A DNA stretch of 41,264 nucleotides. Origin: Candidatus Zhuqueibacterota bacterium (GTDB taxonomy: Bacteria > Zhuqueibacterota > Zhuqueibacteria > Zhuqueibacterales > Geothermadaptataceae). Where the stretch lies: contig WFTM01000484.1 of NCBI GenBank assembly GCA_015485525.1, positions 1 to 41,264 on the forward strand. The letters run 5' to 3'. Made by a program: the position numbers and the translations under genes. Under the pieces are notes generated by a model, which worked only from the letters and a program-made list of their open reading frames with translations, was not told where the DNA came from and searched no databases. Positions 1-41,264 of the stretch are shown in pieces (position 1 is the stretch's first letter; each line of letters starts with the position of its first letter).

Positions 1-1165
<1,165 letters not shown>

Positions 1166-1352
1166 TCAATTTCCCCGCCGGCCCTTGTGCAGAATCCTGA
1201 TGGGTGAATAAAGTGGAACAGGCGCAGGTGTGGGGTTACCGGCTTCTGCAACCGGAGGGCCCTGTCTGGTTTTTGCGTTGAAATCAGGCTGATGAAATGC
1301 AACTGCTGTATTCCCCTGCTGTGCGCTGCTCCGGGCCTCAGTCCCCGGAAAG

Positions 1353-1382
1353 AAAAAAGCTCCAGTAAATCTCGCCTGGAGC
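1353..1382 (-). terminator. Rho-independent terminator close behind a promoter
   Basis: Reading the minus strand, GCTCCAG (1382-1376) pairs perfectly with CTGGAGC (1365-1359) across a 10-nt loop and is followed by six T residues (1358-1353). Together with the promoter at 1411-1439 it would define a transcript of only about 50 nt. It could be a small RNA gene or an attenuator in a long proS leader. Confidence 0.8.
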
Positions 1383-1410
1383 CCATCCTGAAGCCAAAAA
1401 TGAGCCGGCT

Positions 1411-1439
1411 AATATACGGATATTGCCCTCGTTTGTCAA
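1411..1439 (-). promoter_or_regulatory. Sigma-70-type promoter, minus strand
   Basis: On the minus strand TTGACA (1439-1434) is followed after exactly 17 bp by TATATT (1416-1411). This is a full -35 consensus and a 5/6 -10 at optimal spacing. Transcription would start near 1404 and meet a strong terminator hairpin after about 25 nt. It is the only clear promoter upstream of proS, whose start codon is some 400 nt further on. Confidence 0.75.
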
Positions 1440-2392
1440 GGCGATTCTCGACGGCAAAAACCGTTTCAGGCCCGGTAAATCGACGGCTGGAAGTGATGGC
1501 AGGGCCATGGTACCCCGGCTGGGACGGACGGTGCCCCCGCGCAGAGAATTCCCTTTACCCGAGTCTCTCAACTCCCTCACTCCGGCAGGCTGCAGGGGGT
1601 GTTGCCTGCAGCAGATGGTTACACGCTGCCCGGAAAGCCAGCAGTGTTCTCTCCGGTTGTTCACGCATTGCGGAACGAGGCACGTACAATTAAAAACAAC
1701 AGAATAAAAAAGCTTTTTTCTCTCCTTTGCAAAAAGACATCATTGTCGGTAATAGCTATGGCCGTCAGGTGAAATATCCATGACGGTTTGTATCGCAGGT
1801 GAACGGCATGTACAGTGCTGCCGTTCAGACAGGCCTGAAATACAGGCTATCCTGCTCTCCGGTACCGGGATGCTCCTGTATCGAACGTGGGTTGATATGT
1901 TATCGCGAAGTCACTACTGCTGATGGCTGCAGGATGCTGTGATCAGCGGCTCCTCGTGCCTCCCGGACGAAATAAGTCCGGACCCACCGGGATCCGAGTT
2001 TCCATAACCTGACAAACCCATCCTGGCTGTGCCACAGCGTATTGTGCTGTCCACACGAAAAAGTCGGGATGCCTGTACATCATTTTCGACGTGATGATTC
2101 TTAGCTTTCAGACAGGCGGTCGTTTCGCCCGGTAAGGGCAAAATGCCGCCATTCCGGTTCTGCACCACAGCGGGAAGTTTGCGACCAAAAAGTCCGGCCT
2201 GACGGTAGTTTATCATCATGTTGAGCGAAGACCTTCATTGAATAAAATTTTTCAGCTATCCTGATCATCCTCGACAAAGTGTCGCTGATCCTGTCGGGAT
2301 AGAGGGTGCTCTGGTGCAGGGGATGCAGATGGAGAATGCGTGCATCCACATCTGCACCAGCTGAAACATGTCAATTGACCCCTTGCGGAGGG

Positions 2393-3388
2393 ATGATGTT
2401 TCGATATCTGCTACTTTGTACATTGGTGTTACATGTCGCCTGTGGTGGCAAAGCAGACCGGTTTCAGTTCGATGAGCAGGCCGGTTCGCTTTCCGGCGGG
2501 CGTAAGGACTGCTGGCAGGACGGTAACAAACCGCGTCTTCTGGATGTGATGCAGAACGTGATGACCCGTAGCCTGGAGCCGGATCTGGTCAGGGATAATT
2601 TCATCCAGACATTCGGCTGCGCGTACGAAGAGGTGGAAGTTGAAGTCAATGCTGTGCAGGCCGTGCACCGGGCGATCTTGCAATCGCTGCGCAACCGGAA
2701 TGTCGAAGTACGCGATGATCTGCTGGCTCTGCTCTATTCAACACCACCCAGGCCGGATAATCTCGTGCGCGATTATGCCATCTATGTCAATCTTAAAGAC
2801 AGCAACGGCGACCTGAAAGTCGCCAGCTATGAGGTGAAAATTCTCGATCTCGAGCTGATCTCCACGGTTGAATCGCCCGTGGCGATCTGGACCCGTATTG
2901 CTACGAGATTCCGTCACCGGGAGGATCACTACCGCGCCCTGCCCTTGTCGATGGAAAAATCCGACTTTGTCAAGGTAATCGAAAAAGCGCAGAACGTTCT
3001 GCAGCTGGCAGAGCGTGGTCGCATGGATGATATCCTGCAGTTATTCGGTGACAGCGCGCAGGCGCAGCCAACTGATGGCAGGCTGCAGCTTTCCTCTCTG
3101 GCCTTCGCGGATCAGTTCCAGCTCATCGATGAGTACAATCCCTCGCGTCGCTATCCGGCTGTGTTCCTCGGCAAGGGCATTGCCCTGGGCATGACGCCGA
3201 AGAACGGCGCAGTGGTGTTTAAATTCGGCGAGGAGCGGTTGTATGGCCTGCGCATCGATATGCAGAACTTCAAGCGTGTGACCGACAAGTTCGTGGAATA
3301 TAATTATCAGGCTCCGGAAACGATCCTGCGCTGTCTTTTTCTCAAAGCCAGTGCGCGCAAACCGGCGAGTTTGCCCGGAAGTCGTTGA
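2393..3388 (+). CDS. Putative lipoprotein, first gene of envelope operon
   Basis: I do not recognise a family. I chose the ATGATG at 2393 because GGAGGG lies just upstream and because the product then begins with a signal peptide (MMFRYLLLCTLVLHVACGG). The residue at the -3 position of the possible lipobox is atypical (H-V-A-C), so lipidation is likely but not certain. The mature part (about 310 residues) is soluble, mixed alpha/beta and charged, with no visible repeats or catalytic motif. The frame extends upstream to 2306, but that extension lacks an RBS and would bury the signal peptide. The gene is followed after 39 bp by the TonB-like gene and is probably co-transcribed with it and with the three genes after that, which suggests a shared role at the cell envelope. 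Confidence 0.75.
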   Translation: MMFRYLLLCTLVLHVACGGKADRFQFDEQAGSLSGGRKDCWQDGNKPRLLDVMQNVMTRSLEPDLVRDNFIQTFGCAYEEVEVEVNAVQAVHRAILQSLRNRNVEVRDDLLALLYSTPPRPDNLVRDYAIYVNLKDSNGDLKVASYEVKILDLELISTVESPVAIWTRIATRFRHREDHYRALPLSMEKSDFVKVIEKAQNVLQLAERGRMDDILQLFGDSAQAQPTDGRLQLSSLAFADQFQLIDEYNPSRRYPAVFLGKGIALGMTPKNGAVVFKFGEERLYGLRIDMQNFKRVTDKFVEYNYQAPETILRCLFLKASARKPASLPGSR

Positions 3389-3427
3389 TCGACCGGCCGC
3401 AGCGCGGTCCATTGGTGAGGACGCTTC

Positions 3428-4405
3428 ATGGAAAAACAGGACAGACTGGGCATGAGCGCACAGCGGCAGCAGCTCGAAAAGCTGCTGCTGCACAAGGGGA
3501 TGGTTATTTCCCTGGTGCTGGTTTTATCAGCAATGATGGTCGCCCGCCATGTTCCGATTATGCAGAGGCTGGCGGGCACAGCCGGCAGTGATGTGCTGCA
3601 GGCACTCAATCTGGAAGTGGTTCTGCTCAAGAAACCACCACCCCCTCCACCACCGAAAACCATGCAGGTGGTGCCGCCGGTGACTGTTCAGAAAAATAAA
3701 GATACCCAGCCGAAAAAGGTCACCAAACCGGCGAAGCCGAAACGCAATCCTCGCCGCAGGTTTGATGACCATAAAGTCGATTTTTCCCTGTCTGCACGCA
3801 GCCAGGCCCTGCTGGCAGATGCCTCCGCCCTCGGCAGTATCGACGCGCCTGTGGGCAGAAGCTCGCGCCTTGATGCGTTTGACGTTGGCCCCAGTCTGAG
3901 TCTGGATGCCGGGGCGGTTGTGGCAGAAGGCGGTCCTGCCGGCATCTCACTGGAAGTGGACGCAGCAGCAGTGCGTACGGCATCGGCACCGGCCCTGGAA
4001 GAGCCGGCCCTGAAGCTCGCTGTGCCGGAAGAACCTGAGAAGAAAACGTTGCAAAAAGGGAAAAAGGATGTCTCCGCCGGTGTGATCGATGCCAACGTGT
4101 CCGTGGTTCTGGCCTCGACGGACATCAGCGCAGGTTCTGAAGAGTATCAGCTCTGGAACCGCATCAATGCTGAGTTCGACCGCTGGGATAAGGGACGCTA
4201 TGGCAGCTTCCCTGCTCAGTTACAGCGCCGTGGCCGCAGTATCGTAGCATATTTCGCCTATGCAGACGGCACCGGTCATCGCATCGTTTGGCGCAGAGGA
4301 AATACCAAAATTTATGTCCAGGGGGAGAGCAAGCGAGTCAGGCTGATGGAGTTGAAACAGGCGGTAAGCGCCATGATTCAGTTGAATATTAATAAAAGTG
4401 AGTAA
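3428..4405 (+). CDS. TonB-like proline-rich membrane-anchored protein
   Basis: The 325-residue product has a short cytoplasmic N-terminus, one membrane segment at about residues 25-43, and then a hydrophobic stretch leading into KKPPPPPPPK at about 68-77. This is the layout of TonB-family energy transducers. A Lys/Pro/Arg-rich linker follows, then a long low-complexity Ala/Ser/Asp/Val region (about 115-215). A C-terminal domain of about 90 residues (from EEYQLWNRINAEFDRW) may be a periplasmic binding domain. It does not show the classical TonB C-terminal YP motif, and no exbB/exbD genes are next to it, so I call it TonB-like only. The last bases overlap the possible GTG start of the next gene. 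Confidence 0.7.
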   Translation: MEKQDRLGMSAQRQQLEKLLLHKGMVISLVLVLSAMMVARHVPIMQRLAGTAGSDVLQALNLEVVLLKKPPPPPPPKTMQVVPPVTVQKNKDTQPKKVTKPAKPKRNPRRRFDDHKVDFSLSARSQALLADASALGSIDAPVGRSSRLDAFDVGPSLSLDAGAVVAEGGPAGISLEVDAAAVRTASAPALEEPALKLAVPEEPEKKTLQKGKKDVSAGVIDANVSVVLASTDISAGSEEYQLWNRINAEFDRWDKGRYGSFPAQLQRRGRSIVAYFAYADGTGHRIVWRRGNTKIYVQGESKRVRLMELKQAVSAMIQLNINKSE

Positions 4406-4412
4406 TTATCGC

Positions 4413-5867
4413 ATGCCAAGGAAGTGGATCATTACCGGGCTGGCGGGGATCGCGCTGTTCGCGGTTTCCGGCACCGGCCTGCGCGCCCAGAGTGTTGGAG
4501 AGCTGTTTTCGCAGGTGAAGACTGCTTATGAAAACCAGGATCACCAGCAGACGGTGGACCTGTGCACGCAGATCATTCGCCAGTGTGAACAGAGCTATGC
4601 CGAAGCCGAATGTCGCTATACCAACGTGATGAAAACCGTTTATCTGTACAAGGGATTGTCTGAGTTCAAGCTGTACGGTGAGAGCGAGGAGCTGGACTTG
4701 CTCACCGAAGCGATCAATTCGCTGCAGAAAAGCTATGAGCTGTATGGTGATCCGAACGTGGCTTTTAATTTTGGCTACATGCAGACGCTGCGCGCGATCA
4801 AGCTGCAGGAGGGCGCCTATCTGGACGGCCTTGTTGCCGCCTGGGATGGCATACTCGGCATGTATGCGGATAACGAATGGCAGCTTGACGATGAGTTGCG
4901 CAACAATCTGAAAATTTTCATCAAGCAGGCAGTAGAGCTGACCATAACGCCGGCGGACAGCGCCTACACGACCGGCCGCTTCACCAGCTTCATGGTCCGC
5001 CTCGCCTGCGATCTCGCTGAACAGAGCAGCCTGTCACCAGATGACAAGCTCTTTTTCGATGTGTACCGCAAACGCGCCACCGAAGATAATTTCAACTTGC
5101 GCGGCAACGAGTGGCGCGCGCGCGGTTTTGCCGCTGAGGAGCAGTTCATCGAACGGCCGGATGATTATACCTACCGCGAAACCCGCACCAACATCGAGCT
5201 GGCCCTGCGTTACGCCAAGAGCATAGAACGCCAGGTGGAGATGCTCAAGGAGCTGACCAAGGTTGCCCTGTTCATGGAAAAAAACGGCGACGACCGCCAG
5301 GCTGAAACAGAGCTGCTCTATGCCCGAGAAAAAGCAGCGCAGGCATACCGACTGCTGGTCGAACGCCGGCCGAATGTCACGATCAAGCTGGAAAACGAGA
5401 TCAAGAAGGTGTACGGCAACTCAATTTTCCGGCTGGTGGACTATTATTTCAGCCTGGCTGATTCCACAGACCGGCTGAATGCCTACTACAAGGCGCGCCG
5501 CGTCGGCGAGGAGCTGCTCATCCCGGATCGCAGCGGCGGCTGGAAGCAGAAATTCGTTTGGGAAGGCTATGAAGAGCTGTATCTGCGTCTGGCGGATGTC
5601 GGGTATGAAACCGGAGACGAGGAGTTTGCCGTCGATATGATCGACAAAGCCTGGAAAGCAGCCCTGAAGATGAACCGCGTGAGCCAGAGCCGGATTTGTT
5701 CCGGCATCGGCCAGGACAAAGCCGCGAATCTCATCGTTTTTGTCGATGTCTATCAGCAGATCGCCCGCCGGTTCGGGCTGCAGACCGTTCTGCACTGGCT
5801 GCGCCCGATCAGGAAGTGCCTCGTTGCCGAGTCCTCAGCCTCATCGTTTGATACAACCAGAAAATAG
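4413..5867 (+). CDS. Exported alpha-helical (TPR-like) protein of unknown function
   Basis: The product of about 484 residues begins with a Sec signal peptide (MPRKWIITGLAGIALFAVSG...LRAQ, cleavage after AQ). The rest is rich in amphipathic helices with Tyr/Ala/Leu spacing resembling degenerate tetratricopeptide repeats (for example SQVKTAYENQDHQQTVDLC and ECRYTNVMKTVYLYKGLSE). No catalytic motif is visible. A GTG at 4398, overlapping the upstream stop, is the alternative start and would add five residues. Neither start has a strong RBS, so translational coupling to the upstream gene is likely. Proteins of this type often act as periplasmic scaffolds. Here that is inference from the operon, whose other members are also exported or membrane-bound. 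Confidence 0.7.
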   Translation: MPRKWIITGLAGIALFAVSGTGLRAQSVGELFSQVKTAYENQDHQQTVDLCTQIIRQCEQSYAEAECRYTNVMKTVYLYKGLSEFKLYGESEELDLLTEAINSLQKSYELYGDPNVAFNFGYMQTLRAIKLQEGAYLDGLVAAWDGILGMYADNEWQLDDELRNNLKIFIKQAVELTITPADSAYTTGRFTSFMVRLACDLAEQSSLSPDDKLFFDVYRKRATEDNFNLRGNEWRARGFAAEEQFIERPDDYTYRETRTNIELALRYAKSIERQVEMLKELTKVALFMEKNGDDRQAETELLYAREKAAQAYRLLVERRPNVTIKLENEIKKVYGNSIFRLVDYYFSLADSTDRLNAYYKARRVGEELLIPDRSGGWKQKFVWEGYEELYLRLADVGYETGDEEFAVDMIDKAWKAALKMNRVSQSRICSGIGQDKAANLIVFVDVYQQIARRFGLQTVLHWLRPIRKCLVAESSASSFDTTRK

Positions 5868-5872
5868 GTCCC

Positions 5873-6457
5873 ATGAACCGATCATATCATGATAAAAAAA
5901 GACCATCATACCGGGCAGCTGCTCAGAGCCTGCTGTTATTGCTGATGCTGTTCGGGGTTGCCGGGCGGGTGAGCGCACAGCGTATTGAGTCTGATCTGGA
6001 AAAGTTGATGGTCAAATACGAAATCAAAGTTCTCGACGTTTATCAGGAAATTCAGGCGCTGGAGGAAACTCCTCAGGCCAAAGTAGAGCGCGAGGCCTTT
6101 CACCGTGTGCTCTCCGGTTATACCGACAGAGTGCTGGAGATGTACAGCACTCTGGAGAGGATTAAGGAATTCACGCTGCAGAACTACCGCAACATCGTGG
6201 CGCGGTCGTTGATTTTTCGTGCCCTGGCCTATGTCGAGAGCGGGGCTAATCTCGAACAGGCCTGCAAGGATTACCGGCGCGCGCTCATTCTCTCACGGGA
6301 CAGCAAAATACCGGTCATCAACCAGACCCTGCCCTACGAAGTCTGGGCTGATGGCAAAGTTTATACCCGGCTGGCTGATCTGATCGACGACAAAGATGAG
6401 AACCTGGTGCTGCTGCGGTGCATGCGCTCTTCCGGGAAAACAAGACAGGTGCCATGA
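5873..6457 (+). CDS. Exported protein, short paralogue of the next gene
   Basis: The 194-residue product has an N-terminal signal peptide (hydrophobic LLLLLMLFGVAG, cleavage near VSAQ). It aligns by eye with the N-terminal part of the following product. Both contain AR-LI-RAL-Y followed by a C-x-DY-x-AL segment, then IPVI, then K-YTRL-DL-D-K-E-L. It ends right after this shared region, lacking the roughly 200-residue C-terminal part of its neighbour. It starts 6 bp after the previous stop, and its stop overlaps the next start as ATGA (6454-6457). Either it is a genuine single-domain version or it arose by duplication and truncation. No known family is recognised. Confidence 0.7.
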   Translation: MNRSYHDKKRPSYRAAAQSLLLLLMLFGVAGRVSAQRIESDLEKLMVKYEIKVLDVYQEIQALEETPQAKVEREAFHRVLSGYTDRVLEMYSTLERIKEFTLQNYRNIVARSLIFRALAYVESGANLEQACKDYRRALILSRDSKIPVINQTLPYEVWADGKVYTRLADLIDDKDENLVLLRCMRSSGKTRQVP

Positions 6458-7692
6458 TGAGATTACGAATCTACCTTTTTCTGCTGACTTTGGTACCAGC
6501 CGCCTGTGTGATAGCGCAGGACGGCGATCAGGTTATCCTCAACGAAATGGATAGCTTCGAATACAATGTCACGAAGATATATCGTGAATATCAGTGGTTA
6601 TATTATGAAGAAAAACAGAGTGCTCATGAGCTGCTGGCGTTCGAGGATGTTCTCGGCGTGTACGTCAAACGCCTCAACGAGGCGTACGAAACGATGAGCC
6701 TGCTCGGCGGGGAGGGCATCGATCAGGCGCAGGATATCACGGCGCGGGCACTCATCCTGCGCGCTCTCACGTATCTGGAAAAGGCGCCTCTCGATGTCAC
6801 CTATTTCGAGCGCGCCTGCTATGATTATTATGACGCACTGCAGCTCTATGAGAACAGCGAGAATATTCCGGTGATTTTCAAGCCACTGCCCGAGCCTCTG
6901 CGTATCGGGATGAAAACCTACACCCGGCTGATCGACCTGCTCGACGAAAAAGGCGAAGACCTCTTTGCTTTCGGCCAGGTGCATCTTTCGCTGCGTAATT
7001 TCAAGGTCACGTCGAAACTCGATGTCGATGCCATCGAGCTGGTGCGGTATTCGAGCCAGGCAAAGGACACGACCTATTATACCTACAAACTGGCGCAGCA
7101 GAAACTGCGGGACGGCTTTCGCACAGCATTACAGACGAGCCGGCCGACGGATATCTATCTCGGCCTGCCTGCCGGAACGTATTTCATCCGCTCGCAAAAA
7201 GAGCAGCGTATGGATTATGTCAACCTGGCGACGATCTATGTCCGCCCGAATCAGTTCATCGCCTACGTGGTTGAGCCGATCGCCGACTGGCTGATTTTCT
7301 ATGAAACACCGGAAAATCTCGTCAAAGTCAACAGGGATGAAACGCAGGCCACGGCAGAGGCGGACAGTGCTGCGACGCCCAGGCCCCGGGCTGTATCCAC
7401 AGGCGGTATTCCGACAACGGAACACATCGCCGGGATTATCGAAGCAAAAATGCAGGCGATGTCTGTCGATGACCTCGATCTGCTTCCGATCAGCCGGACA
7501 CGGAAAGAGTTCGTTCAGGGCATGGCCAAAATCGTCGCCACGCGTATTCAGGGTGAATATCTCACCAGTTGGAATCGCTGGACGCTGGCATGGAATATTT
7601 CCAAGTCTGTGACAGAGTTTTTCGCCGCCAGGCGCGCTGTCAGCATGCCGACGATCATCCTGACCAGCGAAGTGCTCGATGAGCTGATGTGA
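6454..7692 (+). CDS. Exported protein, long paralogue, last gene of the envelope operon
   Basis: The product (about 412 residues) starts with a signal peptide, MMRLRIYLFLLTLVPAACVIAQ. It could be cleaved after Ala-Gln, or be lipidated at the Cys, but the lipobox is poor. Residues about 25-190 form the helical region shared with the upstream paralogue. The C-terminal half contains a beta-rich stretch (about 190-285, with YLGLPAGTYFIRSQ), a Thr/Ala/Arg-rich linker, and a helical end. The start was chosen from the ATGA overlap with the upstream stop, which implies coupled translation. A 16-bp perfect hairpin lies about 135 bp downstream and ends the operon. No known family is recognised. Confidence 0.72.
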   Translation: MMRLRIYLFLLTLVPAACVIAQDGDQVILNEMDSFEYNVTKIYREYQWLYYEEKQSAHELLAFEDVLGVYVKRLNEAYETMSLLGGEGIDQAQDITARALILRALTYLEKAPLDVTYFERACYDYYDALQLYENSENIPVIFKPLPEPLRIGMKTYTRLIDLLDEKGEDLFAFGQVHLSLRNFKVTSKLDVDAIELVRYSSQAKDTTYYTYKLAQQKLRDGFRTALQTSRPTDIYLGLPAGTYFIRSQKEQRMDYVNLATIYVRPNQFIAYVVEPIADWLIFYETPENLVKVNRDETQATAEADSAATPRPRAVSTGGIPTTEHIAGIIEAKMQAMSVDDLDLLPISRTRKEFVQGMAKIVATRIQGEYLTSWNRWTLAWNISKSVTEFFAARRAVSMPTIILTSEVLDELM

Positions 7693-7727
7693 TGCTTTAT
7701 ACCATTCAGCGGCAGCACGAACCGGAT

Positions 7728-7745
7728 TATCCATTTTACTCAGCA
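7728..7745. repeat. Single end of the MITE-like repeat (family B)
   Basis: TATCCATTTTACTCAGCA matches the left terminal inverted repeat of the element at 26488-26712 at 17 of 18 positions. No second end is clear here, so this looks like a remnant between the operon end and its terminator. Confidence 0.55.
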
Positions 7746-7827
7746 CGGCCGTACCGTCATCCTGAATGGGTGTGCACGGGGGGATTTTGTGGATGGGGAA
7801 AGCAATCCGTTTTTACCACGGTATAAA

Positions 7828-7863
7828 AACAGAAAAGGCTATCCGGAGATAGCCTTTTCTGTT
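7828..7863. terminator. Perfect bidirectional terminator
   Basis: AACAGAAAAGGCTATC (7828-7843) is exactly complementary to 7848-7863 across a CGGA loop. On the plus strand the stem ends in TTTTCTGTT, and on the minus strand likewise. It separates the plus-strand envelope operon from the convergent acetyltransferase gene and can serve both. Confidence 0.9.
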
Positions 7864-7915
7864 GAAACGGTTTGCAGTAGTCAATTGGAAAAAAGCAAAC
7901 CGGAACTTTTGTCGC

Positions 7916-8590
7916 TCAGAGTTGAACCCACATGGTGCGTTTGACCGGAATGCCGAAAACGGTATGGGCCTTGATGGTGCGCACCTTGCTGAATCCGGCC
8001 TGATTGATTTCCTTGTTGTCCCGCGTGTGCCCGGCCGCAGCACCGACGAAGACCCGGCCGAACCCTTTGCGCAAAAATCGCTTGGCTGTGGAAGCCAGCA
8101 GATAAGCGTAGAGACCATTATGGCTGAATTCCGGGAAGACGCGGTAGCCATAGAGATACACACTGCCGGCGGAAAGGCCAACGTAAGAGTGCGTTACTGG
8201 TGAATAGGTGTCTTTGAAAGCCGTGCGCACATACGCGGCCAGCCGGTTGCGTACGAACAACGCGGCGATACCCTCGCCGGGCGGCATTTCTACAGCATGG
8301 GCGATTTCTTCAGGTACGCGGCCGTAGCCGTCATAGAAACGGATCGAGACCGCAGGATGCGTGGGTATCTGGGGCAGCAAAGTCGAACCGTCGGTCTGGA
8401 AAAAGTAGGCTGTTTCCGAGCGGTAAACCATGGCGATGATTTTCGAGCCCAGCCAGCGCGCGGCTTGAAGCAGGCGAGTGCTCAGCGGGACAAAAGACTC
8501 CTGCTCCAGAAGCTCAGGCAGTCCATAGCGGCTGGTGCGGCGTAGATTGTTCCAGATATCCTCACGATGTATGACACGATAAGTATTCAT
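7916..8590 (-). CDS. Probable GNAT-family N-acetyltransferase
   Basis: The product of 224 residues would transfer an acyl group from an acyl-CoA donor; the acceptor is unknown. The C-terminal half carries a GNAT-like core: a strand with AGSVYLYGYRVFPEF, then NGLYAYLLASTAKRFLRKGFGRVFVGAAAGHTRDN (helix alpha-1 region followed by a beta strand), then INQAGFSKVRTIKA, the usual N-x-x-x-x-x-GF closing motif. The classical Q/R-x-x-G-x-G/A loop is not cleanly conserved, so the call is moderate. The start at 8590 (MNTYRVIHRED) has GAGGG six bases upstream. An upstream ATG at 8671 would add 27 residues but lacks an RBS. The gene is monocistronic and convergent with the envelope operon. Confidence 0.65.
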   Translation of the reverse strand: MNTYRVIHREDIWNNLRRTSRYGLPELLEQESFVPLSTRLLQAARWLGSKIIAMVYRSETAYFFQTDGSTLLPQIPTHPAVSIRFYDGYGRVPEEIAHAVEMPPGEGIAALFVRNRLAAYVRTAFKDTYSPVTHSYVGLSAGSVYLYGYRVFPEFSHNGLYAYLLASTAKRFLRKGFGRVFVGAAAGHTRDNKEINQAGFSKVRTIKAHTVFGIPVKRTMWVQL

Positions 8591-8942
8591 AGTATCCCTC
8601 GTACGGTTGTTTCGGGAGTTGAGTTGTGCATTGGAGAGATAGCCCTGTGGCCCTGAAGTATCAAGTTCCATGCCATGGCAGGATGTTACAGAAGCGTTGA
8701 AAAAAAGCGCTTTTCCCCGGGAAGAATGCTCGTTTGATGCCGGAGATCACCGTACTATCTGCTCGGATTTCAACCGCGTGGTGGAAAATTGTAACATGAA
8801 TTCGACACTATTTCGCTGGTAAAGACCGGAATTTTGATTTGCAAAACTCAGGTTGCCTGGTTACATTGCCTCGCTTCAAGGGGCAGACCCTCTTTCTTTT
8901 CGACAGGTGTCACAATTTTCGAACACAATTTCAGGACAGATC

Positions 8943-9848
8943 ATGAAAGTAGAAATCGTTGGCATACCCCTGGACCTCGGGGCCGGCCGTCGTGGTGTGG
9001 ATATGGGCCCAACAGCCCTGCGCATCGCCAGCATCAGGGAACGTTTACAAGCGATCGGCTGCGAGGTTGTCGATGCCGGGGATATCAGCGTCCATCTTCC
9101 GGAAGTCAGAGCCGTCGTCAATCCGAAGCTGAAATATCTGCCCGAAATTGCTGCGGCCACGCAGGCGCTCAGCGATGCTGTGCGCGCTATCGTCGGCCAG
9201 GGCAGTTTTCCCCTTGTACTGGGTGGTGATCATTCTATCGCCATCGGCACGGTGGCCGGGGTTTCTGCGGCCATGCGCGAGCAGAAACGGTCTCTGGGGA
9301 TGATCTGGATCGATGCCCATGGAGATATGAACACGGCTGAAACAACGCCTTCGGGAAATATCCACGGGATGCCATTTGCAGTCTGTCTCGGCAAAGGTGC
9401 TCCGGAGCTTACCGGGATCGGAGGCGATTTTCAGAAAATCCGGCCGGAAAATGCGGTTCTGATCGGGGCCAGGTCGCTGGATGAAAAGGAGCGCATGCTG
9501 ATCAGGGAGTCGGGTATTTCGGTGTACACCATGGAAGCGATAGACCGGCAGGGCATATCAAAAGTTATGGATGAGGCGCTGAACAGCACACTCAATAATG
9601 TCGATGCCATCCACGTCAGTCTGGATATGGATGCCCTCGATCCCCAGTTTGCCCAGGGAGTTGGCACACCGGTGCGCGGTGGCCTTACATATCGCGAAGC
9701 CCACGCGATTCTCGAGTTCATCGCCGCTTCCGGGAAGCTGTGTTCACTGGAAGTGGTCGAGGTGAATCCTGTTCTCGATGTCCGCAATGAGACGGCAGAA
9801 ATTGCAGTCGATCTCGTGCTCAGCGCTTTGGGCAAAAGAATACTCTGA
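8943..9848 (+). CDS. rocF: Arginase (ureohydrolase family)
   Basis: This is a cytoplasmic Mn-dependent hydrolase splitting L-arginine to ornithine and urea. The 301-residue length is typical. The metal-binding motifs are all present: GGDHS (His97), DAHGD (Asp124, His126, Asp128) and SLDMDALDP (about residues 226-234). The substrate loop SGNIHGMP and a closing EVVEVNP with its Glu are also seen. DAHGDMN and the SGNIHG loop favour arginase over agmatinase, though agmatinase activity cannot be excluded by eye. The start is the ATG at 8943 with AGGACAG upstream; in-frame codons back to 8853 add an unlikely N-terminus. No ornithine or urease genes are adjacent, and the 350 bp upstream hold no obvious gene. 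Confidence 0.93.
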   Translation: MKVEIVGIPLDLGAGRRGVDMGPTALRIASIRERLQAIGCEVVDAGDISVHLPEVRAVVNPKLKYLPEIAAATQALSDAVRAIVGQGSFPLVLGGDHSIAIGTVAGVSAAMREQKRSLGMIWIDAHGDMNTAETTPSGNIHGMPFAVCLGKGAPELTGIGGDFQKIRPENAVLIGARSLDEKERMLIRESGISVYTMEAIDRQGISKVMDEALNSTLNNVDAIHVSLDMDALDPQFAQGVGTPVRGGLTYREAHAILEFIAASGKLCSLEVVEVNPVLDVRNETAEIAVDLVLSALGKRIL

Positions 9849-10249
9849 CAAGAGCTGCCCGCGGATATCAGGGCTGCCGCGAACAGGTTCTTATCTGGCA
9901 GGGCGATGCCTATGACTTTCACCGCCAAGCTTTGGGCTGAAGCCGGGTTTCACCACGAAGGCCACGAAGAGCTCGAAGGGTGTGGATCGATAGAAAAATC
10001 TGAACCAGCAGTTCCCAGCCTTTCTTTATGTTTTTCTTCGCGGCCATCGTACACTTCGTGGTTTACAAAAAAGCACAGATGATAGTGAATCTCAAAAGCC
10101 AGAACGTATCCACGGTTTCTGGTGTGAGGATGAAAAGCCCTCAGATTATCCCGTTCGTTGTTTTTGGGGCCTGATGGCTCAGATTAGGTACAATAACCTC
10201 GTCGCATAAAACTTTTCATAGACCCCGGCTATATGCACACAGCGCCACC
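9849..10249. other. Intergenic region with 'CACGAAG' inverted repeat
   Basis: No gene is apparent. The stretch contains a CCACGAAGGCCACGAAG block at about 9952-9968 and its inverted counterpart, CACTTCGTGG, at 10052-10061, preceded by CTTCGCGGCC. Together they form an imperfect inverted pair around a 70-80 bp centre. Similar 'cacgaag' intergenic repeats are common in several environmental bacterial lineages. A possible -10 (TACAAT, near 10190) for the cytochrome gene is present without a good -35. Confidence 0.5.
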
Positions 10250-12379
10250 ATGTGTAAAAATCGGGTAATGGCTAAAACAGGGATGCTGCACACCATGCTC
10301 AGGAAGAGTTTGCTCCTGCTTCTTTTGATCCATCCATCCATGCTGACGGCCCGTCAGGCCTCCGGCAGTCATCCGCCTTTTGAATATCTGATCACGGTAT
10401 TCAGTGATCGCGGCATGCACCTCATCCAGCCGGATTACGGCTACCTCACCCTTTCGCCTCCGGGAGCACATCTGCTGGCACAGATCGTAAAAACAGGTAC
10501 CGGCGAGCAGCCCCCCTGGCTGCTGACAGAAACCGACCTGCGTGAAAAACAGCGGGTTTTATTTTATCAGTTTGAAAAAAACAGCCACTCCGAGGGGCCG
10601 AAGCTGGCGTTCTGGTCACAGCCGTGGGATGCCAATTCCGATGGCGATGTGTATGACCCCGGCGACTGGCTTCCCGCGGCTGTCTGGCAACAACGGCATC
10701 TGCCGGAGACGGGCGGGTTGCAGTGGAATCCTGCAAACGTGCGTGCGGAAACCCTGCGTCCGGTTGTTGCAGCCTTCGATCATTCACCCGCAGGGGATCA
10801 GCTTGCCGGAGGACGGTTGCATTTTACCGGCCCGAATGGTGCTGCTTACGCACGTACCGACTCATCCGGGAAGATTACTGCGCATTTTGAGACCATGCGC
10901 AGTCTCTGGCTGGCCGCAGACCTGCCGGTCACGCCGTTTTATGATGGCAGTGCACCGCTGCTGCGCGGGCAGCAGGAGCAGAATATCCGGCCATTCCAGA
11001 AGGCGATCATCACGCTTGCGCGCTGGCTCGACAGCGACCGCGATGGCCTGGTGCAGAAACGGGAAATCCGTCCTGTCAGAGATGCACGCAGCAAAAAGCC
11101 GGTGCAGTTTTTTGGCACAGTCGCAGTTGATATCCCCGGATGTGTGCGCTGCCATGCTTCTGAGCAGGCGAATGGAGAGCAGTATGGTCTGTGGAAAGCC
11201 GAGTTTACGTTCTGGAGTAAGTCCATCCCCGGGACCTCGGCTTATATGGCTAACCAGCGCGCTGCTGCTGTTTCGATTCTGGAGATTCATGACAGAAAGC
11301 ATGGAACGGATTTTCTCGCCCGATACGACGCTGCCGACCGATCCGGGGTTCTGCACACGCGCCTGGGCCGCTCTTCAGTTCTGTGTGCCGATTGTCATGG
11401 CAAGACAGCAGAACCGGTTGCTGTTTCTCTGCATAAAAGCCACCTGGGAGCGCTGCCGCGCGGGGATGTGTTTGGCCGGCCTGTGGATTGCCAAAGTTGC
11501 CACGCAGGCCATAAGCAGTCCGGCAGCCTGCTCGAGTATGCCCTGGACCAGGCCGGGCTATTCCGTGGCGGTGATATCCGTGAATACCGCGGCGGGCGTT
11601 TTCTCGGCCGGGATGTCCATGCCAATCCTGCGGCGCAGCGGGTGCTGAAAACGCGCTCTCATCTCACAGCGGCGGGCGAATGGCTGAAAGCGAACGTCAT
11701 GCTGGATGGCCGGGGTCTGTATTGCAGCAACTGCCACAATATGGCATCACAGCTTCTGGCGGTGAGTGATTCCCTGGAAGATGTACTCGAACTTCGCGGC
11801 CGGACACTGCGCGACAGGCCATTGCCGGAGCTCCTGGCCGGGTTGCGAAAGGCAGGTGGAGCAGAGTTCGATTCCTGGCAGGCACAGCAGTTTTTCGACC
11901 CTCTTGTCAGCGATACCGCTGCTGTGGCGCTGCCCTGGCTGAACAAAACCGGGTTGCTGAAAAGCCTGCCGCGCTGTGCAGACTGTCACCAGCCGCCGTT
12001 TGTGGAAAGCCTGGCTGGTATTTATCCTGAAGGTGGGAAAAAGGGCATGCTGGAGCGTATGAGTTTCAGCGCCGGGCATGCAGGCCTGGCCTGCAGTAGT
12101 TGTCACCAGAGTGCGCACGGGCAATACCCGGTGGCTGCAAGTGGCGTGGATCCTGTGACCCTCGAACAGGCACGCTCACTCAATCCGGATGGCTCACCCG
12201 GGCCGGTAACCTGCGCCGCGTGCCACGTAGTGGATTCCGAAGGTGTCCCCCTGAGCCTGCCGCCCGCTGTTCTGGCCGCTTTCCCGGCGCAGAGCTATCC
12301 GACGCGTTATGAAAAAGCTGTGGCATGGGCGCATACCCGGCGCAGTGCAGAGGAAAAGGGGAAAGGATCGCCCAGATGA
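10250..12379 (+). CDS. Exported heptaheme c-type cytochrome
   Basis: The product of up to 709 residues has seven CxxCH heme-attachment motifs at about residues 298, 379, 414, 492, 576, 615 and 655 (numbered from 10250). It would be an electron carrier or oxidoreductase outside the cytoplasmic membrane. A signal peptide is visible (RKSLLLLLLIHPSMLTARQASG), but the start is uncertain: ATGs at 10250, 10268, 10283 and 10298 are all in frame and none has a convincing RBS. The first 290 residues carry no heme motif and hold a DANSDGDVYDPGDW segment and a DSDRDGLVQKRE segment, both resembling EF-hand-like Ca loops. No other cytochrome or quinone-interacting gene is nearby, so its redox partner is unknown. 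It ends 10 bp before the convergent asparaginase gene. Confidence 0.88.
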   Translation: MCKNRVMAKTGMLHTMLRKSLLLLLLIHPSMLTARQASGSHPPFEYLITVFSDRGMHLIQPDYGYLTLSPPGAHLLAQIVKTGTGEQPPWLLTETDLREKQRVLFYQFEKNSHSEGPKLAFWSQPWDANSDGDVYDPGDWLPAAVWQQRHLPETGGLQWNPANVRAETLRPVVAAFDHSPAGDQLAGGRLHFTGPNGAAYARTDSSGKITAHFETMRSLWLAADLPVTPFYDGSAPLLRGQQEQNIRPFQKAIITLARWLDSDRDGLVQKREIRPVRDARSKKPVQFFGTVAVDIPGCVRCHASEQANGEQYGLWKAEFTFWSKSIPGTSAYMANQRAAAVSILEIHDRKHGTDFLARYDAADRSGVLHTRLGRSSVLCADCHGKTAEPVAVSLHKSHLGALPRGDVFGRPVDCQSCHAGHKQSGSLLEYALDQAGLFRGGDIREYRGGRFLGRDVHANPAAQRVLKTRSHLTAAGEWLKANVMLDGRGLYCSNCHNMASQLLAVSDSLEDVLELRGRTLRDRPLPELLAGLRKAGGAEFDSWQAQQFFDPLVSDTAAVALPWLNKTGLLKSLPRCADCHQPPFVESLAGIYPEGGKKGMLERMSFSAGHAGLACSSCHQSAHGQYPVAASGVDPVTLEQARSLNPDGSPGPVTCAACHVVDSEGVPLSLPPAVLAAFPAQSYPTRYEKAVAWAHTRRSAEEKGKGSPR

Positions 12380-12388
12380 GCAGGTCTC

Positions 12389-13429
12389 CTATTCGTTGTA
12401 AATTTTCACCACGATTTTGCCATCCTCGCCGACATAGCCGCGATACATCCCCTCGGTGTTGAACGGCATGGCGATATTTCCCCACTTGTCCACAGCGATG
12501 ACGCCGCCGCTTCCCCCGAACTCTTTCAATTTGTGCATGACGACATCATCGGCTGCCGCCTGCAGGGATTTGCCGGCATAGGCCATTTGCGCCGCGATGT
12601 CGTGCGCAACGACCGAGCGGATAAAATACTCTCCATGTCCGGTCGCAGAAACTGCGCAGGTGGCGTTGTCAGCGTATGTGCCCGCGCCGATGATCGGCGA
12701 GTCGCCGATGCGGCCGAATTTTTTATTGGTCATGCCACCCGTCGAGGTGCCTGCAGCGAGATTGCCCTGCTTGTCCAGCGCCGCAGCGCCCACAGTCCCG
12801 AATTTGAAATCATGAGGGATGAGTTCATCGTTGGGAATCCGAGCCTGGTTTTTCTCTTTTTCCAAAGCAGTCTGCAGTTGCTGCCAGCGCCGCTCAGTGT
12901 AAAAATAGTCCGGATCGACAAATTCGACGCCGTTGGCGCGGGCAAAGGCCTCGGCACCCTGGCCGGCCATCATGACATGCACGGATTTTTCCATCACCAG
13001 TCGGGCGAGGGAGATCGGGTTTTTGATATGCCGGACACCAGCCACAGCACCGGAATTTCGTGTAGCCCCGTCCATGATGGAAGCGTCGAGCTCATTGGTG
13101 CCGTCGTGCGTGAACACAGCACCTTTGCCGGCATTGAACAGCGGAGAGTCTTCCATGATGGTGATCGCGGCTGTGACGGCATCCAGGCTGCTGCCGCCTT
13201 TGGCAAGGATGTCGTAGCCGGCCTGCAGCGCTTCGGTGAGTTTCGCCCGGTAGGCCTGTTCCTGCTCGGCGCTCATATTTTTTTTCAGAATCGTGCCGGC
13301 CCCGCCGTGGATGACGAGAGCGAACTGTTGTTTCCTGGGCTCTCCAGACTGGCACGAAAGCAGCAGAACCAGCCCGCCAGCGAACAGCAGCCAGGACAAA
13401 GAGCGTAGAAAGAAATCGGTTGTCTGCAT
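12389..13429 (-). CDS. iaaA: Isoaspartyl peptidase/L-asparaginase, lipoprotein (Ntn hydrolase)
   Basis: This is a plant-type asparaginase that hydrolyses beta-aspartyl (isoaspartyl) peptides and L-asparagine. The 346-residue precursor is cleaved autocatalytically before the nucleophile Thr212 in FGTVGAAALD. Other signature parts are VIHGGAG near residue 40, FNAGKGAVFT(H)DG near 98-110, and SPIIGAGTYADN plus SATGHGEYFIR in the beta subunit. The N-terminus is a lipoprotein signal (LLLSC, Cys26), so the enzyme probably acts in the periplasm or at the outer membrane, unlike the cytoplasmic E. coli IaaA. An AAGGAT site precedes the ATG at 13429. It is convergent with the cytochrome gene. Confidence 0.93.
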   Translation of the reverse strand: MQTTDFFLRSLSWLLFAGGLVLLLSCQSGEPRKQQFALVIHGGAGTILKKNMSAEQEQAYRAKLTEALQAGYDILAKGGSSLDAVTAAITIMEDSPLFNAGKGAVFTHDGTNELDASIMDGATRNSGAVAGVRHIKNPISLARLVMEKSVHVMMAGQGAEAFARANGVEFVDPDYFYTERRWQQLQTALEKEKNQARIPNDELIPHDFKFGTVGAAALDKQGNLAAGTSTGGMTNKKFGRIGDSPIIGAGTYADNATCAVSATGHGEYFIRSVVAHDIAAQMAYAGKSLQAAADDVVMHKLKEFGGSGGVIAVDKWGNIAMPFNTEGMYRGYVGEDGKIVVKIYNE

Positions 13430-13477
13430 TGTGTGATCCTTTTTTTAACCTGAAAATTTACCTGCTATCTGGATAGC

Positions 13478-13564
13478 ATCTCGTCACACCGCTCCAGCGG
13501 TGTGACACACCTTGCGACGCTCCCGCGTCGCTACCACCCAACCCGATCAACCGGCACGATCCTG
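13478..13564. repeat. Double-palindrome repeat, family A, copy 1
   Basis: A perfect inverted repeat GTCACACCGCT-CC-AGCGGTGTGAC (13483-13506) is followed by a second perfect hairpin GCGACGC-TCCC-GCGTCGC (13514-13531) and a conserved tail beginning ACCACCCAACCCG. The same order recurs at 15263-15350. It sits right at the 3' end of the glutamate-synthase-like gene, like REP/BIME elements. Confidence 0.8.
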
Positions 13565-15181
13565 TCATGGTGTGCCAACGCCTGCGTACGCGATACCGGT
13601 CAGAGTGGCCATGTCGCGGTTGAAGGTCGTGATGTCGTCCGCATTGAACTGGTTGAGATGGTCGTGCCCGCATGCACGCGCCATCACCTGCATCAGCTCG
13701 ACGCTGGCGGTGAAGAAATTCTCCAGTCTGCGCGCAGAAAGTTCGATGTCCAGCCTGCGGCGCAGCTCTTTCTTTTGTGTCGCAATGCCCACAGGACAGT
13801 TATCAGTATGGCAGGCGCGCATGGCCTGACAGCCGATAGCCTGCATGGCTGAATTGGAAAGAGCGATGGCATTTGCACCGAGAGCGAGTGCTTTGATGAA
13901 ATCCGGCGCTGTGCGCAGGCCCCCGGTGATGATCAAAGTGATATCTTTTCTCCCTAATTTGTCGAGATGGCGCCGGGCCCGGGCAAGTGCCGGAATGGTG
14001 GGCACGGAAATATGGTCGCGGAAAAGAAGTGGTGCTGCGCCGGTGCCGCCGCCACGGCCGTCGAGAATGATGTAGTCAACACCGATACGGAGTGCCGCTT
14101 CGATGTCAGCCTCGATATGATTCGCCGAAAGCTTGAAGCCGACAGGGATGCCGCCGGTGCGTTCCCGGACTTTTTGTGCGAATTCCCGGAAATCATCTTC
14201 ACAGGTCATGTCCGGGAAGCGCGGTGGGGAGATAGCGGGCTCGCCTTCTGGTATGCCACGCACCGTGCTGATTTTGCCTTTGTTTTTATGCCCCGGCAGG
14301 TGTCCGCCTGTTCCGGTTTTGGCTCCCTGGCCACCCTTGAAATGGAATGCCTGAACCTTGTCCAGCAGCTCGAAGGTAAAACCGAATTTTGCTGAAGCCA
14401 GCTCATAAAAATAGCGGCTGTTCTCCTGCTGTTCCTCGGGCAACATTCCGCCCTCACCCGAGCAGATACCGGTGCCGGCCTTTTCCGCGCCGCGGGCCAG
14501 GGCAATCTTGGCTTCCTCGGAAAGAGCACCGAAACTCATATCCGAAACCAGCAGAGGAATGTTCAGGGTGAGTGGCTTTTCAGCATTCGGCCCGATCACA
14601 ACCTCCGTGCCGACGGCGACGTCTTCGAGATGGGGCAGGCGGGCGAGCTGCGCGGGAAGTATCTGGATATCGTCCCATCGGGGCAGCTGGTCATAGCTCA
14701 CGCCCATGGATGCAATTGGCCCGTGATGTCCGGTCTTGCGCAGACCATCGCGGGCGAGCTGCTGTATTTCCGCTGCTTTGGGCTCCTCGGGTGTCGGCTG
14801 GGTTGCCAGGTAAGGGCCCAGATAATCGTTGCGCGGAATCACTTCCGGGTGTTCCTGCTCCCAGTGCCGGATTTCGTGCTCATCGACCCAGACCTTTCCA
14901 TCTTCGACCAGGGCTGTGAATTTGTGCAAAACTTCGTGGTTGTCGTATTCACTGATGCCGGTGTCGTACCGATAGTCCCAGAAATGCACACCGCAGATCA
15001 GGTTGTCGCCTTCGACGTAGCCGTCGGCGAGCAGTGCGCCACGGTGCAGGCACCGGCCGTAGAGGACCGAAACTTCTTCTCCGTAACGAATGACGACCAG
15101 GTCGGTGTTGCTCACCAGTGCATGTGCCGGCTTGCGGTCCTGCAGGGCGTTCCAGTCAGCTATGGCGATTTTCTTTTTCAC
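13565..15181 (-). CDS. Rieske domain fused to glutamate-synthase-like FMN domain
   Basis: The product (538 residues) joins two redox modules. Residues 1-110 are a Rieske [2Fe-2S] domain with CLHRG (Cys44, His46) and CGVHFWDY (Cys63, His66). Residues about 150-520 match the FMN/central domain of the glutamate synthase large subunit: PLLVSDMSFGALS, GTGICSGEGG, FHFKGGQGAKTGTGG, DGRGGGTGAAP, a GGLRT phosphate loop, and the cluster motif C-x5-C-x4-C (CQAMRACHTDNC) for a [3Fe-4S] centre. The glutaminase domain is absent, so it is not a complete GOGAT. The substrate is unknown. The Rieske module likely replaces a ferredoxin as electron donor (inference). The start is GTG at 15181 with AAGGAGG seven bases upstream. 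Confidence 0.88.
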   Translation of the reverse strand: MKKKIAIADWNALQDRKPAHALVSNTDLVVIRYGEEVSVLYGRCLHRGALLADGYVEGDNLICGVHFWDYRYDTGISEYDNHEVLHKFTALVEDGKVWVDEHEIRHWEQEHPEVIPRNDYLGPYLATQPTPEEPKAAEIQQLARDGLRKTGHHGPIASMGVSYDQLPRWDDIQILPAQLARLPHLEDVAVGTEVVIGPNAEKPLTLNIPLLVSDMSFGALSEEAKIALARGAEKAGTGICSGEGGMLPEEQQENSRYFYELASAKFGFTFELLDKVQAFHFKGGQGAKTGTGGHLPGHKNKGKISTVRGIPEGEPAISPPRFPDMTCEDDFREFAQKVRERTGGIPVGFKLSANHIEADIEAALRIGVDYIILDGRGGGTGAAPLLFRDHISVPTIPALARARRHLDKLGRKDITLIITGGLRTAPDFIKALALGANAIALSNSAMQAIGCQAMRACHTDNCPVGIATQKKELRRRLDIELSARRLENFFTASVELMQVMARACGHDHLNQFNADDITTFNRDMATLTGIAYAGVGTP

Positions 15182-15262
15182 AGTTCGGCCTCCTTGGTTG
15201 TCCCGCCTTATTCTATGAAATTTCCCTCAGCGCGCTGCCGCAAATAAATCTCATCCCATTTC

Positions 15263-15350
15263 ATCTCGTCACACCGCTCCAGCGGTGTGACGTCCCCCGC
15301 GACGCTCCCGCGTCGCTGCCACCTAACCCGGTCAACCGATACTATCCTGA
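15263..15350. repeat. Double-palindrome repeat, family A, copy 2
   Basis: CGTCACACCGCT-CC-AGCGGTGTGACG (15267-15292) is followed by GCGACGC-TCCC-GCGTCGC (15299-15316) and a tail (ACCTAACCCGGTCAACCG) matching the copy at 13478-13564. A truncated third copy, left arm only, lies at 15408-15428. Confidence 0.8.
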
Positions 15351-15374
15351 GTTAAGTGGAAAACCTGAGAACAG

Positions 15375-15390
15375 GCACGATAAATCGTGC
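15375..15390. repeat. Small palindrome of repeat family C
   Basis: GCACGAT-AA-ATCGTGC is a perfect palindrome followed by GCTACGA. A related palindrome, CGACAT-AA-ATGTCG followed by GGTACGA, lies at 34260-34273. Both sit in gene-free DNA. Confidence 0.5.
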
Positions 15391-15534
15391 GCTACGAACG
15401 TTTTCCTCTCGTCACACCGTTCCAGCGGAGAAATCGGACTGGTGGTTCTGGCGAAGGCTAAATTTTTGTGCCTGAAAATCGCCAGCTTTATCCGCTTTAC
15501 CCGGTAAGATGAGGGCTCCCGGTATCGTGCCGGG

Positions 15535-16479
15535 TTATCGCTGTGGTACCGGATCCCCGGCTATATGTGCGTCGAGTTTTGCGATAGCCCGTGTGATGAA
15601 ATGCACTGCATCGATGAAAAAAACGCGGTCGGTTTTGCTGAAATCATCACTCGGTTTGTGGTAATCTTCGTGATCTTCAACACCAAAATAGATGAAGGGA
15701 ATGCCATGCTGATGAAAGACGCCGTGGTCCGAGGCCAGGGTCCAGTCATGCTGGGCGCCATGTTCTGGCGTATCGTGGCCGAAAAGGAGGCGCAGGGAGT
15801 CCGGCCGTGCGACACTGGTCAGAAGCGGTTTCAGCCAGGGGTAGTGCGCCGTGCCAGCGGCGTACAGTTCCTTTTTGCTGCTGCGGCTGATCATATCCAG
15901 GTTGATGTTCAGCCGGATCTGCTCCAGCGGTACCGGGGGGTGCTTCAGCAGGGCGGTTGCTCCGAGCAGGCCTTTTTCCTCTGCATCCAGAGCGGCGAAA
16001 ATGAGGGTAGTGGCTGGTGCATGCCGGTGAAACCAGTGCGCCGCTGCCAGCAGTCCGGCAACACCGGAAGCGTTGTCGTCCGCGCCGTTGTAGATCTGTC
16101 CGTCACGTACGCCGACGTGATCATAGTGTGCTGTGATGACGATGGCGCGGTCAGGATATTTCGTGCCGCGAATCAGGCCGATGAGATTGGCACCGTGAAC
16201 GGTAGCCTCGTCTGTATCCACGGTAAATGCGTGGCGATAGCCGGAATCTACAGGGGCCAGTCCGGCAGCGCGGAATTCCTGTTCGATATATTCCATCGCC
16301 ATGCGGTTGCCCGGGGTGCCGGTTTCCCGTCCCTGCAGAGAGTCAGCAGCGAGGACGCGGATGTGTTCGAGGCTGGCGCGGGCAAAATCTTCGCTTTGCT
16401 GCTGAGACTGGGCGCAGGATACAGCGAGTGCGAGTTGAGAAATAAGCAGAAAAGCGCGGAGCAGGGCAGTAGTGGTCAT
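15535..16479 (-). CDS. M28-family zinc aminopeptidase, exported
   Basis: The 314-residue product has an N-terminal signal sequence ending near LAVSCAQSQ, probably a lipoprotein with Cys22. The M28 co-catalytic zinc site is complete: AHYDHVG, NGADDNASG, DAEEKGLLG, NLDMISR, and a late His in YHKPSDD. It would remove N-terminal residues from peptides outside the cytoplasm; specificity cannot be read. Its ATG overlaps the stop of the upstream M28 gene (16476-16479, ATGA) and has GAGAGGAG upstream, so the two are translated together. It lacks the inserted PA domain of its neighbour. Confidence 0.92.
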   Translation of the reverse strand: MTTTALLRAFLLISQLALAVSCAQSQQQSEDFARASLEHIRVLAADSLQGRETGTPGNRMAMEYIEQEFRAAGLAPVDSGYRHAFTVDTDEATVHGANLIGLIRGTKYPDRAIVITAHYDHVGVRDGQIYNGADDNASGVAGLLAAAHWFHRHAPATTLIFAALDAEEKGLLGATALLKHPPVPLEQIRLNINLDMISRSSKKELYAAGTAHYPWLKPLLTSVARPDSLRLLFGHDTPEHGAQHDWTLASDHGVFHQHGIPFIYFGVEDHEDYHKPSDDFSKTDRVFFIDAVHFITRAIAKLDAHIAGDPVPQR

Positions 16480-17981
16480 TGTCTGTACAACTCCTCTCCG
16501 GCTTTTTCAAACGGGTCGCCGGCAGTCCAGAACAGTGTCCCGGGGATGGAAGCGATCAGGCGTGCGCTTTCGGCATAGGCACGGGCGTAACGCAGCAGAT
16601 AATCGAAGTCGAAGTCATCTGTCACTTCGTCCGAGGGTTTGTGATAGTATTTCATGATTTCCGCGTCAAAAGCTTTGATCCCGGGGCTGAACGTAACGGC
16701 CGGGATACCCATGCGGGCAAAGTTGACGTTGTCCGAACGGTTGAACAGGCTTTTGTCCGGAGTCGGATCGTCACCGACGGCAAGGCCGGCACTGCGGCAG
16801 CCGTTGATGATGGCGGAATCAGCAGTTGTTCTTCCCAGGCCGATGAGTGAAATTTCGCTGGTGTCAGTGTATCCTGCGCCGTCGTTGTTGAGGACATAGC
16901 GCAGATTGTGCAAGGCGACAGGTGGCTGCCCGACGAAGTAGCGGCTGCCGAGCAGGCCTTTTTCTTCTGCTGTAAAAGCGATGAAGAGAACCGGCCGCGG
17001 CGGCGGATCGGCTGCGAGGGCTTTTGCTGCCGCGAGCAGTGCGACGGTACCGATGCCATTATCACGTGCGCCGTTAAAAATGGTGTCTGCGCTCGCATCG
17101 CCGTGGCTGCTCTTGACGCCGACGTGGTCGTAATGGGCAGAGAGAACGATAAATTCATCTGCTCGCCGGGCATCGCTGCCGGGGAGGTAGCCGATGACGT
17201 TGTTCGAGCTGACAGCGCGCAGATTTTGCCCGCTGGTAGAGATGGCCATTTTCGCCTCATCGAGGCTTTCGAGTCGTTTTTTCAGTTTGCCTTCGCTGTT
17301 GTCGAGCAGCAGATGGATCATGTCGCTGGATTGCCCGCTGTCATCCTGCCGCAGGCGCAGCCGTTCGCCGGCCATCCAGCGATAGAGGTTTCGCCACGGG
17401 AAGCGGCCTTCGTAGAGTTCAACCAGTGCCGCGGCGCCGTGCGCGCGGGCGAAACTGCGCTTCATCCTGCCTGCCATCATACCGGAATAGGCGTTCTGTT
17501 TTGCCGGTGTGCCATAGGCCACCACGACGATTTTACCGCGGACATCGAGACCGGCATAGTCATCAATCCCGGCTGTGGTATCGACCCAGCCGTGCCCGGC
17601 GAAGACAAATTCAGACACGATCTCCCCGGCTGTTCCGTTGCGCAGGATGACCTCGCGTGAAAAGAGCAGCGTATCATCCGCCACGACGACCCTGCCCTCT
17701 TTGTCCGGCGTGACCCGTTCAAGGGGGACAGGCTGAAACCATGTATCCAGGCCGGGTGCTTTCTGCAGGCCGTAACGTTCGAAGTGGCGGGCGATGTAGG
17801 CAGCGGCTGAGTCGTTTCCGGCTGTTCCTGTGTCCCGGCCCATGAGTTCATCTGAAGCGAGATAGCGGAGATGGGCTTCGAGCTCGGAGGAGCTGAAAGG
17901 CACATCATCGCGCCCTGCAGCCAGCAGCAGTACAGCCAGCAGGAGTGCGATGAAAAATCTGATGCGATACGTGGTATTCAT
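16476..17981 (-). CDS. M28-family zinc aminopeptidase with PA-like insert, exported
   Basis: The 501-residue product carries a signal peptide (FFIALLLAVLLLAAG). After an N-terminal lobe (LRYLASDELMGRDTGTAGND, typical of this M28 group) there is a PA-like insert at about residues 120-260 (FVFAGHGWVDTTAGIDDYAGLDVRGKIVVV). The catalytic part follows: SAHYDHVG, NGARDNGIGT, TAEEKGLLGS, NNDGAGY and YYHKPSDE. In the second motif Arg takes the place of the Asp that precedes the metal-binding Asp in its neighbour, while the ligand Asp itself is kept. In the fourth, NND stands for NxD. The gene and its smaller neighbour form a two-gene operon for peptide breakdown. AAAGG precedes the ATG at 17981. Confidence 0.92.
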   Translation of the reverse strand: MNTTYRIRFFIALLLAVLLLAAGRDDVPFSSSELEAHLRYLASDELMGRDTGTAGNDSAAAYIARHFERYGLQKAPGLDTWFQPVPLERVTPDKEGRVVVADDTLLFSREVILRNGTAGEIVSEFVFAGHGWVDTTAGIDDYAGLDVRGKIVVVAYGTPAKQNAYSGMMAGRMKRSFARAHGAAALVELYEGRFPWRNLYRWMAGERLRLRQDDSGQSSDMIHLLLDNSEGKLKKRLESLDEAKMAISTSGQNLRAVSSNNVIGYLPGSDARRADEFIVLSAHYDHVGVKSSHGDASADTIFNGARDNGIGTVALLAAAKALAADPPPRPVLFIAFTAEEKGLLGSRYFVGQPPVALHNLRYVLNNDGAGYTDTSEISLIGLGRTTADSAIINGCRSAGLAVGDDPTPDKSLFNRSDNVNFARMGIPAVTFSPGIKAFDAEIMKYYHKPSDEVTDDFDFDYLLRYARAYAESARLIASIPGTLFWTAGDPFEKAGEELYRQ

Positions 17982-18180
17982 CGTGAACCTTTAGTGGGGA
18001 TTCATAAGTTTTGTGTGAATGGCGCGATGAGGCGTGTACCCGGGTGGCCATGCTGTTAGAAGATGAGCTTCATCACTCTTCCGCACATCGTGTGGGTCGA
18101 TTATCAGCACTGTAACCGCCCGGCTTCACACCACCGCAGCGGTAGTGAAAGACAGGATGATTCGTGAAAACAGCGGATTG

Positions 18181-18214
18181 CACCGTGCAGAAGGCGTTAT
18201 TCTCCTGCACGGTG
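18181..18214 (-). terminator. Hairpin downstream of the symporter gene, possible terminator
   Basis: CACCGTGCAG (18181-18190) pairs with CTGCACGGTG (18205-18214), a perfect 10-bp stem with a 14-nt loop, 17 bp beyond the stop of the minus-strand symporter gene. No T run follows on the minus strand, so it may end transcripts only weakly or protect the mRNA end. Confidence 0.5.
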
Positions 18215-18230
18215 GCACCAGATTTACTTT

Positions 18231-19688
18231 TTAAGCGTTTTTAGCAAGATATTCCTTGGTGATCCGGCCGACCTCCCGGGCCAGGAAGAGCAGGGCGATC
18301 AGGTTCGGGAAGGCCATCATGGCGTTGCCGATGTCGCCGATTTTTACCACCGTGCTGATCCCCTCTGCAGTGGGGAGAGAACCGAGAAACATCAGAGCGA
18401 TAAAGGTGATCCGGTATGCTGTTTTGATGCGCACGCCGGCAAGGTACTCAACGCATTTTTCGCCGTAGTAACACCAGCCCAGCAGCGTGGAAATTCCGAA
18501 CAGAAAGGAGCCAACCACGACGATGGCACTGCCGAATGGAATCACCGTGTTAAAAGCATACATGGTCATGTCGATGCTCTGCAGGGCCTGATCCTGCGGA
18601 AGATAGAGCGGGCCTTGCTGGTAGGCGCCGGTAACGGTAATGACGATCGCGGTCAGGGAGCACACAACGATGGTGTCGATAAACGTTCCCATCATGGCGA
18701 TCTGTCCCTGGGTCACAGGGTTTTTCGTTTTGGCAGCACCATGGGCGATCGGGGCGCTTCCGAGTCCGGATTCATTGCTGAGAATACCGCGGGCCACGCC
18801 AAAACGGATAGCCTGCTGGATGCCGATGCCCACAGCGCCACCCAGCACGGCCTGCGGCGCAAAAGCAGATTCGAAGATGAGCAGAATAGCGGCCGGCACA
18901 TCGGCGATGTGCCACAGGATGACGAAGATGGCAAAGGTGAAATAGAGGATGATCATGGTTGGTACCAGGCGTTCGGCCACCTGGGCGATGCGCTTGACGC
19001 CACCGATGATCACCATGCCGACCAGGATGGCAATGACTGCGCCGACAACACCCTGGGTCAGGCCGATATGCTCGGAGCCGATCAGGCTGGCGTTTTTCAA
19101 CTGGCTGGCGACAGAGACGGCCATGGAGTTGGTCTGGAACATGTTGCCGGTGCCGATGAGTGCGGCGATGGCGCCGGAGATAGCGAAAAAGATTCCGAGA
19201 AAACGCCCGAAAGAACCGCCGATGCCGTACTCGCAGTAGTACATCGGCCCGCCGGACATGCTGCCGTCTTCGGCGACGCGGCGGTATTTGACACCGAGAA
19301 CAGCCTCAGCGTATTTCGTCGCCATGCCGAAGATGGCTGTAATCCACATCCAGAAAGCAGCTCCCGGCCCGCCCAGAGCGATGGCGCTGGCTACGCCGGC
19401 GATATTGCCGTTGCCCACGGTGGCAGAGAGAGCGGTCATGAGCGCCTGGAAGGGCGTGATGTCTCCTTTTTCCTTGTTGTCATCATGTTTGAACGCTCCC
19501 TTGAAGACCAGGCTGAGGGCTTCTCTGAACCGGCGTATTTGAATAAAACCGGTGAAATAAGTCAGGGCGATTCCGGTTCCGAGCAAAATGATAACCATCA
19601 ACGGGGTGCCGCCTAAGGCTTGCGGGCCCCAGCCCCAGATATAGTCATCAGCGATGATCGGGATCCATTCTTTGAGTACTTCCCACAT
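18231..19688 (-). CDS. Alanine or glycine:cation symporter, AGCS family
   Basis: This is an inner-membrane sodium-coupled amino-acid importer of 485 residues with about 10-11 hydrophobic segments. Family hallmarks seen are the N-terminal helix region leading to GGTPLMVIILLGTG, the loop FQALMTALSATVGNGNIAGVA with its GNGNI, GGPGAAFWMW, MATKYAEAVLGVKYR, GGPMYY, and later NESGLGSAPIAHGAAKT. The start at 19688 is set by GGAGGG upstream; the frame runs on to 19811, but that would put a promoter inside the gene. A consensus promoter lies at 19779-19807. It would import alanine, glycine or serine produced by the peptidases nearby (inference). Confidence 0.94.
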   Translation of the reverse strand: MWEVLKEWIPIIADDYIWGWGPQALGGTPLMVIILLGTGIALTYFTGFIQIRRFREALSLVFKGAFKHDDNKEKGDITPFQALMTALSATVGNGNIAGVASAIALGGPGAAFWMWITAIFGMATKYAEAVLGVKYRRVAEDGSMSGGPMYYCEYGIGGSFGRFLGIFFAISGAIAALIGTGNMFQTNSMAVSVASQLKNASLIGSEHIGLTQGVVGAVIAILVGMVIIGGVKRIAQVAERLVPTMIILYFTFAIFVILWHIADVPAAILLIFESAFAPQAVLGGAVGIGIQQAIRFGVARGILSNESGLGSAPIAHGAAKTKNPVTQGQIAMMGTFIDTIVVCSLTAIVITVTGAYQQGPLYLPQDQALQSIDMTMYAFNTVIPFGSAIVVVGSFLFGISTLLGWCYYGEKCVEYLAGVRIKTAYRITFIALMFLGSLPTAEGISTVVKIGDIGNAMMAFPNLIALLFLAREVGRITKEYLAKNA

Positions 19689-19778
19689 AAAAGTCCCTCC
19701 GTGTTCAGGCTGATCACCAGCCATGGCAGTGTGTGCGTAAGACCCGGGAGCGGGCCGGGCAGGTTCGGAATTCCGGCA

Positions 19779-19807
19779 AGTATAGAGAAATATGCCAGCT
19801 TTGTCAA
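19779..19807 (-). promoter_or_regulatory. Promoter of the AGCS symporter gene
   Basis: On the minus strand TTGACA (19807-19802), a 17-bp spacer and TATACT (19784-19779) form a near-perfect sigma-70 promoter. It lies about 90 bp upstream of the start at 19688. Confidence 0.85.
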
Positions 19808-19897
19808 GCAACTTCCACCGAGAACAGCGGTGGTACAGTCTATGACGCCGGCTGGCTGTGAATGTTGAAAAGCTTCGCGGTCACGCTTCGTTTTTCA

Positions 19898-19926
19898 TTG
19901 CTAAATCACGGTGGAATGGCTATATT
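19898..19926 (+). promoter_or_regulatory. Probable promoter of lepA
   Basis: TTGCTA (19898-19903), a 17-bp spacer and TATATT (19921-19926) give 4/6 and 5/6 matches to the sigma-70 boxes. The predicted 5' leader to the lepA start is about 85-90 nt. It lies in the divergent spacer shared with the symporter gene. Confidence 0.6.
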
Positions 19927-20019
19927 GAAAGTTCTTTTGCAGCAGTATGCTGTCCGGTCGTTTTGGCCGTTAAATCGCGAATCATCTCAGCACGGCACGA
20001 ATAAATTCGAACGAAGCTT

Positions 20020-21816
<1,797 letters not shown>

Positions 21817-21825
21817 CGATCGGAT

Positions 21826-22578
21826 ATGGCACAATCCGGACAGGAGAAGGAAGAAAAAACAGGAGGTCTGCAGTGGAGAGAACACCTCATCGTCATCCTC
21901 CTGGCAGTGCTCACCGCGATGATCCTGCGTACCTTCATCATCCAGGCATACCGCATCCCGACGGGTTCCATGAAAGACACGCTGCTCACGGGTGATTTTT
22001 TGCTGGTGAATAAATTTATCTACGGAGCCCGGACGCCTGATCACATTCCGTTTACGAACATCCCTGTACCGTGGCTGCGTCTGCCGGCGGTGCATGCTCC
22101 CCGCAATGGAGAGATCGTCGTGTTTAAATATCCGCCGGCACCGGAGCTGCACTATATCAAGCGCTGTATAGCCCGCGGCGGCCAGACGGTGGAAATCCGC
22201 GATGGCATCGTGCTCATCGATGGCGAGCCCGAGGGCGAACGGCAGTTGTTGCGCAAAAAATACGATCCGGTGGAAAATGCTCTCTTTGCCTATTATCTGA
22301 TTTTAAAAAAAGATGGCAGCTCGTACGTCGTTCGCTATAATACAGCTCTCGATTCCACCCGGATGGATTATGGCCCGGTTCGCGTGCCGTTCGGTAGCTA
22401 TTTTATGCTCGGAGATAATCGCGATAACAGCCTCGACAGCCGCAACTGGGGCTTTGTTCCCGATGAAAATATTACCGGGAAGGCTGTGCTGGTTTATTGG
22501 TCGTGGGACCCGCGGGTTTCCTGGGTCGATTTACCCGACAAAGTGCGCTGGCGCCGGATAGGGAGGCTGCTGCATTAA
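21826..22578 (+). CDS. lepB: Signal peptidase I, first of a tandem pair
   Basis: This membrane-anchored serine protease cleaves Sec signal peptides on the outer face of the inner membrane. The 250-residue product has one N-terminal membrane segment (about 21-40), the nucleophile Ser48 in RIPTGSMKDTLL, the general base Lys112 in YIKRCIARGG, and the box GDNRDNSLDSRNWGFV. It starts 9 bp after lepA with only a weak RBS, so coupling is likely. The N-terminal tail before the membrane segment is short and charged. The second copy 94 bp downstream is clearly related but longer. Confidence 0.96.
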   Translation: MAQSGQEKEEKTGGLQWREHLIVILLAVLTAMILRTFIIQAYRIPTGSMKDTLLTGDFLLVNKFIYGARTPDHIPFTNIPVPWLRLPAVHAPRNGEIVVFKYPPAPELHYIKRCIARGGQTVEIRDGIVLIDGEPEGERQLLRKKYDPVENALFAYYLILKKDGSSYVVRYNTALDSTRMDYGPVRVPFGSYFMLGDNRDNSLDSRNWGFVPDENITGKAVLVYWSWDPRVSWVDLPDKVRWRRIGRLLH

Positions 22579-22672
22579 CCGACGCGGAACCCGATCGCAA
22601 TCGATACGTTCAAGTCACCTCATGGGGCACCGGGCTGTCGCGTGAAAAAAATATCGAAATCTGGAGTCTGAC

Positions 22673-23650
22673 ATGTCTGCTAAAAAAAATCAGGATAAGA
22701 AAACCGAAACCCGCGATGATGCCAAACACCGCCGTAAGGGGCCGGTACGCGAGTTTATCGAATCGATTCTGGTCGCTCTCATCGCGGTGATGATTCTGCG
22801 CTCAACCGTGGTGCAGGCCTATCACGTCCCCACGGGGTCGATGAAGAATACCGTGCTGGTGGGAGATTTTTTGCTGGTCAATAAGTTTATCTACGGTGCG
22901 CGCACACCAGACGCCATCCCTTTCACCAGCATTACCCTGCCGCACCTGCGTTTCCCGGCGTTTAAAGACCCGGAAAATGGTGAGATCGTCGTGTTCAAAT
23001 TTCCACCAGACCCGAAAACCGACTATGTAAAACGCTGCATCGGGACACCGGGGCAGACTGTGGAAGTGCGTTTTGGCGATGTGTATGTCGATGACAAGCC
23101 GGAAGGCAAGGCGGAAAAAATCGACAGCATGTATGATCCGGAAGACGGGCATTATACCGAACTTTACCGCATCACGCGAGACGACGGCATGCAGTACACC
23201 ATTCGCCGGTTTGCTGACAAGGACAAGGCTCTGGAGAACTACCCCAAAATTTACCTGCCGCGCAAAGGCGACAAAGTCTTTCTTACCGTTGACCGCCACG
23301 TACCCTACCGCCGCGAAGGTGATGATATCTACATCAGCGTACATCGCAAGTTCCCCTATGAGCGCGCCATTTCCCGCTACGAAGGCCATGATCTGAAAGT
23401 CAACGGCGAGACGATCCGGATCGATGGGCGTGAGACGCAGAGCTACACCTTTGAGTCGGACTATTATTTCATGATGGGAGATAACCGCGACAACAGCCTG
23501 GACAGCCGGCACTGGGGCTTTGTGCCCCGCGCAAATATCGTCGGCGAGGCTCTGGTGATCTATTGGTCATGGAATAAATACCGCTACGAACCCCTGTACA
23601 GAATCTATAACCGTGTGCGTTGGGAGCGTCTGGGTACGCTGCTGAACTGA
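22673..23650 (+). CDS. lepB: Signal peptidase I, second of a tandem pair, with insert
   Basis: The 325-residue paralogue of the previous product has the membrane segment at about 30-48, Ser56 in HVPTGSMKNT, Lys120 in YVKRCIGTPGQ, and GDNRDNSLDSRHWGFV. Between the Lys box and the GDNRDNS box it carries about 60 residues more than its neighbour, including a lysine/tyrosine-rich stretch (YLPRKGDKVFLTVDRHVPY). Similar long inserts are known in Bacteroidetes-type LepB. The ATG at 22673 has GGAG seven bases upstream. Both copies keep all catalytic residues, so both may be active, perhaps on different substrate sets (inference). Confidence 0.95.
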   Translation: MSAKKNQDKKTETRDDAKHRRKGPVREFIESILVALIAVMILRSTVVQAYHVPTGSMKNTVLVGDFLLVNKFIYGARTPDAIPFTSITLPHLRFPAFKDPENGEIVVFKFPPDPKTDYVKRCIGTPGQTVEVRFGDVYVDDKPEGKAEKIDSMYDPEDGHYTELYRITRDDGMQYTIRRFADKDKALENYPKIYLPRKGDKVFLTVDRHVPYRREGDDIYISVHRKFPYERAISRYEGHDLKVNGETIRIDGRETQSYTFESDYYFMMGDNRDNSLDSRHWGFVPRANIVGEALVIYWSWNKYRYEPLYRIYNRVRWERLGTLLN

Positions 23651-23706
23651 ACATCCCATGTTTTCCCTGGGTGGGCGGTCAACTCATCGAAGTGGAGCTG
23701 ACCCAG

Positions 23707-23845
23707 AGGTCGATATCGGGCATACCGGCCAAAGGGAAGCGCTATGCCGGAATGCCCCCGGAATGATTGCTCTCTATTATTAGTATGCAGCCTGACTGGT
23801 TGAAAAAGTGCAGTCTTGCTGAGTGAAGTGGATAGCCAGAGAGAG
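23707..23845. repeat. Family B repeat, copy with conserved core and right end
   Basis: The core (AAGCGCTATGCCGGAAT ... GACTGGTTGAAAAAGTGCAG) matches 31997-32100 closely. The right end (near 23822-23840, GCTGAGTGAAGTGGATA) matches the terminal repeat of the element at 26488-26712. The left end is unclear. Confidence 0.6.
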
Positions 23846-23866
23846 TTTGGGCTATCTGCTTTTTTA
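23831..23866 (+). terminator. Rho-independent terminator after the signal peptidase genes
   Basis: GATAGCC (23831-23837) pairs with GGCTATC (23850-23856), followed by TGCTTTTTTATT on the plus strand. The left arm is the outer end of the family B repeat, so the repeat appears to supply half of the terminator. Confidence 0.75.
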
Positions 23867-23948
23867 TTATAGAGCAGCAGAAAGAGACTTCTTCGAAGGT
23901 AAACCAGAAAATCCAGTAGTTTGAATAATTTAAGGAGCAAGGGAAGTT

Positions 23949-24746
23949 ATGAAAAAACAAAAAATCACGTTGCTTTCCGTTGTCGTGTTCATTGTGTTCA
24001 TGTCCTGCAGCAAGGGGAAGGACGACCATGCTGCTGTCAAGGGAAAAGGGGATGACTGCAGTGATGTGCATTGGTCACATCATCCGGGTGAAGATGGGCC
24101 GGAGAACTGGGCCAGTTTATGTTCCGGTTTCTCTGACTGTGGTGGCACGGCGCAGTCTCCGATAGATATCAAAGTCGCTGAGGTGAAAGCAGATCAACAG
24201 CTCGCGGCGCCGGAGTTCAGTTATGGCAGTTCACAGGTGGCCATAGTCAATAACGGACATACCGTACAGTTCAATGTTTCAGGAGACCACAGCGTGGTTC
24301 TGGATGGTAAAACTTACCGGTTGCTGCAATTCCATTACCATGCTGCCAGTGAGCACACAATCGATGGCAAGCAATACCCCCTGGAAGTTCATTTCGTGCA
24401 TAAACACTCGGATGATGATTTTGCCGTACTGGGTGTCTTTTTCGAAGAAGGGGATGAATACCCTCTCTTCACGAACTATCTGGACTCATTTCCAAAGTCT
24501 GAAGGAGAGCATAAATCCAGCGACTTGATCGAGCTGGCAGACTTGTTCCCTGCAAACAAAAGTTATTACAATTACAAAGGTTCTTTGACGACCCCGCCCT
24601 GTTCTGAAGTCGTGAATTGGTATGTGCTGCATACACCAGTGACTGCATCTGCTCAACAGCTCAAACGTTTCGCTGAAATACTGGACAATAATTTCCGCCC
24701 CGTTTTACCGCTGAATGGCCGGACGGTGCGTTCGTTCACAGAATAA
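23949..24746 (+). CDS. Alpha-class carbonic anhydrase, lipoprotein
   Basis: This zinc enzyme interconverts CO2 and bicarbonate. The 265-residue product has a lipoprotein signal (VFMSCSKG, Cys20) and would sit in the periplasm or on the outer membrane. The zinc ligands are visible: His129 and His131 in QFHYHAASEH, and His148 in EVHFVHKH. Other family marks are QSPIDI, the proton-shuttle region NNGHTVQF, and LTTPPCSEVVNW. Extra cysteines (37, 58, 64) before the core could form a disulfide. Base use is noticeably more AT-rich than in neighbouring genes, which hints at later acquisition. AAGGAG and GGGAAG precede the ATG. It has its own transcription unit behind the terminator at 23831-23866. Confidence 0.95.
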   Translation: MKKQKITLLSVVVFIVFMSCSKGKDDHAAVKGKGDDCSDVHWSHHPGEDGPENWASLCSGFSDCGGTAQSPIDIKVAEVKADQQLAAPEFSYGSSQVAIVNNGHTVQFNVSGDHSVVLDGKTYRLLQFHYHAASEHTIDGKQYPLEVHFVHKHSDDDFAVLGVFFEEGDEYPLFTNYLDSFPKSEGEHKSSDLIELADLFPANKSYYNYKGSLTTPPCSEVVNWYVLHTPVTASAQQLKRFAEILDNNFRPVLPLNGRTVRSFTE

Positions 24747-24844
24747 TTTGGCTTGAGGTTGAGGCGATGCATTCCAGGGTGATGCCGTGAATCGATGTTC
24801 GGGGATTGCCCGGGATGCACCGCCTCCCTCGTTATGGAGTTGTT

Positions 24845-26086
24845 GTGATTAGTGGTGATAAACAACTGGGGGCAACACACCGGGACGACCTGCCTGCAGT
24901 TTCCGCTGTTTCTGATGGGACAGCGGCGTTATACATCCATATCCCTTTCTGCGAAAAGCGCTGCAGTTACTGCGATTTTTACACCGTCGCGGACCGGCAT
25001 GAGGCTATCCCGGCTTATGTTGCCAGCCTGGTACGCGAGATGGAACTCTATGCCGGACAGCCATTCTGGCGGCAGCAGCAGTTCAGCACGCTTTTTTTCG
25101 GCGGCGGCACGCCCTCTCTGCTGACCCCGGACCAGTTGCATACTCTTATCGAGTCCGCGCGTGAAAATTTTACGTTCTGCGACCAGGCGGAAATCAGCAT
25201 GGAAGCCAATCCCGGCACCACGAGCGCGCAGCATCTCGTTGATTTTGCCCAGGCTGGCATCAATCGCCTCAGCCTGGGCGTGCAGTCTTTTGATGCAGAA
25301 GAGCTGAAAAAACTCGACCGCATTCACACGGTGCAGGATGTGTACCGTACGGTTGAGCAGGCGAGACGAGCGGGGATCGGCAATCTTTCCGTGGATTTGA
25401 TGTTTGCACTGCCCGGCCAGCGGCCTTCTGTGTGGCGGCGTAATCTCGAGCAGGCGGTGGCGCTCGAAACCGAGCATATCTCAGCCTATAACCTGACCGT
25501 CGAGCCGGGGACGCCGTTGTTTTTTCAGATACAAAAAGGACAGACGCGGCCGCTGAGCGAGTGGAAAGAGCGCACCATGTTCAATTTTACCATCGATTAT
25601 CTCGCTGAACAGGGTTACGCGCAGTACGAAATATCCAACTACGCCCGGCCCGGGTTTCACAGCCGGCACAATATGAAATACTGGGATGGCAGTGCCTACC
25701 TTGGCCTGGGCGCTTCGGCGCACTCGTTTGATGGCCAAAGGCGGTGGCGCAACGTCGAAAACTATGTGCACTACATTCGCGATCTCGAACAGGGCCAGCT
25801 CGCCCGTACCGGCGAGGAAGAGGTCGATATGGCAAAGCGCAAGCTCGAGATGATTTTTCTCTCACTGCGCGTTCGAACCGGCCTGTCTCTCGCCCGCTGG
25901 ACAGAGCTTTTCGGCACAGAATTCAGACAGGAGTATCGGGATATTCTGCGCCTGCTCATGGACGGGCCGAAGCCGCTCCTGTGCGAGCAGGACGGCTGCA
26001 TCCGCCTGACACGCGAAGGCCTGTTCATCTGCGATTCCGTCTGCGAGCAGTTTGTCGCAGATCAGTCTATTTCAGCTTCTGCATGA
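24845..26086 (+). CDS. hemW: HemW-type radical SAM protein (heme chaperone family)
   Basis: The product (about 413 residues) belongs to the HemN/HemW radical SAM group. The [4Fe-4S] motif is CEKRCSYCDFY, and the SAM-binding GGGTPSLL and EANPGT follow, with the HemW-type C-terminal domain (YAQYEISNYARPGFHSRHN, YLGLGASAHSF). HemN, the true coproporphyrinogen dehydrogenase, carries a further Cys in the motif (CxxxCxxCxC); here that position is Phe, as in HemW, which moves heme to acceptor proteins. I chose the GTG at 24845 because GGAG lies five bases upstream. ATG 24815 and TTG 24806 are in-frame alternatives. The gene overlaps the convergent VOC gene by 20 bp. Confidence 0.9.
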   Translation: MISGDKQLGATHRDDLPAVSAVSDGTAALYIHIPFCEKRCSYCDFYTVADRHEAIPAYVASLVREMELYAGQPFWRQQQFSTLFFGGGTPSLLTPDQLHTLIESARENFTFCDQAEISMEANPGTTSAQHLVDFAQAGINRLSLGVQSFDAEELKKLDRIHTVQDVYRTVEQARRAGIGNLSVDLMFALPGQRPSVWRRNLEQAVALETEHISAYNLTVEPGTPLFFQIQKGQTRPLSEWKERTMFNFTIDYLAEQGYAQYEISNYARPGFHSRHNMKYWDGSAYLGLGASAHSFDGQRRWRNVENYVHYIRDLEQGQLARTGEEEVDMAKRKLEMIFLSLRVRTGLSLARWTELFGTEFRQEYRDILRLLMDGPKPLLCEQDGCIRLTREGLFICDSVCEQFVADQSISASA

Positions 26087-26453
26087 GCTCGATCTGCATG
26101 CCGTCAGGCGCCTCGATAAAAGCGACTTTCAGCTCCGGCGTCGCCATGATGCCCTCGCGCAGAAAATTGGCCCCGCGTGATTTGAACCACGCAACAGCAG
26201 CGTCATGGTCATCCACCCAGTAGGCGAGGTGATAGGCCCCCAGGCGGGTTGCTGCTGACTCCACGGTGCCGGGATGATCAGGCTCTGCCTGGAAAAAGAC
26301 CAGATTTTTGCCCCCCATTTGCAGGCGTACAGCCTTCCTGCCCGCAAGCTCTGCCTCCCCCAAAAACTCCGCCCCCATGACCTCACGGTAAAATGCCACG
26401 GTTTTTTCCATATCTGCGCAACGAAAATGGACATGATCGAATTCGATATGCAT
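26067..26453 (-). CDS. VOC-family (glyoxalase/bleomycin-resistance-like) protein
   Basis: The 128-residue single vicinal-oxygen-chelate domain has two beta-alpha-beta-beta-beta halves. The first begins IEFDHVHFRCADMEKTVAFYREVMGAEF; the second begins AYHLAYWVDDHDAAVAWFKSRGANF and ends with APDGMQIELMQ. Candidate metal ligands are the His in each first strand and the Glu in IELM. Substrate cannot be told; glyoxalase I or a dioxygenase-like role are both possible. The start at 26453 has AGGGAAACC just upstream; a longer frame to 26573 runs into repeat DNA. Its 3' end overlaps the hemW 3' end. Confidence 0.85.
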   Translation of the reverse strand: MHIEFDHVHFRCADMEKTVAFYREVMGAEFLGEAELAGRKAVRLQMGGKNLVFFQAEPDHPGTVESAATRLGAYHLAYWVDDHDAAVAWFKSRGANFLREGIMATPELKVAFIEAPDGMQIELMQKLK

Positions 26454-26487
26454 GGTTTCCCTTCGGATAGTGAGTGGTGGATCCGGG

Positions 26488-26712
26488 TATCCATTTAACT
26501 CAGCATACCGGGTACAGCTCAGATACCGGCATGTGTCATTCCGGCCAGGCGAAGCGTAGTGCCGGAATCTCATCTTTTCTGGCCCGTGCCTGAGTCAGGG
26601 AGATTCCGGTCTTCCCCTGCGGGGAAACCGGAATGACGGTTCTGGGGCAGGCACGTGCTGTTGTCACGCAGTCTTGTTTAAAAAAATGCAACCGTGCTGA
26701 GTTGAATGGATA
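26488..26712. repeat. MITE-like element with 18-bp terminal inverted repeats
   Basis: The left end TATCCATTTAACTCAGCA (26488-26505) and the right end at 26695-26712, read in reverse complement as TATCCATTCAACTCAGCA, match at 17 of 18 positions. Similarity continues imperfectly for about five bases outward. The 225-bp interior has no coding frame and contains internal inverted blocks (CATTCCGG/CCGGAATG). Fragments of the same family occur at 7728-7745, 15343-15360, 23707-23845 and 31997-32100. I see no clear target-site duplication. Confidence 0.75.
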
Positions 26713-26983
26713 ACCAGTAGTGGTGGATGATATATTTTTTCTGATATCAGAGCGCATGCGATTTCATTCAGCCGGCTTTCCGTTTCTTGCTTTGCCCGAC
26801 CTCTTCACAAACGAACGCCCTGTGTTTCCTGCATGAAAAGTTACCAATACGAAAACCACACGCTCAAGTCAACAGCTTTTTGCTTGACTTGCCGTGCTGC
26901 CGGGTGTATTTTGCTCAATTTGATTTTCTTCTCACCTGTGTGAAGCGCGGGTGCAGGTCTTATTTTTTACCGGAGTGATGATA
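26713..26983. other. Gene-free leader region before ggt
   Basis: No gene is visible. The 3' half holds the promoter at 26884-26912 and a 5' leader of about 65 nt. The 5' part continues directly from the MITE-like element. Confidence 0.5.
26884..26912 (+). promoter_or_regulatory. Probable promoter of the gamma-glutamyltransferase gene
   Basis: TTGACT (26884-26889), a 17-bp spacer and TATTTT (26907-26912) match the sigma-70 boxes at 5/6 and 4/6. It lies about 70 bp ahead of the start at 26984. Confidence 0.65.
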
Positions 26984-28696
26984 ATGAAAAATAGAGTTCG
27001 ATTTTTGTTGACGGTTTTGTGTGCCCTCCAGCTCGTGGTTCCTTCGCTGCAGGCTACCGGCGGTCGTATTCCGGCCTATGCCCGTAACGGCATGGTGGTT
27101 TCCGCTTCAGAGATTGCATCTGAGACCGGGCGGGATATCTTGCAGCGCGGCGGTAATGCCGTGGACGCGGCTGTGGCGACGGCTTTTGCGCTGGCAGTGA
27201 CCTGGCCTTCTGCCGGTAATCTCGGCGGTGGTGGTTTTCTCGTCTATCACGGCGCCGACGGCCGGGTGACCGCTTTTGATTTTCGCGAAAAAGCGCCGCT
27301 GGCTGCCACGCGCACCATGTATCTCGATGAAAACGGCCGGATTCGCAACAACAGCAATCATGATGGCCTGCTCGCTGTTGGCGTGCCCGGGACAGTGGCG
27401 GGTCTTTTTGCCGCCCATAAAAAACTGGGCAGTCTGCCCTGGGCAGAGCTGGTCGCTCCGGCAGAAAAACTGGCGCGCAAGGGCATACCCATGTCCTGGG
27501 CGGTGTACCAGCACACCAAAAGCGAATGGATGAAAGCGTATTTTGAAAAATATCCCTCGACCGCGAAGGTGTTTCTGAAAAAAGACGGTTCGGCGTATGA
27601 GCCGGGAGAGTTGTGGCGCCAGCCGGATCTGGCCGAAACTCTGGCGCGCATCCGCAAGCACGGCCGCGATGGTTTTTACAAAGGGAAGACAGCGCATCTG
27701 CTGGCAAAGTTCATGCGTGAAAACGGCGGCATCATCACAGAGAAGGATCTTGCAGAATATGAAGCGGTCGAGCGTAAGCCGGTGCACGGAACCTATCGCG
27801 GTTATGATATCTACGCCATGTGCCCGCCCAGCTCCGGCGGTGTGGCGCTGATCGAAATGCTGAATATCCTCGAAGGGTACAATCTCACCGCGATCGGCCA
27901 CAACAGCGCGCTGTATCTGCATCTGCTCACCGAGGCGATGCGCCGCGCTTTTGCAGACCGGGCACAATTTCTCGGCGATCCGGATTTTAATCCCGATATG
28001 CCCGTGGAAAAACTTCTCTCAAAAGAACATGCCGAAAAGCTGCGCAGCAGTATCGATCTTTTCCGTGCCTCGCCGAGCGATTCCGCACGCTTCAACCAGC
28101 GCTACGAAAGCACGGAGACAACACACTTCTCCGTGGTTGATAAACAGGGCAACGCCGTTTCCATGACCTATACTCTGGAGCAGAGCTACGGGACGAAAAT
28201 CGTCGCTGAGGGACTGGGCTTTTTACTCAACAATGAAATGGGGGATTTCAATGCCATCCCCGGACTGACCAACAGCCGCGGCCGCATCGGTACGGAGCCG
28301 AACACCATCGCGCCGGGCAAGCGCATGCTGTCCAGCATGACCCCCACGATCGTCGCCCGTGATGGCAAGCCCGTGCTGGCCATCGGCTCGCCCGGCGGCC
28401 GGACGATCATCAACACCGTGCTGCAGGTCATCCTCAATGTCATCGATCATGGGATGAATGTTGCGCAGGCGATCGAGGCCGGGCGTATACATCATCAGTG
28501 GTTACCGGATATCACCTCCTTCGAAAGATGGGCTATTTCACCGGACACCCAAAAATTGTATGAAAATATGGGCCACCGGGTGCGTTTTCGCTCCATCCAG
28601 GGGCGCGCCATGGGGATTTTCATCGATCATGAGTCTGGAATCATCAGCGGCGCTGCTGATTCCCGCAGCCCGGATGGTGGTGCAGCCGGATATTGA
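26984..28696 (+). CDS. ggt: Gamma-glutamyltransferase, exported
   Basis: This periplasmic Ntn hydrolase cleaves the gamma-glutamyl bond of glutathione and similar peptides or transfers the glutamyl group. The 570-residue precursor has a signal peptide (MKNRVRFLLTVLCALQLVVPSLQA). Autocleavage is expected before Thr379 in TETTHFSVVD, giving the large and small subunits. Other marks are GGNAVDAAVATAFALAV, GNLGGGGF, the FREKAP substrate Arg, PPSSGGVAL, and the small-subunit motifs NNEMGDF and GSPGGRTIINTVLQV. The ATG at 26984 was chosen from GGAG eight bases upstream; 26978 is also possible. A macrodomain gene follows after 13 bp. Confidence 0.95.
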   Translation: MKNRVRFLLTVLCALQLVVPSLQATGGRIPAYARNGMVVSASEIASETGRDILQRGGNAVDAAVATAFALAVTWPSAGNLGGGGFLVYHGADGRVTAFDFREKAPLAATRTMYLDENGRIRNNSNHDGLLAVGVPGTVAGLFAAHKKLGSLPWAELVAPAEKLARKGIPMSWAVYQHTKSEWMKAYFEKYPSTAKVFLKKDGSAYEPGELWRQPDLAETLARIRKHGRDGFYKGKTAHLLAKFMRENGGIITEKDLAEYEAVERKPVHGTYRGYDIYAMCPPSSGGVALIEMLNILEGYNLTAIGHNSALYLHLLTEAMRRAFADRAQFLGDPDFNPDMPVEKLLSKEHAEKLRSSIDLFRASPSDSARFNQRYESTETTHFSVVDKQGNAVSMTYTLEQSYGTKIVAEGLGFLLNNEMGDFNAIPGLTNSRGRIGTEPNTIAPGKRMLSSMTPTIVARDGKPVLAIGSPGGRTIINTVLQVILNVIDHGMNVAQAIEAGRIHHQWLPDITSFERWAISPDTQKLYENMGHRVRFRSIQGRAMGIFIDHESGIISGAADSRSPDGGAAGY

Positions 28697-28709
28697 TTTG
28701 GAGGCTGAA

Positions 28710-29234
28710 ATGATGGAAAAGCAAATCGGCAACAGCAGAATCGTCCTTGTGCAGGGCGATATCACGGCACAAGATACCGATGCGATCGTTAATGCTGCGA
28801 ACAGCCGTTTGATTCTCGGCGGGGGTGTCGCCGGTGCCATCAGGAGCAAGGGCGGGCCGGACATTCAGAAGGCCTGCGATGCGATTGGCGGAACACCGGT
28901 GGGCACGGCTGTGATCACAACGGCCGGGCGGCTGCCCGCGCGCTATGTCATCCATGCTGTCGGCCCGAGAATGGGTGAGGGTGATGAAGATGCCAAACTG
29001 GCTTCTGCAACCCGTTCTGCTTTGCAGGTTGCTGAGAAAAACGGACTGAAGTCGGTGACATTTCCGGCCATCAGCACCGGAATTTTTGGTTTCCCCCTCG
29101 ATCGCTGTGCGGATATCATGCTGGCAACCACCAGGAACTGGCTGGCGGGCACGACCTCGATCGAGGAGGTGCGTTTCTGCTTATGGGAACAGGAAGCCTA
29201 CGACCTTTTTGCCCGCACACTGGAAAAACTCTGA
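28710..29234 (+). CDS. Macrodomain protein (O-acetyl-ADP-ribose deacetylase-like)
   Basis: The 174-residue protein is essentially one macrodomain, which binds ADP-ribose and often removes acyl or ADP-ribosyl groups. Motifs follow the MacroD/YmdB order: QGDIT (15-19), DAIVNAANSRLILGGGVAGAI (NAAN at 28-31, GGGV at 37-40), HAVGP, and FPAISTGIFGFPLD. The start at 28710 has GGAGG six bases upstream and comes 13 bp after the ggt stop, so it is probably in the same transcript, although a functional link with GGT is not obvious. Confidence 0.93.
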   Translation: MMEKQIGNSRIVLVQGDITAQDTDAIVNAANSRLILGGGVAGAIRSKGGPDIQKACDAIGGTPVGTAVITTAGRLPARYVIHAVGPRMGEGDEDAKLASATRSALQVAEKNGLKSVTFPAISTGIFGFPLDRCADIMLATTRNWLAGTTSIEEVRFCLWEQEAYDLFARTLEKL

Positions 29235-29264
29235 CTTCGAAACCGGGAAATGGAGGAGCATCAC

Positions 29265-29477
29265 ATGGAGCTCGAGCTGTTTGTCAAATTCGTCTTTTTT
29301 CTGATTTTCATCTATTCCGTCACCAACGGCGTCACCATCCTGCGCGATGGACAGGTTGGAGACCCCCGCGATCCTGCGAAAATCATCATCGGCAAGCCTG
29401 CGAAAATCATCGCTGTGATCCTGCTGCTGGTCGGTGTGCTGGCTGTCACGCTGATGCTGGTCGATCTGCCGCTGTGA
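29265..29477 (+). CDS. Small two-segment membrane protein
   Basis: The 70-residue protein has two hydrophobic helices (about 4-22 and 46-66) joined by a polar loop (GQVGDPRDPAKIIIGKPAK). No family is recognised. The ATG at 29265 sits about nine bases after GGAGGAG; an ATG at 29250 would overlap that site. It follows the macrodomain gene by 30 bp and may be cotranscribed. Confidence 0.6.
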   Translation: MELELFVKFVFFLIFIYSVTNGVTILRDGQVGDPRDPAKIIIGKPAKIIAVILLLVGVLAVTLMLVDLPL

Positions 29478-29632
29478 TTCGTCCTTGCTGTCACGCTGCG
29501 GGTGGCGCGCAGATGCTAAAAATCCGGGCTCGTGCTTTGGTGATGTTTTATTTGTTTACTATTCAGAAATTATACTCTTTATCTGGCAGTTCACAATCCC
29601 ATCTTTTTCTTTCGAACAGGAGGAGGAGCACA

Positions 29633-30103
29633 ATGTCAGATAAAAACGGACTCGGAACGGTGATGAAAAACTTTCTCATCATTGCTGCAGCGGTCATCGT
29701 CATCCGCCTGGTTCTGGAATTCATCGGAGCACCGGGCTGGCTTAACACTGTCTTCGGTGTAGCCTGGCTCTATTTCATCGTCCCGGTGTTTTTTGCCCGT
29801 GAAATCGTCACCAGCGGTGATGCAACCCCGATGAAAACCCTGGCGGTTTCACTGTTTTTCTACGCACTCTACACCCGGCTGATGGTTGCCGTGACATATA
29901 TGATGGCCTATGCCTTTAGCTGGCAGACCCCGCGTTTTTTGCTTGAAAACGGCGGTAATGTTGGCGAGGGTGTGACACCGCTGGACGGCTATCTCATCAT
30001 TCCGGCACGCAATATCCTGGTCTGGGTTGTCGCGGCGGTTCTGATCGGCATGTTGATCGGCTGGGTGACAACGTTGATCACGGGTAAAAAACAAACAGCG
30101 TAA
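29633..30103 (+). CDS. Membrane protein with four predicted helices
   Basis: The 156-residue protein has hydrophobic segments at about 12-30, 37-53, 65-90 and 127-149. A longer extracytoplasmic or cytoplasmic loop (FSWQTPRFLLENGGNVGEGVTPLDG) lies before the last segment. No conserved catalytic residues are visible and I do not recognise the family. The RBS is strong (AGGAGGAG seven bases ahead of the ATG). About 155 bp separates it from the previous small membrane protein, so it may have its own promoter. Confidence 0.65.
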   Translation: MSDKNGLGTVMKNFLIIAAAVIVIRLVLEFIGAPGWLNTVFGVAWLYFIVPVFFAREIVTSGDATPMKTLAVSLFFYALYTRLMVAVTYMMAYAFSWQTPRFLLENGGNVGEGVTPLDGYLIIPARNILVWVVAAVLIGMLIGWVTTLITGKKQTA

Positions 30104-30196
30104 ACCAGCCTGTTCACCTCATACAAGGAGAGCCATTCCGTGCAACTCCGGTTGAGATGAACTTCCCAGGTCTTTGTGAGAGAATATCGGTTGAAA

Positions 30197-30231
30197 CAAA
30201 AAAAGGCGGCCCGCAGGCTGCCTTTTTTGTT
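30197..30231. terminator. Bidirectional terminator between membrane protein and fabF
   Basis: AAAAAAGGC-G-GCC pairs with GGC-T-GCCTTTTTT around a short CCGCA-type loop, with T runs on both strands. It ends the plus-strand unit and the convergent fabF gene. Confidence 0.85.
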
Positions 30232-30253
30232 TGGGAAAACGTTTTATTCACGA

Positions 30254-31498
30254 TCATCCATCGTAACGTCCGAGGATGATCGAACTGTTGTGCCCGCCGA
30301 AGCCAAAGGAATTGGACATGGCGTATTCGACCGGGTATTCGGTCGATTCGTTGGGAACGCAATCGACATCGCATTCCGGGTCCTGGTTTTCGACATTGAT
30401 GGTCGGGTGTACCGTGCCGGTTCGCAATGTCTGGATCGTTGCGACCATTTCCAGCCCTCCGGAGGCTCCGAGGGCGTGGCCGAGCATCGATTTGGTCGAG
30501 CTGATTTTGATGTTCTTCGTGTGGCTGTTGAACAGTTTGTTGACTGCCTTGGCTTCAGCCACATCGCCGAGCGGGGTGCTGGTGGCGTGGGCATTGATAT
30601 AGTGAATGGCTTCCTTGTGCAGTCCTGCATCTTCGAGGGCATTTTTCATCGCCAGCACGATGCCGAGGCTGTCTGCCCGCGATTGTGTCATGTGATGGGC
30701 ATCGCTGCTCATACCACCGCCCAAGTAGCGGGCCAGAATTTTTGCCCCCCGGGCTTTGGCATGTTCTTCTTCTTCGAGAATGAAGACACCCGCTCCCTCA
30801 CCCATGACGAAACCATCTCTGTCTTTATCAAATGGACGGGAGGCTTTTTCTGGTTCATCGTTCCGGGTTGAGAGCGCGCGCAGGGCCTGGAACGCAGCCA
30901 GGCCGATCGCCTCGATCGTCGCTTCGCTGCCGCCGGCAAGCATGACATCTGCCTTGCCGATCCGGATAGTGTCAGCAGCAGAGATGATGGCGTGGTTGGC
31001 AGTTGTACAGGCCGCGGAAATAGAATAATTTGCCCCCATCCAGCCGATGCGACGGGCAACCTCTGCCGACGCCATGTTGGTGATGATCAGAGGAATGAAA
31101 AACGGCGACAGGCGTTTGGGCCCTTTTTCATAAAATTTGATCACGTTGTCGTAGAGAACTTCCCAGCCGCCCAGGCCGCTGCCGATGATGACACCACAGC
31201 GTTCCTTGTTCAGACCATTGTTCTCCACCCCGGCTGCTTCCATTGCTCTGGCCACGGCAGCAACTGCGAACTGGATGAAGCGGCTGGCGTGTTTGAGCTG
31301 TTTGGGCTCAAAGTAGGGAGATGGATCAAAATCAGAGACCGCGGCACCAAACCGTGTGTTGAATTTTGTGGTGTCGAAGCGGGTGATGGTCTTGACACCG
31401 GATGTGCCAGAAACGAGATTTTGCCAGTAGGAGTCGATATCGTGCCCGAGCGCGGAAACGATGCCCATGCCTGTGATAACTACATTCCTTTTGCCCAT
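30254..31498 (-). CDS. fabF: Beta-ketoacyl-ACP synthase II (KAS II)
   Basis: This cytoplasmic condensing enzyme of fatty-acid elongation joins malonyl-ACP to acyl-ACP. The 414-residue product has the thiolase-fold Cys-His-His triad: Cys164 in SISAACTTANHA, the His of NAHATSTPLGD, and the His of KSMLGHALGA. The conserved GFVMGEGAGVFILEE and the closing NSFGFGGHNSSIIL are also present. The residues after the active Cys (TTANH) differ from the usual ATG-N/A, a modest oddity. The start at 31498 (MGKRNVVITGMG) matches the family and lies six bases after AGGG; the ATG at 31504 is less likely. No acpP or other fab gene is adjacent. Confidence 0.95.
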   Translation of the reverse strand: MGKRNVVITGMGIVSALGHDIDSYWQNLVSGTSGVKTITRFDTTKFNTRFGAAVSDFDPSPYFEPKQLKHASRFIQFAVAAVARAMEAAGVENNGLNKERCGVIIGSGLGGWEVLYDNVIKFYEKGPKRLSPFFIPLIITNMASAEVARRIGWMGANYSISAACTTANHAIISAADTIRIGKADVMLAGGSEATIEAIGLAAFQALRALSTRNDEPEKASRPFDKDRDGFVMGEGAGVFILEEEEHAKARGAKILARYLGGGMSSDAHHMTQSRADSLGIVLAMKNALEDAGLHKEAIHYINAHATSTPLGDVAEAKAVNKLFNSHTKNIKISSTKSMLGHALGASGGLEMVATIQTLRTGTVHPTINVENQDPECDVDCVPNESTEYPVEYAMSNSFGFGGHNSSIILGRYDG

Positions 31499-32106
31499 TT
31501 TCATCCCTTGTCTTGTTGTAGAGCCTGCGGTGAGTCGGATGCTGCCCGCACGAATTCCCCGTCAGAGATTGCCCGCCCGGAATATCTGTGTTCCAAGATA
31601 CATCGGCCGTTTCAGCTAAAGTGAGAGGTCGGGCATGTGGTTAAGAAAAACCCCAAAATCCGAAAATATATTACGTAAACCAGCCATTGCCAGATGACTG
31701 TCAGGATGCATAAATCCGGAGAAAAGTTAACGCATCCCCCGAATCGTGACGTAAAAAACGCAGATTTCTGATCACGACGCTCTTATAATGCATACTCATT
31801 TACATACAGCCACCGGTAAATGCGGAGACAGCGTCAGACATTATGCGGGAGCAAGATGTGCCGGGGCGGCAGCGGCTCACGCCAGAAGGGCATTTTTCAG
31901 CCGCTACGCCACCCTATCCTAAAACAAGGGCCTCTGCCCGGTGAAATCAGACAGAGGCCGCAAAGGGTTGATAGACATGCAGTCTGAAAATTATCGATAT
32001 CCGTTATCCCGGGCAAAGCGAAGCGCTGTGCCGGAATTTTTTCGGGATGACTGCTCTCAGTTTTTGCTGCTCAGGCAGACTGGTGAAAAAGTGCAGCCGC
32101 GGATTG
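31499..32106. other. Gene-free spacer with a family B repeat
   Basis: No coding sequence is apparent in about 600 bp. The part next to fabF must carry its promoter, but no clear boxes stand out. The distal part contains the repeat at 31997-32100, which ends just before the stop codon of the selenoprotein candidate. Confidence 0.55.
31997..32100. repeat. Family B repeat core
   Basis: Blocks AGCGAAGCGCTGTGCCGGAAT, CGGGATGACTGCTCTC and CAGACTGGTGAAAAAGTGCAG follow in the same order as in the copy at 23707-23845. The terminal inverted repeat is missing at the right end, which abuts the adjacent gene. Confidence 0.65.
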
Positions 32107-33096
32107 TTACGGCACCTGCTGCCGCTTTGGTGCCGACCGTTTCGGCCGCGCATAGCGTGCCCTGGCTGCTTCTTCAAAACGTTTGAGAATATGTGCTACC
32201 TCGTCACTCGATTTGCGCACGCTGGTATCGAGTACGATAACCGATGCTTTGGCCTCAACACGATCGGCTTTTTTCTCCAGAGTGACAAAAGCCATTTCCC
32301 GACCACGGTCGCCCGGGCCGACCATGAGCATGCCACTGGCTGCATCGGTCTCGGTACGCATGGGCCTGCCCTCGCCACTGGAAAGAAAGAACAGGTCGAA
32401 ATCCTTGTACTGCTTTGCCAGTTTACGGGCTTCGGCACGCGGGCCGTGGAAAATCAGAATGCGGAAATCAACCTTTTCGTTATTAAATGCTGCGAGCGCT
32501 TTGTCGATTGTTTCCGCCACCGGCCCAATCCGGTAGTTGCGGAAGTAACCGTTATAGCGTTTGGAAATGGCCGACACCACGCCGATTTTAGCGCCGGCAC
32601 GTTTGATGACCTGAAACGGGCTCGTGATCGGTGCGCCGTCTTTGGTGGAGGCATTGCCGGTGAGGTAAACCGCCTTTTTCGGGCGCGGGCTTTTGAGCCA
32701 CTGAAAGGATGTGTCCGCAAGATCGCGCTTGCCGATCGCGATGAGATCGTATCCCAGTTCTTCCAGGGCTTCCCAGAGCATGGGTGTAAGCCAACCACGC
32801 CGCTTGCTGATAGACTCGCCCACATCACCGCCATCGACGAGCAGCAGGTCCGGGTAGAGTTTTTTCAGACTGTCGATTACTGTATATCGCCTGGCCAGAC
32901 CGCCACGCCTGCTGCCGCTTCAGCCACAGGGCAGGAAATAGCCGTGCGATGAGCTGCTGTACATGATGTGCAGCCGGACATCCTTGCCCTGTTTTGCCTG
33001 TCCCTGCATACCCGCCGCTGGGAGCAGAAAAATCAGCGCAAGAAATACAGTCGCATACATGCGTTTCTTCATCTTCATCACTTTGTTTCCGTTCAT
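32107..33096 (-). CDS. Candidate selenoprotein, UshA-like metallophosphoesterase-fold protein
   Basis: The frame from the ATG at 33096 (GGAG six bases upstream) to the stop at 32107 is open for 330 codons except for one TGA at codon 59 (32922-32920). The translation begins with a signal peptide (KRMYATVFLALIFLLPAAG) and reads HGYFLPCG-U-SGSRRGGLARR around the TGA. The same frame continues with LLLVDGGDVGES and YDLIAIGKRDL, as in 5'-nucleotidase/UshA-like proteins. In relatives I recall PCGC followed by GGLARR at this point, so the TGA stands where a Cys is expected. A hairpin resembling the fdhF SECIS lies at 32889-32908. The usual metal ligands are degenerate (SSHG for DTHG, GKRD for GNHE), so the protein may not be a nucleotidase; Cys57-x-Sec59 suggests redox chemistry (inference). 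Export to the periplasm is likely. A nonsense mutation is the main alternative. Confidence 0.8.
32889..32908 (-). promoter_or_regulatory. SECIS-like hairpin just after the in-frame TGA
   Basis: On the minus strand GCGTGGC-GGTCTG-GCCAGGC forms a seven-position stem with one G-G mismatch and the loop GGTCTG. The loop starts 18 nt after the TGA. In the E. coli fdhF SECIS, as I recall its sequence, the loop GGTCTG also starts 18 nt after the TGA, in the same codon register (Gly-Leu). This is the sort of signal that SelB recognises to insert selenocysteine. Confidence 0.8.
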
Positions 33097-33244
33097 CAGT
33101 AACTCCGTTTTTTACTGGTCCTGCGATAGCTCTCCGGAAAGCCAGCTTACCATTTTCTTCTTCCTGATTCCTGAAGTTGCCTCCCGGTTGATTACAATAC
33201 GCGCAGAATCCTGTTTTTGCTGCTGCTCGTTTTTTTCGCAAAAT

Positions 33245-33745
33245 TCAGGAGTGTTCAGGCTGCTTCGGTTTGCGAAAGCAAGCTACGAGCCAGATTGTCA
33301 ACGCGCTGATCGCCAGAATATATCCCGTGAGTAAGGCAAAGAACAAGGGCGGCAAAGTGTCTTTACCCTGCAGTATGCTCCGTGCTTGCAGCCAGAAAAT
33401 CGCAATAAATAAAAAGTTGGTCAGGCTTCCCATGGCAGCGAACATGTTTGCCAGCCTGGCACGCGACGCCGCCTCACGTTTTCCTGTAAACCAGTACTCC
33501 TTGTTCGGCACGTTGATCAGAGCGAGGGACCCCTTTTCAGCGAGATAGACTATTGCATAAAAAAGACCGGTGATGAGAACGAACAAGCCGGTGTTCAGCC
33601 ACATCATGGTATCTTTGCTTGCCCAGCGATCAGCTGCTCCTGAGAAGCCATAATGTATCGGTACGGTTTCGGGCAGCTGAGGGAGATAGTAAGCCCCTTG
33701 CATGATACCCCAGGATGCGGTCAACAGGAGAATGATCTTATGCAT
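33245..33745 (-). CDS. DUF1648-type integral membrane protein
   Basis: The 166-residue product has four hydrophobic segments (about 2-18, 47-68, 101-119 and 132-156). The N-terminal pattern LPQLPETVPIHYGFSGAADRWASKD is the DUF1648 signature (LP...P-HF/Y-G-GxxDRW). This family includes membrane components of SdpI-like immunity and sensing proteins, but the function here is unknown. GGAGGG lies just upstream of the ATG at 33745. It precedes the selenoprotein candidate by about 150 bp on the same strand; joint transcription is possible but not shown. Confidence 0.8.
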   Translation of the reverse strand: MHKIILLLTASWGIMQGAYYLPQLPETVPIHYGFSGAADRWASKDTMMWLNTGLFVLITGLFYAIVYLAEKGSLALINVPNKEYWFTGKREAASRARLANMFAAMGSLTNFLFIAIFWLQARSILQGKDTLPPLFFALLTGYILAISALTIWLVACFRKPKQPEHS

Positions 33746-34343
33746 GGCACCCTCCTTGAGCTAAAGGTGAACTTTGGCCATGATGGCAAATTTACGACCA
33801 TTCTGGCAGGATGTGTGAAAATTGAATATACAGGAAAATGGAGAAAAAAAGCATAATTTTTTCCTGTTGGTGGATAATTTTATGCAGTCATCGCATGCGA
33901 TCTGGTTTGCATGTGAACACAGAAATCACCGCCGCATCCGGGATGGCAGGCTGTCATTGAGATAATAAAAGGCCAGTGCTCATACGGCCGGAGCGTTGAG
34001 CGCGATTCCGGCAGGTGTTGGATTGAAAGCGTTCAATATCCACTGCTGCCGCGTATCGGTACCACAGATACGCGGGTTCCATGCCGGGATCGATTTACCC
34101 TCCGGTGGTGAAGAAAAATATAAGGCTCTTTCTTAAACCACGTGGGTTGATTTTCAGAATGGGCAAGCGGGGGAGCGCCCGGGATGTACCGCGACTTTCA
34201 TGTTGCGCAGTACGATACTTTTCGCTCTTCAGTATGGTTGGGTAGGAATGGCTGGATCGCGACATAAATGTCGTGGTACGAGTCGTGCTCTCATGCACAC
34301 CAAACCCAGCCCCCCAACCGCGCTCTTTTCTGCAGGGGGCCGG
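33746..34343. other. Gene-free spacer with small palindromes
   Basis: No coding sequence is convincing. The stretch contains an imperfect palindrome CGCGAC-TTTCAT-GTTGCG (34190-34207, then CAGTACGA) and the perfect CGACAT-AA-ATGTCG (34260-34273, then GGTACGA). Both are of the same style as the one at 15375-15390 (family C). Confidence 0.5.
34260..34273. repeat. Family C palindrome
   Basis: CGACATAAATGTCG is a perfect palindrome with an AA centre, followed by a TACGA block, as at 15375-15390. A looser relative sits 50 bp upstream. Confidence 0.5.
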
Positions 34344-35252
34344 TTAGTGCTCCCCGCCGGCATAGCGTTTTTCACCGGCTGTCACACGGAAGGGCAGCTT
34401 GTTCTGGTCAGGAGGTAACGGGCAGGTTGCAAAAACCGTGAAGGCACAGGGTGGGTTGTACGCTTTGTTGAAATCGATGACCACGGTGCCGCTGCTGTCC
34501 GGCCAGGGGAATTCGATGAAGCGGCCACCGCCGTAAGTTTCTTTGCCGTTGGTTTTATCAGCGAAGATGACGAACAGTTCCTCGTCCTCCGGCTCGGAGG
34601 TCGGTTCCAACCGATATTCTTTCCCCTGCCACTCAAAAACCACCACACCGGGACAGTTCTGCTCTATCGTGGTTCCGAGAATCGTCGGTACCGTGATTTT
34701 TTTCGGAGGATCATACGGTTCGAAACGCGCTGTGATGCGCCACAGAGTATCGATGGGGAAGGTTTCGATGCCGGCAAAGTTGGTCAGTGCTTCATTGCTG
34801 AAATCGCGCAGGCGCACAGCAAACTTGTCACCGCGTTTGATGATGAACCAGGCCAGTGAGCCATAGGTCAGTACAGTTGGATTGCCCATGAGATCGTAAC
34901 GCAGCAGCATAGTGTGCACCGGTTTGTCATTGTGCAACACAGTCACACCATCGGCGATCACAACGCTGACTCCCGAATCACTGAGGGTGAATGTGCCCGT
35001 GAACTCCGGCGCTTTGCCTTCCGGGAAGACAATGGCATTATCTTTTCCGCTCCCGAAACTGTTTTCACCGGGTTCGAGCCAGAATAAACCGGCAAGATTG
35101 AGCCAGCCCTTCTCGCTCAGTTGGTAGGCTTCCCTTTGCTGCTGCCATTTCTGAATCGAGGCGATATACTCGGGTTCGCCGCGGTCTGCGTTGCTGCATG
35201 CAACCAGTGTGAGCAGGCAGAACAGAACCGCGCAGTGGACTTGTGTACGCAT
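34344..35252 (-). CDS. DUF1684-family lipoprotein
   Basis: The 302-residue product has a lipoprotein signal (LLTLVACSN, Cys19). The DUF1684 marks are a first part with KGWLNLAGLFWLEPGENSFGS, and a C-terminal signature VVIDFNKAYNPPCAFTVFATCPLPPDQNKLPFRVTAGEKRY. The biochemical role of this family is not known to me. The mature protein is beta-rich and would face the periplasm or cell surface. The ATG at 35252 has GGAGGG ten bases upstream. No operon partner is evident; the next gene upstream is 245 bp away. Confidence 0.9.
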   Translation of the reverse strand: MRTQVHCAVLFCLLTLVACSNADRGEPEYIASIQKWQQQREAYQLSEKGWLNLAGLFWLEPGENSFGSGKDNAIVFPEGKAPEFTGTFTLSDSGVSVVIADGVTVLHNDKPVHTMLLRYDLMGNPTVLTYGSLAWFIIKRGDKFAVRLRDFSNEALTNFAGIETFPIDTLWRITARFEPYDPPKKITVPTILGTTIEQNCPGVVVFEWQGKEYRLEPTSEPEDEELFVIFADKTNGKETYGGGRFIEFPWPDSSGTVVIDFNKAYNPPCAFTVFATCPLPPDQNKLPFRVTAGEKRYAGGEH

Positions 35253-35497
35253 GGTAAATTATCCCTCCGGTGTGTTGCGTTGTGAAAACGCTGTCGTGCT
35301 GCGAGCAGGGGACTGGTATGATTTGCACTCACCACTTTCCGTACCTGCCCGACGGAATTACGAAAGAAAGTGGGGCCGGAAAAGCTGGCCTGATAGCGGG
35401 ATTATTTTTGTGAATTTAACAGGAGGAGTCAAGGGAAAACAGCTCAACGCGGGTTATCGGGACGTGTTTTCAGAACGCGCGAGTGCACGGGTTCAGG

Positions 35498-36259
35498 CTA
35501 AAACGGCAACACCAGCATAGCCATCAGGGTGATTTTGAAGCCATCGATGTTGCTGCGCAACCCGGCATACGGTATGCCGGCTGCATAGCTGATATAGTCC
35601 GCGGGGAAGATGCTGAATTCGCCCAGTCGGGCATTTTTGGCCTGGTCAAGTAAAAACGAGTCGCTGCCACCAGTATATACCGGCAGCGTCAATCGCAGGA
35701 TGAACAGCAACGGTTCGCGGATATACCCCGCGCTGAAGCCGACATCATAGGCGATGGCCGGCGTGCTCTTGTATGTTCCGGAGAGAGTTTTTTCCAGCTT
35801 GCCCGGAGTCCCGCCGCTGTAGCTACTCTCCATGGTGATACTTCGTCTGAGGGAGAGGACGAACAGTGCGTTGATAAAGTGATTCCCCATACCAAGGCCG
35901 TACTCACCTTCAAGTGTGATGCGGTTGAACGTCAGCAGCAGATTGCGCCTGTCGCCGTTGTTGAAATCAGCCCAGTCCTGGCTTTGCCAGCCCTGCGAGG
36001 CGATGGTAAGAGCCATGCTGTGCTCCGCGACGGTGCGCAGACCGACTTCCCAGCGCAGGCCGGCAGGGCCGTCAAAACCGCGGAATGTCTGGTACAGGTC
36101 TGCAGCATTGACCTGCCCGTAGCTCTCGCGAAAACGGTTCAGCTCCTGATTGTCGAGCATGAGCAACCCGAGCCCGCTGCCGACAGTAACGTATCGCTGG
36201 GCGCTGGCTGTCGGTGTCAGGGAAAATAGAAGCACCAGCGTAGCGAGTAAAAAAATCAT
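35498..36259 (-). CDS. Predicted outer-membrane beta-barrel protein
   Basis: The product (about 253 residues) has a signal peptide (MIFLLATLVLLFSLTPTASAQ). The mature part alternates hydrophobic and polar residues in many short strands (AGLRWEVGLRTVAEHSMALTIA, ITLEGEYGLGMGNHFINALFVLS). It ends in a strand with terminal Phe (ITLMAMLVLPF), the usual C-terminal signal for BAM-mediated insertion. No family is recognised. GGAGGA lies right upstream of the ATG at 36259; a GTG at 36262 is an alternative start. Confidence 0.65.
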   Translation of the reverse strand: MIFLLATLVLLFSLTPTASAQRYVTVGSGLGLLMLDNQELNRFRESYGQVNAADLYQTFRGFDGPAGLRWEVGLRTVAEHSMALTIASQGWQSQDWADFNNGDRRNLLLTFNRITLEGEYGLGMGNHFINALFVLSLRRSITMESSYSGGTPGKLEKTLSGTYKSTPAIAYDVGFSAGYIREPLLFILRLTLPVYTGGSDSFLLDQAKNARLGEFSIFPADYISYAAGIPYAGLRSNIDGFKITLMAMLVLPF

Positions 36260-36299
36260 CACTCCTCCCTTTCAGAGCACGAGTGGTGTCAAAAATTTT

Positions 36300-36349
36300 A
36301 TCTCGTCACACCGCTCCTGCGGTGTGACGTCGCTCCTGCGGTGTGACGT
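36300..36349. repeat. Family A palindrome with a tandem half-copy
   Basis: CGTCACACCGC-TCCT-GCGGTGTGACG (36304-36329) is a perfect inverted repeat like those at 13483 and 15267. It is followed at once by a duplicated right half (CGCTCCTGCGGTGTGACGT, 36331-36349). The second hairpin of the full element is missing. Confidence 0.75.
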
Positions 36350-36499
36350 ACCTGTTGCCGCCCCGGTGGCGGTGCACAAGCGAAACGAGATGCCTCATCT
36401 CCAGACCATCGGCCCTAAGCGCTTCCCCTGCTTCGCTATGCCGGGCTGACAGATGTCGATGCCCTTCCAGCCCGAACCGGCATTCGTGAACACGTGCGG

Positions 36500-37870
36500 C
36501 TACGTGCTGCTCACCTCATCCTGCACAATGGGGGTGCTTTTTTCGATGAAATGAAATCCGGCCTTTTCCAGTTCGCGCAGGATCGGCCGGTAGATAGCGG
36601 CATGAGTCGGAATATGGCACCCCAGAAGCGGCAGCTCGTCTGTGAGCAGCAACTTGACCGCAAGGGCTGCCGGCAGACCGACACTTTTGGCCATGGCAGT
36701 AAAACCGTTTTTTTCGCCGGTATAGAGCAGCGTGGAGACGGTCTTTTCCAGTTCATCGTTTCTATCAGGATACCGGACGATGATTTCGTGAACGATGACG
36801 ACCATGTCCTGCATGTCTTTGCCGAGGGGCAGCTTGCGCTGCAAGAGGGAGATCATGGCTTCAGCAGATGTTTCCCCTCTGACTCCGCAGGGCTGTTCAT
36901 CAAAAAGCCCCAGCCAGGACAGATTTTCCATGATTTTACCGGTCTGGCTGATGTTGAGATAGTTGGCCACGCGCGATTCCAGAGTTGCTCCTGAAACATG
37001 CCGCGGGATGAACATCTCGGTAATTTCCCGAAAACTGCGTTGCGGCAGGTTGGGAATGCGCAGGGTTTCATTTGGCAGCCCAAGACGGACGATCTGTAGC
37101 CAGGTTTCGCTCCAGCCGGGGTAGCGCAGCGTGCCGCGCACCATGGTTGACACTTCATCGAGCCCGAAGGTTTTCATGTACGATAGCGAGTCACGGTTAG
37201 GGTAGGCTTCCATCCGTCCCAGGCCCTCGACGTACACCGGCCAGGAGTGCTGAAAAACGCGATGCCATGGCAGAATTTTGATCTTGCCGTCGATGAGATA
37301 TTGTGCACCGTGTTCGCCGGCCATGACCACGTTGCGCGGGTTCCAGGTGATGACATATTTCAACGGATTCTGGTCAGATTCCGGCGCAGGTATGCCGCTG
37401 CCATAGGAAATAAAACTGGTGATCACGCCATTCTGCCCGCGGATTTTATCGATGAGAGACATGCTGGACATGTGATCGATTCCCGGATCGAGCCCGATCT
37501 CGTTCAGAATGAGAATCCCTTTGCGTTGCGCGTCCGGACATAAATCGCGAATGGTCTGATCGCGGTAGGAAACAGATACCATGTGTGTGCTGTGGTTCAG
37601 GCAGTCCCATGCGATCAGGTGTTGAAATTTTGGCGCCATCATGTTGACGACGATATCTGCCTTGGCGATCTGCGTACGGCGCATGTCACTATCCGTGATA
37701 TCCAGTTGGATACCCAGGCCGCGGTCGTGTCCCTGAACGTGACGGGACGCAGCCTTGATATCACGATCGGCGACCGTGATAAACCAGTCGTTTGCCCTGG
37801 CCTGGCCGAGCAGCCAGTGGATTAAGTACGGTGCGCTTTGTCCCGCACCTAAAACGAGAATGTGTTTCAT
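36500..37870 (-). CDS. Saccharopine dehydrogenase family protein (LYS9-like)
   Basis: The 456-residue product has an N-terminal Rossmann fold (VLGAGQSAPYLIHWLL, residues 5-20, with the dinucleotide acid near ADRD). It also shows the family motifs KADIVVNMMAP, HSTHMVSVSY, ILILNEIGLDPGIDHMSS and ITSFISYGSGIPAPESDQNP-LKYVITWNP. It best resembles the glutamate-forming saccharopine dehydrogenase of lysine degradation (or reductase of the alpha-aminoadipate route); the direction cannot be told. The partner lysine-ketoglutarate reductase is not in the window. The start at 37870 has GAGGGAAA upstream. Confidence 0.92.
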   Translation of the reverse strand: MKHILVLGAGQSAPYLIHWLLGQARANDWFITVADRDIKAASRHVQGHDRGLGIQLDITDSDMRRTQIAKADIVVNMMAPKFQHLIAWDCLNHSTHMVSVSYRDQTIRDLCPDAQRKGILILNEIGLDPGIDHMSSMSLIDKIRGQNGVITSFISYGSGIPAPESDQNPLKYVITWNPRNVVMAGEHGAQYLIDGKIKILPWHRVFQHSWPVYVEGLGRMEAYPNRDSLSYMKTFGLDEVSTMVRGTLRYPGWSETWLQIVRLGLPNETLRIPNLPQRSFREITEMFIPRHVSGATLESRVANYLNISQTGKIMENLSWLGLFDEQPCGVRGETSAEAMISLLQRKLPLGKDMQDMVVIVHEIIVRYPDRNDELEKTVSTLLYTGEKNGFTAMAKSVGLPAALAVKLLLTDELPLLGCHIPTHAAIYRPILRELEKAGFHFIEKSTPIVQDEVSST

Positions 37871-38030
37871 CGGTTTTCCCTCAAATAGAGAGTCAGCGTG
37901 GATGTCGGAAAGTCACTGAATATATGCGCTAAATTCCTGAGGAAATCAAGCGGGAAATGTTTTTCTGCCTGCCGGGAAGGAATTCGCTGCAACGGCCTGA
38001 AGCCCATGGATGAGTGGTGCGCGTGAGGAT

Positions 38031-38062
38031 AAAAAAGGCCGGTGCTGTCCCAGCCACCGGCC
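38031..38062 (-). terminator. Rho-independent terminator of the PKD-domain gene
   Basis: On the minus strand GGCCGGTG and CACCGGCC form a perfect 8-bp stem with a 10-nt loop, followed by six T residues (38036-38031). It lies about 20 bp beyond the stop of the gene at 38084-40696. Confidence 0.9.
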
Positions 38063-38083
38063 CGAGGGAGGAGGTAGGAAAAA

Positions 38084-40696
38084 TTATCGCAAAACAGTCA
38101 TCTTACCGGTCGCGGAGTACAGGATGCGATCCCGGGAGCGGACGAGGAAACGCACGATATAGGTGCCGCTGGCCAGGTCTGCAGCATCCCAGGTGATGCG
38201 GTGTCTGCCTGCGGACATGGACTGATCGAGCAGCGTGGCGACCAGACGGCCTTCGATGCTGTAGATCGCCAACTGCACGTGGGCTGAGGTCTTCAGGTCA
38301 AACGGAATGGTTGTCTGCGGATTGAACGGATTCGGATAACTGGCGCGCAGCGAAAACGCATCCGGGATCAGGCCATCCGCCGCATCGACGCCTGTCGTCC
38401 CGGTGATGGTGAAGGAGACCTCTGTACTGGCTGAGGCACCGGCACTATCCACAACCACGAAGGTGATGCTCTCGGTACCGGTCCATGCGGTGTCCGCAGG
38501 AGTCACGCTGGCGACCAGGCCGGTGATCGAAACCAGCAGATTGCTGTTGCCACGAGCGCGCAGGCTGAGGGCACTGAGCGGATCATCGATATCTGAGACG
38601 TACTGGGCGAAGTCGATATCTTCAAAACGACCACCGTGGTCAATCTGCTGATCCGGGACTTCGCTGAGCTGCGGCGGGTCGTTGACAGGCAGAACACTGA
38701 AACGGGTGACCGTGGTATCTGCGTTGCCGAGAGGGTCGCTGGCTACGAAGGAGATGTTTTCAGCACCTGCCCATTCTGAGTCCGGCACAGCTACCGTGGC
38801 CACGGCGTTTTCGATCGTAACTTTGAGTTCCCGGTTGCCGAAAAAACGCCATGCAAGCTGAGTTTTATCGTGGTCCGGATCGGTGACGAAATCGTTCAGG
38901 GTGATGGGAGTGAAGATACCGCCTTCCTGAATTTCCTGCCCCGGGATAGCGCTGATGACCGGCGCGCCACCGGATACTGTGACCGTCGTTTTGGCCTCGC
39001 TTTGTCCGCCATCATCATCGCTGGCACGCACACGCACGGTTTTGACGCCGGCCTGAGCAAAAGTAGTGTTTACACTCATGCCGGTGGTTTCAAAAGTACC
39101 GTCATTATCGAGATCCCAGCTCACCGTAATGCTGTCCTGTCCCGGGTCTGTGACCTGTGCCGTGAACGTTATGTTAGAGTCCAGAGCGACACTGGCCGGA
39201 GCCTGAATGGTCACGGTTGGAGCGACGTTGTTGATGGTCACACTCACTTCTGTCGTGTCACGCAACCCACCGGCATCGACGACTTCGAGCAGGACGGTGC
39301 CGGAAAAATCGTCGGCATAGGTGTGCATAATCGTGGCGTTTGCGGTGGAGGTGTCGAAGGTGCCGTCGCCCTCCCAGTCCCAGTTGTACTCAGCGAGAGG
39401 CTGGCCGTCACTGCTGGACGAAGCGCTTGCGTCGAATTTCAGGGCCTGGCCTTCATTGCCTGTGTACGGGCCGCCTGCTACAGCAGTGGGCGGCACCCCG
39501 GCGATAAATTTGCGCATGTACACTTTCCCGAAGGACGGATAGACCGCGAAAAAAGTATTTTTCCACGCCCGTACCACATGTTTCTCCCGGCCGTCGGCTC
39601 CTCCGGATTTGCTCGCCAGCTCAGTGTAATCTGACCAGGTTTTGCCGCTGTCGGTTGAGTACCGTGCCCGTAAGGCATCTTCATCTGCAACATTGTAGAG
39701 CAGCATCACGGTCTGGCCGTCATCCGTTGCCGCAACCGAGCCTTTGCCGAGGCTGTGCGCCCATTCGCCGATTTCACCTCGCACGCTGACGGCACGATCG
39801 AGCACCTTGCGCCCATCCTCAAAGCGTGCATAACGAACCGAGTGCGCCATATCAATATTGTTGGCATCGAGAGACTTGTCGAATTTGGTGCCATAGGAAA
39901 AATGGACGTTACCGGATGGATCAGCGTAAATATCGGCATTACCGGTACGGTCTGTGGCGTCGTTGTCGCGGATGTCGCCGACTTTTTCCAGGGTTTCGCC
40001 GCCATCGAAGGAACGGTGATAGGTCACCGGCCCGCCTGCACTGCCCTGGTAGCTGCGATCCGGGGAGCTGAGTACGATATTGATGCTGTCGTCCTTACCC
40101 AGAGAAACTTCCAGATGATCATCAGCGCGATAGCGGTGCAGGTTTTCGATGGTGCGATCGATTTTGTCATTTGCGATGCGGAAATAGATTGCCCGGCCGA
40201 AAATGTCATCGTTGCCGTCGGAGTAGCCGACGATGACATGGGCTTTACCCGCACCGTCCACCTCAAGTCTGACTTTGTAAGCACGATAACGGTTGTCGAT
40301 CAGTTTGACCGGAGAAGTCCAGCCACCTCCGGGTTTGCGGCGAATATAGTAAACATCAAAATACCAGCTGCCGTTGCCGCGCTCGACGCGGTAACAGACA
40401 TGTGGTTCCCCGGTCACCGGGTCATAGGCTATCGCTGCCCCGAACTGATAGCGCCCGCTGCGGTCCAACGCTGCCGCGGGGATTGATTCCTGTAACAGAA
40501 TTTCTCCCTGCGGTGACATTTTCGTGTAGTACACGCCATAATGATGGTTGATGATGTACAGATTTCCGGTTTCCGGATCGATGTCCAGATCCGGCGTGTT
40601 GCCCTCGCGGACAGTGATGGCACTACTCCATTCCTGGGCTGAGAGTGCGGTTCCGAGAAGAGATGCGAGCAGGAGAATGAGCAGTTTTGCTTTCAT
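38084..40696 (-). CDS. Secreted multidomain protein with PKD domains and C-terminal sorting tail
   Basis: The 870-residue product has a signal peptide (MKAKLLILLLASLLGTALSAQ). Residues about 22-400 resemble a sialidase-like beta-propeller with repeated short motifs (DPETGNLYI, DPSGNVHFSYG, SYQGSAGG-VTYHRSFDGG, YSTDSGKTWSDYT). Two PKD-type Ig domains follow (about 402-500 and 500-590; the first has WDWEGDGTFD and the second WDLDNDGTFE). Next come two related Ig-like/cadherin-like domains (VISAIPGQEIQEGG and PQLSEVPDQQIDHGG). The tail (SYPNPFNPQTTIPF ... GTYIVRFLVRS) is the FlgD-like/T9SS-type sorting region found in FCB-group and related phyla. The protein is likely exported to the cell surface to bind or process polymers; no catalytic residues are evident. 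Confidence 0.88.
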   Translation of the reverse strand: MKAKLLILLLASLLGTALSAQEWSSAITVREGNTPDLDIDPETGNLYIINHHYGVYYTKMSPQGEILLQESIPAAALDRSGRYQFGAAIAYDPVTGEPHVCYRVERGNGSWYFDVYYIRRKPGGGWTSPVKLIDNRYRAYKVRLEVDGAGKAHVIVGYSDGNDDIFGRAIYFRIANDKIDRTIENLHRYRADDHLEVSLGKDDSINIVLSSPDRSYQGSAGGPVTYHRSFDGGETLEKVGDIRDNDATDRTGNADIYADPSGNVHFSYGTKFDKSLDANNIDMAHSVRYARFEDGRKVLDRAVSVRGEIGEWAHSLGKGSVAATDDGQTVMLLYNVADEDALRARYSTDSGKTWSDYTELASKSGGADGREKHVVRAWKNTFFAVYPSFGKVYMRKFIAGVPPTAVAGGPYTGNEGQALKFDASASSSSDGQPLAEYNWDWEGDGTFDTSTANATIMHTYADDFSGTVLLEVVDAGGLRDTTEVSVTINNVAPTVTIQAPASVALDSNITFTAQVTDPGQDSITVSWDLDNDGTFETTGMSVNTTFAQAGVKTVRVRASDDDGGQSEAKTTVTVSGGAPVISAIPGQEIQEGGIFTPITLNDFVTDPDHDKTQLAWRFFGNRELKVTIENAVATVAVPDSEWAGAENISFVASDPLGNADTTVTRFSVLPVNDPPQLSEVPDQQIDHGGRFEDIDFAQYVSDIDDPLSALSLRARGNSNLLVSITGLVASVTPADTAWTGTESITFVVVDSAGASASTEVSFTITGTTGVDAADGLIPDAFSLRASYPNPFNPQTTIPFDLKTSAHVQLAIYSIEGRLVATLLDQSMSAGRHRITWDAADLASGTYIVRFLVRSRDRILYSATGKMTVLR

Positions 40697-41042
40697 CGAA
40701 GGTCCTTTTGCGTATTCCTGGGGAGCAGAGTGTTGATACGAGTTGCCCCGCTGCGACGTGGTTTTCTATTAATACGCCATGGCTGGTTTGTCTGCGGAGG
40801 GAAAGAGGAGAATTTGACAGGAGGCACTGTTCGGATATGTTATGGATGACGCATAGCTGGCCACTTTGCTGTTCCGGGCTGAAACAGATAAAAAGCATGG
40901 CTTAAAAAGAATTGAAAAAAAATACAGAATCGGCATTTTTTCCTTTTAAACGAGCTCGAAAAAAATTATAATGCCTGATATAATATTCATTTGTAGTGTC
41001 AAGTTATTTCCAAACGGGTGCTTTACACAAGGAGGTAGGAAA
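40697..41042. other. Divergent spacer between the PKD gene and the receptor-like gene
   Basis: This is AT-rich DNA with no coding frame. It holds the plus-strand promoter at 40956-40984 and presumably the PKD gene promoter, which I could not place. Confidence 0.6.
40956..40984 (+). promoter_or_regulatory. Promoter of the receptor-like gene
   Basis: TCGAAA (40956-40961), a 17-bp spacer and TATAAT (40979-40984, full consensus) form a good sigma-70-type promoter. The leader to the start at 41043 is about 50 nt and ends in a strong RBS. Confidence 0.7.
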
Positions 41043-41264
41043 ATGAAATCCACAAAAATGCACCAGGGGAGGTTCGCTGTTTTGTTGATGGCTTTGCTGT
41101 TGCTTCTCAGTGGCAGCATGCTGGCGCAGAGCATGACGACGATCAGCGGCGTTGTCAAAGACTTAGAGACGGGTGACCCCCTGCCCGGTGCCAACGTCCA
41201 GGTCGTGGGCAAGTATATCGGTGTTGCTGCCCAGGATGATGGTGGGTTCTTGTTGAACACAAAA
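41043..41264 (+). CDS. N-terminus of a protein with a carboxypeptidase-regulatory-like domain, cut by window edge
   Basis: Only 74 codons are present. They give a signal peptide (RFAVLLMALLLLLSGSMLAQ) and the start of a carboxypeptidase-regulatory-like beta-sandwich (TTISGVVKDLETGDPLPGANVQVVGKYIG, then QDDGGFLLN). This arrangement is typical of TonB-dependent receptors (SusC-like) and related outer-membrane proteins of FCB-group bacteria, but a non-receptor surface protein is possible. AAGGAGGT precedes the ATG at 41043 by eight bases. Confidence 0.8.
   Translation, partial: MKSTKMHQGRFAVLLMALLLLLSGSMLAQSMTTISGVVKDLETGDPLPGANVQVVGKYIGVAAQDDGGFLLNTK

Follow-up and report, generated by a model that had tools for sequence, protein, structure and literature searches.

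An in-frame TGA in a UshA-like gene

We asked whether the in-frame TGA that interrupts a UshA-like gene on the minus strand of the window (the whole 41,264-nt stretch of DNA analyzed) encodes selenocysteine (Sec) under the direction of the hairpin downstream of it or marks a gene that is decaying. Comparison of the locus with its homologues makes it very probable that the TGA at 32922-32920 is a Sec codon, which would be directed by a SECIS with a GGUCUG loop in a UshA-like selenoprotein gene. The gene and its putative Sec codon are as follows.

32107..33096, minus strand: UshA-like selenoprotein gene, open throughout when TGA is translated as Sec (U); 329 residues and a stop
32920..32922, minus strand: in-frame TGA, putative Sec codon 59, opposite the second Cys of the PCGC/DCGC motif of Cys homologues

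The TGA at codon 59 is the only one in frame when TGA is translated as Sec. The motif around this position is GYFLPCGUSGSRRGGLARR, in which residues 56–59 form the PCGU of the PCGU/PCGC motif of the family NF041198. The TGA stands opposite a conserved Cys (CGU against CGC in the Cys homologues, one of which is a paralogue from the window genome), as in a selenoprotein gene, and occupies the aligned codon in 54 homologues from 53 other genomes. The genome of the window encodes a tRNA-Sec with the anticodon TCA, the SelB gene shares the contig with the UshA-like gene, and SelA and SelD are also present in the genome. The N-terminus of the protein is hydrophobic and resembles an export signal, and the product is probably exported.

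SelB, together with GTP and Sec-tRNA(Sec), would bind the GGUCUG-loop hairpin during translation and deliver Sec at codon 59, forestalling termination by release factor 2; both the binding and the insertion are what E. coli biology leads us to expect at this hairpin. The product would be a 329-residue UshA-like protein, probably exported, carrying a Cys-Gly-Sec (CxU) site that may act as a redox or metal-thiolate/selenolate site in place of a degenerate phosphoesterase center.

Fold of the hairpin and comparison with fdhF

The elements downstream of the TGA are as follows.

32909..32919, minus strand: AGCGGCAGCAG, the stretch from the TGA to the stem, near-invariant across the order in the codon-level alignment
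32889..32908, minus strand: upper hairpin of the predicted SECIS, GCGUGGC-GGUCUG-GCCAGGC, folding within published bSECIS limits
32908-32902, minus strand: 5' stem arm, GCGTGGC
32896..32901, minus strand: apical loop, GGTCTG, 18 nt after the TGA; GGT kept in 12 of 12 order members
32895-32889, minus strand: 3' stem arm, GCCAGGC

The first-pass annotation had placed a GGTCTG loop exactly 18 nt past the TGA on a seven-position stem and had likened both loop and distance to those of E. coli fdhF. The coordinates of the TGA (32922-32920) and of the loop (32901-32896) agree with this description, and the interval 32889-32922 that it gave is bounded exactly by the TGA on one side and the last base of the 3' arm on the other. 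The seven stem positions comprise six pairs and one G-G mismatch, and RNAfold gave ((.((((......)))).)) at −10.6 kcal/mol for the 20-nt hairpin. The published bSECIS limits are an apical loop of 3–9 nt, an upper stem of 4–16 bp, G in the first or second loop position, usually followed by G or U, a UGA-to-loop distance of 16–37 nt, and a minimum free energy of −7.5 kcal/mol or lower (PMC13188914). The window hairpin has a 6-nt loop on four contiguous pairs, one mismatch, and two further pairs; its loop begins with GGU, as in all the order members, and its spacing of 18 nt and its energy of −10.6 kcal/mol both lie within the limits. No SECIS match was obtained from Rfam at the gathering threshold or at E ≤ 10.

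The likeness to fdhF was confirmed on the MG1655 sequence (NC_000913.3), where the TGA is codon 140 and GGTCTG also begins 18 nt later, so that the loop G, G, and U are equally far from the TGA in both genes. The two stems differ: in the window hairpin, C-G closes the 6-nt loop and the G-G mismatch lies at the fifth position below it, whereas in fdhF a U is bulged out and the pair adjoining the loop is A-U.

The 11 nt of AGCGGCAGCAG lie outside the upper stem, and their codon choice is also near-invariant in the order, which the upper stem leaves unexplained. This stretch may form a lower stem or a contact with SelB or the ribosome.

Conservation within the order and expectation by chance

Of the 15 genomes of the order, 12 (11 besides the window genome) carry a UshA-like orthologue in which TGA stands at this codon. 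All 12 carry a hairpin at the same place with a GGT loop at +18, at protein identities to the window down to 31%. From the TGA through the hairpin, 33–39 of 39 bases are kept in ten of the order orthologues. Where two sequences share an amino acid, they also share its codon in 172 of 212 pairs at U+1 to U+13 vs 947 of 2058 at the other positions past residue 35. The top-ranked of the 286 twelve-codon windows all overlap the TGA-hairpin stretch, which is thus the stretch with the strongest synonymous constraint in the gene; the constraint is stated as a rank and not as a probability because the sequence pairs are not independent.

In two order members (L030 and L031), both stem arms are rewritten, AGC AGG CGT becoming ACG CGC CGC and CTG GCC AGG becoming ATC GCC CGG. 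In these two, the RNA still folds at this position, into a stem that is longer and has one bulged base, and GGT stays in the loop region. No strict covariation was found in the hairpin of the order because its pairs are almost invariant, and the evidence from the order consists of the constraint on synonymous codons and the single stem rebuilt in L030 and L031. Conservation at the RNA level is seen in this constraint and in compensatory changes in the hairpin of the sister clade described below.

The chance expectation was determined from 20,000 synonymous recodings with the peptide fixed and the codon usage of the window. GGTCTG fell at +18 in 9.5% of the recodings; it was combined with pairing at 6 or more of the 7 stem positions in 0.035%, and an equally stable fold was obtained in 3.2%. 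Under a looser rule that accepts any bSECIS-like hairpin, 60% of the recodings qualified; therefore, the mere presence of a hairpin means little. In regards to the whole genome, TGA-N18-GGTCTG gave 37 matches vs 29 in the reversed control and is mostly noise. Among the 30 matches examined, the stop TGA of ftsZ in the same genome (L121, C246:19171-19197) has GGTCTG at +18 on a stem with 7 of 7 positions paired. This was the best other match with a long upstream frame, and it was rejected as a Sec codon. The ftsZ hairpin is a chance look-alike, or is terminator-like, and would fool a SECIS scan based on the motif only. With a motif frequency near that of the control and such a look-alike at hand, conviction has to come from conservation; the TGA-N18-GGTCTG motif alone is suggestive but not proof. 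The earlier statement that the coincidence is unlikely by chance was thus too strong for the motif by itself.

A second hairpin outside the order

Beyond the order, 43 homologues (42 in the class and one elsewhere in the phylum) also have TGA at this codon, and the GGTCTG hairpin is absent from all 43. They carry another hairpin further downstream, CUGGCUC-GGC/GGA-GAGCCAG or variants of it, with the loop 28 nt after the TGA, or 25 nt where one codon is deleted. Among its 39 distinct sequences, 89.7% of the cells pair vs 83.5% in shuffled and 25–44% in slid controls. The compensatory changes that the first-pass annotation had proposed to look for in TGA homologues are present here: changes on both sides occur in 3 of the 7 pairs, in 16 cells vs 5.4 expected. 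RNAalifold retained the inner 4 pairs only, and the outer three are therefore less sure. The hairpin is thus conserved with the TGA inside the order but not outside it. Homologues with TGA and without the hairpin, which the first-pass annotation would have held against Sec, do exist; since they carry another covarying hairpin, they do not refute the Sec reading.

In the tree, the order members group together as a clade supported at 100/100, to the exclusion of all other sequences (the label cls27 denotes the TGA homologues outside the order, and the rooting is for drawing only). One SECIS exchange suffices because the order is monophyletic. The GGLARR peptide is common to both clades and different codons build the two hairpins, which suggests that the replacement proceeded through mostly synonymous changes, possibly by way of a state with both hairpins. 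On balance, we favor a reading in which one Sec codon is served by two sister-clade SECIS elements (at +18 in the order and at +25–28 elsewhere in the phylum), one having replaced the other, and in which the short, cytochrome-free form would be a third subfamily of UshA-like selenoproteins, with a redox center replacing the phosphatase site. Two features seem to be new, namely the short, divergent form and the exchange of SECIS by clade at one Sec codon; no exchange between sister clades at one codon was found in the open-access literature searched.

One member of the sister clade (L039) has Cys in place of Sec and has lost the hairpin, which is a Sec-to-Cys conversion. Together with the two hairpins on one Sec codon, it offers a naturally occurring test case for the movement and decay of SECIS elements in bacteria.

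Cys homologues and alternative readings of the TGA

Cys homologues that kept the hairpin equally well would have spoken for a coding origin. We examined ten distinct loci with Cys, and neither conserved hairpin was present in any of them. The paralogue in the same genome (G000:C101) has DCGC, and three Cys homologues (L059, L061, and L095) can form unrelated stable folds.

The most serious alternative, although very unlikely, is that the need to code GSRRGGLARR produces the hairpin incidentally and that the TGA is decoded by some other mechanism. Such a by-product is easily obtained, since some bSECIS-like hairpin arises in the 60% of recodings noted above. However, the exact codons are kept far beyond the needs of the peptide, the sister clade codes GGLARR differently and so makes another hairpin, and the Cys homologues drop both. 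Neither Cys homologues with the same codons nor TGA homologues with freely varying codons were found.

Even less probable is a decaying pseudogene or a TGA introduced by assembly error, with the hairpin present by chance. The perfect seven-position GGTCTG hairpin after the stop codon of ftsZ in this genome indicates that such hairpins do arise by chance, but the TGA recurs at the same codon in 53 other genomes with the frames intact on both sides, and the TGA-hairpin stretch has the strongest synonymous constraint in the gene. Conservation of the TGA in independent assemblies already refutes this explanation. Code reassignment or a suppressor that inserts another amino acid at the TGA deserves as little credence, and no support for it was found: ftsZ in the same genome ends in TGA, canonical tRNA-Sec, SelA, SelB, and SelD are present, and the aligned residue in the homologues is Cys. 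The first-pass annotation had argued for a SECIS and against decay, and this view gained support from the Sec machinery, the TGA in 11 order homologues and 43 further ones, the top-ranked synonymous constraint, and the Cys homologues without the hairpin. By all computable tests on the sequences, the window hairpin is a genuine SECIS.

SelD hairpins

The SelD gene of the window genome has an in-frame TGA at the site occupied by Sec or Cys in other SelD proteins, and a perfectly paired stem downstream presents a GGTC loop 17 nt after this TGA. GGU-type loops are therefore probably not confined to the UshA-like gene in this organism. The SelD hairpins of the order are lineage-specific: two genera have the GGTC loop at +17, and the other family has a hairpin of the GCCCAAC type (sets compared: L024, L172, L173, and L175 vs L168-L171, L174, and L185). 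SECIS turnover thus extends beyond the UshA-like gene. A change in SelB specificity was considered as the cause of the SECIS exchange, and the SelD hairpins were checked across the order and the class; because they vary inside the order, there is no simple co-switch with the SECIS of the UshA-like gene. In two order genomes (G010 and G011), SelD has the TGA but the UshA-like gene was unmatched, and it may have been lost there. In many members of the same class (L136-L160), there is an additional SelD that lacks the TGA and lies in open frames of approximately 730–810 codons, which suggests a SelD fusion protein.

Protein family and function

The window protein matched NF041198 (UshA_like_PCGU) over residues 21–313 with E = 6e-28 and 97.7 bits, below the cut-off of 275, and NF049981 (UshA_like_Sel_2) over residues 42–281 with E = 6e-16 and 58.6 bits, below the cut-off of 140. 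Mis-annotation of this selenoprotein is likely because gene callers stop at the TGA or start after it and because the scores fall below both curated models. The window protein shares the PCGU motif and the N-terminal UshA-like region with NF041198, but the match ends at profile position 305 of 519 and leaves the C-terminal multihaem region unmatched. Relatives from the same order match this profile in two stretches that include the cytochrome part; a cytochrome c554-type C-terminal domain is present in L032-L037 of the order and in some class members, whereas the window protein lacks this domain of its fused relatives. The protein resembles NF049981 in being a short single-domain UshA-like selenoprotein and differs from it in the motif, which is CxxU in that family (PMC13188914) and CxU here. 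Sec in CxU UshA-like proteins has been reported from marine metagenomes (PMC2398784), and the COG0737 UshA-like selenoprotein with the CxU motif is in current lists (PMC9312934, PMC13188914). Judged by its sequence, the window protein is a short, divergent relative of exported UshA-like selenoproteins already described.

Homology to the metallophosphatase domain of UshA 5'-nucleotidase and SoxB was weak but significant, and the structures of UshA and CD73 matched weakly. Compared with E. coli UshA, the catalytic N116-H117 is replaced by K-R, the Asn-His being lost across the selenoprotein group, and D41 and H252 are absent, whereas equivalents of D84, H43, and H217 are present. These losses make phosphoesterase activity of the UshA kind unlikely, and Cys57-Sec59 might instead have a redox or metal role. 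A single-sequence AlphaFold model of the protein had a pLDDT of 38 and was discarded.

Elsewhere in the window, a 709-residue open reading frame (10250-12379, plus strand) contains 7 CxxCH motifs and resembles cytochrome c7/c3, a multihaem cytochrome; it is the only frame in the window with at least two CxxCH motifs.
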